From Fimbriimonadaceae bacterium (GTDB taxonomy: Bacteria; Armatimonadota; Fimbriimonadia; Fimbriimonadales; Fimbriimonadaceae), in contig JAHBTD010000002.1 of assembly GCA_019638775.1 (NCBI GenBank), forward strand, positions 62,001 to 126,000: 64,000 nt of DNA. The letters run 5' to 3'. Under the pieces are notes generated by a model. That model had not been told where the DNA came from. It saw only the letters and a list, made by a program, of their open reading frames with translations, and did no database searches. The position numbers and the translations under genes are program-made. How positions within the stretch are numbered: the stretch's first letter is position 1; each line of letters opens with the position of its first letter. Below are positions 1 to 64,000 of the stretch, one piece after another.

Positions 1-21
1 TGTGCACTCGGCTAAGCGGGT

Positions 22-663
22 TCATTTACGATTGGATTGATTTCTTCTACGAAGTCGAAGAGCGCCGCCAAGACCGACCGCAAGCGCCAGCATCGAAGCA
101 GGCTCGGGGACCGGTGTTGCCGTTGCATTGACCTGGAGATTGTCGATTCGGTTATTGCCCGACGCTCCCGTCGCACCATCGAAAGTAAGCCGAAGCCAAA
201 CATTCTGCTCGCTTGCCAGAGGTGTGAACGCGAATGATCGAGTAACGAAGACCGTGTCGCGCTGGTCGTAAGTCGAGCCAGCAAGTGTGTTGAAGTTCAC
301 GCCGTCGGTGCTGTAAGACCAGCTATTGTTGGCAAAGCCAGTGCTGGTCCCACGAGTGTCGTAGCTGACGACAATGTCGCTGAAGGACATTGCGGCTGAG
401 CTGAACGAGACTGTCATCGTCCGACCGTTCTGTACATTTCCTACCGGGCAAAAGGCAACACCGGCGATATCGCCATTTAAGGCGTTCAGCGTTGACCCAG
501 AAAACCAAGAGATGTTATCAACGGTCGTCGTAACCTGCGCACCAGCAGCGGCAAGTCCATCGTTTCGAGTGAAGTCTTGATTATTGAAATTCCAATAACC
601 TATTAAAGTAGCATGAGCGCTCGCGCTAACACCAACAATCACACACAGAAGTAATTTTTTCAT
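22..663 (-). CDS. PEP-CTERM sorting-domain protein, exported
   Basis: 213-residue secreted protein. It starts with a typical signal peptide (MKKLLLC, hydrophobic stretch, Ala-rich cleavage region) and ends with a PEP-CTERM signal: VPEPAS, a hydrophobic helix, then an Arg-rich tail (RLRRR). The region between is beta-rich and full of Gly, Asn, Ser and Thr, as in many surface proteins of this group. PEP-CTERM proteins are recognised by exosortase and anchored or released at the cell surface. The start at 663 is chosen over an in-frame upstream codon at 690 because a strong AGGAGGAGG ribosome site lies just before it. No exosortase gene is in the window. The role of the mature domain is unknown. 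Confidence 0.9.
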   Translation of the reverse strand: MKKLLLCVIVGVSASAHATLIGYWNFNNQDFTRNDGLAAAGAQVTTTVDNISWFSGSTLNALNGDIAGVAFCPVGNVQNGRTMTVSFSSAAMSFSDIVVSYDTRGTSTGFANNSWSYSTDGVNFNTLAGSTYDQRDTVFVTRSFAFTPLASEQNVWLRLTFDGATGASGNNRIDNLQVNATATPVPEPASMLALAVGLGGALRLRRRNQSNRK

Positions 664-1075
664 ATATCCTCCTCCTTTCAACCAGTACATGGAGTGAATG
701 AGTTGACTGCCTCATCCCAGACATACTGTACTGTGGCTCGTCGATCAAAACGAGGAAGTATTCATGATCTTAATTTCTTATTAAAGATGTTTAACTTTCT
801 ATTAAACGGTTGAAGTCAAACAAGTAATAAGCTTAATCTTGCGATAACATAAACTCCAGTCAACCAATAGGACTGTTGGAGATGCTTAGCTTCGCGGTTC
901 TGGCCGCATGTTACCGGCTGGTTGCCAGCCGGCTCGTTCACGGGGTGAACAGGTGCAAACCAACTATTGTGTTCTGCCAAGTTTTGCGCAATGATTCAGA
1001 TGGGTCTACGCGCATGGTAGAAAACTTCCGAATAATTCTTGATTGGCGCGGAATAACGCCAACGGTGTCTGAAGC
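664..1075. other. Gene-poor intergenic region with inverted repeats
   Basis: No convincing gene. An AT-rich stretch (about 770-830) contains an inverted repeat GTTTAA/TTAAAC at 789-807 that could serve the PEP-CTERM gene reading away from it. Further on lie two back-to-back perfect hairpins (listed separately). A 67-codon frame at 876-1079 runs across those hairpins and has no ribosome site; I do not call it. Confidence 0.5.
914..950. repeat. Two adjacent short palindromic hairpins
   Basis: CCGGCTGG (914-921), loop TTG, CCAGCCGG (925-932) is followed after 3 bases by GTTCAC (936-941), loop GGG, GTGAAC (945-950). Both stems are perfect and the loops are only 3 bases. There is no T-run, so it is not a clear terminator. 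The form recalls REP-type elements, but I see no second copy in this window. Confidence 0.55.
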
Positions 1076-1426
1076 ATGAGCAGGAGCGAAGAGGTCAAGT
1101 TGACGCACTCAGAGAGAATGAAAGAGGAACGCTTTTGGCGGCTCTGGGGAATTGGTGTTGAGATCCTTCAGAATCACGAAGGTTCGGTTCAGCTCGCCGT
1201 AAAGGAAGCTTGGCAAAGCGCCTTGGGCCTTATCGAGATGCGCGAGGTGCCAGAGGATGCCTACGAAGACTTTATTCGTCTGAGAGCGGAGTATGTTGAC
1301 TTCCGAATCTCGACACGAGAGTTTAGCGTTCCAGAATCCCTGATTACTGAAGCGGCGGCCCGCAACAACGCCGATGCCGTGATCCGGCTATATCAGAGTT
1401 ACCTTGACCGTCAGATGACCGCGTAA
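1076..1426 (+). CDS. Hypothetical protein, 116 aa, helical
   Basis: Small soluble, acidic, mostly helical protein with no signal peptide or membrane segment. I do not recognise a family. Codon use looks coding: it has normal third-position GC and no rare-codon runs. A second in-frame ATG lies at 1118 after GAGAGA and could be the true start, since the ATG at 1076 has no obvious ribosome site. It converges with guaA, whose stop lies 48 bases downstream on the other strand. Confidence 0.55.
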   Translation: MSRSEEVKLTHSERMKEERFWRLWGIGVEILQNHEGSVQLAVKEAWQSALGLIEMREVPEDAYEDFIRLRAEYVDFRISTREFSVPESLITEAAARNNADAVIRLYQSYLDRQMTA

Positions 1427-1473
1427 GGTTTGGTCTTTATAGGAAGGCAGTTTGAGCCGAACAAGACCCAGAG

Positions 1474-3003
1474 CTATTCCCACTCAATCGTCGCTGGGGG
1501 TTTGCTGGTGAGATCGTAGACCACTCGGTTCACTCCGTTCACCTCGTTCACAATTCGCGTTGCGATGTGCTCGAGAATCTCAAACGGAATGTGCACGGCT
1601 CTTGCCGTCATCGCATCTTCGCTCTGGACAGCGCGCAGCACGATCGGCTGTTCATAGGTGCGCTCGTCACCCATCACGCCCACACTGCGAACGTCCAAGA
1701 GCGCCGCGTACGATTGCCAAATCCCCTTGTGCAGGTCATGTTTTCGAAGTTCCTGCCGGAAGATCCAGTCTGCGTCTTGAGTCATCTTCACCCGCTCAGG
1801 AGTAACCTCGCCAAGGATGCGCACGCCCAAGCCGGGGCCGGGGAACGGCTCGCGATCCACCATATCGTCGGGCAGACCGAGCTTTCGTCCAACAGCACGG
1901 ACCTCATCCTTAAAAAGCCAGCGCAAAGGTTCGATTAGCTTCATCTGCATCCATGCAGGTAGGCCGCCGACGTTGTGGTGAGTCTTGATCTTTGCCGCTG
2001 TGGGTGAGCCCGATTCGATCACGTCGGGATACAGAGTGCCCTGGGCGAGCCAGTCGCATCCGCTCAGCTCTTTGGCGTGATCCTCGAAAACGTGGACAAA
2101 CTGCTCGCCGATGATTTTGCGCTTGGCTTCTGGCTCGGATGTACCCTTGAGAGCGCCGAAAAAGCGGTCGTGCTCGTGGAAGACTTTGATGTTTGCGTTG
2201 AAGTGCCCGCCAAAGGTTTCCTCCACTTGGGCGGCCTCATTCTTTCGGAGCAGTCCGTGATCCACGAACACACAAACCGCTCGATCGCCAATCGCTTTGA
2301 TGAGCAATGCGGCCATGACGGAGCTATCGACTCCTCCCGATACAGCGCAGAGAACTTTCCCGTCAGGACCGACCTGCTCGCGGATTTTTTCGACCTCTTC
2401 GTCGATGAAATTCTGGGAAGTCCAGTCGCCTTTTAGTCCGGCAACGTCGAGCAGGAAATATCGGAGAACATTCATGCCCCCTGGGGTATGACTGACTTCG
2501 GGATGAAACTGAACACCGACCATTTTCAGTTCGGCATTCTCAAAAGCAGCTACTGGGCAACTGTCCGTCTGCGCCGTTTTGTGAAAACCCGACGGGGTAT
2601 CCATCACTTGGTCTCCGTGACTCATCCAGACCTGCGATCCTGAGAGAAAAGAGGGGGCAGAATTTGGCAGCACACTCTGCAAATGTCGGAAGCCATACTC
2701 GCGGTCGTTCGACTTTTCAACCCGTCCGCCCATACGATGCGCCATGAGCTGCATCCCGTAGCAGATGCCGAGAACGGGCAGACCTTCGAGGATGCTAAAG
2801 TCGAGGTCGGGTGCGCCCTCACCGAGGACGGACTTGGGCCCACCGCTAAGGATGACGGCGTCCGGCTTCATCTCGCGAATCTTGTCGGCGGCGCACATCC
2901 ACGGCACCATCTCGCTGTAGACGTTGAGCTCGCGCACTCTGCGGACGATGAGCTGTGTGTACTGGCCTCCGAAGTCGACAACTAAGACGGTCTGGTGGGT
3001 CAT
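1474..3003 (-). CDS. guaA: GMP synthase (glutamine-hydrolysing)
   Basis: Converts XMP, ATP and glutamine to GMP in the cytoplasm, the last step of de novo GMP synthesis. At 509 residues it is of normal length. The N-terminal class I glutamine amidotransferase has the nucleophile Cys81 in LGICYG and the His-Glu pair in QFHPEVSH. The ATP-pyrophosphatase domain has the P-loop SGGVDSS near residue 223. The C-terminal dimerisation domain has PFPGPGLGVR and ends in the family's usual SKPPATIEWE. No Shine-Dalgarno is visible before the ATG. It is a stand-alone gene with a terminator hairpin behind its upstream neighbour, so it probably has its own promoter in the gap after 3003. Confidence 0.98.
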   Translation of the reverse strand: MTHQTVLVVDFGGQYTQLIVRRVRELNVYSEMVPWMCAADKIREMKPDAVILSGGPKSVLGEGAPDLDFSILEGLPVLGICYGMQLMAHRMGGRVEKSNDREYGFRHLQSVLPNSAPSFLSGSQVWMSHGDQVMDTPSGFHKTAQTDSCPVAAFENAELKMVGVQFHPEVSHTPGGMNVLRYFLLDVAGLKGDWTSQNFIDEEVEKIREQVGPDGKVLCAVSGGVDSSVMAALLIKAIGDRAVCVFVDHGLLRKNEAAQVEETFGGHFNANIKVFHEHDRFFGALKGTSEPEAKRKIIGEQFVHVFEDHAKELSGCDWLAQGTLYPDVIESGSPTAAKIKTHHNVGGLPAWMQMKLIEPLRWLFKDEVRAVGRKLGLPDDMVDREPFPGPGLGVRILGEVTPERVKMTQDADWIFRQELRKHDLHKGIWQSYAALLDVRSVGVMGDERTYEQPIVLRAVQSEDAMTARAVHIPFEILEHIATRIVNEVNGVNRVVYDLTSKPPATIEWE

Positions 3004-3101
3004 GGTTTGTTATGGATGAGTTTGGCGGTTGGGGGGGCTCCGCCGCAAGCCTGCCGTATCGGAATGCCCAGTTAAGCGCTCTGCGCCCATGCTATGACAT
3101 G

Positions 3102-3136
3102 AAAATACCCCCTTGGCATTGAGCCAAGGGGGTATT
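3102..3136 (-). terminator. Intrinsic terminator of the 3155-4015 gene
   Basis: A perfect 14-bp stem (3104-3117 with 3123-3136) with loop ATTGA. Read on the minus strand it follows the stop of the membrane-protein gene by 18 bases and runs into a short TTTT tract. Confidence 0.85.
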
Positions 3137-3154
3137 GGTTGGAGGTTCATTAGG

Positions 3155-4015
3155 CTAAGGATTCGGCTCGTCGCTTGGCGGCGCTTCGTCCGTCGGGGGA
3201 GCCGGATCAGCAGGAGCTTCTGGCTCTACCGGTGCGGCCGGTTCTGCTGGGGCTTCCGGGGCGGCAGGGGCTGCGGGAGCCTCCGTGACCGGTGCAGCTG
3301 GGGCCATAGGCGCCGCGACTGGTCCGCCGTCAGCGAGACCGATCATGTCTTTGTACACACCCGTCACGCCCAAGAAGTAGAGCGGCAGAGTTAAGATTGA
3401 ACAGAATCCGGCGATGATACTGAGCACAACATAGGTTATTGTCGCCATGCCTAACTGGCTCTTCATCGTCTCGATGCTTGTTTTGATGGCATCAAGTGCA
3501 GACATCTTGCGGTCAATGATGAGTGGCACTGTAAGCAAAGTGAGCCCGTACCAAATGAAGCCTGGAATGTAGCAGCACATCATCCCGAAAGTACCGACGA
3601 TGCCGATAATAAGTTGGGCAATGATGAGGTCGCCGATTCTTCCCGTTTCCGAAAAGACCATCCCTACTTCGGCCTTTATGCCACGAATCTCGTTGAGAGC
3701 CATCCGTGTTGCGCCGCCCATGATTACTGCTCCAGCAGCCATCGCAATCGCGAAGCCAGCCATGATCATGCCACTGGTCAGGAAGATGGCGAGCCCGCCT
3801 GCGCTCTCAAGCATCGTGCCTAAGATCGCGAAGATTAGACCATAACAGATAAAGAAGATTGCGCCTACAACGAACAAGTAAATCAGACCTGCCAATATCC
3901 AAGGCACGAAGTTTTTGCTGTAGTAATTCCACGCTTCTCCAATGACTTCGAGGCGCACACGGCCAGATGGAGTTCCGGGGCCCCCCATCGGTGAAACATA
4001 AGGTGTTTGACTCAT
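3155..4015 (-). CDS. Polytopic membrane protein with Pro/Ala/Glu-rich cytoplasmic-type tail
   Basis: 286 residues. After a short N-terminus there are several long hydrophobic segments (about residues 35-75, 80-115, 145-185, 205-240) arranged as in DUF4013-like or stress-induced membrane proteins. A low-complexity tail of about 55 residues of Pro, Ala and Glu follows. A longer frame begins at 4132, but the ATG at 4015 is preferred because AAGGAT precedes it and the extra residues look non-coding. Function is unknown. The gene reads away from murJ and is probably monocistronic, ending in the hairpin at 3104-3136. A weakly similar membrane protein lies at 51322-52365. Confidence 0.75.
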   Translation of the reverse strand: MSQTPYVSPMGGPGTPSGRVRLEVIGEAWNYYSKNFVPWILAGLIYLFVVGAIFFICYGLIFAILGTMLESAGGLAIFLTSGMIMAGFAIAMAAGAVIMGGATRMALNEIRGIKAEVGMVFSETGRIGDLIIAQLIIGIVGTFGMMCCYIPGFIWYGLTLLTVPLIIDRKMSALDAIKTSIETMKSQLGMATITYVVLSIIAGFCSILTLPLYFLGVTGVYKDMIGLADGGPVAAPMAPAAPVTEAPAAPAAPEAPAEPAAPVEPEAPADPAPPTDEAPPSDEPNP

Positions 4016-4166
4016 AACGTATCCTTCCCAAATCCCACGATTCGACAATCCAGACGAAGTTCCTTCGCTGTCTGCACCGCTTCCTGCGTATTTTTGTGTT
4101 GAATCAAGGGCTGAACGGCACCCAGTCCGCAACGCCGACGCCGGTTAAGGGGTTAAATCAGCGGCA

Positions 4167-5762
4167 GTGTCCACCGAATCAAATGCTCCGAACGTCGGCC
4201 GTGCCGGGACGATAATGGTGCTGAGTCTCTTCCTCAGCAGGATTCTCGGTCTGGTTCGGGAGTCGGTGATGTCGGGCATGTTCGGTGCGAGCGGATATAC
4301 CGACGCCTACGTTCTTTCGTTCAGCGTTCCCGATCTGTTGTTCTTCTTGATCGCAGGCGGCGCGCTGAGTTCGGCGTTCATCCCTGTGTTCAGCGAGTAT
4401 TGGCACACGGACCGGAAGGAGGACGCTTGGAAGGTATTTAGCTCGGTGGTGACGATCATGGCGCTCGTCATTACGGGTTTCGTTATTGCGGCGGAGATCT
4501 TTGCACCGCAGCTGAGCGACATGATCGCGGCAGGAAAGCTGAAGACGGGTCAAGAAGATCTGCTGCCGTACATCACCCACATGAGCCGGATCTTATTGCC
4601 CGCTCAGCTTGCCTTCTTCATTGGTGGCATTCTTTTTGGCACCTTGTACGTTCGGCAGATCTTCGCCGCTCCGGGGCTTGGCCCAAACATCTACAATCTC
4701 GGCATCATCGGTGGGGCAGTTATCATCTCGCACTTCGTATCCCCGGGAATTATTGGCATGGCTTGGGGAGCGCTGATCGGTGCGGTCCTTGGCAATTTGG
4801 TCATCCCACTCTTGGCGATGCGCAAGTTGGGATCGAGCTATCGTTTCAGCCTCGACACCCGACATGACGGCGTGCGGAAGGTCTTCAAATTGATGCTGCC
4901 GGTCATTCTCGGGCTCTCCCTGCCCGGGGTGTTCGCGATCTTGATGCGATTCTTTGGCGCCTATTACGAAGAGGGTGTGAACACCTGGTTGAACTATGCC
5001 AACCAGCTCATGCAGGCTCCGCTGGGGATTTTTGGACAGTCGTTGGCAATAGCTGTCTTTCCGGCCTTGAGCCAGTTTTTTGCTCAAGGGCAGATGGACC
5101 TCTTCCGGCACCAGCTTGCCGCCTCGCTGCGAACAACCATCTACCTCAGTGTGCCTTCAGCAGCCTTGCTTTATGTCATGGCGGTTCCGGTTGTGTCCTC
5201 ATTCTTTGAGCATGGAAAGTTTCATTCTGGAGACACTGCCCAGGTGGCGATGTTGCTTGGCTGGTTCGCTATCGGTATCCCAGCCTGGTGTATGCATCCA
5301 GTGCTGATGCGCGGTTTCTTTGCTGCGCAAAAGACTGTCACTCCCATCATTCTGGGAACTCTCACAACCGGTGTCTTCATCGGTCTTGTGTTTGTTTTGA
5401 AGGCGACAGCACTTGGCTATGCCGCGCTGCCCCTCGCGAGTTCACTCGCCGCGATTGTCCTTGCGATTGGGATGTTGATCGCTGTGAAACCCATCGCGGG
5501 GGGCTTGGACTACGAAGGTATCGCCGTCACGTTCGCCAAGGCGTGTTTAGCTGCGCTTGTGGCTGGCGCCGTCGCGTTTGGGTTATTGCAGGCCGCAGCA
5601 GCAATTTTTGGCCCGGTAGGGAAGGGCTGGACGCTTGCTTTCACGGCTTTCTTCGGGCTGATTGCAGCTTGGGCTTTCTACTACGCGACCAAGTTGCTCA
5701 AGATGCCGGAAGCTGCGGTTCTTGATCGGGCGATGAAGAAGTTGGATCGGAAGGGGCGTTGA
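4167..5762 (+). CDS. murJ: Lipid II flippase MurJ
   Basis: 531 residues with about 14 membrane helices, of the MviN/MurJ branch of the MOP exporter superfamily. The family moves lipid-linked peptidoglycan precursor across the inner membrane. The N-terminal SRILGLVRESVMSGMFGAS segment and the later FGQSLAIAVFPALS and GMAWGAL segments are typical. GTG at 4167 is taken as the start; an ATG at 4215 (MVLSLFLSR) would also leave an intact first helix. The gene stands away from the main mur cluster at 27-42 kb, as is common for murJ. An 11-bp tandem repeat begins 8 bases after its stop. Confidence 0.95.
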   Translation: MSTESNAPNVGRAGTIMVLSLFLSRILGLVRESVMSGMFGASGYTDAYVLSFSVPDLLFFLIAGGALSSAFIPVFSEYWHTDRKEDAWKVFSSVVTIMALVITGFVIAAEIFAPQLSDMIAAGKLKTGQEDLLPYITHMSRILLPAQLAFFIGGILFGTLYVRQIFAAPGLGPNIYNLGIIGGAVIISHFVSPGIIGMAWGALIGAVLGNLVIPLLAMRKLGSSYRFSLDTRHDGVRKVFKLMLPVILGLSLPGVFAILMRFFGAYYEEGVNTWLNYANQLMQAPLGIFGQSLAIAVFPALSQFFAQGQMDLFRHQLAASLRTTIYLSVPSAALLYVMAVPVVSSFFEHGKFHSGDTAQVAMLLGWFAIGIPAWCMHPVLMRGFFAAQKTVTPIILGTLTTGVFIGLVFVLKATALGYAALPLASSLAAIVLAIGMLIAVKPIAGGLDYEGIAVTFAKACLAALVAGAVAFGLLQAAAAIFGPVGKGWTLAFTAFFGLIAAWAFYYATKLLKMPEAAVLDRAMKKLDRKGR

Positions 5763-5770
5763 GAAGGGTT

Positions 5771-5880
5771 GGCAGGTGGTCGGCAAGTAGTCGGCAGGTG
5801 GCCGGCAGGTGGTCGGCAGGTGGCCGGCAGGTGGTCGGCAGGTGGTCGGCAGGTAGTCGGCAAGTGGTCGGCAGGTGGTT
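5771..5880. repeat. 11-bp tandem repeat, 10 copies
   Basis: Ten head-to-tail copies of an 11-bp unit, consensus GGCAGGTGGTC, with a few single-base variants (GGCAAGTAGTC, GGCAGGTGGCC). There is no spacer, so it is not a CRISPR. It fills the gap after murJ. Related 11-mers, partly in reverse orientation, occur at 55991-56070. Confidence 0.95.
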
Positions 5881-5894
5881 GCTTCTCCCAACCC

Positions 5895-5915
5895 AACATC
5901 CAAAATCCTAAATCC
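5895..5915. repeat. Short heptamer array (3 units)
   Basis: AACATCC, AAAATCC, TAAATCC in tandem. It is short on its own but has the same 7-bp period as the longer arrays elsewhere in the window. Confidence 0.45.
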
Positions 5916-5959
5916 AAAACTTCTTACCAACCACCTTCCGGTAAACTAAAGCCCGCATC

Positions 5960-6538
5960 ATGCCGAAGAGAGTTGAAACGATCGTTTTCCATGACAGCTC
6001 CACGCCGATGATCGGCGATACACAGGGCGGCGGCAACGTCATTGTCACTACTGTAGAGTCCCTTTTGAACCAGGCTCGCGCCAACGCACTGTGGCCCTTG
6101 ACCTTTGGCCTCGCATGCTGCGCCATCGAAATGATGTCCACCGTTGCCGCGCGATTTGACCTTGCCCGCTTCGGTTCGGAAGCCTTCCGCGCAACGCCCC
6201 GGCAGGCCGACGTCATGATCATCGCCGGTCGGCTGAGCAAAAAGATGGCTCCGGTGCTCAGACAGATTTACGACCAGATGCCTGAACCCAAATGGGTGAT
6301 CAGCATGGGCGCCTGCGCCAGCACGGGCGGCGTTTATAACAACTATGCGATCGTGCAGGGTGCTGACCAGGTGGTTCCGGTCGACGTTTATGTCCCCGGT
6401 TGTCCGCCCTCGCCCGACGCTCTCATTTACGGCATCATGAAGCTTCAGGAGAAGATCAAGCGAAGCAAGGCGAAGTCGTTTAGCGATCTCCGGCTGATTG
6501 AGATCAATCCGCGACAGCTTGAAGAGGTCAAATCGTGA
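5960..6538 (+). CDS. nuoB: NADH-quinone oxidoreductase subunit B
   Basis: 192 residues. NuoB holds cluster N2, the last iron-sulfur centre of complex I before quinone, in the membrane-peripheral arm. The ligands are all present: the Cys53-Cys54 pair in GLACC, Cys119 in MGACAS and Cys148 in PGCPPSP. It overlaps nuoI by 4 bases (GTGA), so the two are translationally coupled. The usual partners (nuoA, C, D, E-H and J-N) are absent on both sides, so complex I genes must be scattered. A TAAACT -10-like box lies 13 bases before the ATG and there is no Shine-Dalgarno. Confidence 0.97.
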
Positions 6539-7017
6539 GCGTTGGACTCTTTGGCAGCGTCGTCAAGCCGATCTTGAGCGGCATGAGCATCACGGCAAAG
6601 CGGCTTAAGCATAAGAAGATTACGGTTCAGTACCCCGAGGAGCGGCGTGAGCACTATCAGCGCACTCGTTGGCGACACTTTCTCACTCGCTACGAAAGCG
6701 GTCTGGAGAAGTGCATCGGCTGCTCGCTTTGCGCGGGGGCATGTCCGGCGCGCTGTATCTACGTTGAAGCTGCTGAGAACACGGACGAAGAGCGATACTC
6801 GCCCGGCGAGCGCTACGCCACGCGCTACGAGATCAACATGTTGCGGTGTATCTTCTGCGGTTATTGTCAGGAAGCTTGTCCGACCGGGGCGATTGTTCTG
6901 CGGCAGAACTTTGAGTTGTCGGTCTATAACCGGGAAGATGCGCTTTTCACCAAGGAAATGCTTCTCGAAAAGCATCCTGGCGAAGCGGACGAGTGCTACC
7001 AGACGAATCAAGGTTAG
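6535..7017 (+). CDS. nuoI: NADH-quinone oxidoreductase subunit I (2x[4Fe-4S])
   Basis: 160-residue ferredoxin-like subunit carrying clusters N6a and N6b, which pass electrons to NuoB. There are two CxxCxxCxxxCP motifs, at Cys60/63/66/70 ([12 protein letters not shown]) and Cys105/108/111/115 ([12 protein letters not shown]). It starts at GTG, overlapping the nuoB stop. The last 27 residues (from EDALFT to NQG) have a diverged second copy 1.1 kb downstream at 8141-8224. Together with the low-GC DNA between, this points to a rearrangement at this 3' end. The gene itself looks intact. Confidence 0.96.
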
Positions 7018-7107
7018 TGTCCGGGCTTGACGTTTGTGATGTCGTTGGATGCACAACCATCAACGCCCTTCATTCATGGCACAGAGTCCGTCAACTTTCC
7101 ACGAGGA

Positions 7108-7456
7108 CTATGTCTTGCCTATGTAGACCTTTTGAACAGTCCCCTTACTTTCATAGAAAACAATAATTGTCGGTGTTAATCGATATATATTAACCGTACC
7201 TTCAGAGGAGGGGATGTCCGATGGTTTATAGGAATGACTGATGTTCTGTCTATGGTTGTTGTTAAAGTCCGCTGCACTGAGTTCTGATTCAGGCTGGCCA
7301 AATATTTTTGCGTACTTGGCCCCAAGGTTGCCCAATTAGATTCCTTGCTTGTTGCTCTTCTTCAGAAGTGTCATAAATCATACTAAAGAATAGAAAGACG
7401 GCTAAAAGCATCGACGCCGTGATGATTCCGCAGAGAATTAGTTCCTTTCGTTTCAT
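7108..7456 (-). pseudogene. Small membrane-anchored protein gene with a frameshift
   Basis: Reading from the ATG at 7456, 55 codons encode MKRKE, a strong hydrophobic N-terminal segment and then a motif LIGQPWGQVRKNI, before a stop at 7289-7291. A second frame continues without stops through FGQPESELSAADF to a stop at 7108 (GTVQKVYIGKT). Joining the frames with one extra base in the A/T run near 7302-7312 restores one protein of about 115 residues. It would have a membrane anchor or signal and a small beta domain that recalls SmpA/OmlA-like small exported proteins. It is either a recent pseudogene or a sequencing indel. The DNA is clearly poorer in GC than its neighbours. Function is unknown. 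Confidence 0.6.
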
Positions 7457-7585
7457 TTGACACTCTTATAACTATGTTGTTTCAGGGAGTTCAAAAAGCA
7501 CAACCATAACTTGCCGAACGAGCCTATTGATATCTATTCTAATCCTATATATCACATCAGAGAAATTCAAAAGACGAATGAAATA

Positions 7586-7906
7586 TTAGGCATTGAATCC
7601 AAGCACTCCAGACACTATATTGATTGCTGAAAGCAAGAACAGTAGGATATTTACCACAAGTAGAGCCAGTGAAGGGGCAAGGAGCTTCCAAGATGATTCG
7701 CGCAAAATAGTCGTTATTAATAAGACAATTGAGATCGGAGCAATGGTCAGACTAGCGACTATTAAAATACCCACGAAGAAAGCACCAAACATGCCAAATT
7801 CGTACATTAGGACCATGATCGGACATGTTGTCCCAACGGACAGAGCGATGACGTTACGCAATCTTGTTTCCTTTCGTTTACTATAGAAGGCTTGAGGGAT
7901 GTACAT
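7586..7906 (-). CDS. Small hydrophobic membrane protein
   Basis: About 106 residues with three likely membrane helices, after a short basic N-terminus containing SKRKETRLR. A TTG at 7861 has AAGGA seven bases upstream and may be the real start, giving about 91 residues. The ATG at 7906 has no ribosome site. It is AT-rich like the neighbouring frameshifted gene, and its KRKE-type N-terminus resembles that gene's MKRKE. Both may have arrived together. No family recognised. Confidence 0.5.
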   Translation of the reverse strand: MYIPQAFYSKRKETRLRNVIALSVGTTCPIMVLMYEFGMFGAFFVGILIVASLTIAPISIVLLITTILRESSWKLLAPSLALLVVNILLFLLSAINIVSGVLGFNA

Positions 7907-8140
7907 GGAATGTTGGATGCCTCAGAACCGCGCACATCAATTCTCTTGCCAGCATCATACGCCCACCCGTGAAGCCGACGCACTCAGACCGATGCTCACA
8001 GTATACGACGGTCCTATCCCTACAAAGCTGTGAATGCCCGCCCATGTTCGGGGGCGGCCCATTATCAAGCGTCGAGGACTTTGCCCCAATAGCCCAGACT
8101 GCGACTGCCTGACCCCGTGCTTCAGAGCCCCAAGAAATCA
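7907..8140. other. Intergenic stretch, nothing identified
   Basis: I find no supported gene. Overlapping short frames exist on both strands, but none has a ribosome site or recognisable product. This is the right-hand part of the low-GC segment between nuoI and the displaced NuoI tail. Confidence 0.4.
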
Positions 8141-8224
8141 AAAGATGCTCTGTTCACCGACGAAAAACTGCTCTTTTCTTCTCCTGACGAAATCAACAAG
8201 CGCTACAAAACGGACCAAGGTTGA
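8141..8224 (+). pseudogene. Displaced NuoI C-terminal remnant
   Basis: Read in frame from 8141, this gives 27 residues (KDALFT...PDE...TDQG, then TGA). They align without gaps to the last 27 residues of the NuoI encoded at 6535-7017, with 14 identities, including DALFT, LL, P, E, Y, T and QG before the stop. Upstream of 8141 the frame loses similarity, and there is no start or ferredoxin domain. It is therefore a detached tail, left by a duplication or by insertion of the 7.0-8.1 kb segment. Homology is my hand alignment of translated sequence. Confidence 0.65.
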
Positions 8225-8276
8225 TCCCGACTGCACCCCGTTGCCATGCCAGAACGTAATAGAATAGCGACTATTC

Positions 8277-8777
8277 ATGAACGGCGAACTGGCAATACGT
8301 ACAACCGAGGGCCCACGCCCCATCCATCCTGGAATCCGAAAGGTGTGGCTCTTCTCGAACTCAATGACGTTTCTGATCCTTGCAATTGTGGCGAGCGGCG
8401 GCGAGTACCTCTTCGTGAGGCAAGATCTTGTCCCTTGGAGCTTTCCCCTGCTTGCTCCGATCTTTTTCCTTAGCCTGTGGGCGTTCTCCGCGTTCATGGT
8501 GAAGCGTCAGTGGGAGAATTGGACTTATGAGGTCACTCCCACCGAGATCATTCTTTCGTGGGGAGTGCTTTGGCAAACCAAACGGTTCGTCCCGCGCGAT
8601 CGCGTCCAGCACGTGGACGTCAATTCTGGCCCGCTCGACCGTCGGTTCGGGCTGGTGCAAGTCTCTCTCTTTGTGGCGGGTGCAATGGGTTCGGTAGGTT
8701 CGATTCCTGGACTAAAGCCTGAAGAGGCCGACGAACTTCGCGACATGTTGGTGGAGTCGCAGGCCAAGCATGTTTGA
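8277..8777 (+). CDS. Bacterial PH-domain membrane protein, YdbS-like
   Basis: 166 residues. Two hydrophobic helices (about residues 25-75) are followed by one bPH_2 (PF03703, formerly DUF304) domain with the usual WxxxxYEVTPTEI, then RDRVQHVDV and FGLVQVSLFVAG. It overlaps the next gene by 8 bases. The pair has the same layout as ydbS-ydbT of Bacillus. The molecular function of this family is poorly known; it is membrane-associated. TAGAAT, 11 bases before the ATG, may be a -10 box. Confidence 0.85.
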   Translation: MNGELAIRTTEGPRPIHPGIRKVWLFSNSMTFLILAIVASGGEYLFVRQDLVPWSFPLLAPIFFLSLWAFSAFMVKRQWENWTYEVTPTEIILSWGVLWQTKRFVPRDRVQHVDVNSGPLDRRFGLVQVSLFVAGAMGSVGSIPGLKPEEADELRDMLVESQAKHV

Positions 8778-10239
8778 TCAGCCGCGACGACTTCATATCG
8801 CCAGCATCGTCATAGGCGTCGGCACTTACATTCGCCATGCGCTTTGGCCGCTTGTCGCCGCGCTCTACTTTAGCTTCAAGGGTAGTGAAGATAAGAGCGA
8901 GCTTGTCGTTCTGATCGTGATGGCGTGCGTCGGCCCGCTGTTGCTTATCGGTCCAATCCTGGCGTACATCTCCACTACATTCTTCATCCAAGCGGACTCT
9001 CTGATTATCCAAAAAGGGGTGATCTGGAAGCAGAGGCGCACGATTCCGCTTTCTCGCATTCAGAACGTCAATATCAAGCAGACCGTTTGGCATCGAATAA
9101 TGAAGGCCGCCGCCGTCATGGTTGAAACAGCGGCGAGCAACGGTGTTGAAGGACAGCTCGACGCGCTTGGGATCGACGACGCGCATGCACTTCAGCAAAT
9201 CTTGCTTCAGCAAGCAGCGATTGAAGAGGACGCCGAGAAACCGCCCGTTCAGCCGGAGCTTTTCTCGCTTACGACCAAACAGATTCTGCTGTCGGGAGCG
9301 CTCAGGAACCGGGCCTTGTTTATCATTGCCGGTGTCGCAGGCGCATCCCAGTATGAGGGTTTGGCCCGGGGGGCTTTCAAACCGGTTGTGAACTTGCTCT
9401 CCCACACAAACCCCGTGATTGGTGCGTTGCTCAGCGCGGCGGCTTTTTTGGGGTTGATCATCGTTGGGTGGCTTCTGTCCATTGGCTATTCGGCTTTGAG
9501 GTTCTACGGGTTTCGGATCGAACGGCATACGAAAGGGTTGATGGTCACCCGAGGGCTGTTGACTCACATACGCTCGATCATCCCGCTTGGGCGCGTTCAG
9601 CAGGTCCGCATCGTGCAGCCGATGTTCTTTCGGTTCTTTGACTACTGTGAAGTGTTCTCGTATACGGCAGGCTCTTTTGACGACAAAGAGGCAGCGGGAG
9701 CGAGCAACCTGTGCCCTATTCTTCCCATCGACGACATTGAGAGGATCGGAAAACTCGTGTTTCCCGATTTCGCGTTCTTCTCGCTGGCTTGGTATCAGGT
9801 GAGCCGGAAAATGATTCGACGTGCTGCTTTTGGGAGCTTCATCTCACTAAGCATTTTCATCGTGACGCCGCTTTGGTTTTGGCTGCACTCGCTCGCCTTT
9901 TTTGCTTTGCCGATTATCGCGGTCATCGCGATCATGACCGGATTTCTAAGGTACCGGTATGTCGGTTATGCGCTAAACGAGAACTACATCGCATCTCGGC
10001 AGGGCATGCTTCAAAAGGAGGTTGCGTTGATGCCAATCCAGCGTGTGCAGCACTACACCCTCCGGCGCACGCTCACTCAGCGATGGTTGGGGCTGGCGAG
10101 CATTGACATCTTTAGCGCGGCAGCGACCGGTTCGCACATCGTGATCCACGATCTGGACTATGATGTTGCCCTTCAGGTCCAGCAAAGATTGTCAGAGATT
10201 TATGCCAAGCAGGGGCCGCACACGTTAGGAGGGCTGTGA
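8770..10239 (+). CDS. Bacterial PH-domain membrane protein, YdbT-like
   Basis: 489 residues with three bPH_2 repeats separated by paired membrane helices. The repeats are marked by IPLSRIQNVNIKQ (about residue 95), IPLGRVQQVRIVQ (about 275) and MPIQRVQHYTLRR (about 420). This is the usual YdbT architecture and length. It is translationally coupled to the YdbS-like gene, and the two proteins probably act together in the membrane. It converges on the DUF2330-like gene with a gap of only 10 bases. Confidence 0.87.
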   Translation: MFDQPRRLHIASIVIGVGTYIRHALWPLVAALYFSFKGSEDKSELVVLIVMACVGPLLLIGPILAYISTTFFIQADSLIIQKGVIWKQRRTIPLSRIQNVNIKQTVWHRIMKAAAVMVETAASNGVEGQLDALGIDDAHALQQILLQQAAIEEDAEKPPVQPELFSLTTKQILLSGALRNRALFIIAGVAGASQYEGLARGAFKPVVNLLSHTNPVIGALLSAAAFLGLIIVGWLLSIGYSALRFYGFRIERHTKGLMVTRGLLTHIRSIIPLGRVQQVRIVQPMFFRFFDYCEVFSYTAGSFDDKEAAGASNLCPILPIDDIERIGKLVFPDFAFFSLAWYQVSRKMIRRAAFGSFISLSIFIVTPLWFWLHSLAFFALPIIAVIAIMTGFLRYRYVGYALNENYIASRQGMLQKEVALMPIQRVQHYTLRRTLTQRWLGLASIDIFSAAATGSHIVIHDLDYDVALQVQQRLSEIYAKQGPHTLGGL

Positions 10240-10249
10240 GCCTACGTAG

Positions 10250-11584
10250 CTACCGCTTTCTTGACTGCCTGACACTGCGGTCCAGTTCACGGTCAGCTTC
10301 ATTCAGTTCCATATACTTCTGTCGTGACAGTTTGACGGTCTCGACCTTTTCGACGGATCCGTACCAACCAAGCCCATAGATTGAGGAAAGCAAGACTGTG
10401 GCCCCCGCTGCAATGGCGGTAAGTCGTCCTACTCGTTGCTTGGCGAAAAGCAGCAGCCCACCCAGGCCGATGCTGACAAAAGGCAGAGCATAGATGGCTT
10501 GATGCCAGATTGCCGTTTTCGCTTCTTCTCGGTCGAACATTGTTGCGGTGAACTCGCCCTGCATAGGCTCTAGTGTGATGTGAAAGTCCTCTTTCATCTG
10601 ATCGGGTCTCACAGCGCCGTTGTAGTACGTGCGTACGTCGTCATTCTGTGCAACGGTGTACGCTGTGCCGTTCCACTCGCTATAGATTTCGCCCTCTTCA
10701 GGTTTTTGTCCAGGGACTCGCACGTTCAAGCTTCCTGACGCTCGACTTCGCAGCCGGAGTTGAGGGATGTTGGCCTGCTGTTCCGCGATGACAAGCAACT
10801 CCAGATAGACATCCGTGCCTTGGGTGCCCGTCAGCCGCATCGGATAGACGAGCTTGTCGGATTTGAAAACAACCTTCAGCGGATGCGCAGGCAGGCTTGT
10901 CTCGGAGTCCTTGCGGAAACGGCTGACGAGGAACCACCACCCCTCAGACGCATAATCTTTGACCGCAGCCCGGGACTCATCAGGGATATGAAATCCGTTC
11001 GTATCTAACCAGTCGAGTACGGCGGTTCCGTCCTCATCCTGAATGGCTTTCACTTCGTAAGCTCCGATCGTCCCGTAGTTTTGGTGCCCCACGATGCCCT
11101 TTGTGGAGTCACCGCCCCCGAAGACAGGGAAGAGAATGGAGATCAAGAGAACTACGAGGATCTCGCCAATTAGGCCCGTCACACGTGAGGTGCGCACACC
11201 TTTGCGGTATCGCAGCGCAAAAGTAAGCGCCAGGATTGTGATAAGGAAACAGAAGAAGTACGCAAATGTGTCGGGAGGATATAGAGGTTGGACACTTGGG
11301 CGCACTCGGCGAAAGCTTTCCCTTAAATACTCTGGTCTTACCGGTTTGACAAAAAGCGGTTTCGAGGGCACGGGAACCACCCAGCCATACTCTCCCTTGG
11401 GTCCCGCGATGGCGGATTCAACGATCATCGTTTCGATGCCGTCTTCGTACTTTAGGATGGCGCGCTGAGTGGGGATGCTGGGGTTTTTCTCACGCAGGAG
11501 TTTCGCTGAGAAGGCTTTACCATCGGCGAAGCTCAGGCATGTTGTCAGCAACAGGAGCAAAAGGGCGCTGGCAATTCTGTTCAT
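10250..11584 (-). CDS. DUF2330-like secreted/membrane protein
   Basis: 444 residues. An N-terminal signal peptide is followed by QRAILKYEDGIETMIV and YGWVVPVPS, the pattern of DUF2330 proteins. A membrane segment lies near residues 107-150, then a soluble domain of about 200 residues, then two more hydrophobic segments near the C-terminus (about 365-410), ending in a charged tail. GAGGAA precedes the ATG. Function is unknown. It is divergent from the BMP transporter gene with a 105-base shared upstream region. Confidence 0.7.
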   Translation of the reverse strand: MNRIASALLLLLLTTCLSFADGKAFSAKLLREKNPSIPTQRAILKYEDGIETMIVESAIAGPKGEYGWVVPVPSKPLFVKPVRPEYLRESFRRVRPSVQPLYPPDTFAYFFCFLITILALTFALRYRKGVRTSRVTGLIGEILVVLLISILFPVFGGGDSTKGIVGHQNYGTIGAYEVKAIQDEDGTAVLDWLDTNGFHIPDESRAAVKDYASEGWWFLVSRFRKDSETSLPAHPLKVVFKSDKLVYPMRLTGTQGTDVYLELLVIAEQQANIPQLRLRSRASGSLNVRVPGQKPEEGEIYSEWNGTAYTVAQNDDVRTYYNGAVRPDQMKEDFHITLEPMQGEFTATMFDREEAKTAIWHQAIYALPFVSIGLGGLLLFAKQRVGRLTAIAAGATVLLSSIYGLGWYGSVEKVETVKLSRQKYMELNEADRELDRSVRQSRKR

Positions 11585-11677
11585 TTCCTCACGCTTGTAA
11601 TTAGAGCGTATTGTAGACGCACTTTAGTTCGTTCAAACTCGCGACAGCTTGCCCACCCTTTTTCTGCCCGAACAGCG

Positions 11678-11683
11678 TAGAAT
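11678..11683 (+). promoter_or_regulatory. -10-like box directly before the bmp gene
   Basis: TAGAAT ends 6 bases before the ATG at 11690, and there is no Shine-Dalgarno. A transcript from this box would start at or next to the ATG, i.e. leaderless. No good -35 is seen. Confidence 0.4.
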
Positions 11684-11689
11684 CTTGAC

Positions 11690-12694
11690 ATGAAGGTATG
11701 GAGTTCATTGGCGGCTTTATCGCTGCTGTTGGTTGTGGGATGTTCGGGCGGATCGAAGGAGCCGGATCAAACTTCGACCGGGGGAGATGCCGCAAAGGGT
11801 GAGGCGGAGTTTAAGGTCGCTCTGCTCACTCCCGGACCGGTCTCCGATCAAGGCTGGAGCGCTTTGGCGTATGACGGCCTCAAGGCCATCGAAGGCGAAA
11901 TGAGCGCCCGGGTTGACAATCAGCAGGCAACGGGACCCCAGATCAAGGACAGCATGCGCAGCTACGCAAGGCAGGGCTACAAGCTCGTGTTTGGGCATGG
12001 CTACGAATACAACGAGCCCGCGGCGGAGATTGCCAAGGAGTTTCCGAACACCATCTTTATCAGTTCCTCGGGCGGAATGACGGCTGAGAATGTGGGGGCG
12101 TTCCGCTTCTACCTGGAGCAGAGCTTCTACCTTTGCGGCTATATGGCAGGGATGATGACCAAGACCGGCAAGGTGGCGATGGTGGGCCTCAACTACCCTT
12201 CGATTGTCTCAACCTTCAAAGGATTTAAGGCGGGGGCTGAGGCGGCAAGGCCGGGGATTGTCGTCATCGAGAAGTTCATCCAGGGCGGCACAGACATTGC
12301 GGAGGCAAAACTGTCCACCCTTACGGCAATCAGTCAAGGCGCGGACTTTGTCATCCATCAGGCCAACGCAGCCGCGCCGGGTATTTTCGGGGCTTGCAAA
12401 GAGAAGAATGTGTACTGTTTTGGGGCGAATTGGAATCAGAACGAAGACGGTCCCACTGTGATCGCATCGGCCACGATCATCGCTCGACCGGCGTTTCTGG
12501 AGCTTGCCAAGGAGGTTAAGGAAGGCAAGTATAAGGGATCGGTCGTTCTAAAAGATATGCAGCAGGGTGCGATTGACTTCATCCTCAATCCTAAGCTCGC
12601 CGACAAGGTTCCAGCAGAGGTCAAGGCCAAGTTAGACGAACTGAAGAAGCAGATCACCGACGGCACACTTGTCGTTCCAAAGGATGAGTTTTAG
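11690..12694 (+). CDS. BMP-family substrate-binding lipoprotein of a nucleoside ABC importer
   Basis: 334 residues. A lipoprotein signal with lipobox LLVVGC gives a Cys18 anchor. The periplasmic binding protein domain of the BMP (Med/PnrA/BmpA) family follows, with LLTPGPVSDQGWSALAYDG near the N-terminus and FGHGYEY and FIQGGTDIAEA further in. Family members bind purine nucleosides. It is the first gene of the importer set and is followed by the ATPase and two permeases. A palindromic C-rich/G-rich element lies in the gap before the ATPase gene. Confidence 0.92.
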   Translation: MKVWSSLAALSLLLVVGCSGGSKEPDQTSTGGDAAKGEAEFKVALLTPGPVSDQGWSALAYDGLKAIEGEMSARVDNQQATGPQIKDSMRSYARQGYKLVFGHGYEYNEPAAEIAKEFPNTIFISSSGGMTAENVGAFRFYLEQSFYLCGYMAGMMTKTGKVAMVGLNYPSIVSTFKGFKAGAEAARPGIVVIEKFIQGGTDIAEAKLSTLTAISQGADFVIHQANAAAPGIFGACKEKNVYCFGANWNQNEDGPTVIASATIIARPAFLELAKEVKEGKYKGSVVLKDMQQGAIDFILNPKLADKVPAEVKAKLDELKKQITDGTLVVPKDEF

Positions 12695-12706
12695 CGCCGC
12701 CCAAAT

Positions 12707-12747
12707 CCCCTTCCCTCATCAACGTCATAGACTGAATGAGGGAGGGG
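12707..12747. repeat. C-rich/G-rich palindrome
   Basis: CCCCTTCCCTCAT at 12707-12719 pairs, with one bulge, with ATGAGGGAGGGG at 12736-12747. The G-rich side continues as CAGGGGAGGGAG. Larger elements of the same make-up lie at 32696-32853. Confidence 0.6.
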
Positions 12748-12784
12748 CAGGGGAGGGAGTCAATCCTTCTGGCAGGAGCCCCAA

Positions 12785-14233
12785 TTGAGCCTCATCGCCA
12801 CCGGCCTGAGTAAAGCGTTCGGTCCTGTCCAGGCGCTTGTTGACGTTTCTGCAACCTTCTCCCCAGGTGAAATCCATGCCGTGCTTGGCGAGAACGGCGC
12901 GGGCAAATCCACGATGATGAATCTGCTCGCCGGGTTCATGCAGCCTGATGCTGGACGCATCGCGCTGGACGACAAGGAGATCGCTTACGGGCGTCCCGAC
13001 CGATGTAAGAAGGCCGGGATTGCTATGGTCCACCAACACTTCACACTGGTGCCCGAATTCACCGTCGCCGAGAATCTCGTTCTTGCCGAATTGGATACGT
13101 TTCGCGGATTGGTCAACGTCCATCAGCGCGCAAACAAACCGCTTCAGCTTGCCGCCAAGCTAGGGTGGGTGCTTGACCCTCGAACAAAAGTAAGGGCATT
13201 GCCGGTAGGGACCCAGCAACGGATCGAGATCGTGAAGGCGCTGGATTCGTCCGCTCAGGCCATCATCTTCGACGAGCCAACGGCAACCCTCTCGCAAGAG
13301 GAGGTGGAGGACCTCTTCCGTGTTTTGCGTGAGCTGAAGGCCGAAGGGAAGATTATAATCCTCATCGCCCATAAGCTCAGCGAAGTCATGGCAATCGCCG
13401 ACCGGGTCACGGTTCTGCGAAAGGGACGATTTGTCGCAACAGCGCCGATTGAAGAAGTCACCCCAACCAAGCTTGCCGAGTGGATGGTTGGCGAACTGCC
13501 CGCTGAACTAAACAAGGAAGGGAAGGCCGGACAGGGCCCAGGGCTCACCGTTACCGACCTGATCGTAAAGGGTGACCGAGGCGAGCAAGCGATCAAGAGC
13601 CTCGCGCTTTCGGTAGATAAGGGGACGATTCTTGGCATAGGCGGGGTGGACGGCAACGGGCAAGTGGAGCTTGCTGAGGCACTAGCCCAGGTGCGCCCTA
13701 TTCGCGGTGGAGTCGTGCATTGGGAGGGGCAAGAGAGCTGGCCCAAACGGATCGCTTACATCCCTCAAGACCGTCGGCGAGATGGCATCGCCCCGACGAT
13801 GACGATACGCGAGAATATGCTGATGACCGGTCATCGGCGAGCGGCTTTTCGGGTCGGCCCCCTGTTGAAGTCGGGGCCGATACGGGAATGGTCAGAGGCG
13901 CTCGTCAAACGGTTTCAGATCAAGGCCGAGTCGTCAAGCGACCTTGCTGGCTCGCTAAGTGGTGGTAATCAGCAGAAGGTAGTCGTAAGCCGCTCGCTTG
14001 ACGAAACTCCAGAGCTGATCGTCGCCGTCAATCCTACACGTGGGCTTGATATTCAGGCCACTGACTACGTTCACCGCACGATCCTCGAAGCAGCCAAGGC
14101 AGGCGCCGCTGTCGTCCTGATTTCGACCGATCTTGACGAGCTCGCAGCGCTGGCAGACCGTACTGTATTTCTTTCTCGCGGGCAGCTTGCGGAGGGCGAA
14201 GGTGCAGAGGCTTTGGTAGGGGGGAGTTCGTGA
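12785..14233 (+). CDS. Nucleoside ABC transporter, fused double ATPase
   Basis: 482 residues, two ABC domains in one chain as in RbsA/NupA-type importers. The first domain has a full Walker A (GENGAGKST), a Q-loop region (MVHQHF) and Walker B (AIIFDEPTATLS). The second has a degenerate P-loop (GVDGNGQVE, no GKS/T) but a good signature (LSGGNQQKVVVSRSL), the usual asymmetry of this subfamily. Start TTG at 12785 is supported by AGGAG eight bases upstream. It overlaps the first permease by 4 bases (GTGA). Confidence 0.94.
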   Translation: MSLIATGLSKAFGPVQALVDVSATFSPGEIHAVLGENGAGKSTMMNLLAGFMQPDAGRIALDDKEIAYGRPDRCKKAGIAMVHQHFTLVPEFTVAENLVLAELDTFRGLVNVHQRANKPLQLAAKLGWVLDPRTKVRALPVGTQQRIEIVKALDSSAQAIIFDEPTATLSQEEVEDLFRVLRELKAEGKIIILIAHKLSEVMAIADRVTVLRKGRFVATAPIEEVTPTKLAEWMVGELPAELNKEGKAGQGPGLTVTDLIVKGDRGEQAIKSLALSVDKGTILGIGGVDGNGQVELAEALAQVRPIRGGVVHWEGQESWPKRIAYIPQDRRRDGIAPTMTIRENMLMTGHRRAAFRVGPLLKSGPIREWSEALVKRFQIKAESSSDLAGSLSGGNQQKVVVSRSLDETPELIVAVNPTRGLDIQATDYVHRTILEAAKAGAAVVLISTDLDELAALADRTVFLSRGQLAEGEGAEALVGGSS

Positions 14234-15282
14234 ACAGGAGCCACCCCATCACACAGGGCATCCTTCGATTTCTTGGTGTCTTGGCTTCGCTTTTCGTTCT
14301 CCTCGTCATCGTTCTTGCCGCGCTTGGCTTGCCGTTGGTGGAGTCGCTAAGGCTCCTTGCTTCGGGAGCGTTCGGCGATTCTTACGGCATTGCCCGAACC
14401 CTCATCAAGATGACGCCGTTGCTGCTTTGCGGGTTGGGGATGGTGCTGGCGTGGCGGGCTGGGATGTACAACATCGGTGGGGAAGGGCAGTTCTTGGTGG
14501 GTGCACTGGCGGGGGCGTGGCTGTTCGCAAAAGTTCCGATCCCTTCTCCGTTACTCATGACGCTAACGATTCTTATCATGGGTGTCGTTGGTGGCGCGTT
14601 ATGGGCTTGGCTGGCAGCTTGGCTGTTTGTGAAGCGTGGTGTTCAGGTCGTCATCTCGACGATCCTGCTGAACTTCGTCGCCTTGAGATTCGTGGAGTGG
14701 GCCGTGCGTGGCCCGGTGCAAGAGACGAAGCGGCAGCTTCCGATTTCGCAGTCGTTGCCCGATTCGGTAGCGTTTCAGGAACTAGTGCCCCAAACAGGTC
14801 TGCACCCTGGGGTCTTAATAGCCGTAGTCGTGGCGGTCCTGATCGCTATCTATCTGTTCCGAACCGTAGGTGGCTATCGACTGCGTCTTGTGGGGGAGAA
14901 CCCGAGCGCAGCAAGGGCAAACCGGATCGACGCAGGCAAAGTACAGATTCGAGCGATGCTGATGTCCGGAGGGCTTTGTGGGCTGGCGGGGGCTGTTGAA
15001 TACGTCGGGGTTTCCCAGCAGGTAGGTGACGGCTTTGCCCAGAACTGGGGCTTTATGGCGATTCCTGTCGCGTTGCTCGGCGACCTCAACCCATTTGGCG
15101 TGATCTTCAGCAGTCTTTACTTTGGTGCGCTTTTCGCAGGATCGGAAAACCTCTCCCGATTCAGCGCATCGGGTCCGACGGTTGTGCTGGTAATGCAAGG
15201 GATTGCCGTGTTGGCTTTCGTCGGATTGCGAGAATGGTCGAAGAGGCGTGGGCGGATTGTGACGACGGAGGAGGCGCTTTGA
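14230..15282 (+). CDS. Nucleoside ABC transporter permease 1
   Basis: 350 residues with about 9-10 membrane helices, of the BPD_transp_2 family (YufP/NupB side). GMYNIGGEGQFLVGALAGAW is the permease motif that contacts the ATPase in this family. The GTG start overlaps the ATPase stop. The C-terminus is basic (EWSKRRGR) and its end overlaps the second permease. Confidence 0.93.
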   Translation: MNRSHPITQGILRFLGVLASLFVLLVIVLAALGLPLVESLRLLASGAFGDSYGIARTLIKMTPLLLCGLGMVLAWRAGMYNIGGEGQFLVGALAGAWLFAKVPIPSPLLMTLTILIMGVVGGALWAWLAAWLFVKRGVQVVISTILLNFVALRFVEWAVRGPVQETKRQLPISQSLPDSVAFQELVPQTGLHPGVLIAVVVAVLIAIYLFRTVGGYRLRLVGENPSAARANRIDAGKVQIRAMLMSGGLCGLAGAVEYVGVSQQVGDGFAQNWGFMAIPVALLGDLNPFGVIFSSLYFGALFAGSENLSRFSASGPTVVLVMQGIAVLAFVGLREWSKRRGRIVTTEEAL

Positions 15283-16157
15283 ATCCGTTCATGGTTGAGC
15301 CCGCACAGCTTTTGCTATTCGCGACGCCGGTTGCTCTGGCTGCATTGGGTGAGACGGCAACTCAACGGGCAGGTGTACTCAACATTGGCCTTGAAGGCGT
15401 GATGCTTACGAGCGCTTATGCTGCGGTGGTCACCGCCCACAGCACGGGTTCGATTTGGTTAGGCCTTGGCGTCGGTGTCCTCGCAGGACTATTGCTGACT
15501 CTCATCTCGGCATTCTTCTGTGTGAAGCTCGCCGTCGATCAAGTTGTCACCGGCACAGCAATAACATTGCTGGCACTCGGATTGACGGGCACCCTCTATC
15601 GCGCTCAATTCGGACAAAGTGGAAAGCTGCTCAGTTTGTCGGATGGTTTCCCAAAGTTTGAAGGTTTCGATCCGATCATGGCCTTTGCCGTTCTGAGTGT
15701 GGCAATCGTTTGGTTCGCGCTGTTTAAGACTCGGTGGGGGCTTGCCGTCCGTGCGGCGGGAGAGTTTCCGAAGGCCGCGGAAGCAGCGGGCTTTAGGGTG
15801 CCTCGCTTAAGGTTGCAGGCAATGATGTTTGGTGGACTCTTTGGCGCTTTGGCGGGGGCCTATCTTGGTGTGGGGGTAGCGGGTAGCTTTGCAGAGGGGA
15901 TGACGAACGGCAAGGGATTCGTGGCAATCGCTATGGTGACGTTCGGGCGGTGGAAGCCGCTGCCGGTGTTCCTGGCGTCCATCCTCATTGGATATCTTGA
16001 GTCGCTGCAGTCTGCTTTGCAGGGGCAGGGGTTTGCGATTCCCACGCAGGCGCTTACCGCGCTTCCGTATATTGCCGCGCTGCTTGTTTTGGTCCTGGTG
16101 GGTAAGGGGACTGCTGCACCGGCGGCGCTTGCTCTGCCGTACAAAAGGGAAGGATGA
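15279..16157 (+). CDS. Nucleoside ABC transporter permease 2
   Basis: 292 residues with about 8 membrane helices, the second BPD_transp_2 permease (YufQ/NupC side), with RAGVLNIGLEGVMLTSAYAA as its conserved motif. TTG at 15279 is preferred as the start. GGAGGAGG sits five bases upstream and the TTGA overlaps the previous stop, like other junctions here. An in-frame GTG/ATG further upstream would only extend the overlap. It overlaps the pterin-enzyme gene by 4 bases (ATGA). Confidence 0.92.
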   Translation: MNPFMVEPAQLLLFATPVALAALGETATQRAGVLNIGLEGVMLTSAYAAVVTAHSTGSIWLGLGVGVLAGLLLTLISAFFCVKLAVDQVVTGTAITLLALGLTGTLYRAQFGQSGKLLSLSDGFPKFEGFDPIMAFAVLSVAIVWFALFKTRWGLAVRAAGEFPKAAEAAGFRVPRLRLQAMMFGGLFGALAGAYLGVGVAGSFAEGMTNGKGFVAIAMVTFGRWKPLPVFLASILIGYLESLQSALQGQGFAIPTQALTALPYIAALLVLVLVGKGTAAPAALALPYKREG

Positions 16158-16999
16158 AGATGGACGTTTGGGATTGGCCGGTGAAGCTCTGCCGAAAGGT
16201 GGTGTTTTCGAGTGGGCACCGATACTGGTTTAACCATCTGTCCGAAGAAGAAAACCGCAAGCTTTTCGGTAAGTGGGCCTCCCCATACAACCATGGGCAC
16301 AACTACACTTTGTTTGTCAGCGTTGAAGGCAAGGTGCAACACGAAACCGGCATGGTCGTCAACATCAAGAGGATCGACGACGTGCTCAAAGAACGCGTCG
16401 TAAGGCAGTTTGACCAGAAGAGCATCAACGACGAAATTCCCCATTTTGCGAAGATTTCGAGTTCACTTGAGAATCTTTTGCTTTACTTTCGCGAACTACT
16501 GAGTGAGATGCCCGACGGAGCGCGTCTGACCGGGCTGAAGTTGGTTGAGCTACCCACTCTTTGGGCGGAGCTAAACAAGGAAAAGGAAGGCTGGAAAATG
16601 ACACTGACGCGTACTTATGAATTCGCCGCATCGCATCGCTTACACGTCCCGCAAATGTCCGAAGCAGAGAATATCGAACTCTTCGGTAAGTGCAACAATG
16701 CCGCTGGGCACGGGCATAACTATATCCTTGAGGTGAGCGTATCGGGCGAACCCGATCCCAAGACGGGAATGATGGTAGACCTGGGGGCGCTGGATTCCAC
16801 CGTGAACGATCTCGTGGTGGACCGTTACGACCACCGAAACCTTAGCGAAGACCTCAAGGAGTTTCGAGGCAAAGTTGCCACGAGCGAAGTTGTGGTTCAG
16901 CAGATTTGGGAATCGCTCGACGGGCAGGTTCCGGGCACTCTTGAGCGGGTTCGACTGCTCGAAACGGCACGCAACATCTTTGAGGTCACCCGTCCGTGA
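16154..16999 (+). CDS. Tandem 6-pyruvoyl-tetrahydropterin synthase/QueD-like protein
   Basis: 281 residues made of two PTPS/QueD-fold domains in one chain (about 8-135 and 148-278). Domain 2 has the zinc ligands His161, His186 and His188 (ASHRL, HGHNY) and the catalytic-type Cys180 (FGKCNNAAGHGHNY). Domain 1 keeps the metal histidines (His22, His47, His49), but the Cys position is Trp41 (FGKW), so it is probably inactive or structural. Family members act on dihydroneopterin triphosphate in tetrahydrobiopterin or queuosine synthesis. Gene overlaps on both sides (ATGA, GTGA) tie it to the importer and to the dehydrogenase. The dehydrogenase next door favours a pterin role over queuosine, but this is inference. 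Confidence 0.85.
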   Translation: MKMDVWDWPVKLCRKVVFSSGHRYWFNHLSEEENRKLFGKWASPYNHGHNYTLFVSVEGKVQHETGMVVNIKRIDDVLKERVVRQFDQKSINDEIPHFAKISSSLENLLLYFRELLSEMPDGARLTGLKLVELPTLWAELNKEKEGWKMTLTRTYEFAASHRLHVPQMSEAENIELFGKCNNAAGHGHNYILEVSVSGEPDPKTGMMVDLGALDSTVNDLVVDRYDHRNLSEDLKEFRGKVATSEVVVQQIWESLDGQVPGTLERVRLLETARNIFEVTRP

Positions 17000-17706
17000 C
17001 GCAGCGAGCGATTGTCACCGGGGCAGGCACTGGAATTGGGAGAGCAGCAGCGATCGAGCTCTCGATGCGTGGCTGTGAGTTGATTTTGGCAGGACGCCGC
17101 ATAGACAAGCTTCACGAAGTTGCCGAGGAGTGCGCCGGAAATGGCTCAGTCGCGCTTCCTCATGCAGCTGACATCTCTACCGCTGAGGGATGCGACAGCG
17201 TGATTCAAGCGGCTCGCGACCTTCCTGGAGGAATTGAACCTGTGCTGGTGAACTGTGCGGGCGCTGCCGCATTTGGTCCTTTGCACGAGATGAGCCAAGA
17301 GTCGATTGAGGTTCAGATCAACACCAATCTTGCCGCACCTATTGAGCTCACGAGGGCGATTCTGCCCTGGATGCTGGAATCGGGCGGGGGGCGCATCGTG
17401 AATGTGGCAAGCATGGCCGCCACGCGGGTTCTGCCAGGCTCGGCGGTGTACTCGGCAACAAAGGCCGGGCTCCTGCAATTTGGGCGTGTGGTCCTTCAGG
17501 AGTATCGCGATCGAGGGGTTTTGGTGACAACGGTTCTGTGCGGAGCAGTGGACACGCCTCTTTGGGATGACCTGGAGTTTTCACCCAACCGCAATGACAT
17601 GATCCCGGTTGACATGATCGGCAAAGTCATCGCTCAAGTGGTCACCGCTCAACGGAATATGGTCGTTGAAGAATTGACAGTGATGCCGCTCAAAGGCGTC
17701 CTTTAG
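16996..17706 (+). CDS. Short-chain dehydrogenase/reductase (sepiapterin-reductase-like context)
   Basis: 236 residues, classical SDR. The nucleotide motif is TGAGTGIG at the N-terminus, followed by NCAG near residue 88, then the catalytic Ser (NVASMAA) and YSATKAG (Tyr-x-x-x-Lys). The cofactor loop has AGRR, suggesting NADP(H). Substrate cannot be read from sequence. Its coupling to a PTPS-like gene makes a sepiapterin-reductase-type step plausible; 3-oxoacyl-ACP reductase is the main alternative. Its stop codon lies inside a heptamer array. Confidence 0.85.
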   Translation: MTQRAIVTGAGTGIGRAAAIELSMRGCELILAGRRIDKLHEVAEECAGNGSVALPHAADISTAEGCDSVIQAARDLPGGIEPVLVNCAGAAAFGPLHEMSQESIEVQINTNLAAPIELTRAILPWMLESGGGRIVNVASMAATRVLPGSAVYSATKAGLLQFGRVVLQEYRDRGVLVTTVLCGAVDTPLWDDLEFSPNRNDMIPVDMIGKVIAQVVTAQRNMVVEELTVMPLKGVL

Positions 17707-17743
17707 ATTTTAGATTTTAGATTTTAGATTTTGGATTTTGGAT
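17702..17743. repeat. Heptamer array, 6 units
   Basis: TTTAGAT x4 then TTTGGAT x2, in perfect 7-bp phase. The first unit contains the stop codon of the SDR gene. Confidence 0.9.
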
Positions 17744-17778
17744 TGCCTATTCAAAAATTCATACTTCCGAATCGACGA

Positions 17779-17808
17779 ACGGCCCGGATCAATACTGATC
17801 CGGGCCGT
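17779..17808. terminator. Strong hairpin between convergent genes
   Basis: A perfect 13-bp stem ACGGCCCGGATCA / TGATCCGGGCCGT with loop ATAC lies between the SDR and chemoreceptor genes. Neither side has a clear T-run, so termination is inferred from position and stem strength. Confidence 0.6.
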
Positions 17809-17830
17809 AAGGGACGGTAGCTTTCTTTCG

Positions 17831-20227
17831 TTAGGCAGCTATTCTGGGTGATGCTTGTGCCTTCTCGGCATCCGAGTCCACGATGAACTCCTCGACTTGA
17901 TGCATCAACTGCGACGCCATCTGCCCGAGTTGTTCGGTCTGATCGGCGAGTCCACGCACGGCGTTTTCTTGCTGATCGGTCGCCTGTAAGATTTGACCCA
18001 TTGCGCCTTGAATCTCGCTGGCGCTGGCGGCCATCTCTTCCGCTGCTGCTGCGTTCTGCTCGGTGACGTGAGCGGCCTTGTTCATCGAGGAATGAACATC
18101 TTCCGCCATCGACTTCACTTCGCGGGCGTGGGTCGTAACCGATTCCACGGGTTTGCGAAGCTCTTCGACCTTTTCGAGAATGTTCTCCAGCGCTTCGCGA
18201 GCAAGCTCGGAAAGCCGAGTGCCGTCTTCGACGGCCTCCGTTGCTTGGCCCATCGCCGAGGTCGAATCGCTCACGAGTGTGCGAACCTCTTGGATAAGCG
18301 CGGTGATCTCCTTGGTTGATGTTTGGCTTCGCTCCGCGAGCTTGCGAACCTCTTCGGCAACGACGGCGAAGCCGCGACCCTGCTCGCCTGCTCTTGCTGC
18401 CTCAATAGCGGCATTGAGCGCGAGGAGGTTTGTCTGCTCGGCAATATCATCGATCATGCGAACGATCTCGTCGATCTGCGACGATTTCTGTTCGAGGTCG
18501 GTGAGTTTGCTGGAGGCTTCTCCCGTGGTCTTTCGAATAACCGACATTCCGTCGAGAGTCTGCATAACCGCTTGGCCGCCGGATGTGGCGATTTCGGTCG
18601 CCTCAACCGTCGATTCGGCAGTTTTCACAGCCATCTCTTCGACTTTCTCCATAGCCTCGTGCATGGTCTGAACTTGCGCGACGACGTTGTTGATATGATT
18701 CGCCTGCTCTTGACACGCCTGAGCAACCTCGTGGGCAGCGCGAGCCGTGTCAGAGACCGAAGATGCGACGGTCTGTGAACGCTCGGTGATCGTCTTGGAG
18801 CTTTCGGTGAACGAGTTTGCCGTGTCCTTCAGATCGTCGGACGCGCCCGATACCCTTCTGCTAAAGCTCTTCACAGAGCCGATAACGGTCGACAGGGTGG
18901 AGGCCATGCCTCGGAATGCCTGTCCAAGAGCGTCGTTCTCGTCGCTCTCGCCCTTACGGACTCGAAGGTCGCCGTTCGCGATGTTCTTTGCCCAGCCAAT
19001 CTGCTCGTGCAGTTTGCCGATAAGGGTACGGAATCCATTTGCCAACAGCCCGATCTCATCCTCGCCCTGATGCTTGATCGTCACATCCGTATTGCCAACG
19101 TAGACTTCCTTGAGTGTTGAAGACATCTCGTTGAGCGGGCGAACGATCGCCTTAGAGAGAAGATAGGCAAACACAGCGATGAGCACTGTCGCAATCAAGA
19201 CGATGGCGATGGCGATTTTTCGCGTGGATGCGGCGGTGGCGTAGATCTCGCTGCCGTCGATCTGCACTAAGACGGACCAGCCAAGCCCAGCGTAGCCGAG
19301 AGCGCCGTGGGATCGGTGATAGCCGACAGCTAGAGCCTTGCTTGACTTCTTGTCGGTGGCATCGACAGCTCCACTCTTGTCTGAGGTCGCCAGAACTGCC
19401 GGTGCGTAGCCCTCTTCCTTCAAGTTGCGCTTAAGGAGGACATTCATGTCGTTGACATACTCTGTTTTGCCGGTGGCCATCGGGTTGTAGTCGGTGAGCA
19501 CAACACCTTGATCGTTGATGAGTGTCAGGTGAGCGGATTTGTAGCCCGACTGTTTAAGCTCTTGATAGGCTTCCTCAAAGATCTCTTGAACGACTTTCAT
19601 CTTGGCGTAGTTTCGCCAAACGCCGATGATCTTGCCACTGCGATCGTGGACCGGAGAGGCGTAGCCGATGTACATGCCGTCGGTCTTGAAGATCTCCTTG
19701 ATGTCTTCATCGACCTGGACATCATCGACCCACGTACCCGATAGTTGATCGGTTTCCAAAAACTTGCCGGAAACGCAGTTTTTGAACCATTCTTGATCCT
19801 TGAAATTTTTTGAGAAATAGCGGTCTGTGTTGACCGGTTCACCCGTGTCCGACTTGCTGCTGATTGCAATTACACGTCCGTTGAGATCAACCATCATGCT
19901 CATCAGGTAGATGGGCGTGTAAGTCGCAAGGTTGCGGTTCATCAGCGCTCGAAGGGGAGCGTCGGGTTGGGTCTTGTACCAATATTCTTGGTTGTAGAGT
20001 TCGGTGTTCAGCCCAAATGCTTGTACGTCGCCGTATCGTTCGTATAGGTTTCGTTCGATGCGACTGTTAACGGTAACAGCGGCCGACTCAAGCCTATCCT
20101 TGTCATTTTGTGCGATGCCCGTTGTGATCCTGAGCGCCAGGATTGTCAAAGCGATTGCCGGTAGTAGCCCAAATAACAAGAACAGTAGAATGAGCCGAGC
20201 CCCAAAGTTTGCTCGGATTGATTTCAT
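17831..20227 (-). CDS. Methyl-accepting chemotaxis protein with dCache-type sensor
   Basis: 798 residues. An N-terminal membrane helix is followed by an extracytoplasmic sensor of about 290 residues resembling dCache_1 (a [15 protein letters not shown]-type region, [31 protein letters not shown]). Then come a second membrane helix (about 340-365), HAMP, and a long cytoplasmic coiled-coil signalling domain. The hairpin tip is typical: [23 protein letters not shown] region, [20 protein letters not shown] type. It senses a ligand outside the cytoplasmic membrane and controls CheA. No che genes are nearby. GGAAGGACA precedes the ATG. Confidence 0.95.
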
Positions 20228-20514
20228 CTAGTGTCCTTCCGTGATGCTTTGCTCTCCCCACCTTCGTATCGGAAAGTTAAGAGACCGATTTTGGCGATAC
20301 ACTGAAAAATTGCGGGGAATGGAGCAATCTCGACCCCATGCAGTGGTGGGAATTCATTCGCTGAGTTCACAAAAGCGTGTGAGTACAGCTTTCAGGCACG
20401 GCCCTTAACAATTTCTTCAAGGGGTCCCAAAGAAACTTGCGTCTATCGGGATAGAATCGTCGTCCAATAAAAGCAAGAGCATGATACAACTCTGTAACAC
20501 ACTGGCACGTCATC
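20228..20514. other. Intergenic region upstream of chemoreceptor and HNH gene
   Basis: Holds the divergent upstream regions of the chemoreceptor gene (minus) and the HNH gene leader (plus). I find no gene and no convincing promoter pair. Confidence 0.35.
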
Positions 20515-20606
20515 TGTGTCATCCACCTATGTGGAGCGACACGATAATACGCACTCGGATCATCGCCGACCCGTCGGCCCGTGTGCGTGTGCATGCGGGC
20601 CTTTTT
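20515..20606 (+). promoter_or_regulatory. Structured leader with intrinsic terminator and possible antiterminator
   Basis: A first hairpin has outer stem GTGTC/GACAC and inner stem CCAC/GTGG. An 11-bp terminator stem follows (20576-20586 with 20591-20601, loop GTGT) and runs straight into TTTTT at 20602-20606. The segment ATACGCAC (20547-20554) can pair instead with GTGCGTGT (20583-20590), which would break the terminator. The HNH gene starts 45 bases after the T-run. There is no plus-strand gene upstream that would need terminating, so attenuation of the HNH gene, or a small RNA ending here, are the options. Confidence 0.6.
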
Positions 20607-20650
20607 GTTCACGAGAGGAGGATCGGTTCGATTCGTTAGGGAGATACAGA

Positions 20651-21196
20651 ATGTCCAGCACCCCAGTCTTATTGTTGAACGTCAACTATGAGCCGCTGAA
20701 CGTCTGCACAATGCGGCGTGCGATGTCGCTTCTGCTGCTAGGCAAGGCCGACGTCATCCACGACCGCGAACATCCGCTTGTGACGGGCCGCGGCGAAGTC
20801 CGCGCGCCATCGGTGATGAAAATGCGCTACTCGGTCAGAAGGCCGATGCCTCAGCTTCGGCTGTCACGGCATTCAATCCTGGCGCGCGACAACTACACCT
20901 GCCAGTATTGCGGCACGAAGGGAAGAGATTTGACCCTCGACCACGTGGTGCCGAAGTGGGCAGGCGGTCCGGGAAGCTGGGACAATCTGGTGGCCTGCTG
21001 CCGTCGATGCAACCTGAAGAAGGGGGACAAGACTCCTCAGCAGGCGGGTATGCGATTGGCGAAGAAGCCAAAGCGGCCGCACTTCATCCCGTACCTTTCG
21101 CTGCCGGTGTACCTTCAGGCCAGAAACCGTCAGGAGTGGCAGGATTACTTGCCGATCTTTGATGAGTTTGTGGGCGAGAAGGCATATGCGGGGTGA
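20651..21196 (+). CDS. HNH endonuclease family protein
   Basis: 181 residues. The N-terminal LLLNVNYEPLNVCTMRRA segment is typical of a widespread chromosomal HNH family. The HNH core follows, with a zinc site CxxC (CQYCG), the LTLDHVVPKWAGG active-site strand and CCRRCNLKKGDKTP. The function of this family in cells is not established. ATG 20651 is chosen over a longer frame from 20516 because AGGGAGA precedes it and the extra N-terminus reads through the leader hairpins. It lies behind the terminator at 20576-20606. Confidence 0.88.
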   Translation: MSSTPVLLLNVNYEPLNVCTMRRAMSLLLLGKADVIHDREHPLVTGRGEVRAPSVMKMRYSVRRPMPQLRLSRHSILARDNYTCQYCGTKGRDLTLDHVVPKWAGGPGSWDNLVACCRRCNLKKGDKTPQQAGMRLAKKPKRPHFIPYLSLPVYLQARNRQEWQDYLPIFDEFVGEKAYAG

Positions 21197-21203
21197 TGTT
21201 TCG

Positions 21204-21252
21204 CAGCTATCGGCAATCAGCTATCGGCAATCAGCTATCGGCTATCAGCAAT
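21204..21252. repeat. Heptamer array, 7 units
   Basis: CAGCTAT and CGGCAAT alternate (CAGCTAT, CGGCAAT, CAGCTAT, CGGCAAT, CAGCTAT, CGGCTAT, CAGCAAT). It begins 8 bases after the HNH stop. A hairpin GGCTTGATG/CATCAAGCC follows at 21257-21284. Confidence 0.9.
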
Positions 21253-21256
21253 CTTG

Positions 21257-21284
21257 GGCTTGATGGTTATTCAATCATCAAGCC
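21257..21284. terminator. Hairpin after the HNH gene
   Basis: A 9-bp perfect stem (21257-21265 with 21276-21284), 10-base loop, without a T-run. It is possibly a terminator of the HNH transcript. Confidence 0.4.
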
Positions 21285-21323
21285 TTAGATTATTAGTCAG
21301 TCCATGACATCTTTCATTGAATA

Positions 21324-21358
21324 GCTCGGATGGCTGATCGCCGATAACTGATCGCCCC
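21324..21358. repeat. Heptamer array, 5 units
   Basis: GCTCGGA, TGGCTGA, TCGCCGA, TAACTGA, TCGCCCC in 7-bp phase, ending 12 bases before the metH ATG. It is less regular than the 21204 array. Confidence 0.6.
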
Positions 21359-21369
21359 ATAATACAAAT

Positions 21370-23325
21370 ATGAAGTTCGATTCGCCGCTGGTGGATGCCC
21401 TTGCCGACCGCGTTCTTGTCTGGGACGGGGCCACGGGCACACAGATTCAGGCGGCGAACCTGGACGACAGCGACTTCATCCTGAAACCGTCGGCAGACTA
21501 TTCCGACGCCGTCAACCAAGCCGCCGAACGCCTGGGCGGAAAGCTCCTCGACGGCTGCAACGAAATCCTCAGCCTCACCCGCCCGGACGTGATCGCGGGA
21601 ATCCATCACCGCTACTTCGATGCCGGGTCGGACATGGTGGAGACGAACACCTTCGGCTCTACCAGTATCGTACTCGCCGAGTACGAGATTCCCGAGCTGG
21701 TCTGGGATGTCAGCCTTGCTTCGGCAAAGATCGGGCGCAAGGCCGCCGACGAAGCCTCTGCCAAAGCCGGAAAGCCGAAGTTCGTGGTGGGCGGGCTCGG
21801 ACCGGGGACGAAGCTGATCAGCCTGGGCAACACGAACTGGCAAGAGCTGGAAGAGACCTACTTCACCTCTTCGCTTGCCCTCATCGAAGGCGGAGTCGAC
21901 GCTATCCTCCTGGAAACTTTGCAGGACCTGCTGATGGTCAAAGCCGGGATCGTCGCCGCGAACCGCGCGATGGCGGAAGCGGGGAAGCGGCTGCCGCTTT
22001 TCGTCCAGGTTACGATGGAGCAGACTGGAACCATGCTCCTCGGCTCGGAGATGGGGGCGGCCCTGAACATGCTGGAGGCGTTCCCGTCGGTAGTGGCCGT
22101 GGGGATGAACTGCGCGACCGGCCCAGTGGAGATGACCCCGCACGTCCGGTTCCTTTCGCAGAATTCGACCAGGCCGATCTCTATCCAGCCCAACGCTGGT
22201 CTGCCCGTAATGGAAAAGGGCCAAGCGGTTTACAAGCTCTCCCCCGACGAGCTTGCCGAGCATCATCGACACTTCGTCGAGGACCTCGGCGTGGCGATGG
22301 TCGGCGGGTGCTGCGGCACCACGCCGGAGCACATCAAAGCCGTTGCCGAAAAGGTGGGCGGCATGAAACACGGAAGCGTGGCGCATTGGCAGAAGGTGCG
22401 CGGGCTGTTCCCCGGCTTCGACTTCGACATGAAGACCGACGAGCAGGCCCAGGCGCTCAAGCTGGTCGGGTGCTCCAGCCTCTACCAATTCCAGCCTTAT
22501 AAGCAGGATTCCAGCTTCTTCATCATTGGCGAAAAGACCAACGCCAACGGCTCCAAGGCCTTCCGCGAGATGCTCGCAGCGGAAAACTGGGAGGGCCTCA
22601 CTGAGCTTGCCAGAGAGCTTGAAGGGGAAGGCTCGCACGTTTTGGATGTGTGTACAGCGTTTGTGGGTCGCGACGAAGTGCGCGACATGACCACACTCCT
22701 GAGCTACTACAACCGTCATATCCAGGTTCCGCTCATGATCGATTCGACTGAGGTGCCGGTGGTCGAAGCCGCTTTGCAGACGGTCGCGGGGAAGCCGATC
22801 GTGAACTCCATCAACTTTGAGGATGGCGAGTCGCGGACCGAGAAGGTGCTCGCCTTGTGCAAGAAGTACGGCGCGGCGGTGGTCGCGCTCACCATCGACG
22901 AGAAGGGAATGGCGAAGTCGGTAGAGGAGAAGGTGGCGATTGCCGAGCGCATCCTTGAGCGAACACGCGCTGCCGGTCTGCCCGATCACGACGTTTTCAT
23001 CGACTGTCTCACCTTTACGCTCGGCTCGGGGGATGAGGAGTTCCGGCAGTCGGGGATGGCGACCATCGAGGCGATTCGGGAGTTGCGAAAGCGGCATCCG
23101 CTGGTGAACGCGACCCTCGGTGTGAGCAACGTGAGCTTTGGGCTAAAGCCCGCGCTGCGCATTATTTTGAACTCGGTCTTCTTGCATTACGCACTCGAGG
23201 CCGGCCTCACCAGCGCTATCGTCCACTTTAGCAAGATCAAGCCGGAGAATCGGATCGATCCGGAAGTTTGGAAAATCGCCAGCGACCTGGTTTTTGATAA
23301 GCGGGTGTTTGCTGAAAGTGCGTAG
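21370..23325 (+). CDS. metH: Methionine synthase N-terminal module (homocysteine + folate domains only)
   Basis: 651 residues. The homocysteine-binding barrel has its zinc cysteines at Cys248 (MNCATG) and Cys314/Cys315 (GGCCGTT). The methyl-tetrahydrofolate (pterin-binding) barrel follows, with GEKTNANGSKAFRE, DVCTAFVGRDE, IDSTEVPVVEAAL and GVSNVSFGL. The chain stops after KRVFAESA. The cobalamin-binding and reactivation domains of a full MetH (about 1,200 residues) are missing, and the next gene is on the other strand. It must therefore work with a separate cobalamin protein or be a split MetH. There is no Shine-Dalgarno; CATAAT lies 6 bases before the ATG. Confidence 0.92.
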   Translation: MKFDSPLVDALADRVLVWDGATGTQIQAANLDDSDFILKPSADYSDAVNQAAERLGGKLLDGCNEILSLTRPDVIAGIHHRYFDAGSDMVETNTFGSTSIVLAEYEIPELVWDVSLASAKIGRKAADEASAKAGKPKFVVGGLGPGTKLISLGNTNWQELEETYFTSSLALIEGGVDAILLETLQDLLMVKAGIVAANRAMAEAGKRLPLFVQVTMEQTGTMLLGSEMGAALNMLEAFPSVVAVGMNCATGPVEMTPHVRFLSQNSTRPISIQPNAGLPVMEKGQAVYKLSPDELAEHHRHFVEDLGVAMVGGCCGTTPEHIKAVAEKVGGMKHGSVAHWQKVRGLFPGFDFDMKTDEQAQALKLVGCSSLYQFQPYKQDSSFFIIGEKTNANGSKAFREMLAAENWEGLTELARELEGEGSHVLDVCTAFVGRDEVRDMTTLLSYYNRHIQVPLMIDSTEVPVVEAALQTVAGKPIVNSINFEDGESRTEKVLALCKKYGAAVVALTIDEKGMAKSVEEKVAIAERILERTRAAGLPDHDVFIDCLTFTLGSGDEEFRQSGMATIEAIRELRKRHPLVNATLGVSNVSFGLKPALRIILNSVFLHYALEAGLTSAIVHFSKIKPENRIDPEVWKIASDLVFDKRVFAESA

Positions 23326-23364
23326 CGAGAAGGCAGAAAGCGCTAAGCAAGCATCAGAGCCATC

Positions 23365-24408
23365 CTACTTCTTGATTGCCGAGAGCGGAAACTTCACCCA
23401 GTGCATGATTCCGTCGCTTCCCGAAATCGACACCGCAACAAGCGCATAAACGTGAGTTTTGTCGTGAGTCACTAGCCCAACGTGGTTCAGATGGTAATTC
23501 TTGGGCAGGGAATAGCCTGCGTTCTTCAGGACCTTATCCAATCTGACCAGCCCTGAACTCTGCGTCCAAAGTGTCGCGTTTGCTTTTTGCGATGATCCAA
23601 TAATATTGCCAGACGGAGACATTCGGGCACTGCCTGCATCATTCATGTAGGGCACACTCGGCTTGCCATTCGCCCACAAGACCATTCCCGCAGCGCCCTC
23701 CCCTTCCGCGTGTCCGATGAATTTCGAACCATCATGTGATTGAGCAAACGGATAGATAACCCTAATCTCATCCGAAATCCATCCGATAGTGGTGGCGCGT
23801 CCCCTCTGATCCCAACGACATGCAATCTGCCTCCCTTGCCAAGTGGTAGAGCCAAGGACAGACTTTCCGTCTTTGGCCAACATCATGAGATTGACGGAAG
23901 CCTTTCCGTCATTAAGTGGTGACTTGAGCTTCACCGTTGATGCATTTGCCAAGAGCAGATAATAGTCACGAGCTAAACTCGCTCCCTTCAAATCTTCTCG
24001 AATGAGGACGATCCTGCCGTCGCCGCTAATGCCCTCACCTGAGGCGCTTTCATAGGCAGCAGCCGTGAGAGGGAAGATCGTCGGCTTTCCGCCGATTTTA
24101 AGTTTATAAGCTTTGGCGTTTGATTCGTCAGATCCGATAGACCCGACAATGGTCAGTCCGTCATCGGCAATAGCGACAGCGGTGCTGTAATCGCTATCGG
24201 GGAAGATTTCTTTCGTCTTTGTCGCCTTTGTCCAATGGAAAGCCACAGTGCGATGGCCGGAGTAATAGTAACCAATAACAGCTTTGCCATCTGCTGAGAG
24301 GTCTTGAAAGAAGGGCAGTTCGTTGTTCTTTGGTAAAGGTATGCGGATCATCTCGACAGATTGGCTTTGGGGGAAGGACACCAACAGGGCAAGGACGCTG
24401 GTCAGCAT
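23365..24408 (-). CDS. Secreted protein with HAF-type beta repeats
   Basis: About 347 residues. A short hydrophobic N-terminus (MLTSVLALLVS) looks like a signal peptide. The rest is a run of repeats of about 45-50 residues containing SADGKAVIGY, ADDGLTIVGS, SGDGRIVLI, KDGKSVLGST and SPSGNIIGSS. These resemble HAF-type extracellular repeats or a propeller-like fold. An upstream frame to 24549 exists but lacks signal-like character. Function unknown. It converges with metH. Confidence 0.65.
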   Translation of the reverse strand: MLTSVLALLVSFPQSQSVEMIRIPLPKNNELPFFQDLSADGKAVIGYYYSGHRTVAFHWTKATKTKEIFPDSDYSTAVAIADDGLTIVGSIGSDESNAKAYKLKIGGKPTIFPLTAAAYESASGEGISGDGRIVLIREDLKGASLARDYYLLLANASTVKLKSPLNDGKASVNLMMLAKDGKSVLGSTTWQGRQIACRWDQRGRATTIGWISDEIRVIYPFAQSHDGSKFIGHAEGEGAAGMVLWANGKPSVPYMNDAGSARMSPSGNIIGSSQKANATLWTQSSGLVRLDKVLKNAGYSLPKNYHLNHVGLVTHDKTHVYALVAVSISGSDGIMHWVKFPLSAIKK

Positions 24409-24582
24409 GGCACCATTATTCTGTATCAACTTAGTGCAGTACGAAGCAAGTTTTTTTTGGGCAGATTGATTCCTAAATGGGAGCGTGAACACAAGCTGCG
24501 AGCTTAGGCGTGTGGACCAAAATCCGGGTCGGCAATCACGGTCCGGCATCGGTATGGCGCTCTAAGACGGTATCCTTGCCGA

Positions 24583-25341
24583 ATGATCGCATCCACCCTC
24601 ATCGCCGGAATCTTCCTGCTGACCCAAGCCCCCAAGACCGAGGTTGTTGATCTTTCGGTCGGCAAAGGGAACACCGCTGCCTATGGCGACATCGTCACTA
24701 TGAATGTCCAGCTTAAGGACGGCAAAGGGAACCTGCTGTTAAGCTCGGACAAAGCCCCTCCAACGGCTTGGCACCTTGGCATGCGCGATGAAGAGGGCGG
24801 CAACACGTTCTTGCCGCTAGGTGAATTCGACAAAGCGATCAAGGGCATGATGGTGGGCGGAAAGCGAAAGATCACCATCCCACCAGAGTTGGGCTTTGGC
24901 GAGCTGACGGTCGGGCGCATTCAGCCGAACAGCACGCTCATCTTCGAGGTTGAACTGTTCGACATTCGGAAGAAGGATAGCGAGCCTTTGCTCAAAATCG
25001 TCGACACCAAAGAGGGGACGGGCGATTCGGTTGTCCAAGGGGACCTGGTGGAAGTTCACTATCGGGGCAAGTTTTTGAACGGCGTCCAGTTCGACAGTTC
25101 GTATGAGCGGATGGAGTCTGACGGCAAGGTTGTTGCCCGTCCGCTTGAAGTGACGGTTGGGGTGACGCGGTTGATCAAAGGTTTTACCGATGGACTGATG
25201 GGTCTAAAAGTGGGCGGGCGCCGTACGCTCACGATTCCCTATGAGATGGGATATGGCCCACAAGGGCGCGGCGGCGCAATTCCTCCCTTTGCCACTCTTG
25301 TCTTTGAGCTTGAACTGGTTTCGATCAAGAAGGGAAACTAG
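24583..25341 (+). CDS. Double FKBP-type peptidyl-prolyl isomerase
   Basis: 252 residues. An N-terminal hydrophobic segment (MIASTLIAGIFLL) acts as signal or anchor, followed by two FKBP domains (about 22-125 and 135-250). Both carry the family core: a GD.V.V strand, LGEFDKAIKGMMVGGKRKITIP in domain 1 and GFTDGLMGLKVGGRRTLTIP in domain 2. Both end in the PP.ELGFG / YEMGYG and LIFEVEL/LVFELEL strands. It probably helps fold exported proteins. There is no Shine-Dalgarno; TATCCT ends 6 bases before the ATG. Confidence 0.93.
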   Translation: MIASTLIAGIFLLTQAPKTEVVDLSVGKGNTAAYGDIVTMNVQLKDGKGNLLLSSDKAPPTAWHLGMRDEEGGNTFLPLGEFDKAIKGMMVGGKRKITIPPELGFGELTVGRIQPNSTLIFEVELFDIRKKDSEPLLKIVDTKEGTGDSVVQGDLVEVHYRGKFLNGVQFDSSYERMESDGKVVARPLEVTVGVTRLIKGFTDGLMGLKVGGRRTLTIPYEMGYGPQGRGGAIPPFATLVFELELVSIKKGN

Positions 25342-25343
25342 GG

Positions 25344-25399
25344 CCTCAGCGATCAGCGAACGAGAGAAAGGTGATCGCCGATTGCTGATCGCTGAGAGC
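25344..25399. repeat. Heptamer array, 8 units
   Basis: CCTCAGC, GATCAGC, GAACGAG, AGAAAGG, TGATCGC, CGATTGC, TGATCGC, TGAGAGC. It fills the gap between the convergent FKBP and HAAS-type genes. Confidence 0.75.
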
Positions 25400-25403
25400 T
25401 TTC

Positions 25404-26459
25404 CTAAGCCATCGCCCTCCTCTTCAGTTTGAGGAACCCTAGCCACCACCCGAACCAAACTGGAACGATTGAGGAGGGCAGCATAAAGCCTAGGCCCCAA
25501 AGTATCGCCGGGGCTCCTAAGTGAACTGCGATGTGCCCATCAAGGTTATTGCTTCGTATCAAAGACCTCATCCGTGCTGTATCGACTTCGTTGTCGTGCA
25601 CTGCGCGAACGATTAACTGTTCCCAGTCGTGGGCTCGCATTTTCCAAAATTTCTTAGCCTCCGCCAAATTGGCGACAGTTTCCGCGCCTGACGATCTCGT
25701 GAAGATGAGTGAATTCTCATTCGTGGCAGTCGAGCGGTAAAACGGCAACCGGCCGGAGTTGAAGGATTGTGGTATGACGAACTCTCCGTTGTGCATCAAC
25801 TCTGAGGGCATTGACGTCCGTTCTCCTACTACCAAGGTGTCGTTTGGTGCAGAAGGGCTCAAACCATAGGCAAGTATGCCAGTTCGCAACACGTCCAGCG
25901 AGTGTTCGAGGTTCTTTCTCTCTGCATTGCGATACTGAATGTACTCGCTGGCATTTGACCTTGAAACGTAGCTGTCTACTTGCGATCCGCTCAACATTGT
26001 GTATCCAGCAAAAACCATCAAGAGGGGTGTCAGGATGATCGAATATCCAAGACTTAGCTTCAACGGGACGCGCTTAGTTATGAAACTGATGATCGCGTAT
26101 GGAATGAGCAAGAGGGCGGCCAATCCGAGAGTGGAACTGTCTCTCTGGATGCCGACATAACCAAAACTTGTAATGATGATCACTGTCAGGATCGACTGAG
26201 CGCTTAGCATACGTGGTGAAACGTGTCCTGCACATAGGTTTCGGATTGTGTTGTGGACAAACTGACGTGGATTCCCAAAGCTTTCGATAGCAAGCCTCTC
26301 CGCCAACATGGGCTCGACTCCTTGCCTTTGCACCTCTTCAGCCGAAAGCCGTAAATGATCTTCGACTTCGCTTTGTAACTCTATGACCTTTCGAGTTGGG
26401 AGCTTGCCTTTGAGTCGTCGCTCCAGTTCTACGAGATACCAAGATATGTAGTTAGCCAT
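25404..26459 (-). CDS. HAAS-type (permease-prefix-like) membrane protein
   Basis: 351 residues. The N-terminal 75 residues (WYLVELERRLKGKLP, EVEDHLRLSAEE, AIESFGNPRQFVH) form the HAAS/DUF1700-like helical domain usually found next to PadR regulators. Four likely membrane helices (about 80-175) follow, then an extracytoplasmic region of about 150 residues and a last helix with a basic end. It overlaps the padR gene by 8 bases, so the two are one operon under the PadR-type operator. Function unknown; such proteins are often linked to membrane stress. Confidence 0.8.
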   Translation of the reverse strand: MANYISWYLVELERRLKGKLPTRKVIELQSEVEDHLRLSAEEVQRQGVEPMLAERLAIESFGNPRQFVHNTIRNLCAGHVSPRMLSAQSILTVIIITSFGYVGIQRDSSTLGLAALLLIPYAIISFITKRVPLKLSLGYSIILTPLLMVFAGYTMLSGSQVDSYVSRSNASEYIQYRNAERKNLEHSLDVLRTGILAYGLSPSAPNDTLVVGERTSMPSELMHNGEFVIPQSFNSGRLPFYRSTATNENSLIFTRSSGAETVANLAEAKKFWKMRAHDWEQLIVRAVHDNEVDTARMRSLIRSNNLDGHIAVHLGAPAILWGLGFMLPSSIVPVWFGWWLGFLKLKRRAMA

Positions 26460-26784
26460 TTGCTCCCTCCTTGGAGGCCATCAGGATCGAGTTGACTCCA
26501 GCGGTGAACTTCTCCCAAGCCTTCTTCTTTTCTTTCAGTTCTGCAAGGCCAACTGGGGTGATCTCGTAGACCTTGCGGTTAGGACGCCCTTCTTGGATGT
26601 CCCACGACGAGTCGATTAGGCCGTCCTCTTCCAGCCGGTGAAGGGCAGGGTAGAGCTGACCTTCGCCAAGGCTCAATGTTTCTTGGCTCAGCGAGCGTAT
26701 TCGTTTTGAAATTTCGTATCCATGCAGCCGTCCGTCCTGGAGAATCCCCAAGATCAGCGCGGCAATGTCGCCTTTGAAAGACAT
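26452..26784 (-). CDS. PadR-family transcriptional regulator
   Basis: 110 residues. It is a winged-helix PadR protein with an N-terminal LGILQDGRLHGYEISKRI, then LSLGEGQLYPALHRLEEDGLI (recognition helix and wing) and RKVYEITPVGLAELKEKK. AGGAGGA precedes the ATG. It probably represses its own operon with the downstream HAAS-type membrane protein through the inverted repeat in the promoter at 26814-26842. Confidence 0.94.
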   Translation of the reverse strand: MSFKGDIAALILGILQDGRLHGYEISKRIRSLSQETLSLGEGQLYPALHRLEEDGLIDSSWDIQEGRPNRKVYEITPVGLAELKEKKKAWEKFTAGVNSILMASKEGANG

Positions 26785-26813
26785 CTTGTCCTCCTGAGCA
26801 TAGCTCTGAAAGA

Positions 26814-26842
26814 AGTATACCTCAAAAGATGAGGTATGTCAA
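26814..26842 (-). promoter_or_regulatory. Near-consensus sigma-70 promoter with PadR-type operator in the spacer
   Basis: On the minus strand, -35 TTGACA (26842-26837), 17-base spacer, -10 TATACT (26819-26814). An inverted repeat ATACCTC-N7-GAGGTAT (26817-26837) covers the spacer and the edges of both boxes. Binding there would block RNA polymerase. The padR ATG follows about 30 bases downstream. Confidence 0.85.
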
Positions 26843-26973
26843 TTCCTAAGAATGCTTGGAGTCATGATTGAAGGATGGCTGGCTTATCCTAGTCTGGTGA
26901 GCACAGACGGGCTGTATACGTCAAGAATTTGACTGAGAAGAACTTGCCGGCCGTGCAGGGGCAGCACTTCACG

Positions 26974-27036
26974 CCCAGCCCCCAATACCCCCTCCCCATT
27001 TCCCAACCCGTTCCCATACCTCTTAGGTCTTAAACT
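26974..27036. repeat. Heptamer-phased C-rich array
   Basis: CCCAGCC, CCCAATA, CCCCCTC, CCCATTT, CCCAACC, then the weaker CGTTCCC, ATACCTC, TTAGGTC, TTAAACT. The first five units clearly begin with CCC at 7-bp intervals. It lies in the 520-base gap between padR and mraZ. Confidence 0.55.
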
Positions 27037-27143
27037 ATTTCACTACTCGTGCCTTGTGCAGGTTCAAACGTGTTTATAGTATATCTATGTCTACTATATT
27101 GATCTAATTGTGGAAGTCATTCCCAAAAATCTTTAAAAAAACC

Positions 27144-27172
27144 TTGCATTTGTAATCAATTCCCAGTATCAT
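27144..27172 (+). promoter_or_regulatory. Likely promoter of the mra/mur/fts cluster
   Basis: TTGCAT (27144-27149), 17-base spacer, TATCAT (27167-27172), about 130 bases before mraZ. It is preceded by an A-rich run. The transcribed leader contains a stem GCGGGTGG/CCGCCCGC (27252-27283) just before mraZ. I could not find the regular TGGG repeats expected of an MraZ box. Confidence 0.6.
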
Positions 27173-27304
27173 CCCAATCACGTGGATGGTATCGCAGGAT
27201 GCGAAGGGAACCCATTCACTCGGTTGGGCGGGGTGCTCATACCAGAAGTTAGCGGGTGGAAAGCATGGATGCGGACCGCCCGCATTTAGTCTGGGGACAT
27301 TGAA

Positions 27305-27802
27305 GTGGCAGCGATCGGATTACCCGAAGATTTCAAGCCGCTGATCGGAACTGAGACCGCAAATGTCGATGACAAGGGGCGGATTCTGGTTAGCAAAAAA
27401 AAGCGAGAGCGACTCGGCGAGTCGTTTGCGCTGGTGCTTGGCAAGGGTTGCTTGATCATGTACCCGGAGCCGGTTTGGAATCGGCTGATGTCTGAGATCT
27501 TCAGCGTTCCCACGATGAACCCGGCGCGCGAACAGTACACGCGACTCGTTCTCGGGGTTGCCGAAGATGATCTGAAGTTTGATGCTCAGGGCCGAATGGT
27601 TATCCCGCGCGAGATGCGGGCCGAGGCCAAGCTAAAGGACAAAGTGCTCCTCATCGGGTGCGGCGACAGAGTCGAAATCTGGGCCGAAAACGAATGGGAG
27701 AAGTTTCAAGAGTTTCCCGTCGAGTATCAGCAGAAGCGAAGGGAAGCGATAGAGAACGCATACGGGCAGATGGTAGGTCGGTCTGGCGATGTTAGCGCTT
27801 GA
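27305..27802 (+). CDS. mraZ: Transcriptional regulator MraZ
   Basis: 165 residues, two SpoVT/AbrB-type DNA-binding halves. The first has VDDKGRILVSKKKRERL near residue 20. The second has FDAQGRMVIPREMR near residue 95, the DxxGR repeat of MraZ. It is the first gene of the division and cell-wall cluster, which MraZ often autoregulates. GTG start at 27305 with GGGGA upstream. Confidence 0.95.
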   Translation: MAAIGLPEDFKPLIGTETANVDDKGRILVSKKKRERLGESFALVLGKGCLIMYPEPVWNRLMSEIFSVPTMNPAREQYTRLVLGVAEDDLKFDAQGRMVIPREMRAEAKLKDKVLLIGCGDRVEIWAENEWEKFQEFPVEYQQKRREAIENAYGQMVGRSGDVSA

Positions 27803-27872
27803 ATTGATCCACCAAACACCCAGCGTGTTCCTTGAATTGGGACTCGGATGGGAATTCGACGAGGTACGGCGA

Positions 27873-28790
27873 ATGGAGAAACGCCACGATCCGGTGATGG
27901 TAGAGGAGATCCTACGAGATTTCAACCTGCAGCCGGGCATGACGGTGGTGGATGGAACGCTCGGGTTGGGCGGGCATTCGTCAGAGTTTTGTAAGCGGAT
28001 CGCCCCTAGCGGGAAGCTGATTGGATTTGATTGGGACGCCGGAATGATGGCGTCGGCTATGGACCGGTTGCAAAGCCTAAGCGGCGTCGAGCTTCAGTTC
28101 GTACACGACAGCTTTATGACCATGCCGCAGGTTTTGGGAGAGTCGGACGTTCGTCCGAACGCGATTTTGTTGGACTTGGGACTGAACAGCGCGCAAGTTG
28201 ATGACCCAGCACGCGGTTTCAGTTTCCTGCAAGAAGGCCCTCTGGATATGAGGATGGACAGAGGCCGAGGCGAACCGGCATCGGCGGTGCTGATGCGGAT
28301 GTCGCCGGTACAGATCGAAGACATCCTCAAGGATTACGGCGATGAAAGATGGGCAAAAGCGATCGCCCGAAAGGTCGTGGAGCATCGAAAGCAAGCTCCA
28401 ATCCGAACAACGAAGGATTTGGTGGATTGCGTTCATGCGGCGATCCCGGTTGGGGCCCGAGAGAAGCGGATACACCCGGCGACTCGGACCTTTCAGGCGT
28501 TAAGGATTTACGTCAACCGAGAGTTAGATGGGCTTGAGGAGGCGCTGATGGATTCGGCGCGGCAGTTGTCACCAGGTGGTGTGATGGCCGTTCTGAGTTA
28601 TCACAGCGGAGAAGACAGGATCGTCAAGCACGCATTTCGAGAGTTGATAGGTGAAGGCTTTGAAGAGTTGCACAAGAAGCCTCTTCAGCCGACGGACGAT
28701 GAGATTAGGAAGAACTCGAGAGCGCGGAGCGCGAAGCTCCGCAGCTTGAAGCGATCTGCCATCAGCGATCAGAAATCAGGAGACAGATAG
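27873..28790 (+). CDS. rsmH: 16S rRNA (cytosine-1402-N4)-methyltransferase
   Basis: 305 residues, SAM-dependent enzyme that methylates C1402 of 16S rRNA. The HDPVMVEEIL N-terminus, the SAM loop DGTLGLGGHS, LDLGLNSAQVDDPARGFSF, FQALRIYVNRELDGL and AVLSYHSGEDRIVKH are all family hallmarks. ATG 27873 (GAGGT upstream) is preferred over an upstream in-frame ATG at 27789. The last dozen residues are encoded by the heptamer array at 28758-28813, so the C-terminal tail is repeat-derived. Confidence 0.96.
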   Translation: MEKRHDPVMVEEILRDFNLQPGMTVVDGTLGLGGHSSEFCKRIAPSGKLIGFDWDAGMMASAMDRLQSLSGVELQFVHDSFMTMPQVLGESDVRPNAILLDLGLNSAQVDDPARGFSFLQEGPLDMRMDRGRGEPASAVLMRMSPVQIEDILKDYGDERWAKAIARKVVEHRKQAPIRTTKDLVDCVHAAIPVGAREKRIHPATRTFQALRIYVNRELDGLEEALMDSARQLSPGGVMAVLSYHSGEDRIVKHAFRELIGEGFEELHKKPLQPTDDEIRKNSRARSAKLRSLKRSAISDQKSGDR

Positions 28791-28813
28791 CCGATAGCAG
28801 AAAGCTGATAGCT
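28758..28813. repeat. Heptamer array, 8 units, reaching into rsmH
   Basis: GCCATCA, GCGATCA, GAAATCA, GGAGACA, GATAGCC, GATAGCA, GAAAGCT, GATAGCT. The first 33 bases are coding (rsmH stop at 28788-28790). Confidence 0.8.
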
Positions 28814-28868
28814 TGCAAAGCAACAGATTTTCACGGAAGAACATCAGGCCACGGAGGGCCAAAGAAAA

Positions 28869-29255
28869 ATGAGTGCAGTACCAGTAACCAGAGAAAGAGT
28901 CGTTTCCACGCCACGATACCGAGTGGTGACACGGAGGAAGCCTGCCGTCTTGTCCGCTGTGCTGGTGCGCTGCCTTGCTTTTTCGACAATCGTCGGAGCG
29001 GTTTACGCGGGCAGCACTCTTTTGGGCATGGTCAAGATGGAGCAGGCACGCAATGCGGCTCGCTTGGCTGGGATCAAGTCGGCAGCAGTAAGCGAACGCT
29101 CGCGTATCTTAAAGGTCGAAGTGGACGGGCTCAAGGATTTCGACGCTGTTGGCCGTTGGGCCGCAGCGAATGGATTTCTCGCCCCTGGACAGAGCGCTTT
29201 GCCCAAGACGGCGATAGCTCAGGTTTCGGAGGTCGGCGGTGCGCAAACGCAATAA
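28869..29255 (+). CDS. ftsL: FtsL-like bitopic division protein
   Basis: 128 residues. A basic cytoplasmic N-terminus (about 1-30) and one membrane helix (about 31-55) are followed by a short coiled-coil-like periplasmic region. It sits between rsmH and ftsI, the invariant position of ftsL. Sequence identity of FtsL is always low, so the call rests on topology and place. Its end overlaps the ftsI start by 17 bases. Confidence 0.65.
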   Translation: MSAVPVTRERVVSTPRYRVVTRRKPAVLSAVLVRCLAFSTIVGAVYAGSTLLGMVKMEQARNAARLAGIKSAAVSERSRILKVEVDGLKDFDAVGRWAAANGFLAPGQSALPKTAIAQVSEVGGAQTQ

Positions 29256-31068
29256 GTCAGGAGTCCCGGGCTGGGTTACAGGAATGGCGGTCCTTGCGTT
29301 TGGCGCAGCTGCTGTTAGCCAGGCCAAAGTTCAGGTCTTCGGCAAAGAGAAGATCATCGACCAGGGGATGAAGAGCGGTCGGTATCTCATTGAAACAAAG
29401 GTTTCTGCCAAGCGTGGCTCGATCATGTCGAGCGATGGTAAAGCCCTCGCGGAAGATGATCTCGCGAGCGAGTTTGGCATCAACTTCGACAAGGTGCCCA
29501 ACAGCGCGGCCTTCTTTATGGACCTCGCCGAGGCCACCGGAATACCCGCGTCTGAGTTTCAACAGTTGGCAAGCGCCAAAGACGTACGCTCCCGATACTG
29601 GCGCGAACCCATGACGGCTGATCAAACGCGAGCGATCTCGAAAGTGCAGTCGCGCTGGAAGGCCGACGGGATCTCGATCCGGCGAGTCGGCGAGCGCAGC
29701 TACCCTTTGGGTGAGGCTGCTGCCGGGTTCGTGGGGTACCTGAACGATGGCAAGCCGATGGCCGGCTTGGAGATGGGATGGAACGATACCCTCCAAGGCA
29801 AGGACGGCAAGATCGTCGGATTAGGCGACCGCTTCGGGATGCCTTTGCCCTTGCGCATCGATGGTAGGTCTCAGGAGAAGGTAGACGGTAAGGACATCGT
29901 TCTTACTATCGACTCCCAACTCCAGATCGCAGCGACGAACGCTATCCGTCATGCGGTGGAGGCGAATAGGGCTGAGTCTGGCTCGGCGGTTGTCATCGAT
30001 CCACGCACGGGTGATATTCTCGCAATGGCGAACTGGCCAACCTACAATCCGAAGTCCGTGGGGCAACTTCCCGCGAAAGGGGAGACGTTTAGCGATTTCA
30101 ACCCTTGCTACATGGCGGGATGGGAGCCGGGTTCAACCTTTAAGATTCTGACTTTGGCGGAAGGGTTGCAAAAAGGGGTTGTGCAGCCTCACGAAGTGAT
30201 CAACTGTCCGGGGTCGATCCAAGTTTGGTCGAACAAGTCGGTGCGGTGCGATGCTCACGGCGGTCATCGTGCGCACGGTGCGACAGATCCAGAAAAGGCG
30301 ATTGCCGTAAGCTGCAACGTGAGCGCGGCGACTTGGGCGATGCGGATCGGACACCCTGATTTCACCGAATATCTCGACAAGCTTGGTCTCATGGAGAGCA
30401 CGCACCTAGGCTTGCCGCTAGAAAGGGCAGGCAGCTACCATCGTGACGAATACGCCAAGAAGCTCCAACTTGCTACTTTTGGTTTCGGACAGTCCATGAC
30501 CGTGACGCCAGTCGGGCTTGCTTCGGCTTTTTCGATGCTCGGTAACGACGGCATGAGAATGCAGCCCCGGCTCATCAAGAGTGTCAAGGGAGTCGAGATT
30601 CCAACCGAAGAGGCCGGGCAAGTCGTCTCACCCGAAGTAACTCAGACGGTTTTAGAGTTCATGGAGAGTGTGGTTGAGTCGGACCGTGGAACGGGTAAGA
30701 CTTTGCGCATTCCCGGCTATCGTCTGGGCGGCAAGACTGGCACTGCCCAGAAGATCAACAAGCAGACAGGCACCGTTGAGGGTGGCGGCTATGTGGCGAA
30801 CTTCGTTGGCATGGTGCCGGCCTATGCGCCCCGCGCGGTGATTCTCGTGATGGTGGACAATCCGCAAGGCGGGAAATACTATGGTGCGCAGGTTGCCGGG
30901 CCGGCTTTTGTCGATATTGCCCGAGCGGTGATTCGTCGATTGAATCTGCCGCCGGATGCAGATACGGCGCCTAAGAAGTCGAAAACAGTAGCAGCAGCTT
31001 TACTGAAGGCAGAGAAACCTATGCCGAAAGAGCCTTCAGTAGACGTTGCCGTAAAGAAAGTGCGGTAA
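29239..31068 (+). CDS. ftsI: Division transpeptidase (class B PBP, FtsI/PBP3-type)
   Basis: 609 residues. One N-terminal membrane helix, a PBP dimer domain (about 45-220, with AKRGSIMSSDG), then the transpeptidase domain with active-site Ser299 in GSTFK, SCN beginning at Ser358, and KTGT at Lys499. It cross-links septal peptidoglycan and partners FtsW, encoded 5 genes downstream. The C-terminal 35 residues are Lys-rich without a PASTA domain. GTG start at 29239 inside the ftsL-like gene. Confidence 0.95.
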   Translation: MRKRNKSGVPGWVTGMAVLAFGAAAVSQAKVQVFGKEKIIDQGMKSGRYLIETKVSAKRGSIMSSDGKALAEDDLASEFGINFDKVPNSAAFFMDLAEATGIPASEFQQLASAKDVRSRYWREPMTADQTRAISKVQSRWKADGISIRRVGERSYPLGEAAAGFVGYLNDGKPMAGLEMGWNDTLQGKDGKIVGLGDRFGMPLPLRIDGRSQEKVDGKDIVLTIDSQLQIAATNAIRHAVEANRAESGSAVVIDPRTGDILAMANWPTYNPKSVGQLPAKGETFSDFNPCYMAGWEPGSTFKILTLAEGLQKGVVQPHEVINCPGSIQVWSNKSVRCDAHGGHRAHGATDPEKAIAVSCNVSAATWAMRIGHPDFTEYLDKLGLMESTHLGLPLERAGSYHRDEYAKKLQLATFGFGQSMTVTPVGLASAFSMLGNDGMRMQPRLIKSVKGVEIPTEEAGQVVSPEVTQTVLEFMESVVESDRGTGKTLRIPGYRLGGKTGTAQKINKQTGTVEGGGYVANFVGMVPAYAPRAVILVMVDNPQGGKYYGAQVAGPAFVDIARAVIRRLNLPPDADTAPKKSKTVAAALLKAEKPMPKEPSVDVAVKKVR

Positions 31069-31093
31069 GAACCGCCCATGCGGCGAATACGAA

Positions 31094-31119
31094 CCCTCCA
31101 TAACGGCAGTTATGGAGGG
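31094..31119. other. Perfect hairpin between ftsI and murE
   Basis: CCCTCCATAAC (31094-31104), loop GGCA, GTTATGGAGGG (31109-31119). There is no T-run. It could slow or process the operon mRNA, or be a partial terminator. Confidence 0.6.
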
Positions 31120-31140
31120 ATCGTGCGTTAGGAAAAGCCA

Positions 31141-32664
31141 ATGACCTTCCAACAGCTCTTCACCGATGCGGGAGTCCAGCCGGATCGCCTCAGTGGCGAG
31201 ACGGAAGTCTCCGGCGTTTGTGAAGACACGCGTAAGGTCAAGCCCAGTGATGTCTTCCTCTGCATGCCCAGCCCGTCGCGAGACACCCACGATTTCCTCG
31301 AAGAGGCGAAGGCCTCCGGCGCGGTTGCCGCGCTCGCTCACTCGGAAGCAGGATACGAAAGAGCTATCGCGCTGGGGCTGCCCGCCGCTCTCGTCACCCA
31401 TGAGGGACTGAGGTTTTGGGAAGCCCTGTGGCGTGTGTGCAAGGTGGCCTTTGGAGACCCCTCCTCCAAGCTCAAGATGATCGGCGTGACCGGCACGAAC
31501 GGCAAGACTTCGACGGCTTGGCTGATTCGCGACATGCTGGAGCAGCTGAGCGTGCCCTGCGCATACATCGGCACGCTCGGCTTTCAGCGGCCTGGAATGT
31601 CCTGCGATCTGCCGAATACCACCCCGTTTTCGCCGGAGGTCAACCGGATGCTGGCGGAGTGCGTAGAGAACGGCGTTCAGGCGGTGGCGATGGAGGTCAG
31701 CTCCCATGCGCTGGCGGAGAGGCGCATCGATGGGGTGGAGTTCGACGCTGCCGTTTTCACGAATCTGACTCAGGATCATCTCGACTTTCACGGGACGATG
31801 GAGGAGTACGAAGCCGCGAAGTGGCGGCTTTTCAGCGAGCTGCCGAAGCAGATGGAGTCCGGCAAAGAATTCAAAGCAGTCATCAATGTAAGCGATCCTG
31901 TCGGCAGGAAGTGGTCGGAGCGTATTCCTTGCTTGCGATATGGGATGGTTGACGAACATGAAGAAGGAGTTGTGCCGGATGGATATGACTTGGTGGGTTC
32001 GCCCTACGAAATCGACCTTGATTTTGTTCATGTGTCCGTGGACTCGCGAACGTGGATAGACCAGGGATTTGGCGCAAGCCTAGGCGGCCACTATAACGCA
32101 GAGAACCTTATGTCGGCGTTCGCCGCGACGATTGCCCTCGACTTCGACTACTCCGATGCGTTAGAAGCGGCAAGAGGGGTTCGTCCGGTTCCGGGTCGAT
32201 TCGAACCCATGAAAAGCTATGCAGGCTTCGATATCCTCATCGACTACGCCCACACGCCCGATGCCTTGGTGAAGCTCCTGGATACCATCCGGTCGCTCGC
32301 CAAGGGCCGCATCATTACGGTCTTCGGCTGCGGCGGCGACCGCGACAAAACGAAGCGTCCGCTGATGGCAAGAGCCGCGAGCGAACGCTCCGACATCACC
32401 ATCGTCACGAGCGATAACCCGCGCACCGAAGACCCGCAGGCCATCATCGACGATGTGGTGAAGGGGATCGTGCCGGGTCGGGAGTCGGTGACGATTGTGG
32501 ACCGTCCCGAGGCGGTGGCGTATGCGATGAAGATTGCGCGGCAGAGGGATGTGGTGGTGATTGCCGGAAAAGGGCATGAGAACTATCAGATCATCGGCAA
32601 GACGAAGTATCCGATGGACGACCGCGAGCTTGCCCGTGCGGGGTTGGAGGCGAGAAGGAGATGA
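31141..32664 (+). CDS. murE: UDP-N-acetylmuramoyl-tripeptide synthetase MurE
   Basis: 507 residues, three-domain Mur ligase adding the third amino acid of the stem peptide. ATP loop GVTGTNGKTST, carbamoyl-Lys region, and the DNPRTEDP motif, which in this family marks use of meso-diaminopimelate. AGGA precedes the ATG. The following 220 bases before murF hold palindromic elements, so a break in the operon is possible here. Confidence 0.96.
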   Translation: MTFQQLFTDAGVQPDRLSGETEVSGVCEDTRKVKPSDVFLCMPSPSRDTHDFLEEAKASGAVAALAHSEAGYERAIALGLPAALVTHEGLRFWEALWRVCKVAFGDPSSKLKMIGVTGTNGKTSTAWLIRDMLEQLSVPCAYIGTLGFQRPGMSCDLPNTTPFSPEVNRMLAECVENGVQAVAMEVSSHALAERRIDGVEFDAAVFTNLTQDHLDFHGTMEEYEAAKWRLFSELPKQMESGKEFKAVINVSDPVGRKWSERIPCLRYGMVDEHEEGVVPDGYDLVGSPYEIDLDFVHVSVDSRTWIDQGFGASLGGHYNAENLMSAFAATIALDFDYSDALEAARGVRPVPGRFEPMKSYAGFDILIDYAHTPDALVKLLDTIRSLAKGRIITVFGCGGDRDKTKRPLMARAASERSDITIVTSDNPRTEDPQAIIDDVVKGIVPGRESVTIVDRPEAVAYAMKIARQRDVVVIAGKGHENYQIIGKTKYPMDDRELARAGLEARRR

Positions 32665-32695
32665 GCTGCTTACTCTGGGAGTGCACGAGTTATCT

Positions 32696-32853
32696 CCCCT
32701 CCCCATGCGACGAAGTCGTAGGGGGAGGGGGCAGGGGGTGGGGGTTCTGCGAAATTATGGAAGCCATGAGCTTAGTCAAGAATTGCTGGACCCCCATCCC
32801 TCAGTTCGCTACGCTCACAGTTCCCTTGCCCCCTCGCTTCGCAGGGGGAAGGG
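32696..32853. repeat. Composite C-rich/G-rich palindromic element
   Basis: Left hairpin: CCCCTCCCC (32696-32704), GCGAC-GAA-GTCGT, then GGGGGAGGGG (32721-32730). Right hairpin: CCCTTGCCCCCT (32823-32834), loop CGCTTCGC, AGGGGGAAGGG (32843-32853). The G-rich flank of the left one partly complements the C-rich flank of the right one. It fills most of the 220-base murE-murF gap. A smaller relative lies at 12707-12747. Confidence 0.65.
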
Positions 32854-32884
32854 ATTCTCTCGAAGGCATTTCGCGAGGTGCAAA

Positions 32885-34255
32885 ATGAACCGCCTCGCGC
32901 TTGACCTCTGCTCCCGGATGATCGGCACGCCCGTCGACATCCCCAGCCAAACTCAGGTCACCGGATTTGCCACCGACAACCGGGAAGTCAAGCCCGGTGA
33001 TCTCTTCATCGCCATCAAGGGCGAGAACGTTGACGGGCACGACTTTGCCGCTTCCGCCTTCGCGAACGGGGCCACCGTCGCCTTGGTGGAGAGGCACGTC
33101 GACGGCCCCCACATCCTCGTTCCAAGCGTCGCTAACGCCCTTGCCGACATGGCCCGGAGTTTCCGAAGCGAGTACGAGGGTCCGGTGATCGGGGTGACGG
33201 GAAGCGTGGGCAAGACCAGCGCCAAGGAGTTCATCGCCGCCGCGCTAAGCCCGCTGGGCAAGGTCGCAAAGACCCAGGGCAACCGCAACTCCGAATGGAC
33301 CGGGCCTCTGCTCTGGCCGGAGATGGACGGCAGCGAGTGCGCGGTCGTGGCCGAGATGGGGATGCGCGGGTTTGGACAGATCGCCCACCTTGCCTCTTTC
33401 CACCAGCCTACCATCGCCGCAATCACGATGATCGGACATGCCCATGTCGAGATGGTGGGTTCGCGCGAGGGGATCGTGCAGGCCAAGACCGAGATTTACG
33501 ACGCGCTCCCCGACGACGGCCTCAGTATCGCATGGGCCGAAGATGATTTTATTGAGCAGCTTCGTGAGCGTGCCAAGGGGCAGTTCGCCACGTTCGGCTT
33601 TTCCGAGGCTGCCGATAGCCGCGTGCTGGATTACCGAGTGGAATCCTGGTCGAGCGCAAGGTGCCATAATCGCTGCGGCGGGCGGGATGTCGATGTTGAA
33701 ATCCCGGTGGTGGGACGGCACATGGCCCTGAACGCAGCATTGGCTTTGCTGATCGCGGTCGAGTGCGGGGTCCCCTTGAGCGACGCGGCCCACGCCCTCA
33801 AAGACACCCAGCTCCCCAGCGGAAGGATGCAGGCCCTCAATCACAACGGGCTAACGATCGTTTTTGACGCATACAACGCATCGCCGGATAGCTTCTCAGT
33901 CGCTTTAGAAACGCTGAACGCCGTCCCGAGTCAAGGCAAAAAGCACGTCGTGATGGGGCAGATGCGCGAGCTTGGAGATTTTTCGATTGCGGCGCATAAA
34001 CAAGTTGGTCAGATGATCGCCGATGCCAAGCCCAATAGCGCGCTTTTCCTCGAAGGCGGAGATTGCCACGAAGCTTACGAGGCAGCACAGCAGTCTGGAT
34101 TAAGCGGAGCCGTTTGGGCGGAGAAGATGGATGATGTCGTGAGTTATCTGAAGTCACTGCCCGCCGGAGACACGGTGTTGCTCAAGGCAAGCCGAGGAGT
34201 AGAGTTGGAACGTGCATTGGTGGATTTAGGGGTGGGTGAATGGAAGCGTTCTTAG
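32885..34255 (+). CDS. murF: UDP-MurNAc-tripeptide:D-Ala-D-Ala ligase MurF
   Basis: 456 residues, cytoplasmic Mur ligase adding D-Ala-D-Ala. N-terminal TDNREVKPGDLFIAIKGENVDGHDF, ATP loop GVTGSVGKTSAKEF, AEMGMRGFGQI and DAYNASPDS are characteristic. ATG 32885 with GAGGTG upstream is chosen; the open frame running back to 32561 crosses the palindromic element and is not coding. It overlaps mraY by 16 bases. Confidence 0.96.
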   Translation: MNRLALDLCSRMIGTPVDIPSQTQVTGFATDNREVKPGDLFIAIKGENVDGHDFAASAFANGATVALVERHVDGPHILVPSVANALADMARSFRSEYEGPVIGVTGSVGKTSAKEFIAAALSPLGKVAKTQGNRNSEWTGPLLWPEMDGSECAVVAEMGMRGFGQIAHLASFHQPTIAAITMIGHAHVEMVGSREGIVQAKTEIYDALPDDGLSIAWAEDDFIEQLRERAKGQFATFGFSEAADSRVLDYRVESWSSARCHNRCGGRDVDVEIPVVGRHMALNAALALLIAVECGVPLSDAAHALKDTQLPSGRMQALNHNGLTIVFDAYNASPDSFSVALETLNAVPSQGKKHVVMGQMRELGDFSIAAHKQVGQMIADAKPNSALFLEGGDCHEAYEAAQQSGLSGAVWAEKMDDVVSYLKSLPAGDTVLLKASRGVELERALVDLGVGEWKRS

Positions 34256-35184
34256 GTGCTTTTTGGCGTGCTGTGTTGGTGAGCGGGGCCTTGGCGTACC
34301 CGATTTTCAAGCTGTTGTTAGCAATGAAGGCTCGCCAAACCATCAGCAAGCATCTTGGCGAGAGCCATCAGGCCAAGCAGGGCACGCCAACGATGGGTGG
34401 GCTCATCATATTGCCTGGCCTTGTCTACGCCACTTGGACGGGGAATTGGGCGGTGACGGTCTGCATCCTCAGTTTTGCAGCTATAGGCTTCATCGACGAT
34501 TTCGTTGTACCAAGGCTCATGCCCGGGAAACGCGGCCTCGGCTGGACTCAAAAGCTGCTGATGCAGATCCTCTCGACGGCTGCAGTCGTGCAGCTTGGCT
34601 GGCCCGAGGGCGATTGGATTCAAAAGGGGATTGTTGGGTTTATGATCCTCTTCATGGCAAATGCCTACAACTTTGCCGACGGCCTGGACGCATTGGCGGG
34701 GGGGCTCATCAGTTTGCTGAGCCTGGGGCTGCTTGGGGCCGCCTATCTGCTTGGAGTTGGCGCGGATGTTTTGGTTCCGGTTGCTGGGGCATTGCTTGGG
34801 GCTACCATTCCTTTTCAATTCTTGAACGCTCCCCCAGCAAAAGTGTTCATGGGGGATGTCGGTTCACTGCCGATCGGAGCCGTTTTGGGCTATTGCTTCG
34901 GAGTGCTTTGTTCTACAACTTGGACGGGATATAGCTTAACGTATCTATGGATTGCTTGGATATGTCTGGGTTTTGTGATGATCGCTGAACTTGTACCGGT
35001 TCCTGTCCAAATCCTGTCTGTAAAGGTTTTTAAGAAGAGGCTGCCCATCCGGACCCCGATTCATCACACATTCGAGCACAAAGGTTGGCCAGAATCGCGC
35101 ATTCTTTTCGTATTTTTGCTGGTACAAGCTCTTGGCGTAGCCGCTTCGATGACATGGATTCTTACGGCAAGGAGTAATCCTTGA
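34240..35184 (+). CDS. mraY: Phospho-MurNAc-pentapeptide transferase MraY
   Basis: 314 residues with about 10 membrane helices. It makes lipid I from UDP-MurNAc-pentapeptide and undecaprenyl phosphate. KQGTPTMGG, FIDDF (the paired aspartates), NAYNFADGLDALAGG and FMGDVGSLPIG are present. The usual HHH of the cytoplasmic loop reads PIHHTFEHKGW here. It is slightly shorter than many MraY. The TTGA overlap links it to murD. Confidence 0.96.
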   Translation: MEAFLGAFWRAVLVSGALAYPIFKLLLAMKARQTISKHLGESHQAKQGTPTMGGLIILPGLVYATWTGNWAVTVCILSFAAIGFIDDFVVPRLMPGKRGLGWTQKLLMQILSTAAVVQLGWPEGDWIQKGIVGFMILFMANAYNFADGLDALAGGLISLLSLGLLGAAYLLGVGADVLVPVAGALLGATIPFQFLNAPPAKVFMGDVGSLPIGAVLGYCFGVLCSTTWTGYSLTYLWIAWICLGFVMIAELVPVPVQILSVKVFKKRLPIRTPIHHTFEHKGWPESRILFVFLLVQALGVAASMTWILTARSNP

Positions 35185-36527
35185 AGGTTGGCATCTTTGG
35201 TCTCGGGAGATCTGGGGTTAGCTCAGCCAAGGCAGCCGTCAAATCTGGGCATAAACCTATTGTCTTTGATGAGAAGCCATTAAGTGAGAAAACACAGTCT
35301 ATTGCTGATGAACTTGCACATATCGGCGCAGAGGTAGAAGCGGGCTGGAAAGGCAGTTTTCAAGATTACGGCTTAGAGTTACTGATAACGAGTCCGGGTG
35401 TTCCATACTATCACCCCAAGCTTCAGGAGGCCGTAGCGGCAGGCCTGGAAGTGATTGGAGAGATCGAATTTGCCTATCGCATCAGCAAGGCCCCCATCGT
35501 CGCCATCACCGGCACCAATGGCAAAAGCACATCGACAGTGATGGCCCACCAGATCGCTCTCGGGGCTGGATTCGATTCCGTGCTGTGTGGAAATATTTAT
35601 GGCTCGGGGTACAGCGAGCAGCCCCTCACCGAAGCTGCCGCGAACTCCACTCAGAACCAACTCCTCGTCGCCGAAATCAGCAGTTTTCAACTGGAATGGG
35701 TCAGCCAGTTCCGACCGGTGGCCGCGGGGATCACGAACATCACACCCGACCATCTCAACCGCTACCCGGGCGGGTTTGACGAGTACGCCCAAACCAAGCG
35801 CAACATTTTTAAGGCGATGCACGACAGCGATGTCGCGGTGTGGCACTCTTCCGACTCGATAGTGGAACCCCCGAAAGATCAAGGTCTTCGAATTCTGAAG
35901 TATCGACGGGCGTGGAACGATGCTTTTGAGACGTCGGAAGCTCTCGTGATCTTGGGTTGTGAACTGAGCAAGCCCGAACTCCCGTTTGGAGAGGATCACA
36001 ATAACCTCAATGCCATGTTTGCAGGGCTCTTGATCGCGGGGGTCATCGGAAAGCTGGAGAGAGGCGATCTGGAAAAAGGGCTCGAAAGCCTCAAGAGCTT
36101 CAAGGGTTTGAGCCACCGGATGGAGTGGATTGGCGAGGCGCGTGAAATCCTGTTTGTCAATAACTCGATGTGTACCAATCCAGGGGCGGTGATTGCGAGC
36201 AGCCAAAGCGTGAGGCGACCTCAGCGAATTCTGATGGGCGGCGTGAATAAAGGGCTGGACTTTACGCCTGTGGGCGACTATTTGAGGACCAGCAAGCATC
36301 ATGCTTATCTTTATGGGCAAGACGCCACCGAGATTGCCGCGCAACTAGGGGGCGATTGCGACGTCTATAAGAGTATTGAAGAAGCTTTTGCTGCGGCGGT
36401 GCAGGATGCACAGCCTGGCGAAGCCGTGATGTTGGCCCCTGGAGTGGCTAGCATGGACCAGTTTGAAGATTTTCGCGCACGCGGAGATCGCTTTAGAGAG
36501 TTAGCCAAGGAGTGGCTGAAAAAATGA
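35181..36527 (+). CDS. murD: UDP-N-acetylmuramoyl-L-alanine:D-glutamate ligase MurD
   Basis: 448 residues, adds D-Glu. The N-terminal Rossmann motif is FGLGRSGVSSAKAA, the ATP loop is ITGTNGKSTSTVM, and EISSFQLEW and NITPDHLNRYPGGFDEYA follow. The TTG start overlaps the mraY stop. The end overlaps the ftsW ATG by 4 bases. Confidence 0.96.
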   Translation: MKVGIFGLGRSGVSSAKAAVKSGHKPIVFDEKPLSEKTQSIADELAHIGAEVEAGWKGSFQDYGLELLITSPGVPYYHPKLQEAVAAGLEVIGEIEFAYRISKAPIVAITGTNGKSTSTVMAHQIALGAGFDSVLCGNIYGSGYSEQPLTEAAANSTQNQLLVAEISSFQLEWVSQFRPVAAGITNITPDHLNRYPGGFDEYAQTKRNIFKAMHDSDVAVWHSSDSIVEPPKDQGLRILKYRRAWNDAFETSEALVILGCELSKPELPFGEDHNNLNAMFAGLLIAGVIGKLERGDLEKGLESLKSFKGLSHRMEWIGEAREILFVNNSMCTNPGAVIASSQSVRRPQRILMGGVNKGLDFTPVGDYLRTSKHHAYLYGQDATEIAAQLGGDCDVYKSIEEAFAAAVQDAQPGEAVMLAPGVASMDQFEDFRARGDRFRELAKEWLKK

Positions 36528-37801
36528 AGGAAGCTTTGGCACGGAAGCCATATTTTTGGAAGCGGCGCGTTCGCGGTTTTGATCCGATGTTGTTTTGGCT
36601 CGCAGTTCTTGCCAGCCTGATCGGTCTGTTCTTCATCTTCAACGCAGGCTATCCCCGTTCGATTTCGTCAGGCCGTGGCCCCATTACAAGGGAGTTCGTC
36701 ATGCAGGGTTTATTCCTGATCGCCGGACTTGCTGTTTGGAAGTGGGCCGCGGTTCAGGCTCAAGAGAAGTGGTTGCGATGGTCCAAGCCGCTATGGTGGC
36801 TGTGCGTGGCGGCCCTTGCAGCGGTGATGATTCCCGGTATCGGAAAGGAGTTAAACGGCGCGCATCGGTGGATTGGCTACAAGCAGTTTATGATCCAGCC
36901 TGCCGAGTTTGCGAAGGTTCTTGTCGTTCTCTTCTTGGCAGGAATTCTGGCGACACGCAAGTCATGGCCATCAAAATTCAAGCGCCCCAAGACTACATCT
37001 TTGTATCTGGACAGCGTAGCGATTCCCAAATTCAAACGGCTTTTGCCTGCACTTTGGGTGGGTCTTGCATTTGGCCTTATCGCTATTGAACCTGACCTTG
37101 GCACAGCCGCTGTAATCGGGTTTGTCGGCTATGTCATGTTCGCGGTGGGAGGGATTACGCGAAAATCTCTGGTTTTTGGCACCATTGTGATTGCCGTTCT
37201 GGGTGTCGCTGTCATCCGGATGGAGTCGTATCGCCTCGATCGAATTGCCAATCACTTCCATCGCTGGGAACAGCACAACGTAGACGGCATCGCCTATCAG
37301 ACCGTGCAGTCCGAGTTGGCGATGGCGAGTGGCGGTGTGATTGGACAAGGCATTGGCAACGGTCGCGCGAAGCACGTTCTGCCAGCCGCTACAACCGACT
37401 TTATCAGCGCCACCGTCGCCGAAGAGCTTGGGCTTTTGGGCTGGCTCGCCGTGGCTTCGGTGCTTGCGGCGATTACGATCCGTCTGTTGTATCTAGCACG
37501 TTATGCGACCACCAAGTTTGGTAGCATGGTGCTCCTCGGCATTGGATCATGGATCGGAGTTCAGGCGGTTACCAACCTCATGATGGCGAACGGTACTTTG
37601 CCGCCCATCGGCATTCCGTTGCCGTTTGTCAGCTACGGCGGCTCCAGCCTTGTTGCCCTGTGGCTTGCATTGGGGATTTGTCAGGCCGTTCTTGCGCCCC
37701 ATATGGCAGTAGTTCAGGTTCAGGAGGAGGAATCATTTGAAGCTGGTCGTGACGGGCGGGGGGACGGGCGGACACGTCTTTCCGGCGCTCGAAGTCGCTA
37801 G
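36524..37801 (+). CDS. ftsW: SEDS peptidoglycan glycosyltransferase FtsW
   Basis: About 425 residues with 9-10 membrane helices. It polymerises septal glycan strands with its transpeptidase partner FtsI. GAHRWIGYKQFMIQPAEFAK, ATTDFISATVAEELGLLG and GIPLPFVSYGGSS are SEDS signatures. ATG 36524 (ATGA overlap with murD) is preferred to the GTG at 36512. Its last 22 codons lie inside the start of murG, a 65-base overlap. The basic C-terminal tail (GRDGRGDGRTRL) is probably an accident of that overlap. Confidence 0.95.
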   Translation: MKEALARKPYFWKRRVRGFDPMLFWLAVLASLIGLFFIFNAGYPRSISSGRGPITREFVMQGLFLIAGLAVWKWAAVQAQEKWLRWSKPLWWLCVAALAAVMIPGIGKELNGAHRWIGYKQFMIQPAEFAKVLVVLFLAGILATRKSWPSKFKRPKTTSLYLDSVAIPKFKRLLPALWVGLAFGLIAIEPDLGTAAVIGFVGYVMFAVGGITRKSLVFGTIVIAVLGVAVIRMESYRLDRIANHFHRWEQHNVDGIAYQTVQSELAMASGGVIGQGIGNGRAKHVLPAATTDFISATVAEELGLLGWLAVASVLAAITIRLLYLARYATTKFGSMVLLGIGSWIGVQAVTNLMMANGTLPPIGIPLPFVSYGGSSLVALWLALGICQAVLAPHMAVVQVQEEESFEAGRDGRGDGRTRLSGARSR

Positions 37802-38816
37802 GGTCGCCAAGGCCGAAGGCGCAGATCTTCTTTATCTCGGCTCTAATCGAGGTCAGGAGGGTTCGGCCTGTCACAAGGCGGGCATCACATTCCGCGGCTA
37901 CGGATCACAACCCTTGTACTCCCTAAAAACTCTGCGGGGCTGGAAGGGGTTATCAGCGCTTTTGCGAGCACGTCAGCAGGCCAAACGAGCGCTGAAGAGG
38001 CTTGACCCCGACGCGGTGTTTTCAACGGGCGGATATGCGGCGGGTCCTGTGGTAAGCGCGGCGCAGGCGCTGGGAATTCCCACGGTTCTGCACGAGCAAA
38101 ACAGCGTCCCTGGGCGCTCGAACCTGATGTTCGCCAAGCGGGCCGACATGGTCTGCCTTACCTTCCATTCATCGGAGGCGTATTTTGAGGATTGCCGCAC
38201 GGTTCGTACGGGGATGCCAGTGCGCCAGACCTTAAGGGATGTTGCCGAAGGTCCACGCGAGAAGGACCTGATGCCGCTTATATTAATTGTCGGTGGATCG
38301 CAAGGGGCTCAACCGGTGAACGAGGCTGTGCTAGCGGTTGCCACACGACTTGTGGGCCGACCGATCAACTGGCTTCACGTCACCGGTAAGCAGCATTTCG
38401 AAGCAGTCTTTCTGACCTTTGAGAAGCTGGGTCTCAAATACTGTTACGACGTGAAAGCTTATCTTGAGGCCGACGACATGGCAGCAGCTTATGGACGGTC
38501 AACCCTTGTGGTTGGGCGTTCGGGGGCGGGAATGCTCTCTGAGCTGGCTACGTTTCGCCTACCTTCCGTCGTTGTGCCCTACCCGTTTGCTTTTGCCAAT
38601 CATCAGGCATTAAATGCCGCCGAGTTTGAAGAGCTGGGAGCGGCAACGGTGATTGACCAAGAGGGCCTGACTCCGGGGCAGATGGAATCCGCTATCTTGG
38701 AGTGGATTGAGGACCCTTCCCGATGTGAAGCGGCAGCAAAATCGCTCGCCGAATGGGATTCTCCCAATGCGGCCGATCAGATCATGGAGTTTGTCCGGGC
38801 AGCCGGTGCATCGTAG
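37737..38816 (+). CDS. murG: UDP-GlcNAc:lipid I transferase MurG
   Basis: 359 residues, GT-B enzyme making lipid II at the inner membrane face. KLVVTGGGTGGHVFPALEVA at the N-terminus (split here for the motif GGGTGGH), VLHEQNSVPG, VGGSQGAQPVNEAV and the nucleotide-sugar site VVGRSGAGMLSELA. TTG start with AGGAGGAGG six bases upstream, inside ftsW. This ends the contiguous cluster; murC, murB, ftsQ, ftsA and ftsZ, expected next, are absent. Confidence 0.96.
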   Translation: MKLVVTGGGTGGHVFPALEVARVAKAEGADLLYLGSNRGQEGSACHKAGITFRGYGSQPLYSLKTLRGWKGLSALLRARQQAKRALKRLDPDAVFSTGGYAAGPVVSAAQALGIPTVLHEQNSVPGRSNLMFAKRADMVCLTFHSSEAYFEDCRTVRTGMPVRQTLRDVAEGPREKDLMPLILIVGGSQGAQPVNEAVLAVATRLVGRPINWLHVTGKQHFEAVFLTFEKLGLKYCYDVKAYLEADDMAAAYGRSTLVVGRSGAGMLSELATFRLPSVVVPYPFAFANHQALNAAEFEELGAATVIDQEGLTPGQMESAILEWIEDPSRCEAAAKSLAEWDSPNAADQIMEFVRAAGAS

Positions 38817-38820
38817 GGAT

Positions 38821-38876
38821 AACAGCAAACAGCCACCGGCGTATCGATCGCCGATGGCTGATAGCTGATAGCTGAC
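38821..38876. repeat. Heptamer array, 8 units
   Basis: AACAGCA, AACAGCC, ACCGGCG, TATCGAT, CGCCGAT, GGCTGAT, AGCTGAT, AGCTGAC. It occupies the whole gap between murG and the convergent gene. Confidence 0.7.
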
Positions 38877-38878
38877 CG

Positions 38879-40336
38879 TTATTTCATCTCAGCTTCGATC
38901 TTGGCTTTTGCTTCTTCCATTGACTTGTAGAAGTCGTCGCGCTCCTTCTTTGTCTTGAAGGTGGAGACTTCGTCCTCGCCACCCTTGTCCTTTTTCCAAG
39001 AATAGGTATGGGATCCGCCGTGGCCTTTGTCCAATCGACAGGTGCCGATCCATGTGTCGCGGCGGACGATCACTGTGTAACCATCCTTTTCGTTGCCGCC
39101 CTTGGCGAGCTTTTCGATCTTCAAGATCGTTCGTGTCGCGCCGCACTTTCCTTTCTCAACCGATCCATTCAGTAAGAATGCACCCGTCATTTCGGACTGC
39201 AGCATCACGACTTTCTCGGCAACTCCATTTGCGTTCATGTCGGCTCGATTGAACTGTAGGTAAACGACGGTTGGGTCGGTGGAGTCTGCGATTCTGACGA
39301 TGCTCGGCGTCGTGTTCTCAATCCGAATCGGGATTGGAAAAGCGCTCTCAGGAAGGCCCTGCAGGCCTGACACTTCGACGTGCAACTGTGTCTGCTCGCC
39401 CTTCATCAGCGTCGTCTTCGGTGCACTGAGCTTGAGGTTGATCATCCCTGCCTTAAGGTCTGTCGTCTCTCCATCGCAATTGATGTTAATGTCAACCAGT
39501 CCAGTGACGCCATTGGGCGTTCCAAGGACCAGATTTCGAGGTGTGCCTGCGAGAACGGGAACCTGAGTGTTGCCGACGCTCGCGGTGATGGGTTTGGATG
39601 GATCACCATTGAAGGGAACCGTAAGGGGATGCCCCGATTGCCCAATGATGATCTTTGAAGGGTCGATTGGCGGGAGGTTGGAGTTGCCGATCGGAATCTC
39701 GCAGCTGCCAATCTTATTGCCCCCAGAATCTCTGAAGATGAGTTGGGTCAGCGCGACGGCGCCAATCCCCGCAATGAGGGTAGTGTTCTTCGAGTTGTGT
39801 TTGGAATTGCCAAGCTCAACGACCGTTCCGGTCAGGGTGGAGCCGGGGTTCTGGTTCGTCGGATCCGGGGTCATGATGACGGTCCCGGAGATGGTGTCGC
39901 CTGCTCGAATATCTTGTGGCAGATAGGTCCGAATCGTTCCTGCCGCTGTCGAAAGAGTGACTGTTGTCAGCCCGTCAGTGGAGGACATGCTGACACCAGA
40001 CATGTCGTTCTTGAGTGATCCATTGCCAATGTTCTTGCCGTCCTTGGTCCAATAGAATGATTTGACTTTGGGGTCAGTGCCGTCGTAGGTCACCGTGACT
40101 TCGCAAGAATCCCCATTCTTGACTTCGCCCTTGCTGAAATCGCTTCTGCTCTTTTCAGTATCGGTGTACTTGCCGAACTTGTCGTTCTTGGTAACTTTGA
40201 CGCCTCTCGACCATTCGATGTGAAGGTCATTTGCATCTTGTCCCGTGTTGTTTTTGAATGTGAAACTGTCCGTATCCGCAGAGGCGATGGCCGCCAAGAG
40301 CGAAATCCCCAACAGTGTTTGCAGCAGTCGTTTCAT
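38879..40336 (-). CDS. Large secreted beta-rich protein, unknown function
   Basis: 485 residues. Signal peptide (MKRLLQTLLGISLLAAIASA), then a Gly/Asp/Thr-rich beta-type sequence without membrane segments, and a charged helical end (KKERDDFYKSMEEAKAKIE). Three Cys are scattered; a CGATRT and a GTCRLDKGHGG segment stand near the C-terminus. No family recognised. ATG 40336 with GAGGA upstream. It is inserted on the opposite strand between murG and murA, splitting what would otherwise be one cell-wall block. Confidence 0.75.
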   Translation of the reverse strand: MKRLLQTLLGISLLAAIASADTDSFTFKNNTGQDANDLHIEWSRGVKVTKNDKFGKYTDTEKSRSDFSKGEVKNGDSCEVTVTYDGTDPKVKSFYWTKDGKNIGNGSLKNDMSGVSMSSTDGLTTVTLSTAAGTIRTYLPQDIRAGDTISGTVIMTPDPTNQNPGSTLTGTVVELGNSKHNSKNTTLIAGIGAVALTQLIFRDSGGNKIGSCEIPIGNSNLPPIDPSKIIIGQSGHPLTVPFNGDPSKPITASVGNTQVPVLAGTPRNLVLGTPNGVTGLVDININCDGETTDLKAGMINLKLSAPKTTLMKGEQTQLHVEVSGLQGLPESAFPIPIRIENTTPSIVRIADSTDPTVVYLQFNRADMNANGVAEKVVMLQSEMTGAFLLNGSVEKGKCGATRTILKIEKLAKGGNEKDGYTVIVRRDTWIGTCRLDKGHGGSHTYSWKKDKGGEDEVSTFKTKKERDDFYKSMEEAKAKIEAEMK

Positions 40337-40497
40337 GTTTTGCCGTCCTCTCAATCGCCGGAATGCCGGCAAGATTGCAACATTACGACTACGACCTTTG
40401 TATGTCCCAAACTGTTCCCTGGTAACTTCACCAGGTCACGATTGTCATGCCCAGAAGGCGTATTTGTAAGAATTCGTGACAATTCAGTCCGGTAAAC

Positions 40498-40527
40498 TTG
40501 GCACTTGCTGCGTAGTAAGGTTAAAAT
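40498..40527 (+). promoter_or_regulatory. Promoter of murA-mreB
   Basis: TTGGCA (40498-40503), 18-base spacer, TAAAAT (40522-40527). The murA ribosome site GGAGGGG follows about 25 bases on. Confidence 0.65.
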
Positions 40528-40563
40528 GAGCTTGCTTGAACCTACCAAGGAAGGAGGGGTGAA

Positions 40564-41856
40564 TTGAGCATGTTACATATAGAGGGGGGAAGGCCTTTGC
40601 ACGGGACGATTGAAGTTCCCGGAAGCAAGAACTCGGCGCTCGCGATTCTGTCCGCTGTCGTTCTTACCGAAGGCACGACCGTCCTCCACAACGTCCCGAA
40701 CGTTTCTGATACCCGCACGAAGTCTTCTATTATCGAAAGTTTTGGAGCAAGCGTTGAATGGCGCGAAGGTTCGCTGTTTATCGACTGCTCGAACATTCAC
40801 GCTGGTGACCCAAGCGAAGAGAGCTTCCGCAAGATACGTACTTCGTTCTACATGCTCGGACCGCTGTTGGCCCGAGTAGGGAAGCTGCGAATACCGGCCT
40901 CCGGTGGCTGCAAGATCGGTGCAAGACCCGTCGACTACCACCTTAAAGGGTTGAGCCTCATGGGGGCAAAGATCGAGCTGCGCGATGGCATGTACATCGC
41001 TGAAGCCAAAGAGCTTCGCGGCACCGAAATCTATCTCGACTTTCCCAGCGCTGGGGCAACCCAACACTTGATGACGACAGCAGTGCTTGCGAAAGGCATG
41101 ACCGTCATCAAAAACGCTGCGATGGAGCCAGAGGTCACCGCTCTCGCCGACTTCCTTTGCCGGATGGGGGCAAAGATCGAAGGGGCGGGAACGGGCGAGA
41201 TCGTGATTATTGGGAAAGAAAGCCTCGACCCGTGCGAGTTCAGAGTACCGAGCGACCGCATTCAGGCCGGAACCTACCTGCTCGCGGGAGCGATCACGGG
41301 TGGAGAAGTAACCGTTACAGGAATCACACCCGACAGCCAAAGCCCGGTCGTGAGCAAACTTCGAGAGGCTGGAGCCGAAGTCAACGAGGGTCCTGATGCC
41401 GTTACTGTTTCGGCAAAGAACCGCTTGCGTGGCATCCGCATTCGAACCATGCCTTGGCCTGGTTTCCCGACCGACATTCAACAACCGGTCGCGGCAGTTC
41501 TTGCCCTTGCCGATGGTGTGAGCACGATCGAAGAGACGATCTATGAAAGCCGAATCGGGCACGTCGCCGAACTCAACCGCATGGGCGCGAACGTTCGGGT
41601 TGAAAGCGGTCGGACTTCGGTGATCCAAGGTGTTCCGCGTCTACAAGGAGCACAAGTACAGGCTAGCGATCTTCGGGCGGGAGCTGCTCTTGTTCTTGCC
41701 GGACTTGCTGCAGAGGGTGAAACCTATGTCAGCAATGTCCACTTTATCGACCGTGGCTATGAGAACCTTGAGCACAATTTGACCGGACTTGGAGCGAAGA
41801 TCGAGCGCGTTGAAGACAACAAAGCGCCCGCAAAGGAGTCGTTGGCCAAGGGTTGA
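40564..41856 (+). CDS. murA: UDP-N-acetylglucosamine 1-carboxyvinyltransferase MurA
   Basis: 430 residues, first committed step of peptidoglycan synthesis. EPSP-synthase-like fold with PGSKNSALAILSA at the N-terminus, the catalytic Cys116 in SGGCKIGARPVDYH (the residue fosfomycin modifies), and TDIQQPVAAVLALADG. TTG 40564 or ATG 40570 are both possible starts; GGAGGGG lies just upstream of either. It has its own promoter and overlaps mreB by 4 bases. Confidence 0.97.
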   Translation: MSMLHIEGGRPLHGTIEVPGSKNSALAILSAVVLTEGTTVLHNVPNVSDTRTKSSIIESFGASVEWREGSLFIDCSNIHAGDPSEESFRKIRTSFYMLGPLLARVGKLRIPASGGCKIGARPVDYHLKGLSLMGAKIELRDGMYIAEAKELRGTEIYLDFPSAGATQHLMTTAVLAKGMTVIKNAAMEPEVTALADFLCRMGAKIEGAGTGEIVIIGKESLDPCEFRVPSDRIQAGTYLLAGAITGGEVTVTGITPDSQSPVVSKLREAGAEVNEGPDAVTVSAKNRLRGIRIRTMPWPGFPTDIQQPVAAVLALADGVSTIEETIYESRIGHVAELNRMGANVRVESGRTSVIQGVPRLQGAQVQASDLRAGAALVLAGLAAEGETYVSNVHFIDRGYENLEHNLTGLGAKIERVEDNKAPAKESLAKG

Positions 41857-42863
41857 AATTCGTGACTGAAATCGGGATCGATCTTGGCACGGCGAATCTA
41901 CTTGTATTCCGTCGTGGGCGAGGCGTTGTCCTGAACGAACCGACGGTTGTTGCGATCAACTCTCATGGCAAGGTGCTTGCCGTTGGCAATGAAGCGCGGG
42001 AAATGCTCGGGCGCACTCCTGGGAACATTCAAGCGATTCGACCGCTGAAAGACGGAGTTATCGCCGATTACACAGTCACCTTGAAGATGCTTGAATACAT
42101 CCTCAAGAAGGTGTGTGGCAAGCGACCCTGGTTCAAACCCCGAGTACTCATTTGCGTTCCAAGCGGAGTCACCAATGTCGAACGCCGCGCTGTTATCCTT
42201 GCCGCCAAGGAAGCAGGCGCAGGCGAAGCCATGACCATCGAGGAGCCGATGGCCGCCGCGATTGGAGCCGGTTTACCTATCGACACGCCAGGTGGCAATA
42301 TGGTTGTGGACATCGGGGGTGGGACCACCGATATCGCCGTTATCAGCCTTGGTGGAATCGTGCTTTCTCAGAGTCTCCGAGTGGGCGGAAATAAAATGGA
42401 TGAAGCGATCATCCGTCACGTCCGCAGCGCCTACAACTTGATGATCGGGGAACCCACCGCCGAGGAGATCAAGATCAAGATCGGGTCCGCTTATCCCTTG
42501 GAGCAGGAACTGAAGATTGAGATTCGAGGTCGAGACATGGTTGCTGGCCTTCCGAAGACCGTAGAAGTGACTAGCGAAGAAGTGCGCGACGCGCTCATGG
42601 AGCCGGTACGCGCCATCGCCGAGAAGCTTTGCCAGGCGCTGGAAGTGACTCCTCCCGAATTGGCGTCGGACATTATCGAGCGAGGTATCACTCTTACCGG
42701 CGGCGGAGCGCTCTTGCGGGGGCTTGACCGTCTGCTGATGAGCGTTACCGACATCCCGGTCCGGGTTGCGGAGAATGCGCTGAACTGTGTGGCGATCGGC
42801 ACGGGTCGCGCGCTTGAAGGGCTTGAGGATATTAAGCAGTCGGGCGCGGTCTCCACGATCTAA
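41853..42863 (+). CDS. mreB: Rod-shape actin homologue MreB
   Basis: 336 residues, actin-like ATPase that guides lateral wall synthesis. The phosphate-1 motif is IGIDLGTANLLVF, phosphate-2 is VVDIGGGTTDIAVISLGG, and the adenosine motif is TGGGALLRGLD. The TTG start overlaps murA. The usual mreC and mreD do not follow; instead there is a 58-codon HicB-like gene. The organism is probably rod-shaped. Confidence 0.97.
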   Translation: MKFVTEIGIDLGTANLLVFRRGRGVVLNEPTVVAINSHGKVLAVGNEAREMLGRTPGNIQAIRPLKDGVIADYTVTLKMLEYILKKVCGKRPWFKPRVLICVPSGVTNVERRAVILAAKEAGAGEAMTIEEPMAAAIGAGLPIDTPGGNMVVDIGGGTTDIAVISLGGIVLSQSLRVGGNKMDEAIIRHVRSAYNLMIGEPTAEEIKIKIGSAYPLEQELKIEIRGRDMVAGLPKTVEVTSEEVRDALMEPVRAIAEKLCQALEVTPPELASDIIERGITLTGGGALLRGLDRLLMSVTDIPVRVAENALNCVAIGTGRALEGLEDIKQSGAVSTI

Positions 42864-42887
42864 AACTGGCGTCAGATAAAGCCGTAA

Positions 42888-43064
42888 ATGGACGAGATTA
42901 CGATTATCTTTGAGAAGGCCGAAGAGGGTGGCTGGGTCGCGTCTATCCCTGAAGTGCCCGGTGCGGTTTCTCAGGGTGAGACGGTTGAAGAGGCGCGTGA
43001 GATGGTTCTGGATGCGATGAATGAACTGACCTTGTACCGTCGTGAGCGGACGTTTGCCAACTAA
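42888..43064 (+). CDS. Orphan HicB-like small protein
   Basis: 58 residues. The partial RNase-H-like HicB/UPF0150 fold is visible: ITIIFEKAEEGGWVASIPEVPGAVSQGETVEEAREMVLDA. These proteins are usually HicA antitoxins with a C-terminal DNA-binding part. Here the DNA-binding part is lacking and no hicA lies on either side. It starts 24 bases after mreB and is probably co-transcribed. It may be a solitary regulator or leftover of a toxin-antitoxin pair. Confidence 0.8.
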   Translation: MDEITIIFEKAEEGGWVASIPEVPGAVSQGETVEEAREMVLDAMNELTLYRRERTFAN

Positions 43065-43078
43065 GCCAGAATCTATTC

Positions 43079-43987
43079 CTATCCCTCAATCATCGCATGC
43101 CGCCATCCTCGCACGCTCACAAAGCAGCTCTCGGCCCGTACCGCAAACAAGAATCGCTCCAGGATCAATGCCCCCGCGTGCAGCGTCTTCTCCCGTCCAG
43201 GCTCCATCCCGACGATCTCCTCCCTTTCTGAGATCGGCATCTCCGATAGCCAGCTCACCGCCCGGCTGATCTCTTCGTAATCGAGCCTTGCGCCATGCAC
43301 TTTCTCTGGGTTCCACTCGGGCATTCGCTCCCGGATGGTGATGAGATTTGTGCCGGTTGCCCCGAGCGTGACGACAGTCCCATGCTGATGGGGCAGGTAA
43401 CACAGCCCGATGGTTTCATCGATCTCTTTTGAGGCGCGCATCTGGGCAAGGCCGTCTGGGCATTCCTCAGAGAAAACACCGCTGAGCATGGCTAATGTCC
43501 CAACGGGATAGCTTCGACGGAAGCCCGTTTCCCAGCCTCCAGCAACGCGGTCGGCTGTGACAAGTTCGGTGGAATGTCCGCCCGGGTCGATGATGCTGAT
43601 GCGCTGTGCATCTTTGAACAGCGGATCGTTGGCAACGGCAAGGAATCCAAGCTCTGCCTCCTCATCTCCCGACAGCACTTTGATCGGTGTTCCTTGCGCC
43701 TGTCCACGAGATAGGAACTCGGGCGCGTTGGTGGCGATCCGAGCCGCCATTGTTGCCGCAACGACGATGCTTTCTGCTCCCAGCTCGCTTGCCTTTTCCC
43801 AACCCCTCTTGATCGCGGCAAGAGTTCGTTGCATCGCTGGTTCGCTGAGAACCCCGGATTTTTTGGTGCCCTCCCCGAGCGCAGTCACCTCGGAAGTCTC
43901 GCAAATGGGTCGCCAGCCTGCGGTCGTGTGCTCCATCACGGTCAGCAAAACGGAGTTTGAGCCCACGTCGAGGACGGCCTTGATCAT
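43079..43987 (-). CDS. Ppx/GppA-family phosphatase
   Basis: 302 residues, the short form of the exopolyphosphatase/guanosine pentaphosphatase family in the ASKHA fold. DVGSNSVLLTV at the N-terminus, IDPGGHSTELV in place of the usual DIGGGSTE, and TLGATGTNL further on. Length and single-domain form fit the Ppx1-like and actinobacterial types. Substrate (polyphosphate or pppGpp) is not decidable here. It converges with the HicB-like gene. Confidence 0.9.
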   Translation of the reverse strand: MIKAVLDVGSNSVLLTVMEHTTAGWRPICETSEVTALGEGTKKSGVLSEPAMQRTLAAIKRGWEKASELGAESIVVAATMAARIATNAPEFLSRGQAQGTPIKVLSGDEEAELGFLAVANDPLFKDAQRISIIDPGGHSTELVTADRVAGGWETGFRRSYPVGTLAMLSGVFSEECPDGLAQMRASKEIDETIGLCYLPHQHGTVVTLGATGTNLITIRERMPEWNPEKVHGARLDYEEISRAVSWLSEMPISEREEIVGMEPGREKTLHAGALILERFLFAVRAESCFVSVRGWRHAMIEG

Positions 43988-44010
43988 GGGAGTATTGTGG
44001 AGTATTCAGC

Positions 44011-44052
44011 GAGGTGGTAGCAGGCAGCTAGGTGTAGGGAGCTAGCCGTAGG
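44011..44052. repeat. Heptamer array, 6 units
   Basis: GAGGTGG, TAGCAGG, CAGCTAG, GTGTAGG, GAGCTAG, CCGTAGG. It lies in the shared upstream region of the divergent ppx-like and xylB genes. Confidence 0.75.
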
Positions 44053-44106
44053 AATATCAAAAATTCCGAAATCCTAGCCACCGTTTCCCCAAGTACACTC
44101 CACTCC

Positions 44107-45525
44107 ATGCCCAAGCTTCTCGGGATCGACATTGGCACATCTGGGACGAAAGCCGTTCTCATTGATGAACACGGCAAGGTTCTGAAGCAGGCCAGCGCCG
44201 AATATCCGATCTCGATTCCCCAGCCAGGATGGTCGGAACAGAACCCCGAAGATTGGTGGGCAGCGACGCAGGAGGTCATCGCTGGAATTGGCGACAAACC
44301 GGATGCAATCGGACTGACGGGACAGATGCACGGGGCTGTGTTTCTCGACGCTCAAGATGCGGTCATCCGCCCGGCGATACTTTGGAATGATCAGCGAACA
44401 ATCGCCGAGTGTGAGGAGATCGATGCTCGGGTTGGAAAGCAGAGGGTTAGGGAGATCACTTGCAACCCTCCGCTTACTGGATTTCAAGCCCCGAAGATTC
44501 TATGGCTGCGTAAGAACGAACCGGAGAGTTTCAGTCGCCTTCGCTCCGCATTGCTGCCCAAAGATTACGTTCGATTGATGTTAACGGGCAAGAAAGCCAC
44601 CGATGTCAGCGACGCGAGCGGAGTGGGGCTCTTTGATGTCGTTAATCGAACGTGGTCGCATGAGATGGCGAAGGCGCTCGACCTTGAAGATGGCCTATTT
44701 CCCCAAGTTTATGAATCTGACGAAATCACCGCGATGACGGCTGACGGTATAGCTGTCATTGCCGGCGGGGGCGATCAGGCTGCGGGAGCGGTTGGGACTG
44801 GTGCCGTAGCGCCAGGCGTAATCAGTCTGAGCTTGGGCACAAGCGGTGTTGTGTTTACAAGCCTCAAGAGGCCTGAATACGACCCTGAGGGAGCATCGCA
44901 TACTTTTGCTCACGCGAACCGAGAATGGCACGCCATGGGGGTGATGCTAAGCTGTGGGGGAGCCGTTCGTTGGTTCCGCGACACCATCGCAAGAGAGACC
45001 AGTTACGACAAGATCACCGAGTCGGCGATGCGCTCGAACGTCGGAGCGAACGGAGTTCGCTTCTTGCCTTATCTAACGGGAGAGAGATGTCCGCACAATG
45101 ACCCATCTGCGACGGGCTCATTCTCTGGGCTGCGAGTTGGATCAGGGCAAGAGGATATGGCTCGGGCTTTATTCGAAGGCGTCAGTTTTGGCCTGCTCGA
45201 AGGCTTCGAGGCTTTGCAGAAGCTAGGCGCGAACGCAGATATATTGAGAGTAATTGGCGGTGGAGCAAGAAGCAGCTTTTGGATGCAGCTCCTCGCCGAT
45301 GTCTTTCAGAAACCATGCGTCCGAGTCGCGGTTGACGAAGGCCCGGCGTTTGGCGCAGCAATTCTTGCTGGAGTGGGGATTGGCCTTTGGCCGAATGTGG
45401 CGCAGGCCTGTAAGGAAGTCGTACAGATTACGGATCGGTTTGAACCGAGTGGAGAAGACTATTCTCAGGCATACCGAAGCTACAAAGAACTCTATCGAAC
45501 TTTGAAGCCCTGGATGAAAGGCTAG
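44107..45525 (+). CDS. xylB: Xylulokinase
   Basis: 472 residues, FGGY-family sugar kinase. Phosphate motif GIDIGTSGTKAVL, LTGQMHGAVFLD (xylulokinase-type QMHG), RPAILWNDQRT, LSLGTSGVVFTS and GGGARSSFWMQLLADVF. It phosphorylates D-xylulose for the pentose phosphate pathway. No xylose isomerase or transporter is nearby. There is no Shine-Dalgarno; TACACT ends 7 bases before the ATG. Its stop TAG overlaps the convergent gene's stop within a CTAG palindrome. Confidence 0.93.
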   Translation: MPKLLGIDIGTSGTKAVLIDEHGKVLKQASAEYPISIPQPGWSEQNPEDWWAATQEVIAGIGDKPDAIGLTGQMHGAVFLDAQDAVIRPAILWNDQRTIAECEEIDARVGKQRVREITCNPPLTGFQAPKILWLRKNEPESFSRLRSALLPKDYVRLMLTGKKATDVSDASGVGLFDVVNRTWSHEMAKALDLEDGLFPQVYESDEITAMTADGIAVIAGGGDQAAGAVGTGAVAPGVISLSLGTSGVVFTSLKRPEYDPEGASHTFAHANREWHAMGVMLSCGGAVRWFRDTIARETSYDKITESAMRSNVGANGVRFLPYLTGERCPHNDPSATGSFSGLRVGSGQEDMARALFEGVSFGLLEGFEALQKLGANADILRVIGGGARSSFWMQLLADVFQKPCVRVAVDEGPAFGAAILAGVGIGLWPNVAQACKEVVQITDRFEPSGEDYSQAYRSYKELYRTLKPWMKG

Positions 45526-46082
45526 CTGCCGTCGCCCATCATTGCCGGTGAGAATTTGGTGCTTGGTGTGTGCGTGAGCTCACTCATCCTCAACAGGAAG
45601 AAGCCAACGGCATCGCCAAACTCAGCAACGGTGAGTGTGGGCTTTGAACCTGACACCAGCGGTGCAACCTTGCCGACCGCACCCCAGTTGACCAGCTTGC
45701 CCGCGACGGCCTTGATATTGGCGTCGTTCCCAAGCGTGAACTCTTTGGGGTCATAGGCTGTCATGTCGGGCGTAAATTTGAACTTGGGCCGACAAATTTC
45801 AAACAGTCGGTTCAGCTCTTTCAATAGTTCTGTTCGTTGAACGGCTTGGTCGTCGGCAGCGATCTTCGAGGTTCCTTTGACCGAGGAGTTATGGATGACC
45901 CGGCGGATCACACTTTCCATTCGTGCGATGATGGTTGAGGCTTCCCGGTGGGTCACAGGAGCATCGGTGGTCTTTACCACCTTGGTGGGTGAATCACCAA
46001 GCGTGCCCTGACTCCCTGCCACACAGGTCAGGAGCATCGCCAAAGCCGCGATTAACACCAGAATGCTTGCCCTCGTTTTCAT
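45522..46082 (-). CDS. Secreted protein of unknown function, 186 aa
   Basis: Signal peptide (MKTRASILVLIAALAMLLTCVAG), with a Cys that could be a poor lipobox. A mostly helical domain follows with HREASTIIARMESVIRRV and RTELLKELNRLFEI; the spacing of these segments loosely recalls S-layer-homology-like modules, but I do not claim the family. It converges with xylB (4-base overlap) and diverges from rsmG. Confidence 0.65.
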   Translation of the reverse strand: MKTRASILVLIAALAMLLTCVAGSQGTLGDSPTKVVKTTDAPVTHREASTIIARMESVIRRVIHNSSVKGTSKIAADDQAVQRTELLKELNRLFEICRPKFKFTPDMTAYDPKEFTLGNDANIKAVAGKLVNWGAVGKVAPLVSGSKPTLTVAEFGDAVGFFLLRMSELTHTPSTKFSPAMMGDGS

Positions 46083-46122
46083 TGCCCTTAGTTTACTGCC
46101 CTCTTCGTGCCATCATACGTCG

Positions 46123-46800
46123 GTGCTCGACCTTCGGTTAGATTCATGGCTTTCCGCTCTTTCCATTACGCTCGATGCGGATCAAAGGATGCATCTTGAG
46201 CGATTTGCCGAAGAACTTTATCGAGTGAACGCTTATTCCAACCTGACGCGCATCTCTGAGGAAGAGTTCGGTCTTCGTCACTTTTTGGATAGCGTCCTAT
46301 TCCATGACCTCATCCCAGAAGCAAGTTCCGTCCTTGATATTGGCACTGGTCCCGGCTTTCCAGCTTGGCCACTTGCCCTCGTGCGTCCCGATCTAAGGGT
46401 CACAGGGCTGGACTCCTCAGGGAAGATGTTGGGCTTTCTGCGCTCTCAGCCGCTGCCGAATCTGACTATCGTCGAAGCGAGGGCAGAGGATTGGGATGTC
46501 CGCGAGGCATTTGATGTTGTGACCGGGCGCGCCCTCGCACCGCTGCCGATCCAGCTTGAGCTTAGCGCTGCTTCTTGCCGCGTCGGTGGAGTCGTGATTC
46601 CGATGAGGACGGAATCGGACATGGAAACCATCTCATCACTCAATCCCGAACGAGTTGGGCTGAAGTTTGAGCGTTCGGAGACCAGAGTCCTCCCGGTTAT
46701 CGATGCGTCACGCGTGTTTCCGATCTATCGCAAAGTTTCCCCGACACCCAAGAACTTCCCGCGCAAATGGGCCGAGATCCGAAACAAGCCAATCGGGTGA
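46123..46800 (+). CDS. rsmG: 16S rRNA (guanine-527-N7)-methyltransferase
   Basis: About 225 residues. The family pattern is present: NLTRISEEEFGLRHFLDS, SAM loop VLDIGTGPGFPAWPLAL, GLDSSGKMLGFLR, VTGRALAPLP. Loss of RsmG gives low-level streptomycin resistance in other bacteria. GTG 46123 is chosen; an earlier in-frame start at 46063 would overlap the divergent gene and encode a spurious hydrophobic leader. No parA/parB genes are beside it, unlike many genomes. Confidence 0.93.
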   Translation: MLDLRLDSWLSALSITLDADQRMHLERFAEELYRVNAYSNLTRISEEEFGLRHFLDSVLFHDLIPEASSVLDIGTGPGFPAWPLALVRPDLRVTGLDSSGKMLGFLRSQPLPNLTIVEARAEDWDVREAFDVVTGRALAPLPIQLELSAASCRVGGVVIPMRTESDMETISSLNPERVGLKFERSETRVLPVIDASRVFPIYRKVSPTPKNFPRKWAEIRNKPIG

Positions 46801-46808
46801 GGGCTGGA

Positions 46809-46871
46809 GATTACTGATCGCCGATAGCTGATAGCTGATAGCTGATAGCTGATAGTTGATAGCTGATAGCC
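46809..46871. repeat. Heptamer array, 9 units
   Basis: GATTACT, GATCGCC, GATAGCT x4, GATAGTT, GATAGCT, GATAGCC. It is the most regular GATAGCT-type array and fills the gap between two convergent genes. Confidence 0.95.
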
Positions 46872-46875
46872 ACAC

Positions 46876-48735
46876 TCACTTCCGGACCCGGATCAAGCAA
46901 AGCTGGCTTCCCTCATAGACAACCTCTCCAAACTCCTTAACGCTCGCGAGGTTTGCGTTGGTGAGTCGGTTGAAGTCGGGGAATGCATCGGGCACGGGCG
47001 CCACGATGTAGTTTGCACGACTGTTGTTCAGAATCTCGGTGCGAAGGTTCTCCGGCGTTTGGCTCAGGAAAAACGCAGTGGCTTCGCTGCGTCTCAAACC
47101 GTAATCTGGCGTTTCGCTCCAGTGCCCAGCGTACGAATAAGCTCCCGCAAATCCGCTTAAGACTGGGTTGAGGTCCGGGAGATAGACGATGCCAAAAGAG
47201 TCGGGTTTCTCACCGGAGAGATAGATGCCCGGCATCGCAAGCACGATCTTCCGAGACGCTTTATCTTCATCAAGGAGCTTAATGATTCGCTGCGCATCAG
47301 GCGTCAGGTAGACCGGTTGAAGGGTAGTTCGGGACACATCATTCCTGATGTAGAGCATCTCGCGCTGAAGCCACAGTACCGAAGATGCGCAGACAGCGAC
47401 AATCCCTAAGCTTCCGAGCATGTTACGAATGCCTTTGTCGCGATCCTTGAGGAGAATGTACAGACCGTAGCCAGCCAGAATGCCCCAGGGAACGCTCAGT
47501 CCCATCGTAAGCTTGCGTTGGAATAAAGCCGGGAAGTAGGGTGCGACAAGCCCCACGACTGCCCAAGCCGTCATCAGATTCCACACGCGATTCTTGCCGG
47601 AGAGCAACACGCAAGCAGCAATCGCTCCGATGAGGGTGATGGCGAAGGCGGGCCATCCCATCCAATACTCGTCTTTGAGGTGGCTCCCTGAGGCCACAAT
47701 CAGGATCACAAGTCCGACGACGATCAGAGTAAATCCGGCTTTGCGCTTCATCCCCGGGCTCTCCTCTTCACCGTCGCCTTTGAAAAACGCGACGAGAGAC
47801 AGCGCTACAAGCGGCAAGTACCCAAGCAGGATTTGGCGAAAGTTCTGGGTGTATGTCCCAGTCGCGGCACGAGCTTGAAACACGGCATCGTTTTGCAGAA
47901 CGTGCATAAACCATAGGGCCGCCGGAATCGCGCCAAGACCGATCACAAAGACTCTTAGCGCCCAAATGCCAGTGAGTTGCTTTTGAGCCAGGAGCATGAG
48001 TGCAAAGGTAATCAGCACAAAGAAAACGAGCAGTACGTCGTAGCTGTGAATATTCATCAACAGCCCAAAGCACACAGACCCCCATATCGCGGGTTTCCAA
48101 CTCTCGCTTGAAGCTAAAACAGCGTGGAGAACCGCTAGGATCAAGCATAGACTGGCCATAAAGAGGGCGTTGGTCAACATCGACGGGAAGACAAATCCCT
48201 CGGGCTGCCAAACGTCGCTTGGGAGTTTGCTGAGGAGGAATCCTGCAAGCGGTGAGCCCTCGGGGCGCACGATCGCCGACCCGAAGTTGTGCCAGATCGC
48301 ATAGCCGACCCCCGCTCCAAACACGGTGATAAAGAGCGTGAGTTTGATGAAGTATCCGTTCTCGGAGATGCGGGAGACGAGCCCGTACAATAGCCAAACC
48401 GCCAGCCCACTAAAAAGCGCCTTTGCGATGGCGCATGCCCACGGTATGCCGACGATTTTTGCGAACAGCCCAAGGACAAAAAAGAGAAGGTGGACGGTTA
48501 GACCCGGTTGGTCGTCGACGGCAAAACGGTTGTCCATCAAGAAATGACCATCCATCGCCTGGTGCATCCAGGCTGAGTAGACCATATGGTCATCTGTGTT
48601 GAACTGGAACCCTAAGTACTCGGTTCCGGCAGGCTGCTGGACCAACCCATACAAAAACGGCAGCAAGCTAAGCGCTGCCGCAATGCCGCTCAGAAGGAGC
48701 GCAAACCGTCTACATGCCGCCGTCTGTTCGTTCAA
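46876..48735 (-). CDS. Polytopic membrane protein, GT-C glycosyltransferase-like
   Basis: 619 residues with about 12-13 membrane helices and a soluble C-terminal domain of about 130 residues. The first periplasmic loop has FNTDDHMVYSAWMHQAMDG, an acidic pair after helix 1 as in GT-C enzymes that use polyprenyl-linked sugars. The call is structural; no close family is recognised. TTG start at 48735 without a clear ribosome site. Its upstream neighbour ends 14 bases away, so the two may be co-transcribed. Confidence 0.65.
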   Translation of the reverse strand: MNEQTAACRRFALLLSGIAAALSLLPFLYGLVQQPAGTEYLGFQFNTDDHMVYSAWMHQAMDGHFLMDNRFAVDDQPGLTVHLLFFVLGLFAKIVGIPWACAIAKALFSGLAVWLLYGLVSRISENGYFIKLTLFITVFGAGVGYAIWHNFGSAIVRPEGSPLAGFLLSKLPSDVWQPEGFVFPSMLTNALFMASLCLILAVLHAVLASSESWKPAIWGSVCFGLLMNIHSYDVLLVFFVLITFALMLLAQKQLTGIWALRVFVIGLGAIPAALWFMHVLQNDAVFQARAATGTYTQNFRQILLGYLPLVALSLVAFFKGDGEEESPGMKRKAGFTLIVVGLVILIVASGSHLKDEYWMGWPAFAITLIGAIAACVLLSGKNRVWNLMTAWAVVGLVAPYFPALFQRKLTMGLSVPWGILAGYGLYILLKDRDKGIRNMLGSLGIVAVCASSVLWLQREMLYIRNDVSRTTLQPVYLTPDAQRIIKLLDEDKASRKIVLAMPGIYLSGEKPDSFGIVYLPDLNPVLSGFAGAYSYAGHWSETPDYGLRRSEATAFFLSQTPENLRTEILNNSRANYIVAPVPDAFPDFNRLTNANLASVKEFGEVVYEGSQLCLIRVRK

Positions 48736-48749
48736 AGGGTTGTGCGAGC

Positions 48750-49127
48750 TTACTTCGGAATTGGGCGGCCCATGCTACGGTAAATGTCTTCAATCGTCTT
48801 TATCCACCTTGTAGCCTTTTCGTTTTTGGGGTCGGCCTGCTTAACCACACGGAAAATCTTCAAGGCATGCGGATACATCTGTTTTGGCTCGATCCAATCC
48901 GCCTTCATGATCATCTCAGCGTAGGTGTTGCCCGTCTCGGCAAGCTCTTTTATCGCCGATGCAGATTTGGGGTTTTTGTAGTAGGTCTGCTTCACGGTCG
49001 CAAAGTACTTCGCAACTTTGGCGACCTCCTCTTTCGTGGGCTTTGCGTTTTCTGTCTTTTGTGCAAAAGCCGCGCTCATGCCGATTGTGGCGAGCAGTAC
49101 AAGAACGAGTCCAAGCTTCCTCAACAT
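48750..49127 (-). CDS. Small secreted helical protein
   Basis: 125 residues. Signal peptide ending AAFAQ, then a helical, TPR-like domain (EEVAKVAKYFATVKQTYY, PHALKIFRVVKQADPKNEKA). Function unknown. It lies between the DUF4350 gene and the GT-C-like gene on the same strand. Confidence 0.7.
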   Translation of the reverse strand: MLRKLGLVLVLLATIGMSAAFAQKTENAKPTKEEVAKVAKYFATVKQTYYKNPKSASAIKELAETGNTYAEMIMKADWIEPKQMYPHALKIFRVVKQADPKNEKATRWIKTIEDIYRSMGRPIPK

Positions 49128-49173
49128 ACTCTTACTATACTGATTTTGGGCTTCGATTGTCGGGCCAGGGTCG

Positions 49174-50421
49174 TCAGCTTCGTTTCCGCTTTCTCAACGG
49201 CTGCTTTGGCATTCGTCCAAGAAAATCCTCGACTTCGCGTTGCAAGACCTTCGCGGCATTGACGCTCTCGTGCTCTGGTCCGCGCTCCTTGCACATAGCC
49301 TGTACCGTGGCAAACGCCTTCGCTAATGAGTCTGGAATGAGCTTATTGCGTTCGGCGGGGCCTGCCTCGGACGGCAGCTTGAGCTTTGATCGGACCTGGC
49401 GGTCGTACTCTTCGTAGATCGCGGTGAGTCCAATGTGGTTGGCCTTTGCCCGTGCGTAGGTCTCCCCAAGTGCATCGACCAACTCCCTTGTGCCGGACTG
49501 TCTGGTACGGCGCTCCTCGGCGAGGCCAAATCGCACCGCTCCAAAGACGATAAGCAGAATAAAGAGAAAGACGATCTGTGTCCAGATACCCGCTGCCCAG
49601 GGACCGATCATTGCGAAGATGCTCGGGTCGGTGGCGTTGCCGATTGTAGCTTCCAGGAAGATAATCTTTTTGCTCTTCAGCGCTCCATTGGCCACCAGAC
49701 TGAGAACGTACTTTGCGTTGTCCTGCGAGTCGATGAATCGGTTTGTGAATGCCAAGCCGTCGTACGCCTCGACGATCGTCGATTGTCCGAGTTTGCCCAT
49801 TGTGGCGTACGGGTTTTCGGTTAGCGGGTTCGTCCAAATCTTGATGGCGTCGTCTGCATCCATGCCAGCGGGATAGGGGCCATAGTCGCTCTTGGTGGAG
49901 GAAACCAAGTAAGTCGTGCCGTTCATCGCCTTAATCTTGGTCGGGCCCTCAAGCCCCATCCGACTTGCGGAGTGGAACCCTCGCGGCAGCCACACGAGCA
50001 GCACATTCGCGCCAGATTTCACGACGGGCACGAGTGGACGGACTTTTTCTTTGCGCCTCTCCTCCCAATCTTCCGTAGCGTATCTTGCCCTTTCATCGCC
50101 TGAGCCGTCTTCGGCGTCGACGATCTTCTTGGGCGGATCGAGCAGCGATGAGTCGTCAAGTATGGAGATGCTGTCTTGGACGAGGAAAGCGATGTAGAGT
50201 GCCTCTGGGTCCGGCTTGGCGAGGTTGGTTGTTTCGACGTGAACATCGTAGCCTTGGCTCTCAAGCAGCTCACGAAAAGCCCGCACTCCGCTTGGTGTGT
50301 ACGACGATGCACTTGGGAAAGAGTCGTTGTCTTGCTTTCCCAAGCTCATCAGAACCGCCGTGATGACCAACAGGCCAAGCATGGTCCACGCATACCCCAT
50401 CCAGTTTCGCTGTTTCTTCAT
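49174..50421 (-). CDS. DUF4350-domain membrane protein
   Basis: 415 residues. N-terminal membrane helix, then SSYTPSGVRAFRELLESQGYDV, the DUF4350 hallmark. A GATase-like extracytoplasmic domain follows (VLLVWLPRGF region), then a second helix near residue 285, and a cytoplasmic end with RQSGTRELVDALGETYARAKA. The ATG at 50421 gives an ATGA overlap with the DUF4129 gene upstream. Such genes usually sit with moxR and DUF58 genes, which are not in view. Confidence 0.82.
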   Translation of the reverse strand: MKKQRNWMGYAWTMLGLLVITAVLMSLGKQDNDSFPSASSYTPSGVRAFRELLESQGYDVHVETTNLAKPDPEALYIAFLVQDSISILDDSSLLDPPKKIVDAEDGSGDERARYATEDWEERRKEKVRPLVPVVKSGANVLLVWLPRGFHSASRMGLEGPTKIKAMNGTTYLVSSTKSDYGPYPAGMDADDAIKIWTNPLTENPYATMGKLGQSTIVEAYDGLAFTNRFIDSQDNAKYVLSLVANGALKSKKIIFLEATIGNATDPSIFAMIGPWAAGIWTQIVFLFILLIVFGAVRFGLAEERRTRQSGTRELVDALGETYARAKANHIGLTAIYEEYDRQVRSKLKLPSEAGPAERNKLIPDSLAKAFATVQAMCKERGPEHESVNAAKVLQREVEDFLGRMPKQPLRKRKRS

Positions 50422-51386
50422 GCTGCCTTTGAAGCCTCCAGCTTTTGCGTGATGTCCTGATACCAAGCCCGAAAGTGGCCAACGTCAATGAGTCCGTCTA
50501 CTCGGAACCCATACCAAACTTGGTCAAACTTCCTTGTTGCAGGTTCAAAATCGAGTCCTGATGGGAGTCGTGGGCTCTTGCGGATGCGCGCTAGGTGCTC
50601 CCAGTTCGTCTCTCCACGCTCAAACCGAGCCACACCGTACTCGTCAAATTTGAGCAGGCTGGCAAGATAAAGCGCGCGAACGGCCTCACGATAACGACCT
50701 TGTGCAGCAAGTTCGTCGGCTTGTTGAAGCCACTCGTCCAGAGTTCTTTCCGGCTCGTCGTCTTCAAGCATGGCCTTCGCCTTTCGCTTGAGCCCGGACT
50801 TCCAGCGTGCATGTCGCAACGCAAGCGCGATGAAGTAGAGAAGTATGGCGGCGAGGATGCCGATGACCAAATAGATGAGGAGCCGCCCGAGATCGCCTAA
50901 GCCCCCCGTATTGACATTTGGAGCGTTGATGTTTGCTTGGGGACGTCTGCGAAACAGGTCGGCAATCCGCTCGAATGCCTTGCCCATCCAGTTAGAGCTG
51001 TCTTGAAGTCCGGAGTCCTTATAAAGTGGGTTTTTCTTGATCGTCGATGCCTGCTCTTTTGGCGAATCCTTTGACTCTTGCGGCTTCTGTGCAAGTTTTT
51101 GGCGCAGCTCCAGACGCTCGATCAGCCCTTCTCTCGTTTTGTCATCGGGCTCGCTGTCGCCGTCGATGGCGTCCTGAAAGTAGTACTCCAGGCTTTCATC
51201 GACGAGCTTGGCGCTGTTAAGGTCCGTGTATATCGCGTCGTAGTCGTCCGCAGTCTTGGCAACTTTAGCTTTGTCGATCGCCTTTTGATATGCATCCTGT
51301 CCAAATGCAACGGCGCACAGGCTAAAGCTCAAAACGACTGCGACGATCGGCGCGCCAAACATCTTGGGCCAACGCTTCAATGTCAA
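50418..51386 (-). CDS. DUF4129-domain membrane protein
   Basis: 322 residues. Signal peptide, a helical extracytoplasmic region, one membrane helix (about 170-192), then the cytoplasmic DUF4129 domain with QGRYREAVRALYLASLLKFDE and FDQVWYGFRV. TTG start at 51386 with GGGAGGGAT upstream, 65 bases inside the previous gene. It works in an unknown membrane process, often tied to MoxR ATPases or transglutaminases. Confidence 0.82.
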   Translation of the reverse strand: MTLKRWPKMFGAPIVAVVLSFSLCAVAFGQDAYQKAIDKAKVAKTADDYDAIYTDLNSAKLVDESLEYYFQDAIDGDSEPDDKTREGLIERLELRQKLAQKPQESKDSPKEQASTIKKNPLYKDSGLQDSSNWMGKAFERIADLFRRRPQANINAPNVNTGGLGDLGRLLIYLVIGILAAILLYFIALALRHARWKSGLKRKAKAMLEDDEPERTLDEWLQQADELAAQGRYREAVRALYLASLLKFDEYGVARFERGETNWEHLARIRKSPRLPSGLDFEPATRKFDQVWYGFRVDGLIDVGHFRAWYQDITQKLEASKAA

Positions 51387-52365
51387 ATCCCTCCCATCGA
51401 ATTCGTCGTTCGTAGTAGAGCACCGTGGTCGTGGTGCACCAAACCGGTATCAGCGTCCATAAGGCAAGGTAGAGCGGTATCAAACCCGTGGCCTGAGAAA
51501 ACACAGCGCCCACCGCGCTTCCAGCCTCGGCGTTTAAGAATGCTTCTCCTGCCGGGACAAGCGACGCTAAGGCGCTATAGCCAAGGAACAGAATGAGCAG
51601 CAAAAAGCTCATCAAGATGTAAAGCGGCAAGATCGTGTTGTAGCCGGAGGGAACGTAGGCCGATCCCTTCATCAACTGAACGCTTCGCTTAGAGGCTTTC
51701 CAGGGAGACAGCCCTTCCATCACGGCAATCGGAATGGTGAGTGCGTGTCGGCCCGCCACGAATGGCAACGCCAACAAGCCGATAATGAGCGCGAAAATCG
51801 TCAACAAGGAGATAAAGCCAGCCGTCAAATTGGATTCTTCGGTATTCGTGGCAACCATCGCGCTCATCATCATGAATAGCCCCGATAAGATGAGCGCACC
51901 AAAGCAAAGGATGGTTTCAAAGAAAACTACACCAAACATTCGCGGCAGGATCCTTCGTGCCGTTTCGCGAATGGTCTGCGCGTTGGGAATGTTTCCCAGC
52001 ATGAAGTCGGACACGAGCTGCACGATCACGAGGCTTGAGTACGTCACCCCAAACACAAGCAAGGGTGCGCCAATCCCAACCGCCATGAGAAGTGTGACAA
52101 ACGCCTCGCCGACCTGGGCATTAATGTTGTCCCCAGCCTGAGTGGTGGTTAATCCGGGCAGGGCGTAGAAGAAGACGAACGCAAATGCAGCAAGGCAAAA
52201 CAGCGTTGAAACCGCAGTCATTTGCAGGATGTTTCGGCCAAGGTTTTGATAAACCCGCATCGCCATATCCATCACCTCGCTTGAATTCATTGGCCTCAGG
52301 CGTGCTCGCTTTTCTAGGCGAGACGTCCTGGACTGCAGGTAACGGGTGAGCGGGTTGCTCGTCAC
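51322..52365 (-). CDS. Polytopic membrane protein upstream of DUF4129 gene
   Basis: 347 residues with about 6 membrane helices and cytoplasmic ends. The later half (FVAGRHALTIPIAVMEGLSPWKASKRS) has the helix-amphipathic pattern of the glycerophosphodiesterase-type membrane domain or DUF4013-like proteins. GTG start. It is the first gene of the three-gene set ending at 49174, with large overlaps between genes. Confidence 0.7.
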   Translation of the reverse strand: MTSNPLTRYLQSRTSRLEKRARLRPMNSSEVMDMAMRVYQNLGRNILQMTAVSTLFCLAAFAFVFFYALPGLTTTQAGDNINAQVGEAFVTLLMAVGIGAPLLVFGVTYSSLVIVQLVSDFMLGNIPNAQTIRETARRILPRMFGVVFFETILCFGALILSGLFMMMSAMVATNTEESNLTAGFISLLTIFALIIGLLALPFVAGRHALTIPIAVMEGLSPWKASKRSVQLMKGSAYVPSGYNTILPLYILMSFLLLILFLGYSALASLVPAGEAFLNAEAGSAVGAVFSQATGLIPLYLALWTLIPVWCTTTTVLYYERRIRWEGFDIEALAQDVWRADRRSRFEL

Positions 52366-52489
52366 AATCGAGAGTTTAGCGGATTTTGGGACTTCTTAGC
52401 GATTGGGAACGCTAAGGTTTTATTGTTCGTCCTTGAAGGTCGTGCCCAACGACCCGGTACCGCTTCAAACAAGGAGATAAAATTAGACC

Positions 52490-53206
52490 ATGACTGCACT
52501 GATCGCTCTATCCACCATCGCGTTCGTCGGGGTTGCCGATCCCGATGTGGACGATATCGTCCAGCCCAAGTTTCAGGACGTGCAATACACAACCAAGGTT
52601 ATCAAGCCAAACTTTGCCGAGCTAAGCAAGATCGACGATGACTTTGGAAAGCAATACCGCTTTGACGAAATGCAGGTGGCGCTCAAGGAGCCCTATAAGT
52701 TGAGGCTTGAGACGAAAATCAATGAAGCCACAGTGCAATTGATCCAGAACAAGTACAAGGTCACCTACCGGATTCCCCGAAACAACTTCACGAATACGCA
52801 GGACCTTGAGAAGTCGATCGGCCGCTTGCAGACGATCATGGAGTACGGCATCGTGACACCTTCAGTCGTGAAAGATATCTTTGATGCCAAGTACGTTCGC
52901 ACCGACCGGGCAACGGGCGACTATGTTTTTGACCTGACCTACAAGGCACGATTTGACAACACATCTCGGCATCGAATCTGGGTTGACCCTGACAAGAGGT
53001 ATGTGACCAAGCGAGAGTGGTGGGGGCAGGGAAGCCGCCCGCGAATGAAGGCAATCTTCATCTATGAAGAGCCGGTCAACAGCGGTGGCGTTTGGGTTCC
53101 GAGCAAAGCGACGGTTCGCAATGTGGACAACAAGGTTGCAGCAACCACGATGAGCACGAACGTCAAGATCAATCAGGGCATCTCTGACAGTCTGTTCGGG
53201 AAGTGA
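52490..53206 (+). CDS. Exported protein, possibly LolA-like fold
   Basis: 238 residues. A short N-terminal hydrophobic segment ending in an Ala region (STIAFVGVADP) is followed by beta-rich sequence. RFDEMQVALKEPYKLRLETK, RHRIWVDPDKRYVTKREWW and YEEPVNSGGVWVPSKATV recall outer-membrane-lipoprotein-sorting proteins. The match is by pattern only. AAGGAGATA lies 12 bases before the ATG. It is divergent from the membrane-protein operon. Confidence 0.6.
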   Translation: MTALIALSTIAFVGVADPDVDDIVQPKFQDVQYTTKVIKPNFAELSKIDDDFGKQYRFDEMQVALKEPYKLRLETKINEATVQLIQNKYKVTYRIPRNNFTNTQDLEKSIGRLQTIMEYGIVTPSVVKDIFDAKYVRTDRATGDYVFDLTYKARFDNTSRHRIWVDPDKRYVTKREWWGQGSRPRMKAIFIYEEPVNSGGVWVPSKATVRNVDNKVAATTMSTNVKINQGISDSLFGK

Positions 53207-53253
53207 TTGATCAGCTATTGGCTGCCAGCGATCATCATTTTGATAGCTGATAG
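53205..53253. repeat. Heptamer array, 7 units
   Basis: GATTGAT, CAGCTAT, TGGCTGC, CAGCGAT, CATCATT, TTGATAG, CTGATAG. The first unit includes the last bases of the stop codon of the upstream gene; the array ends 5 bases before the trpE stop. Confidence 0.7.
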
Positions 53254-53257
53254 CTCT

Positions 53258-54736
53258 TCAAAGCGCCGCAGGAAGACCTTGGTGAGCGATCTCCAAAGCC
53301 CTCAACGAAGCCTTGGCTTTGTTGAGGGTTTCTTCATATTCTCGGGAAGGCACCGAGTCAAAGACGATCCCGGCTCCTGCCTGAACATAGGCTTGTCCAC
53401 CCTTGAGCAGGATGGTTCGGATCGTGATCGCCATGTCGAGGTCGCCGTATGCGCTCACGTACCCCACAGCCCCGGCATAACATCCTCGCCGCGTGGGCTC
53501 AAGCTCGTCGATAATCTGCATTGCACGGACTTTCGGCGCTCCGCTGACGGTCCCCGCTGGGAAGCTCGCCCTTAGCAAGTCGAAGGCGTCCTTGTCGTCA
53601 TCGAGTTGTCCTACAACGTCGCTCACGATGTGCATAACGTGGCTGTAGCGTTCCACGATCATCATCTCCCGAACGACGACAGTGCCGTACTTCGAAACCC
53701 GCCCAAGATCATTCCGCCCAAGGTCTACCAGCATGACGTGCTCTGCTCGCTCCTTTTCGTCGGCGAGAAGTTCTGCAGCGAGCGCATCATCCTCTTCGGG
53801 CGTTGCCCCTCGCCATCTCGTTCCGGCAATTGGGCGAACCCTGGCTTCGCCGTCCTGCAAGCTGACCAAAAGTTCGGGAGAGGCTCCAACGATGTCGTAA
53901 TCACCAAACCGAAGCAGGAACATATAGGGCGACGGGTTGAGCGAACGGAGAGCGCGGTAGACGGTGAGAGGATGGCTGGTGTTGGGGGTTTGCAGCCGTT
54001 GCGAGAGAACAAACTGGATGCCGTCACCAGCGCCGATGTAGTCAATCGCCTTCTGTACCGAAGCCTCGAAGTCTTCCTTCGTTCGGTTGCTGACCATCTC
54101 TCCGTGGGTAGCTTTGGCATTGGGGAGGTCAGGCAAGGGTCGCCGAAGCCTAGAGAGAATTCGCTCGATTTCGGCACATGCCGATTCGTAGCTATCCGGC
54201 GTGCCTTCTGCCATCACGATGATTCGGATCAGGTTTTTGGCGTGGTCGAAGACAACGACCGAATCCACCAACATCATCGCCATGTCGTCAACGTTCAGAT
54301 CGTCAAGATTGTCATCGGGAAGGCTTTCAAAGAAACGAACGATATCGTAGCCGAGCATCCCAACCGCACCAGAGACAAACTTGGGCATCCCGGGCACTTC
54401 AATGGGGTGCGTATGATTTAGGCGATCTCTGAGAACGTCAAGAGGGTCTTGCCCTTCCGCTAGCTTGGAGCGCACCGGGCCACGCTTTCCGATCTCGACA
54501 ACGTCTTGCCCTTTCGTTCGGATGACGCTTTTCGGTCGAGTGCCAAGGATCGAATAGCGGGCAAGCTGCTCGCCCCCTGTCACGCTCTCCAAGAGGAAGC
54601 TATAGGTGTCTTCGTTGGCGAGCTTCCAATAAACGCTCAGAGGCGTTTCCATATCGGCAAGGAGGTCGCGGTAAACAGGCATCGGACGGGAACCGCCTGT
54701 TTGTTTGAGAAACTCTTCCTTGCTTGGAACCTGCAT
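53258..54736 (-). CDS. trpE: Anthranilate synthase component I
   Basis: 492 residues, chorismate to anthranilate with glutamine-derived ammonia from TrpG. LLESVTGGEQLARYSILG carries the LLES tryptophan feedback site. DLGRNDLGRV, FPAGTVSGAPKVRAMQII and YAGAVGYVSAYGDLDMAITI are the catalytic-core motifs. ATG 54736 (MQVPSKEEFL) is the usual N-terminus; a GTG 21 bases upstream is the alternative. No trpG, trpD or other trp genes follow. No Trp-rich leader peptide is seen upstream. Confidence 0.95.
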   Translation of the reverse strand: MQVPSKEEFLKQTGGSRPMPVYRDLLADMETPLSVYWKLANEDTYSFLLESVTGGEQLARYSILGTRPKSVIRTKGQDVVEIGKRGPVRSKLAEGQDPLDVLRDRLNHTHPIEVPGMPKFVSGAVGMLGYDIVRFFESLPDDNLDDLNVDDMAMMLVDSVVVFDHAKNLIRIIVMAEGTPDSYESACAEIERILSRLRRPLPDLPNAKATHGEMVSNRTKEDFEASVQKAIDYIGAGDGIQFVLSQRLQTPNTSHPLTVYRALRSLNPSPYMFLLRFGDYDIVGASPELLVSLQDGEARVRPIAGTRWRGATPEEDDALAAELLADEKERAEHVMLVDLGRNDLGRVSKYGTVVVREMMIVERYSHVMHIVSDVVGQLDDDKDAFDLLRASFPAGTVSGAPKVRAMQIIDELEPTRRGCYAGAVGYVSAYGDLDMAITIRTILLKGGQAYVQAGAGIVFDSVPSREYEETLNKAKASLRALEIAHQGLPAAL

Positions 54737-54860
54737 GGAGAGAGAATTATGACCCACGCAACCATTGTGGCAGGCCTGGTAATGGACTGAGTTTTGAAAT
54801 AAGTTTAGTGATCGCTATATTCGCGGACTTGAACAGTGCGATCCCAATGGCTTCCACCGG

Positions 54861-55346
54861 CTACTCAATCGCTTTGAGTTTCGTCAGCCCCTCAATCTTG
54901 GTCCCGACCTTGATCTCGAACGGTTTGAATCCGCCTTTGCGCATTTCGAGAACGTACTTGGCGTCGCCATTGCTGGGAACGCTTGCCGGGTCCTGCTTTT
55001 TGAGAATCGTGACTCGAATCACTTTGCCGTTCGCGTCGATATAGGCGATGTCCAAATCAATCGGAACGTTGTGGTTCCAAAAACTCCTCGGCGCGGAATC
55101 TTTGAAGACAAAGATCATCCCTTTATCAAGTGGAGTCTCCTTTTCAGTCAAGAACATCATCCCTTCTTGGCGTTTGGAGTTGTTGTCCATCACCCACGCC
55201 TTCAGGGGCTTCTTGCCGATTTTGAGTTCAGCAACTGTCAGTTCGTGAAGCTGGTTCAGTCGGTTTGGGTTGTCCTGTGTCTTTTGTGCAAGCGCCAGCG
55301 AAACGAGCACGATAACGGCAATAGAGCTGAATATTCTCCTTCTCAT
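54861..55346 (-). CDS. DUF192 exported protein
   Basis: 161 residues. Signal peptide (MRRRIFSSIAVIVLVSLALA), then the compact DUF192 beta-barrel: KRQEGMMFLTEKETPLDKGM, FWNHNVPIDLDIAYID, KYVLEMRKGG. Function of the family is unknown. AGAGAGGA precedes the ATG. It starts 15 bases after leuD and lies 124 bases before trpE on the same strand. Confidence 0.9.
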   Translation of the reverse strand: MRRRIFSSIAVIVLVSLALAQKTQDNPNRLNQLHELTVAELKIGKKPLKAWVMDNNSKRQEGMMFLTEKETPLDKGMIFVFKDSAPRSFWNHNVPIDLDIAYIDANGKVIRVTILKKQDPASVPSNGDAKYVLEMRKGGFKPFEIKVGTKIEGLTKLKAIE

Positions 55347-55361
55347 TGAAATCCTCTCTTG

Positions 55362-55961
55362 TTAATGACGCACGACTGGCGGCACGAATGCGGTGCTTCC
55401 GCTTTCGTAAGCGTCGATCTTGTCCGTAAGTGCGAGAGTTGTCCCGATCAAGTCCCATCCATTGACCAGGGCCTCTTTCGAGCTTTCCTTGATTTCGAAC
55501 CTGAATGTCTCACCTTGGAAACTGACAGCTTGGTTGGGCAGATCGATGCCGACTTCGGCCCCGTTTCCTGCCGAAGCAATCTTGCTGTGGGGACCTTCTT
55601 CTAACTCAATGAGAAGCATGCCGCAGTTCGCGGCGTTCTGGCGAAAAATATCGCTGTACCCCGGGGTGGCTTCCGTTTTCTTTGCGATCACGGCGACAAA
55701 TCCGGCCTGCTGGATCGCCCAAACGGCGTGTTCTCGTGAGCTTCCACAGCCGAAGTTCGTGCCTGCCACCAACACCGTAGCCCCTTTTGCTGAATCCTGG
55801 TCCAAGGGGAAGTCGGGTCCTCGAACATCCTTGAAGAGGAGCTCCCCATAGCCCGACCGTGTGACCATGCTCAAAAACCGCGCGGGGATAATCCGGTCCG
55901 TATCGACATTGTCCGCGTTGTAGACGGCGATCCTGCCCGTGTGTGTGGTGAAGGGTTGCAC
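55362..55961 (-). CDS. leuD: 3-isopropylmalate dehydratase small subunit
   Basis: 199 residues, leucine pathway, partner of LeuC (aconitase-like large subunit). NVDTDRIIPARFL and GTNFGCGSSREHAVWAI are the family motifs. leuC is not adjacent. The gene diverges from tryptophanase across a 120-base gap with 11-bp repeats. Confidence 0.95.
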   Translation of the reverse strand: MQPFTTHTGRIAVYNADNVDTDRIIPARFLSMVTRSGYGELLFKDVRGPDFPLDQDSAKGATVLVAGTNFGCGSSREHAVWAIQQAGFVAVIAKKTEATPGYSDIFRQNAANCGMLLIELEEGPHSKIASAGNGAEVGIDLPNQAVSFQGETFRFEIKESSKEALVNGWDLIGTTLALTDKIDAYESGSTAFVPPVVRH

Positions 55962-55990
55962 GGGTCTATTTTGGCACGGGTTGGGATGTT

Positions 55991-56070
55991 CTCAGGTGGT
56001 CGGCAATTGGCCGGACGCAACCTACAGACAACATGCCGACCACTTGAAGACAACTTGCCGACGCTCCCTG
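55991..56070. repeat. 11-bp repeats in both orientations
   Basis: CTCAGGTGGTC and GGCAATTGGCC (55991-56012) match the 11-mer at 5771-5880. GACAACATGCC, GACCACTTGAA, GACAACTTGCC, GACGCTCCCTG (56027-56070) match its reverse complement GACCACCTGCC. The unit is thus shared by two loci 50 kb apart and is inverted within this one. Confidence 0.7.
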
Positions 56071-56082
56071 CCACAATATCTC

Positions 56083-57447
56083 ATGCGTGAAATCATCGAA
56101 CCGTTTCGCATCAAAGCGGTCGAACCCATCCAGTTCACCACCGCTGAGCAGCGGCTGGAAATCCTCAAACAGGCCAAGTGGAATGTCTTCGTCATCGACG
56201 CCGAAGACGTCATTATCGACCTCCTTACCGACTCCGGCACCAGCGCGATGTCAGCAGCCCAGTGGGCAGCAGTGATGGTCGGGGATGAGAGCTATGCTGG
56301 GTCGCGAAGTTTTCGGAAGTTTGAGGCCAAAGTGCGCGAACTTTGGGGACTTGAGCATGTGATCCCAGTCCACCAGGGCCGCGCAGCCGAGAAAATCTTG
56401 ATGACGATTGTGGGTGGAAAGGGGCAGATCATCCCCAACAACAACCACTTCGACACAACTCGGGCAAATGTCGAGTACACCGGCGCGGAGGCGGTCGACC
56501 TTGTAATCGACGAGGGCAAAGACCCAGACTCGATGCATCCGTTTAAGGGGAATTTGGATCCGGAAAAGTTAAAGGCGCTGATCACCAAACACCGCGAGCA
56601 GATTCCCATCGGGATGATCACCGTCACCAACAACACCGGTGGCGGGCAGCCAGTCTCCATGGCCAACATCAAAGAGATTTCGGGGATTCTGAGAGAGCAC
56701 GGCATCCCGTTCTTCATCGACTCTTGCCGATTCGCCGAGAACGCATGGTTTATCAAGCTGCGTGAACCCGGATATGCCGATAAAACGCCGAAGGAGATCG
56801 TCAAGGAGATGTTCTCGTACGCCGATGGCGCGACAATGAGCCTCAAAAAAGACGGCTTTGGAAACATCGGTGGGTTTCTCGCGATGAATGACGATTCGAT
56901 GGCGGAGCAGGCTCGGAACCTTGTCATACTCACCGAGGGCTTCCCAACCTATGGCGGCCTTGCTGGGCGTGACCTTGAGGCGCTTGCCGTTGGGTTGGAG
57001 GAGACGCTCGACGAGAAATATCTGGAGTATCGAACTGCAACGGTTCGTTACTTAGCCGAACGTATTACTTCGAAGGGCGTAAAGATCGTGCAGCCCCCAG
57101 GAGGCCATGCCGTTTACATCAACGCGAGGGAGTTCTATCCACACATTCCTGCGTCGCAATTCCCGGCCCAGGCGTTCGTGTGCGAGCTTTACTTGAGGGG
57201 GGGCATTCGAGGTGTAGAGATAGGCTCAGTGATGTTCGGGCGAAACGTAGACGGTGTCGAACACCCAACCGACCGCGAACTCGTCAGACTTGCTCTGCCC
57301 AGAAGAGTCTATACACAAGCCCATGTGAACTACGTTTGCGAAGTGATTGAGGAGATGTATGACAATCGGGAGTCGGTAACGGGGTTGAAAATCACCAAAC
57401 AACCACCGTTTTTGCGCCACTTTACCTGCGAAATGGCACCCGTGTAA
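56083..57447 (+). CDS. tnaA: Tryptophanase
   Basis: 454 residues, PLP beta-lyase splitting tryptophan to indole, pyruvate and ammonia. PLP lysine is Lys256 in TMSLKKDGF. The C-terminal VEIGS (not MERG) and LRHFT (not LRFFT) separate it from tyrosine phenol-lyase. K+ and PLP loop features (PVHQGRAAEK, TNNTGGGQPVSM) are present. ATG 56083 is used; the frame running back to 55939 crosses the repeats. No tnaB permease or TnaC-type leader is visible. Confidence 0.93.
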   Translation: MREIIEPFRIKAVEPIQFTTAEQRLEILKQAKWNVFVIDAEDVIIDLLTDSGTSAMSAAQWAAVMVGDESYAGSRSFRKFEAKVRELWGLEHVIPVHQGRAAEKILMTIVGGKGQIIPNNNHFDTTRANVEYTGAEAVDLVIDEGKDPDSMHPFKGNLDPEKLKALITKHREQIPIGMITVTNNTGGGQPVSMANIKEISGILREHGIPFFIDSCRFAENAWFIKLREPGYADKTPKEIVKEMFSYADGATMSLKKDGFGNIGGFLAMNDDSMAEQARNLVILTEGFPTYGGLAGRDLEALAVGLEETLDEKYLEYRTATVRYLAERITSKGVKIVQPPGGHAVYINAREFYPHIPASQFPAQAFVCELYLRGGIRGVEIGSVMFGRNVDGVEHPTDRELVRLALPRRVYTQAHVNYVCEVIEEMYDNRESVTGLKITKQPPFLRHFTCEMAPV

Positions 57448-57511
57448 GGAGGGCACCGCTGCGGTTTGAAGTCAAACCGTGAAGCGTAAAACGAGCTCTA
57501 AATCAGGCCCT

Positions 57512-57553
57512 GCAGTCCTCAATCTACAATCATCGATCTCCAATCCACGATCC
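57512..57553. repeat. Heptamer array, 6 units
   Basis: GCAGTCC, TCAATCT, ACAATCA, TCGATCT, CCAATCC, ACGATCC. It lies just before glyQ; TATCCT, 10 bases before the glyQ ATG, may be its -10 box. Confidence 0.75.
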
Positions 57554-57576
57554 CCTCCGGTATCCTCAATCCTTCC

Positions 57577-58548
57577 ATGACCTTCCAAGACCTCATTTTC
57601 AGGCTCAATGACTACTGGTCCAAGCAGGGCTGTGCGATCCTGCAGCCTTACGATGTCGAAGTCGGCGCGGGGACCATGCATCCGGCGACCACCCTGCGCT
57701 GTCTCGGTCCAGAGGCTTGGAACGTCGCCTATGTGCAGCCTTCGCGCAGACCGGCTGACGGTCGCTACACGCGCAACCCCCAACGGAGCCAACGCTACTA
57801 CCAGTATCAGGTGGTGATGAAGCCGAGCCCCGACAACATTGTCGATCTCTATATGGGCTCATTGGACGCGCTGGGCTTTGACACCAGCAAGCACGATGTG
57901 CGGCTTGTGGAAGACGACTGGGAGTCGCAGGCCGCAGGTGCAGCGGGCGTTGGCTGGGAGGTCTGGATGGATGGGGCGGAGATCACTCAGTTCACGTTCT
58001 TCCAGCAGATGGGCGGCATCGAATGCGACCCGGTGTGCGCTGAGATCACGTACGGTCCCGAGCGGCTCTGCCTCATGCTGAACAAGCAGAACTCGTTCTG
58101 GGAAGACCTTATGTGGAACGACAAGCTGACCTACAAACAGACCGACTGGCAGCTTGAAATGCAGAACAACGTTTACAACTTCGAGCTGGCAGATACGGAC
58201 ATGCTGTTCAAGATGTTCGATATGCTGGAGGCGGAGTCGAAACGAGTAATCGAGTCTGCTGTGTATTGGGACGACGAGCAGGGGATCATGACTTCGGTGA
58301 AGCCGGACGGCGTCTCGCATCCGTTCGACACGCTTCCCGAGGACGGCTTTAAGACGACCGGAGCGATGGCCTTGGTCTATCCGGCGCTGGATCTGGCGCT
58401 GAAGTGTTCGCACACGTTCAACCTGCTGGATGCGCGGGGCGTGATCTCGGTGACCGAGCGCGCGGCCTATATCAACCGAATTCGCGCTCGCGTGCGAGCG
58501 TGCTGCCTGAAGTACGTCGAACAGTTCAAAGAGCCTGTGAAAAAGTAA
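57577..58548 (+). CDS. glyQ: Glycyl-tRNA synthetase alpha subunit
   Basis: 323 residues, catalytic subunit of the bacterial alpha2beta2 enzyme. ILQPYDVEVGAGTMHPAT, YVQPSRRPADGRYTRNP, LVEDDWESQAAGA, GWEVWMDGAEITQFTFFQQ and GGIECDP are the class II core. glyS, which normally follows, is absent; the next gene is an unrelated small exported protein. Confidence 0.96.
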   Translation: MTFQDLIFRLNDYWSKQGCAILQPYDVEVGAGTMHPATTLRCLGPEAWNVAYVQPSRRPADGRYTRNPQRSQRYYQYQVVMKPSPDNIVDLYMGSLDALGFDTSKHDVRLVEDDWESQAAGAAGVGWEVWMDGAEITQFTFFQQMGGIECDPVCAEITYGPERLCLMLNKQNSFWEDLMWNDKLTYKQTDWQLEMQNNVYNFELADTDMLFKMFDMLEAESKRVIESAVYWDDEQGIMTSVKPDGVSHPFDTLPEDGFKTTGAMALVYPALDLALKCSHTFNLLDARGVISVTERAAYINRIRARVRACCLKYVEQFKEPVKK

Positions 58549-58649
58549 TCCTATCGGAACTGAAAAGGCATTCCTAACGAAAGATTTAGGACCCCCTGAA
58601 GCCGTTTTCCTCTATAATCGTCTCAACTCCCGACAGGAGAAACGAATCT

Positions 58650-59138
58650 ATGAAAGCTTTGCTTGCCTTATTGTCGCTTGTTGGTCTGTTCGCTGTGGCG
58701 CTGCTCCCATCGACGGTTGGCGCTCAGGCGCAAGAGTCCGCCCGTGTCGATGCGAAACAATTGAAGACACTCATTACCGGTCTTGGATACACGGTCAAGG
58801 ATCTCAATACCGAAGTTGGAAAAGAGAAGTACGAGTTCACCATTACCCGTGATGATCTGGATATCCCCATTGCTGCTGAAATCAGTGGAAGCAAGAACTA
58901 TGTTTGGCTTACGGTGTACCTTGGCGATCAGCCTAAGGATGCTGCCTTTACAGCGAAGGCTCTGCCGATTCTGAAACAGAATTTTAAGATTCAACCCTGC
59001 CAGTTTTATGTGACCGCTAAGGACGCCCTCATGGTGGCTATCGCTATCGATAACCGGAATGTTGATGCCGCTGTTCTTCGTCGCAACATCGACAAGCTTG
59101 GCGCCGACGTCGCAGGCTCCAAAGACTTGTGGTTGTGA
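58650..59138 (+). CDS. Small secreted protein, 162 aa
   Basis: Signal peptide (MKALLALLSLVGLFAVALLP...VGAQA) and one domain of about 130 residues with ITGLGYTVKDLNTEVGKEKYEF and VWLTVYLGDQP. This layout resembles YbjN or type III chaperone folds, but I do not assign it. AGGAGA precedes the ATG. It stands alone. Confidence 0.7.
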   Translation: MKALLALLSLVGLFAVALLPSTVGAQAQESARVDAKQLKTLITGLGYTVKDLNTEVGKEKYEFTITRDDLDIPIAAEISGSKNYVWLTVYLGDQPKDAAFTAKALPILKQNFKIQPCQFYVTAKDALMVAIAIDNRNVDAAVLRRNIDKLGADVAGSKDLWL

Positions 59139-59307
59139 TGGTCAAAGAATCGTCTTGAATTTGTTAGTTGTCTGTCGCTGAAATCGTTTAGGATTTCAAG
59201 TGGGTTCTACGTGATCTCTTACACGGCACTCACTCAGGCACGGGATGCATCTACATCAGCTTGAATTAGTCACAGTCGGACCAATGATGTTTTCTCGTGC
59301 CATTGTA

Positions 59308-61590
59308 TTAAGCAATCAGGTCATTCCAGGGCATAGATTTGAATTGATCAACTACGTCCTGGAATGTATCACCGTGTCTACTAAGAAACTGCTCTATCGC
59401 CAATTTTGCTTTGTGAAGATGACGCGTTCGATACTCGCGGTACACATTTTCCGCCGCCACAAGATACTTTGCTGCTCGGTGTAAATCTCCCTCTTTTTCA
59501 AAGACTTGGGCGAACTCCTGGCATGCCCAGCCTATATGTACGGCACGATCTCCGCTTACGGCGTGTCCGAGCAACATTTGCAAGGTGTCGACAAGCTTGT
59601 CAGGCATCTCAAGTCGCTGGTACGCTCGAACCAGATTTTGATAGACGAAGAGAAGCGGTCCTTGATTTTGACAGCGTTCGATGAGGTTATTTGTTTTTCC
59701 TACCCATTTCAGCCCGCTTTCAATGTCCCCAGCATCAATAAACATACGGGCTCGAATGACGCAGATGGTAGCCGCTAGCTCTAGAAGATTTGCTTCCTCA
59801 ACCAGGCTCTCCGCTTCTTCGAGATAAGCAAGGGCAGGCGTAATCCCAAAGTTCTCGTAGGCGTCCCATGCAAGGTCAATGAGAGCATCCGCACTCTTGG
59901 CAATGTCGCCAAGCTGCTTGCAGATGTCTAGTCGTTGTTTCCATAAGCTGCGTGCAAGCTCATTGTCTGACTTTCGCGCTGCCAGCGCCCCTTCCAGGCC
60001 CAGCAACGAGGCATGCAGCGCCTTGTCGTCAGTTGCGAGCGCGGCGATACGAGCAGCATTGCCAAGGATTTCAAAATCAGTTAAGTATCCAGACTCAAAA
60101 TAAGCTAGCGAAAGCGCTCTGGAGAGGGTGGCAATCTCATGATGTTTTCCTTCGATGGACAGATACATTGTCGCAGCGCGAAGGTTGGTGCGCTGCCTTT
60201 GCAACAATGAGGAAGCGCTCGCCCACTCTCCGCTGTCGAAGAGTTGTCCAATATGCTCGCTTGAGCGTAGAAAAAGCTCCGCATGACGTTCTCTCGCTTT
60301 GCTGATAAGATTTTGCGCAGTGGCGGATAAAACGGACCGCGACATGCCATCCACAATCGGATCTGGAATCTTAAAGCGGTAGTGAACGCCATCGAAGCTA
60401 GCATCGAGACGCTCCCTTCTGGCTAGGTCAGTAAGAATTGCCAGGGCATCTTCGGGGCGCTTTTCCACGACATACGCTGCCTCCTCCAAAGTAAACCAAC
60501 CCGAAAAGGCCAACAACTGAGTGAGAAGGTGACGCTCCTCGTTTCGAATAAGGAAGAGAACTGGGCTTTCCTCGGATTCGAGTGATGCCGCTTCAGGCGG
60601 TAAGTTTGTGAGCAAGTCAAGGGATTTAAGGCTGCTGGCTGCGCTTTGGCTGGGCTGCAATGAGCCCACGGCCAATGCCACAAAAAGTGGTACTCCATGC
60701 AGGCGTTTGCACATGGTCGTCAATGTTGCTATAAGCTCTGGCGTGTGCTGCAACTCACCTACAAGCCTGGACAGTTTCTCTTGAAGCATCTTAACGCAGT
60801 CGTCGAGTTGGTTCTGACCGGGTTTGACTTCTATTACAGTCTCCATCGCGACATTAAGAGGCTTGTGGCTTGTGATCAGCCATCGTGTGTGTTGGCAATT
60901 CGGTGCCAGCTCCTCGATTATTCGTCCCACCCCGACGATGCGTTCGCAACTGTCGAGAACGATCAGGGTCCGAACTTCGGCAAGCAACTCCTGCAAAACG
61001 GTTGAGCTTGAGTCTGCCTCCGCCCCAAGGCTAGATGCGATTGCAGAAACCACCTCATCCACCCTTGACAACGTTCCACACTCTACAAAGAGGACACCAT
61101 CGCGAAAGCGTTCAGCCACTTGCATGGCAATTTCACATGCGAGCCTGGTCTTACCCATCCCGCCAGGCCCGGCGATGGTAACAACTCTCTTGTCTGCTTG
61201 GCTTAGAAGCTGCAATAGTTGCTCTATCTCAGCGGTGCGTCCCACGAAAGGGCTTTCCCACCTCGGCAACACGTAAGGCCCGCTCCACTTGCGCCAATGC
61301 GCTGCTAAACTCCTTGTCAATTTGCTTTCTGGCGCATAGTCTTGAGGATTCGTAGCTAAAGACCGAATGGTCCGCCAAGCTTCTATCAGTCGTTGACGAG
61401 ACCCCTGATCTTGGGTGAGGATAACTTCAAGTTCCTGCTCAGTCCGGGTATCGAGGCGCTTCAAAATGTAACGAACGAGGAGTTCGTTATTGGGGCGAAT
61501 GGGAAAATCCAGCCGCTGATGTCGTCGCGATTCGGATTCTGACAACGCCGAACGGATCTGGTCCGCACGTGAGCCGTTTTTATGTCTCAT
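59308..61590 (-). CDS. STAND ATPase with anti-sigma-like N-terminus and TPR-like C-terminus
   Basis: 760 residues. Residues 36-78 (NELLVRYILKRLDTRTEQEL, then ILTQDQGSRQRLIEAWR) look like the short helical N-terminus of anti-sigma factors. Then FVGR (115-118), Walker A GPGGMGKT (K147), Walker B LIVLDSC, a sensor-type LITSHKPL, and GVPLFVALAVGSL, as in NB-ARC/AfsR-type STAND NTPases. The last 300 residues are alpha-solenoid, TPR-like. There is no HTH, nuclease or membrane effector domain. The ATG at 61590 gives an ATGA overlap with the sigma-like gene; the frame running back to 61662 is a by-product of that overlap. Likely a switch that senses a ligand and controls its partner. Confidence 0.8.
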   Translation of the reverse strand: MRHKNGSRADQIRSALSESESRRHQRLDFPIRPNNELLVRYILKRLDTRTEQELEVILTQDQGSRQRLIEAWRTIRSLATNPQDYAPESKLTRSLAAHWRKWSGPYVLPRWESPFVGRTAEIEQLLQLLSQADKRVVTIAGPGGMGKTRLACEIAMQVAERFRDGVLFVECGTLSRVDEVVSAIASSLGAEADSSSTVLQELLAEVRTLIVLDSCERIVGVGRIIEELAPNCQHTRWLITSHKPLNVAMETVIEVKPGQNQLDDCVKMLQEKLSRLVGELQHTPELIATLTTMCKRLHGVPLFVALAVGSLQPSQSAASSLKSLDLLTNLPPEAASLESEESPVLFLIRNEERHLLTQLLAFSGWFTLEEAAYVVEKRPEDALAILTDLARRERLDASFDGVHYRFKIPDPIVDGMSRSVLSATAQNLISKARERHAELFLRSSEHIGQLFDSGEWASASSLLQRQRTNLRAATMYLSIEGKHHEIATLSRALSLAYFESGYLTDFEILGNAARIAALATDDKALHASLLGLEGALAARKSDNELARSLWKQRLDICKQLGDIAKSADALIDLAWDAYENFGITPALAYLEEAESLVEEANLLELAATICVIRARMFIDAGDIESGLKWVGKTNNLIERCQNQGPLLFVYQNLVRAYQRLEMPDKLVDTLQMLLGHAVSGDRAVHIGWACQEFAQVFEKEGDLHRAAKYLVAAENVYREYRTRHLHKAKLAIEQFLSRHGDTFQDVVDQFKSMPWNDLIA

Positions 61591-62771
61591 GGCCTTGGAC
61601 CTCCGTCGTGCTTTTCCATAAACTTGATGAGCTGCTTGAGCAAGCGCCCACCGAAGAGCCAACCATGCAGCATCGCCTCGGTAAGCCTGATTCCACAGAC
61701 CTCGGAGGGCTTGATGAGGCGGAGGCAGACCTCTTTGAATTCTAACCCATCAACATGGTAATACTCAAACGCCAAACGCTTCCAGAGGGACGGATCCTTC
61801 AGACTGTCCGATGGGCAGTTGCATGCTTCTATCCGTTCCCCCAAGCTTTCCATCATACGAATAAACGGATAACGCGTTACACATCTATCAATTATCTGGT
61901 GTATTTGGTCAATGCTACAATTTCCGCAAAGATGGCTAGTGATGAACAAGTCTCTTTTTTGACTATAGTAATGCATAAGTATTACGGAAACATCTGTCCA
62001 TGTCCAATCTTCATTCATACTCTCAGATAGATTGTTATTTTGACAGGCGATCCTGAGATGAGAAATATCTGAAGGAGTAAAGATAGGATAATCCAGTAAG
62101 ATAGATATTAATTGAAATGAATCAAGATGCAGATAAGAATAGAATGCGTAGTTTAAGCAAACTTGATCACTTATCCAGGTCGCTATCGTAGTGTTTCGGT
62201 CTTTATCTGTGACTTGCGACAAGCTGTGAACAAACTCGGAAGCTTCAGCCGGTGATAAGCCATCACTGATGATAAGCTGGAGAAAGCGGAGCCGTTCGTT
62301 ATGATGTCTGCGCTGCGAGCCAAGCCAGAGACGATCCGCACATGTGCGAATCTGCTTGATTTGCTCAGCATTATCCAGCGCTATCTTCTCTTCTGGATTC
62401 AGGTCTTTATCTGGAATTCGCTCCCAGTTTATGTCTTCTGCAGGTTCTCGTACTTTTCCTTTGGCATCATCGATCAGAATGCGGCGAAAAGTTGTGTTTA
62501 CAGTTGCAACCCATTTGGCAAAGACGACTTCACCCCTTTCGTCGCAGAACTTCGCTTTTGGATCGCAATTAGAGTACGCCGCCCTAAGTTTTAGTATGGA
62601 CTGTGAGGCAATATCCAACGAATCGTTTGTATCAATTAGCGATTGGCGAGCGAGGGAGTTGAGATGATGAAAAATGTACTCTTCCAGTCGATCATAAGAA
62701 TCATCGCCACTTGAAGCCCAGCAATAGCGTTGAAAGGCCAGATCATATGCCGCCCAGAAGTCTATCCCCAT
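61587..62771 (-). CDS. Divergent sigma-70-like factor with large central insertion
   Basis: 394 residues, AT-richer than its neighbours. Residues 30-110 resemble sigma region 2: DSLDIASQSILKL, then VFAKWVATVNTTFRRILIDD. The last 65 (from 328) resemble region 4: RLAFEYYHVDGLEFKEVCLRL and LTEAMLHGWLFGGRLLKQLI, a helix-turn-helix pattern. Between them are over 200 residues of unknown helical sequence, far more than in ECF factors. Its stop overlaps the STAND gene start. The role as a sigma factor is inferred; it could also be a degenerate regulator. Confidence 0.65.
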   Translation of the reverse strand: MGIDFWAAYDLAFQRYCWASSGDDSYDRLEEYIFHHLNSLARQSLIDTNDSLDIASQSILKLRAAYSNCDPKAKFCDERGEVVFAKWVATVNTTFRRILIDDAKGKVREPAEDINWERIPDKDLNPEEKIALDNAEQIKQIRTCADRLWLGSQRRHHNERLRFLQLIISDGLSPAEASEFVHSLSQVTDKDRNTTIATWISDQVCLNYAFYSYLHLDSFQLISILLDYPIFTPSDISHLRIACQNNNLSESMNEDWTWTDVSVILMHYYSQKRDLFITSHLCGNCSIDQIHQIIDRCVTRYPFIRMMESLGERIEACNCPSDSLKDPSLWKRLAFEYYHVDGLEFKEVCLRLIKPSEVCGIRLTEAMLHGWLFGGRLLKQLIKFMEKHDGGPRP

Positions 62772-62787
62772 GAGACCGTCCCCGTTG

Positions 62788-62793
62788 ATTATA
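62788..62793 (-). promoter_or_regulatory. Consensus -10 before the sigma-like gene
   Basis: TATAAT on the minus strand, 16 bases before the ATG at 62771. GGGGAC lies between. No good -35 is visible, so it may depend on an activator or another sigma. Confidence 0.5.
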
Positions 62794-62913
62794 TGGGTTT
62801 CAGTGACATTAACTACGTACTTTACCGAATAATTTCAAACTAACTGCATACGACAAACACAAATATGAGCGCTGAGAGGGTGACATGAAGTCATACCCTA
62901 TGCGCATTCGGTC

Positions 62914-63609
62914 TCATTCCACAACAGCGCCAAATTTCCGAGTTCGATTCTGATAACTTTCTATGGCCTTCACAAGTTGTTTTTTGTCGAATTCGGGCCA
63001 GGAACACTCGGTGACGTAAAGTTCGCAGTAGGCGGCTTGCCAGATGAGGAAATTGCTCCAGCGCATCTCTCCGGCTGTGCGGATCATGAGGTCGGGTTCG
63101 GGAACAGATGGGTCGTACATGCGGCTGGAGATCAACTCCTCGGTGATCTCGTCGGGAGGTGTGCCTTCTTTGATCAAGTCTTGAATGGCATCCACGATCT
63201 CGGCCCGACCGCCGTAGTTGATCGCAAGGGTAAAGACCAAGCCTGTACAGTGCTTTGTCTCATCGATCCCCTTCTGGAGCGCTCGGCGCAGTGAGTCGCG
63301 CAGCTCGTCCATCCGTCCGATAATGCGCACCTGCACGTTGTTCTTTCTTAGGTTGTCGATCTGCTCCAGCATTGCCCGCTCAATGAGCTGCATAAGGCCC
63401 TTGACCTCATCTTCCGGGCGCCGCCAGTTCTCTGCGGAGAAGGCGTAGACGGTGAGGTAGGGAATGCCGATCTCGCCGCAGGCGTTGACAACGTTCTTGA
63501 GCGTGGCGTAGCCCTCACGGTGCCCCAGTAGACGCCCAATCCCGCGCGACCGCGCCCAACGGCCGTTGCCGTCCATGATAATGGCGATGTGGGTGGGGAG
63601 GGGGGGCAT
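62914..63609 (-). CDS. uppS: Undecaprenyl pyrophosphate synthase
   Basis: 231 residues, cis-prenyltransferase making the C55 lipid carrier for peptidoglycan. IAIIMDGNGRWARSRG, GHREGYATLKNVV, LTVYAFSAENWRRP, LAINYGGRAEIVDA and DLMIRTAGEMRWSNFLIWQ are complete. cdsA and dxr are not adjacent. The gap upstream is wholly a heptamer array. Confidence 0.97.
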   Translation of the reverse strand: MPPLPTHIAIIMDGNGRWARSRGIGRLLGHREGYATLKNVVNACGEIGIPYLTVYAFSAENWRRPEDEVKGLMQLIERAMLEQIDNLRKNNVQVRIIGRMDELRDSLRRALQKGIDETKHCTGLVFTLAINYGGRAEIVDAIQDLIKEGTPPDEITEELISSRMYDPSVPEPDLMIRTAGEMRWSNFLIWQAAYCELYVTECSWPEFDKKQLVKAIESYQNRTRKFGAVVE

Positions 63610-63616
63610 GGTGGGT

Positions 63617-63686
63617 GTTAGGCGTTGGGTGCTGGGCGTTGGGCGTTGGGCGTTGGACGTTAGGCGTTAGGCGTTAGGCGTTAGGC
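63617..63686. repeat. Heptamer array, 10 units
   Basis: GTTAGGC, GTTGGGT, GCTGGGC, GTTGGGC x2, GTTGGAC, GTTAGGC x4. It fills the uppS upstream gap and supplies the stop codon of the neighbouring gene. Confidence 0.95.
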
Positions 63687-64000
63687 TCCGTAGTCTCGAA
63701 CCTCCTCTCTAACTCTGTTGCCATACGATTGCCTTCGAAACTTAATGAGGCCGCTTAGAAGTTTCAAACCTATATCTATTGCCTCAATATGAACCTGAGC
63801 GTCACTTGTGAGCAGGCCTCGTTCCTGAGCGCGAGTAATCCACAGCCTTGCCTCACGGGCCGAGCCCCGCGCATAGATAAAGAACTTGACGGCATCAGCT
63901 TCGCCAAATCGTCCGTCGCCCTCAGCAAGGTTCGCACCCACACTGTCGATCGCTCTCACAAGCTGCGTCCCGACAGTGCCCTGGGAGAAAGGACCCCAGT
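63681..64000 (-). CDS. Four-helix-bundle protein (23S rRNA IVS/S23 family), 5' end beyond window
   Basis: At least 105 residues are visible; the frame is open to the window edge. GTQLVRAIDSVGANLAEGDGR, FFIYARGSAREARLWI and the long last helix are typical of the S23/'23S rRNA-intervening sequence protein' family. These are often lone genes of unknown function. Its stop codon TAA is formed by the heptamer array. Confidence 0.85.
   Translation of the reverse strand, partial: WGPFSQGTVGTQLVRAIDSVGANLAEGDGRFGEADAVKFFIYARGSAREARLWITRAQERGLLTSDAQVHIEAIDIGLKLLSGLIKFRRQSYGNRVREEVRDYGA

Follow-up and report, generated by a model that had tools for sequence, protein, structure and literature searches.

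The 64,000-nucleotide stretch of DNA analysed here (the window) lies on a contig of the 4.3-Mb genome of an uncultured bacterium, among the named relatives of which Fimbriimonadaceae and other Armatimonadota assemblies are the nearest. In this stretch the respiratory complex I gene nuoI is followed, about 1.1 kb downstream, by a short open frame that reads as a second and strongly diverged copy of its own 3' end. The locus raises the question of whether this sequence is a true copy of the nuoI tail and, if it is, which of the two tails is native, what kind of event separated them, and whether the downstream copy has a function. Below, the tail of nuoI is referred to as T1 and the downstream sequence as T2, and the coordinates of both, together with those of the neighboring genes, are collected in Table 1.

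Table 1. Features in and around the interval between nuoI and the Bmp lipoprotein gene (window positions)
Feature	Position	Strand	Basis or remarks
nuoB, encoding NADH-quinone oxidoreductase subunit B; paired with nuoI and upstream of it; intact	5960..6538	+	Pfam PF01058, E 6e-30
nuoI, intact, most likely with its native C-terminal tail	6535..7017	+	Fer4 domains; 80% identical to sister-genus NuoI
T1, functional copy of the repeated tail	6935..7017 (repeat proper 6935-7015)	+	Repeat analysis
Small orphan gene with an apparent frameshift; its frames are 7289-7456 and 7108-7335	7108..7456	-	GC 41%; no Pfam hit above threshold
Intact gene for a small, 106-aa orphan protein, hydrophobic and membrane-like	7586..7906	-	GC 42%; no Pfam family
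T2, stranded second copy of the nuoI tail, diverged	8142..8224 (repeat proper 8142-8222)	+	67.9% DNA identity over 81 nt; not found in other family genomes
Pair of overlapping genes for bacterial PH-domain membrane proteins	8277..10239	+	Pfam PF03703
DUF2330 gene	10250-11584	-	Not downstream of nuoI in any of the 70 loci compared
Bmp family lipoprotein gene, first of a Bmp/ABC transporter operon	11690..12694	+	Pfam PF02608, E 5e-40

Limits and significance of the repeat

The translation of positions 8141-8224 is KDALFTDEKLLFSSPDEINKRYKTDQG followed by a stop codon, and its ungapped alignment with the last 27 residues of NuoI contains 14 identities, exactly as a first-pass annotation of the window had reported; translation and alignment bear out both its coordinates and its sequence. 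At the DNA level, 8142-8222 pairs with 6935-7015 without gaps, 55 of the 81 bases (67.9%) being identical, and the two copies are co-terminal, each ending at a stop codon that differs between them (TAG in T1, TGA at 8222-8224 in T2). Gapped comparison against shuffled sequence detected no significant similarity 5' of 6935/8142 (P 0.18) or 3' of the two stops (P 0.56). Because homology extends only from 6935/8142 to the stop codons, the repeat is 81 bp in length; its two copies start 1207 bp apart and are in direct orientation on the same strand; the longest identical runs at its ends are of 7 bases (AAGATGC, CAAGGTT).

The protein alignment scores 67 with BLOSUM62, or 68 counting the stop, and a six-frame scan of the window returned T2 as the only match scoring at least 45 besides nuoI and the ferredoxin repeat within it. 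When both strands were scanned with the 84-nt sequence, T2 matched at 55 of 84 bases and every other position at fewer than 46. In a BLAST comparison of the window with itself, the T1/T2 pair (E 2.4e-4) is the best repeat in the 64 kb outside tandem arrays, the only better pairs being those between short heptamer arrays. Identical residues tend also to share their codon: 11 of the 14 do so, where local codon usage would predict 4.6 (P 4e-4). The same scan, applied as an empirical null to as much as 8 kb beyond the nuoI gene of about 70 relatives, reached maxima of 37 for protein and 17 for DNA, as compared with 68 and 29 here. Beyond short chance matches, a search of the whole genome with T2 found only T2 itself and the end of nuoI. 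The match withstands the significance testing whose failure the first-pass annotation had named as a refutation, and T2 is a homologous copy of the nuoI tail. Chance similarity can scarcely explain it: although an all-against-all search of 64 kb permits a few weak matches, among which a protein score of 67 would by itself be borderline (our own estimate, from standard ungapped statistics), T2 shares the strand of nuoI, lies just 1.1 kb beyond it and has a co-terminal stop, and the DNA-level identity, the shared codons and the null from relatives all argue against coincidence.

Short arrays with 7-base units occur in the window at 17702-17744, 21204-21253, 25372-25400, 28786-28813, 38846-38875, 46814-46870 and 63612-63686. 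Those beginning at 21204, 25372, 28786, 38846 and 46814 are variations on the unit GCTGATA and appear to form a single dispersed family of heptamer repeats.

The native tail and the altered copy

In the relatives whose loci were compared, nuoB starts about 1 kb before the end of nuoI on the same strand. The comparison set for NuoI is composed of other genera, among which the closest NuoI proteins are 80-81% identical. T1 retains the conserved tail residues of NuoI from the closest genera, and its DNA is 83-89% identical to that of sister genera over 42-59 bases, whereas T2 has D where 74 of 75 relatives have K, and F where 71 of the 75 have E; most of the 13 residues that differ between the two tails are derived in T2. 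The first-pass proposal that the tail had been replaced or regenerated is therefore unsupported, since nuoI carries the tail that its relatives predict and T2 is the deviant one, although with a comparison set drawn from other genera a tail acquired from a very close relative is conceivable. Both tails share the motifs DALF and TxQG-stop, a combination absent from all relatives examined, and T1 and T2 thus most likely diverged inside this lineage. The synonymous distance between them is about 0.6, against a near-saturated value of more than 2 to the sister genus where this was computable; with few sites both figures are rough, and to that extent they date the duplication to after the split from the sister genus. 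The residues point to a duplication within this lineage as the most likely history, T1 being the native tail and T2 the altered copy.

Between nuoB and a murJ-like gene, positions 5767-5879 are occupied by an 11-base tandem repeat, GGTCGGCAGGT, in about 10 copies; a related stretch in reverse orientation is found near 56017-56074.

The intervening DNA and its neighborhood

The frameshifted small gene lies 90 bp from the end of nuoI. The DNA between the tails had been described as low in GC and as bearing two small minus-strand genes, and each part of that description holds for a portion of the interval. GC content falls to 33-42%, vs about 56%, across 7108-7906, but is back at 57% in the 234 bp of 7907-8140; similarly, the gene at 7586-7906 is intact, but the frames at 7108-7456 are two pieces of a single gene with an apparent frameshift at about 7310, as deduced from an intact 115-aa paralogue elsewhere in the genome (G000:C1:1260311-1260655; 37% identity over 115 aa). 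The frameshifted gene has, in addition to this paralogue, weak relatives in 8 family genomes, so that part of the insert may be home-grown. For the hydrophobic protein there is one weak relative, in genome G056 (37%, E 4e-4). The two small genes have paralogues, but no direct repeats arranged like T1 and T2 were found near these.

Comparison with relatives widens the interval of interest. The Bmp gene lies downstream of nuoI in 16 of the 70 loci with enough sequence, mostly within 95-600 bp, both counts being slightly inflated because a few genomes are represented more than once (2 of the 16 loci are such repeats or near-duplicates). In the sister genus the nuoI-Bmp gap is about 380-575 bp, vs 4.7 kb here, and neither the PH-domain pair nor the DUF2330 gene is present downstream of nuoI in any of the 70 loci. 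Given that relatives lack these genes after nuoI, the whole 4.7 kb (7018-11689), and not just the low-GC 1.1 kb, appears to be lineage-specific. The PH-domain pair was also considered as an ancestral neighbor of nuoI, a candidate rejected on account of its absence from that position in every relative examined; its closest relative resides in an unrelated neighborhood, beside a trmFO-like gene (so named from a reading of the translation).

Probable origin and fate of the stranded copy

We consider it probable that a partial duplication of the nuoI end accompanied an insertion of DNA, and that the copy stranded by it then decayed. The 3' end of nuoI would have been rearranged in this lineage alone, leaving a second, partial tail copy of about 81 bp beyond an insert of approximately 1.1 kb that is mostly low in GC; nuoI would have kept, or been left with, its native functional tail, and T2, being without a role, would have drifted as a pseudogene fragment. 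A single event presumably made both copy and insert. The first-pass annotation had likewise invoked an insertion and partial duplication, which fits a repeat that is co-terminal and lineage-specific and relatives that lack the intervening DNA. It had also taken a lack of such sequence in relatives without the insert to speak against its reading. No T2-like or second nuoI tail was in fact found in relatives, either within 8 kb downstream of nuoI at about 70 loci or in the family genomes searched, but a lineage-specific duplication predicts the same absence, which is therefore no refutation. Two observations sit less comfortably with duplication and drift: the absence of any indel together with a stop kept by way of a different codon is somewhat unexpected for neutral drift, and the homology ends exactly at the stop, where that of a random segmental duplication need not. 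An inversion with staggered breaks was also rejected, as this would yield an inverted repeat and T1 and T2 are direct.

The prophage remnant e14 of Escherichia coli K-12 leaves a 163-bp icd' duplicate (PMC6379469), and the present locus resembles that system in that the 3' end of a gene occurs twice in direct orientation, one copy on the intact gene and the other beyond an insert. By analogy, an integrative element might have entered nuoI by a crossover near 6935, providing T1 as the new tail and pushing the original one, T2, to its far end, where T2 then decayed while the element shrank to 1.2 kb. Such an origin would suit the direct repeat that runs from inside the gene to the stop in both copies and flanks the insert, the foreign-looking low-GC DNA between them, and the kept frame, absence of indels and different stops expected of two tails that once ended working genes; the genome moreover has tyrosine recombinases elsewhere. 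We nonetheless regard it as unlikely. The insert is only about 1.1 kb and contains no recognized integrase, excisionase or phage gene, and in place of a near-identical att core the copies show uninterrupted identity over no more than about 7 bp and are just 68% identical overall. With a limited set of query integrases, no recognizable integrase was found downstream of nuoI in relatives, the one integrase gene near nuoI being of Xer type, upstream, and at a distant locus. A few pairs of direct repeats occur at the genome's own integrases, none of them recognized as a gene-end duplication. No relative has a second tail, T2 is unmatched in phage records (pattern hits in viral contigs are not nuoI tails), and the intact gene, unlike in the e14 case, has in T1 the tail expected by vertical descent. 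A literature search found no report of nuoI as an integration site. It is quite unlikely that a mobile element integrates, or once integrated, at the nuoI 3' end in this lineage and provides NuoI with a new C-terminus, although, if true, a respiratory complex I gene would join the list of protein-coding integration targets; an intact mobile element at nuoI in a close relative, if found, would define a new integration site.

The 32% divergence, the lack of indels and the alternative stops would equally suit two once-functional tails derived from two parents, as expected if a nuoI end and its flank had been acquired from the DNA of a related species by recombination, whether homologous or illegitimate. 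A xenologous origin of this kind is quite unlikely, as T2 breaks nearly invariant NuoI columns and a T2-like tail was found in no relative. Partial duplication with decay of the copy, our preferred reading, places T2 among the ordinary partial duplications and pseudogene fragments found next to insertions in bacteria, which it resembles as a short, presumably non-functional 3' fragment near its parent that seems to be under no obvious constraint; nothing essential differs, other than that the limits here are unusually neat at the stop and the frame is unbroken. T2 resembles a commonplace scar in the genome and gives no indication of a function. As a lineage-specific mark on a conserved respiratory operon it is a minor piece of genome history, and it illustrates cleanly how a stranded gene end may be distinguished from a chance match.

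T2 consists of only 27 homologous codons, includes no Fe-S domain and forms no complete gene of its own, and no in-frame start codon with a ribosome-binding site was found for it; by its sequence it is unlikely to be functional and presumably is a pseudogene fragment. It is very improbable that T2 belongs to a 36-aa small protein starting at a GTG near 8115 or serves as a leader of the PH-domain operon: its frame is open with a retained stop and that operon begins 52 bp downstream, but no ribosome-binding site is seen before the GTG, nothing is conserved in relatives, there is no RNA family match, and folding of the upstream segment is not unusual. A search of the insert for structured RNAs and Rfam families likewise found none. 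The substitution pattern, too, is near-flat, as differences between T1 and T2 are distributed over the three codon positions as 11:7:11, vs 8:4:27 between nuoI genes of different genera; dN/dS is about 0.66, which together with the flat pattern hints, over a comparison of only 27 codons, at relaxed constraint. T2 has, at the same time, accumulated zero indels in 81 bases, and its frame remains open to a stop kept via a different codon, which speaks weakly for the opposite. When drift was simulated with indels ignored, about 4% of trials kept the frame open up to a stop codon that had changed. The unbroken frame, absence of indels and changed stop thus leave room for selection to have acted on both tails before one was stranded.
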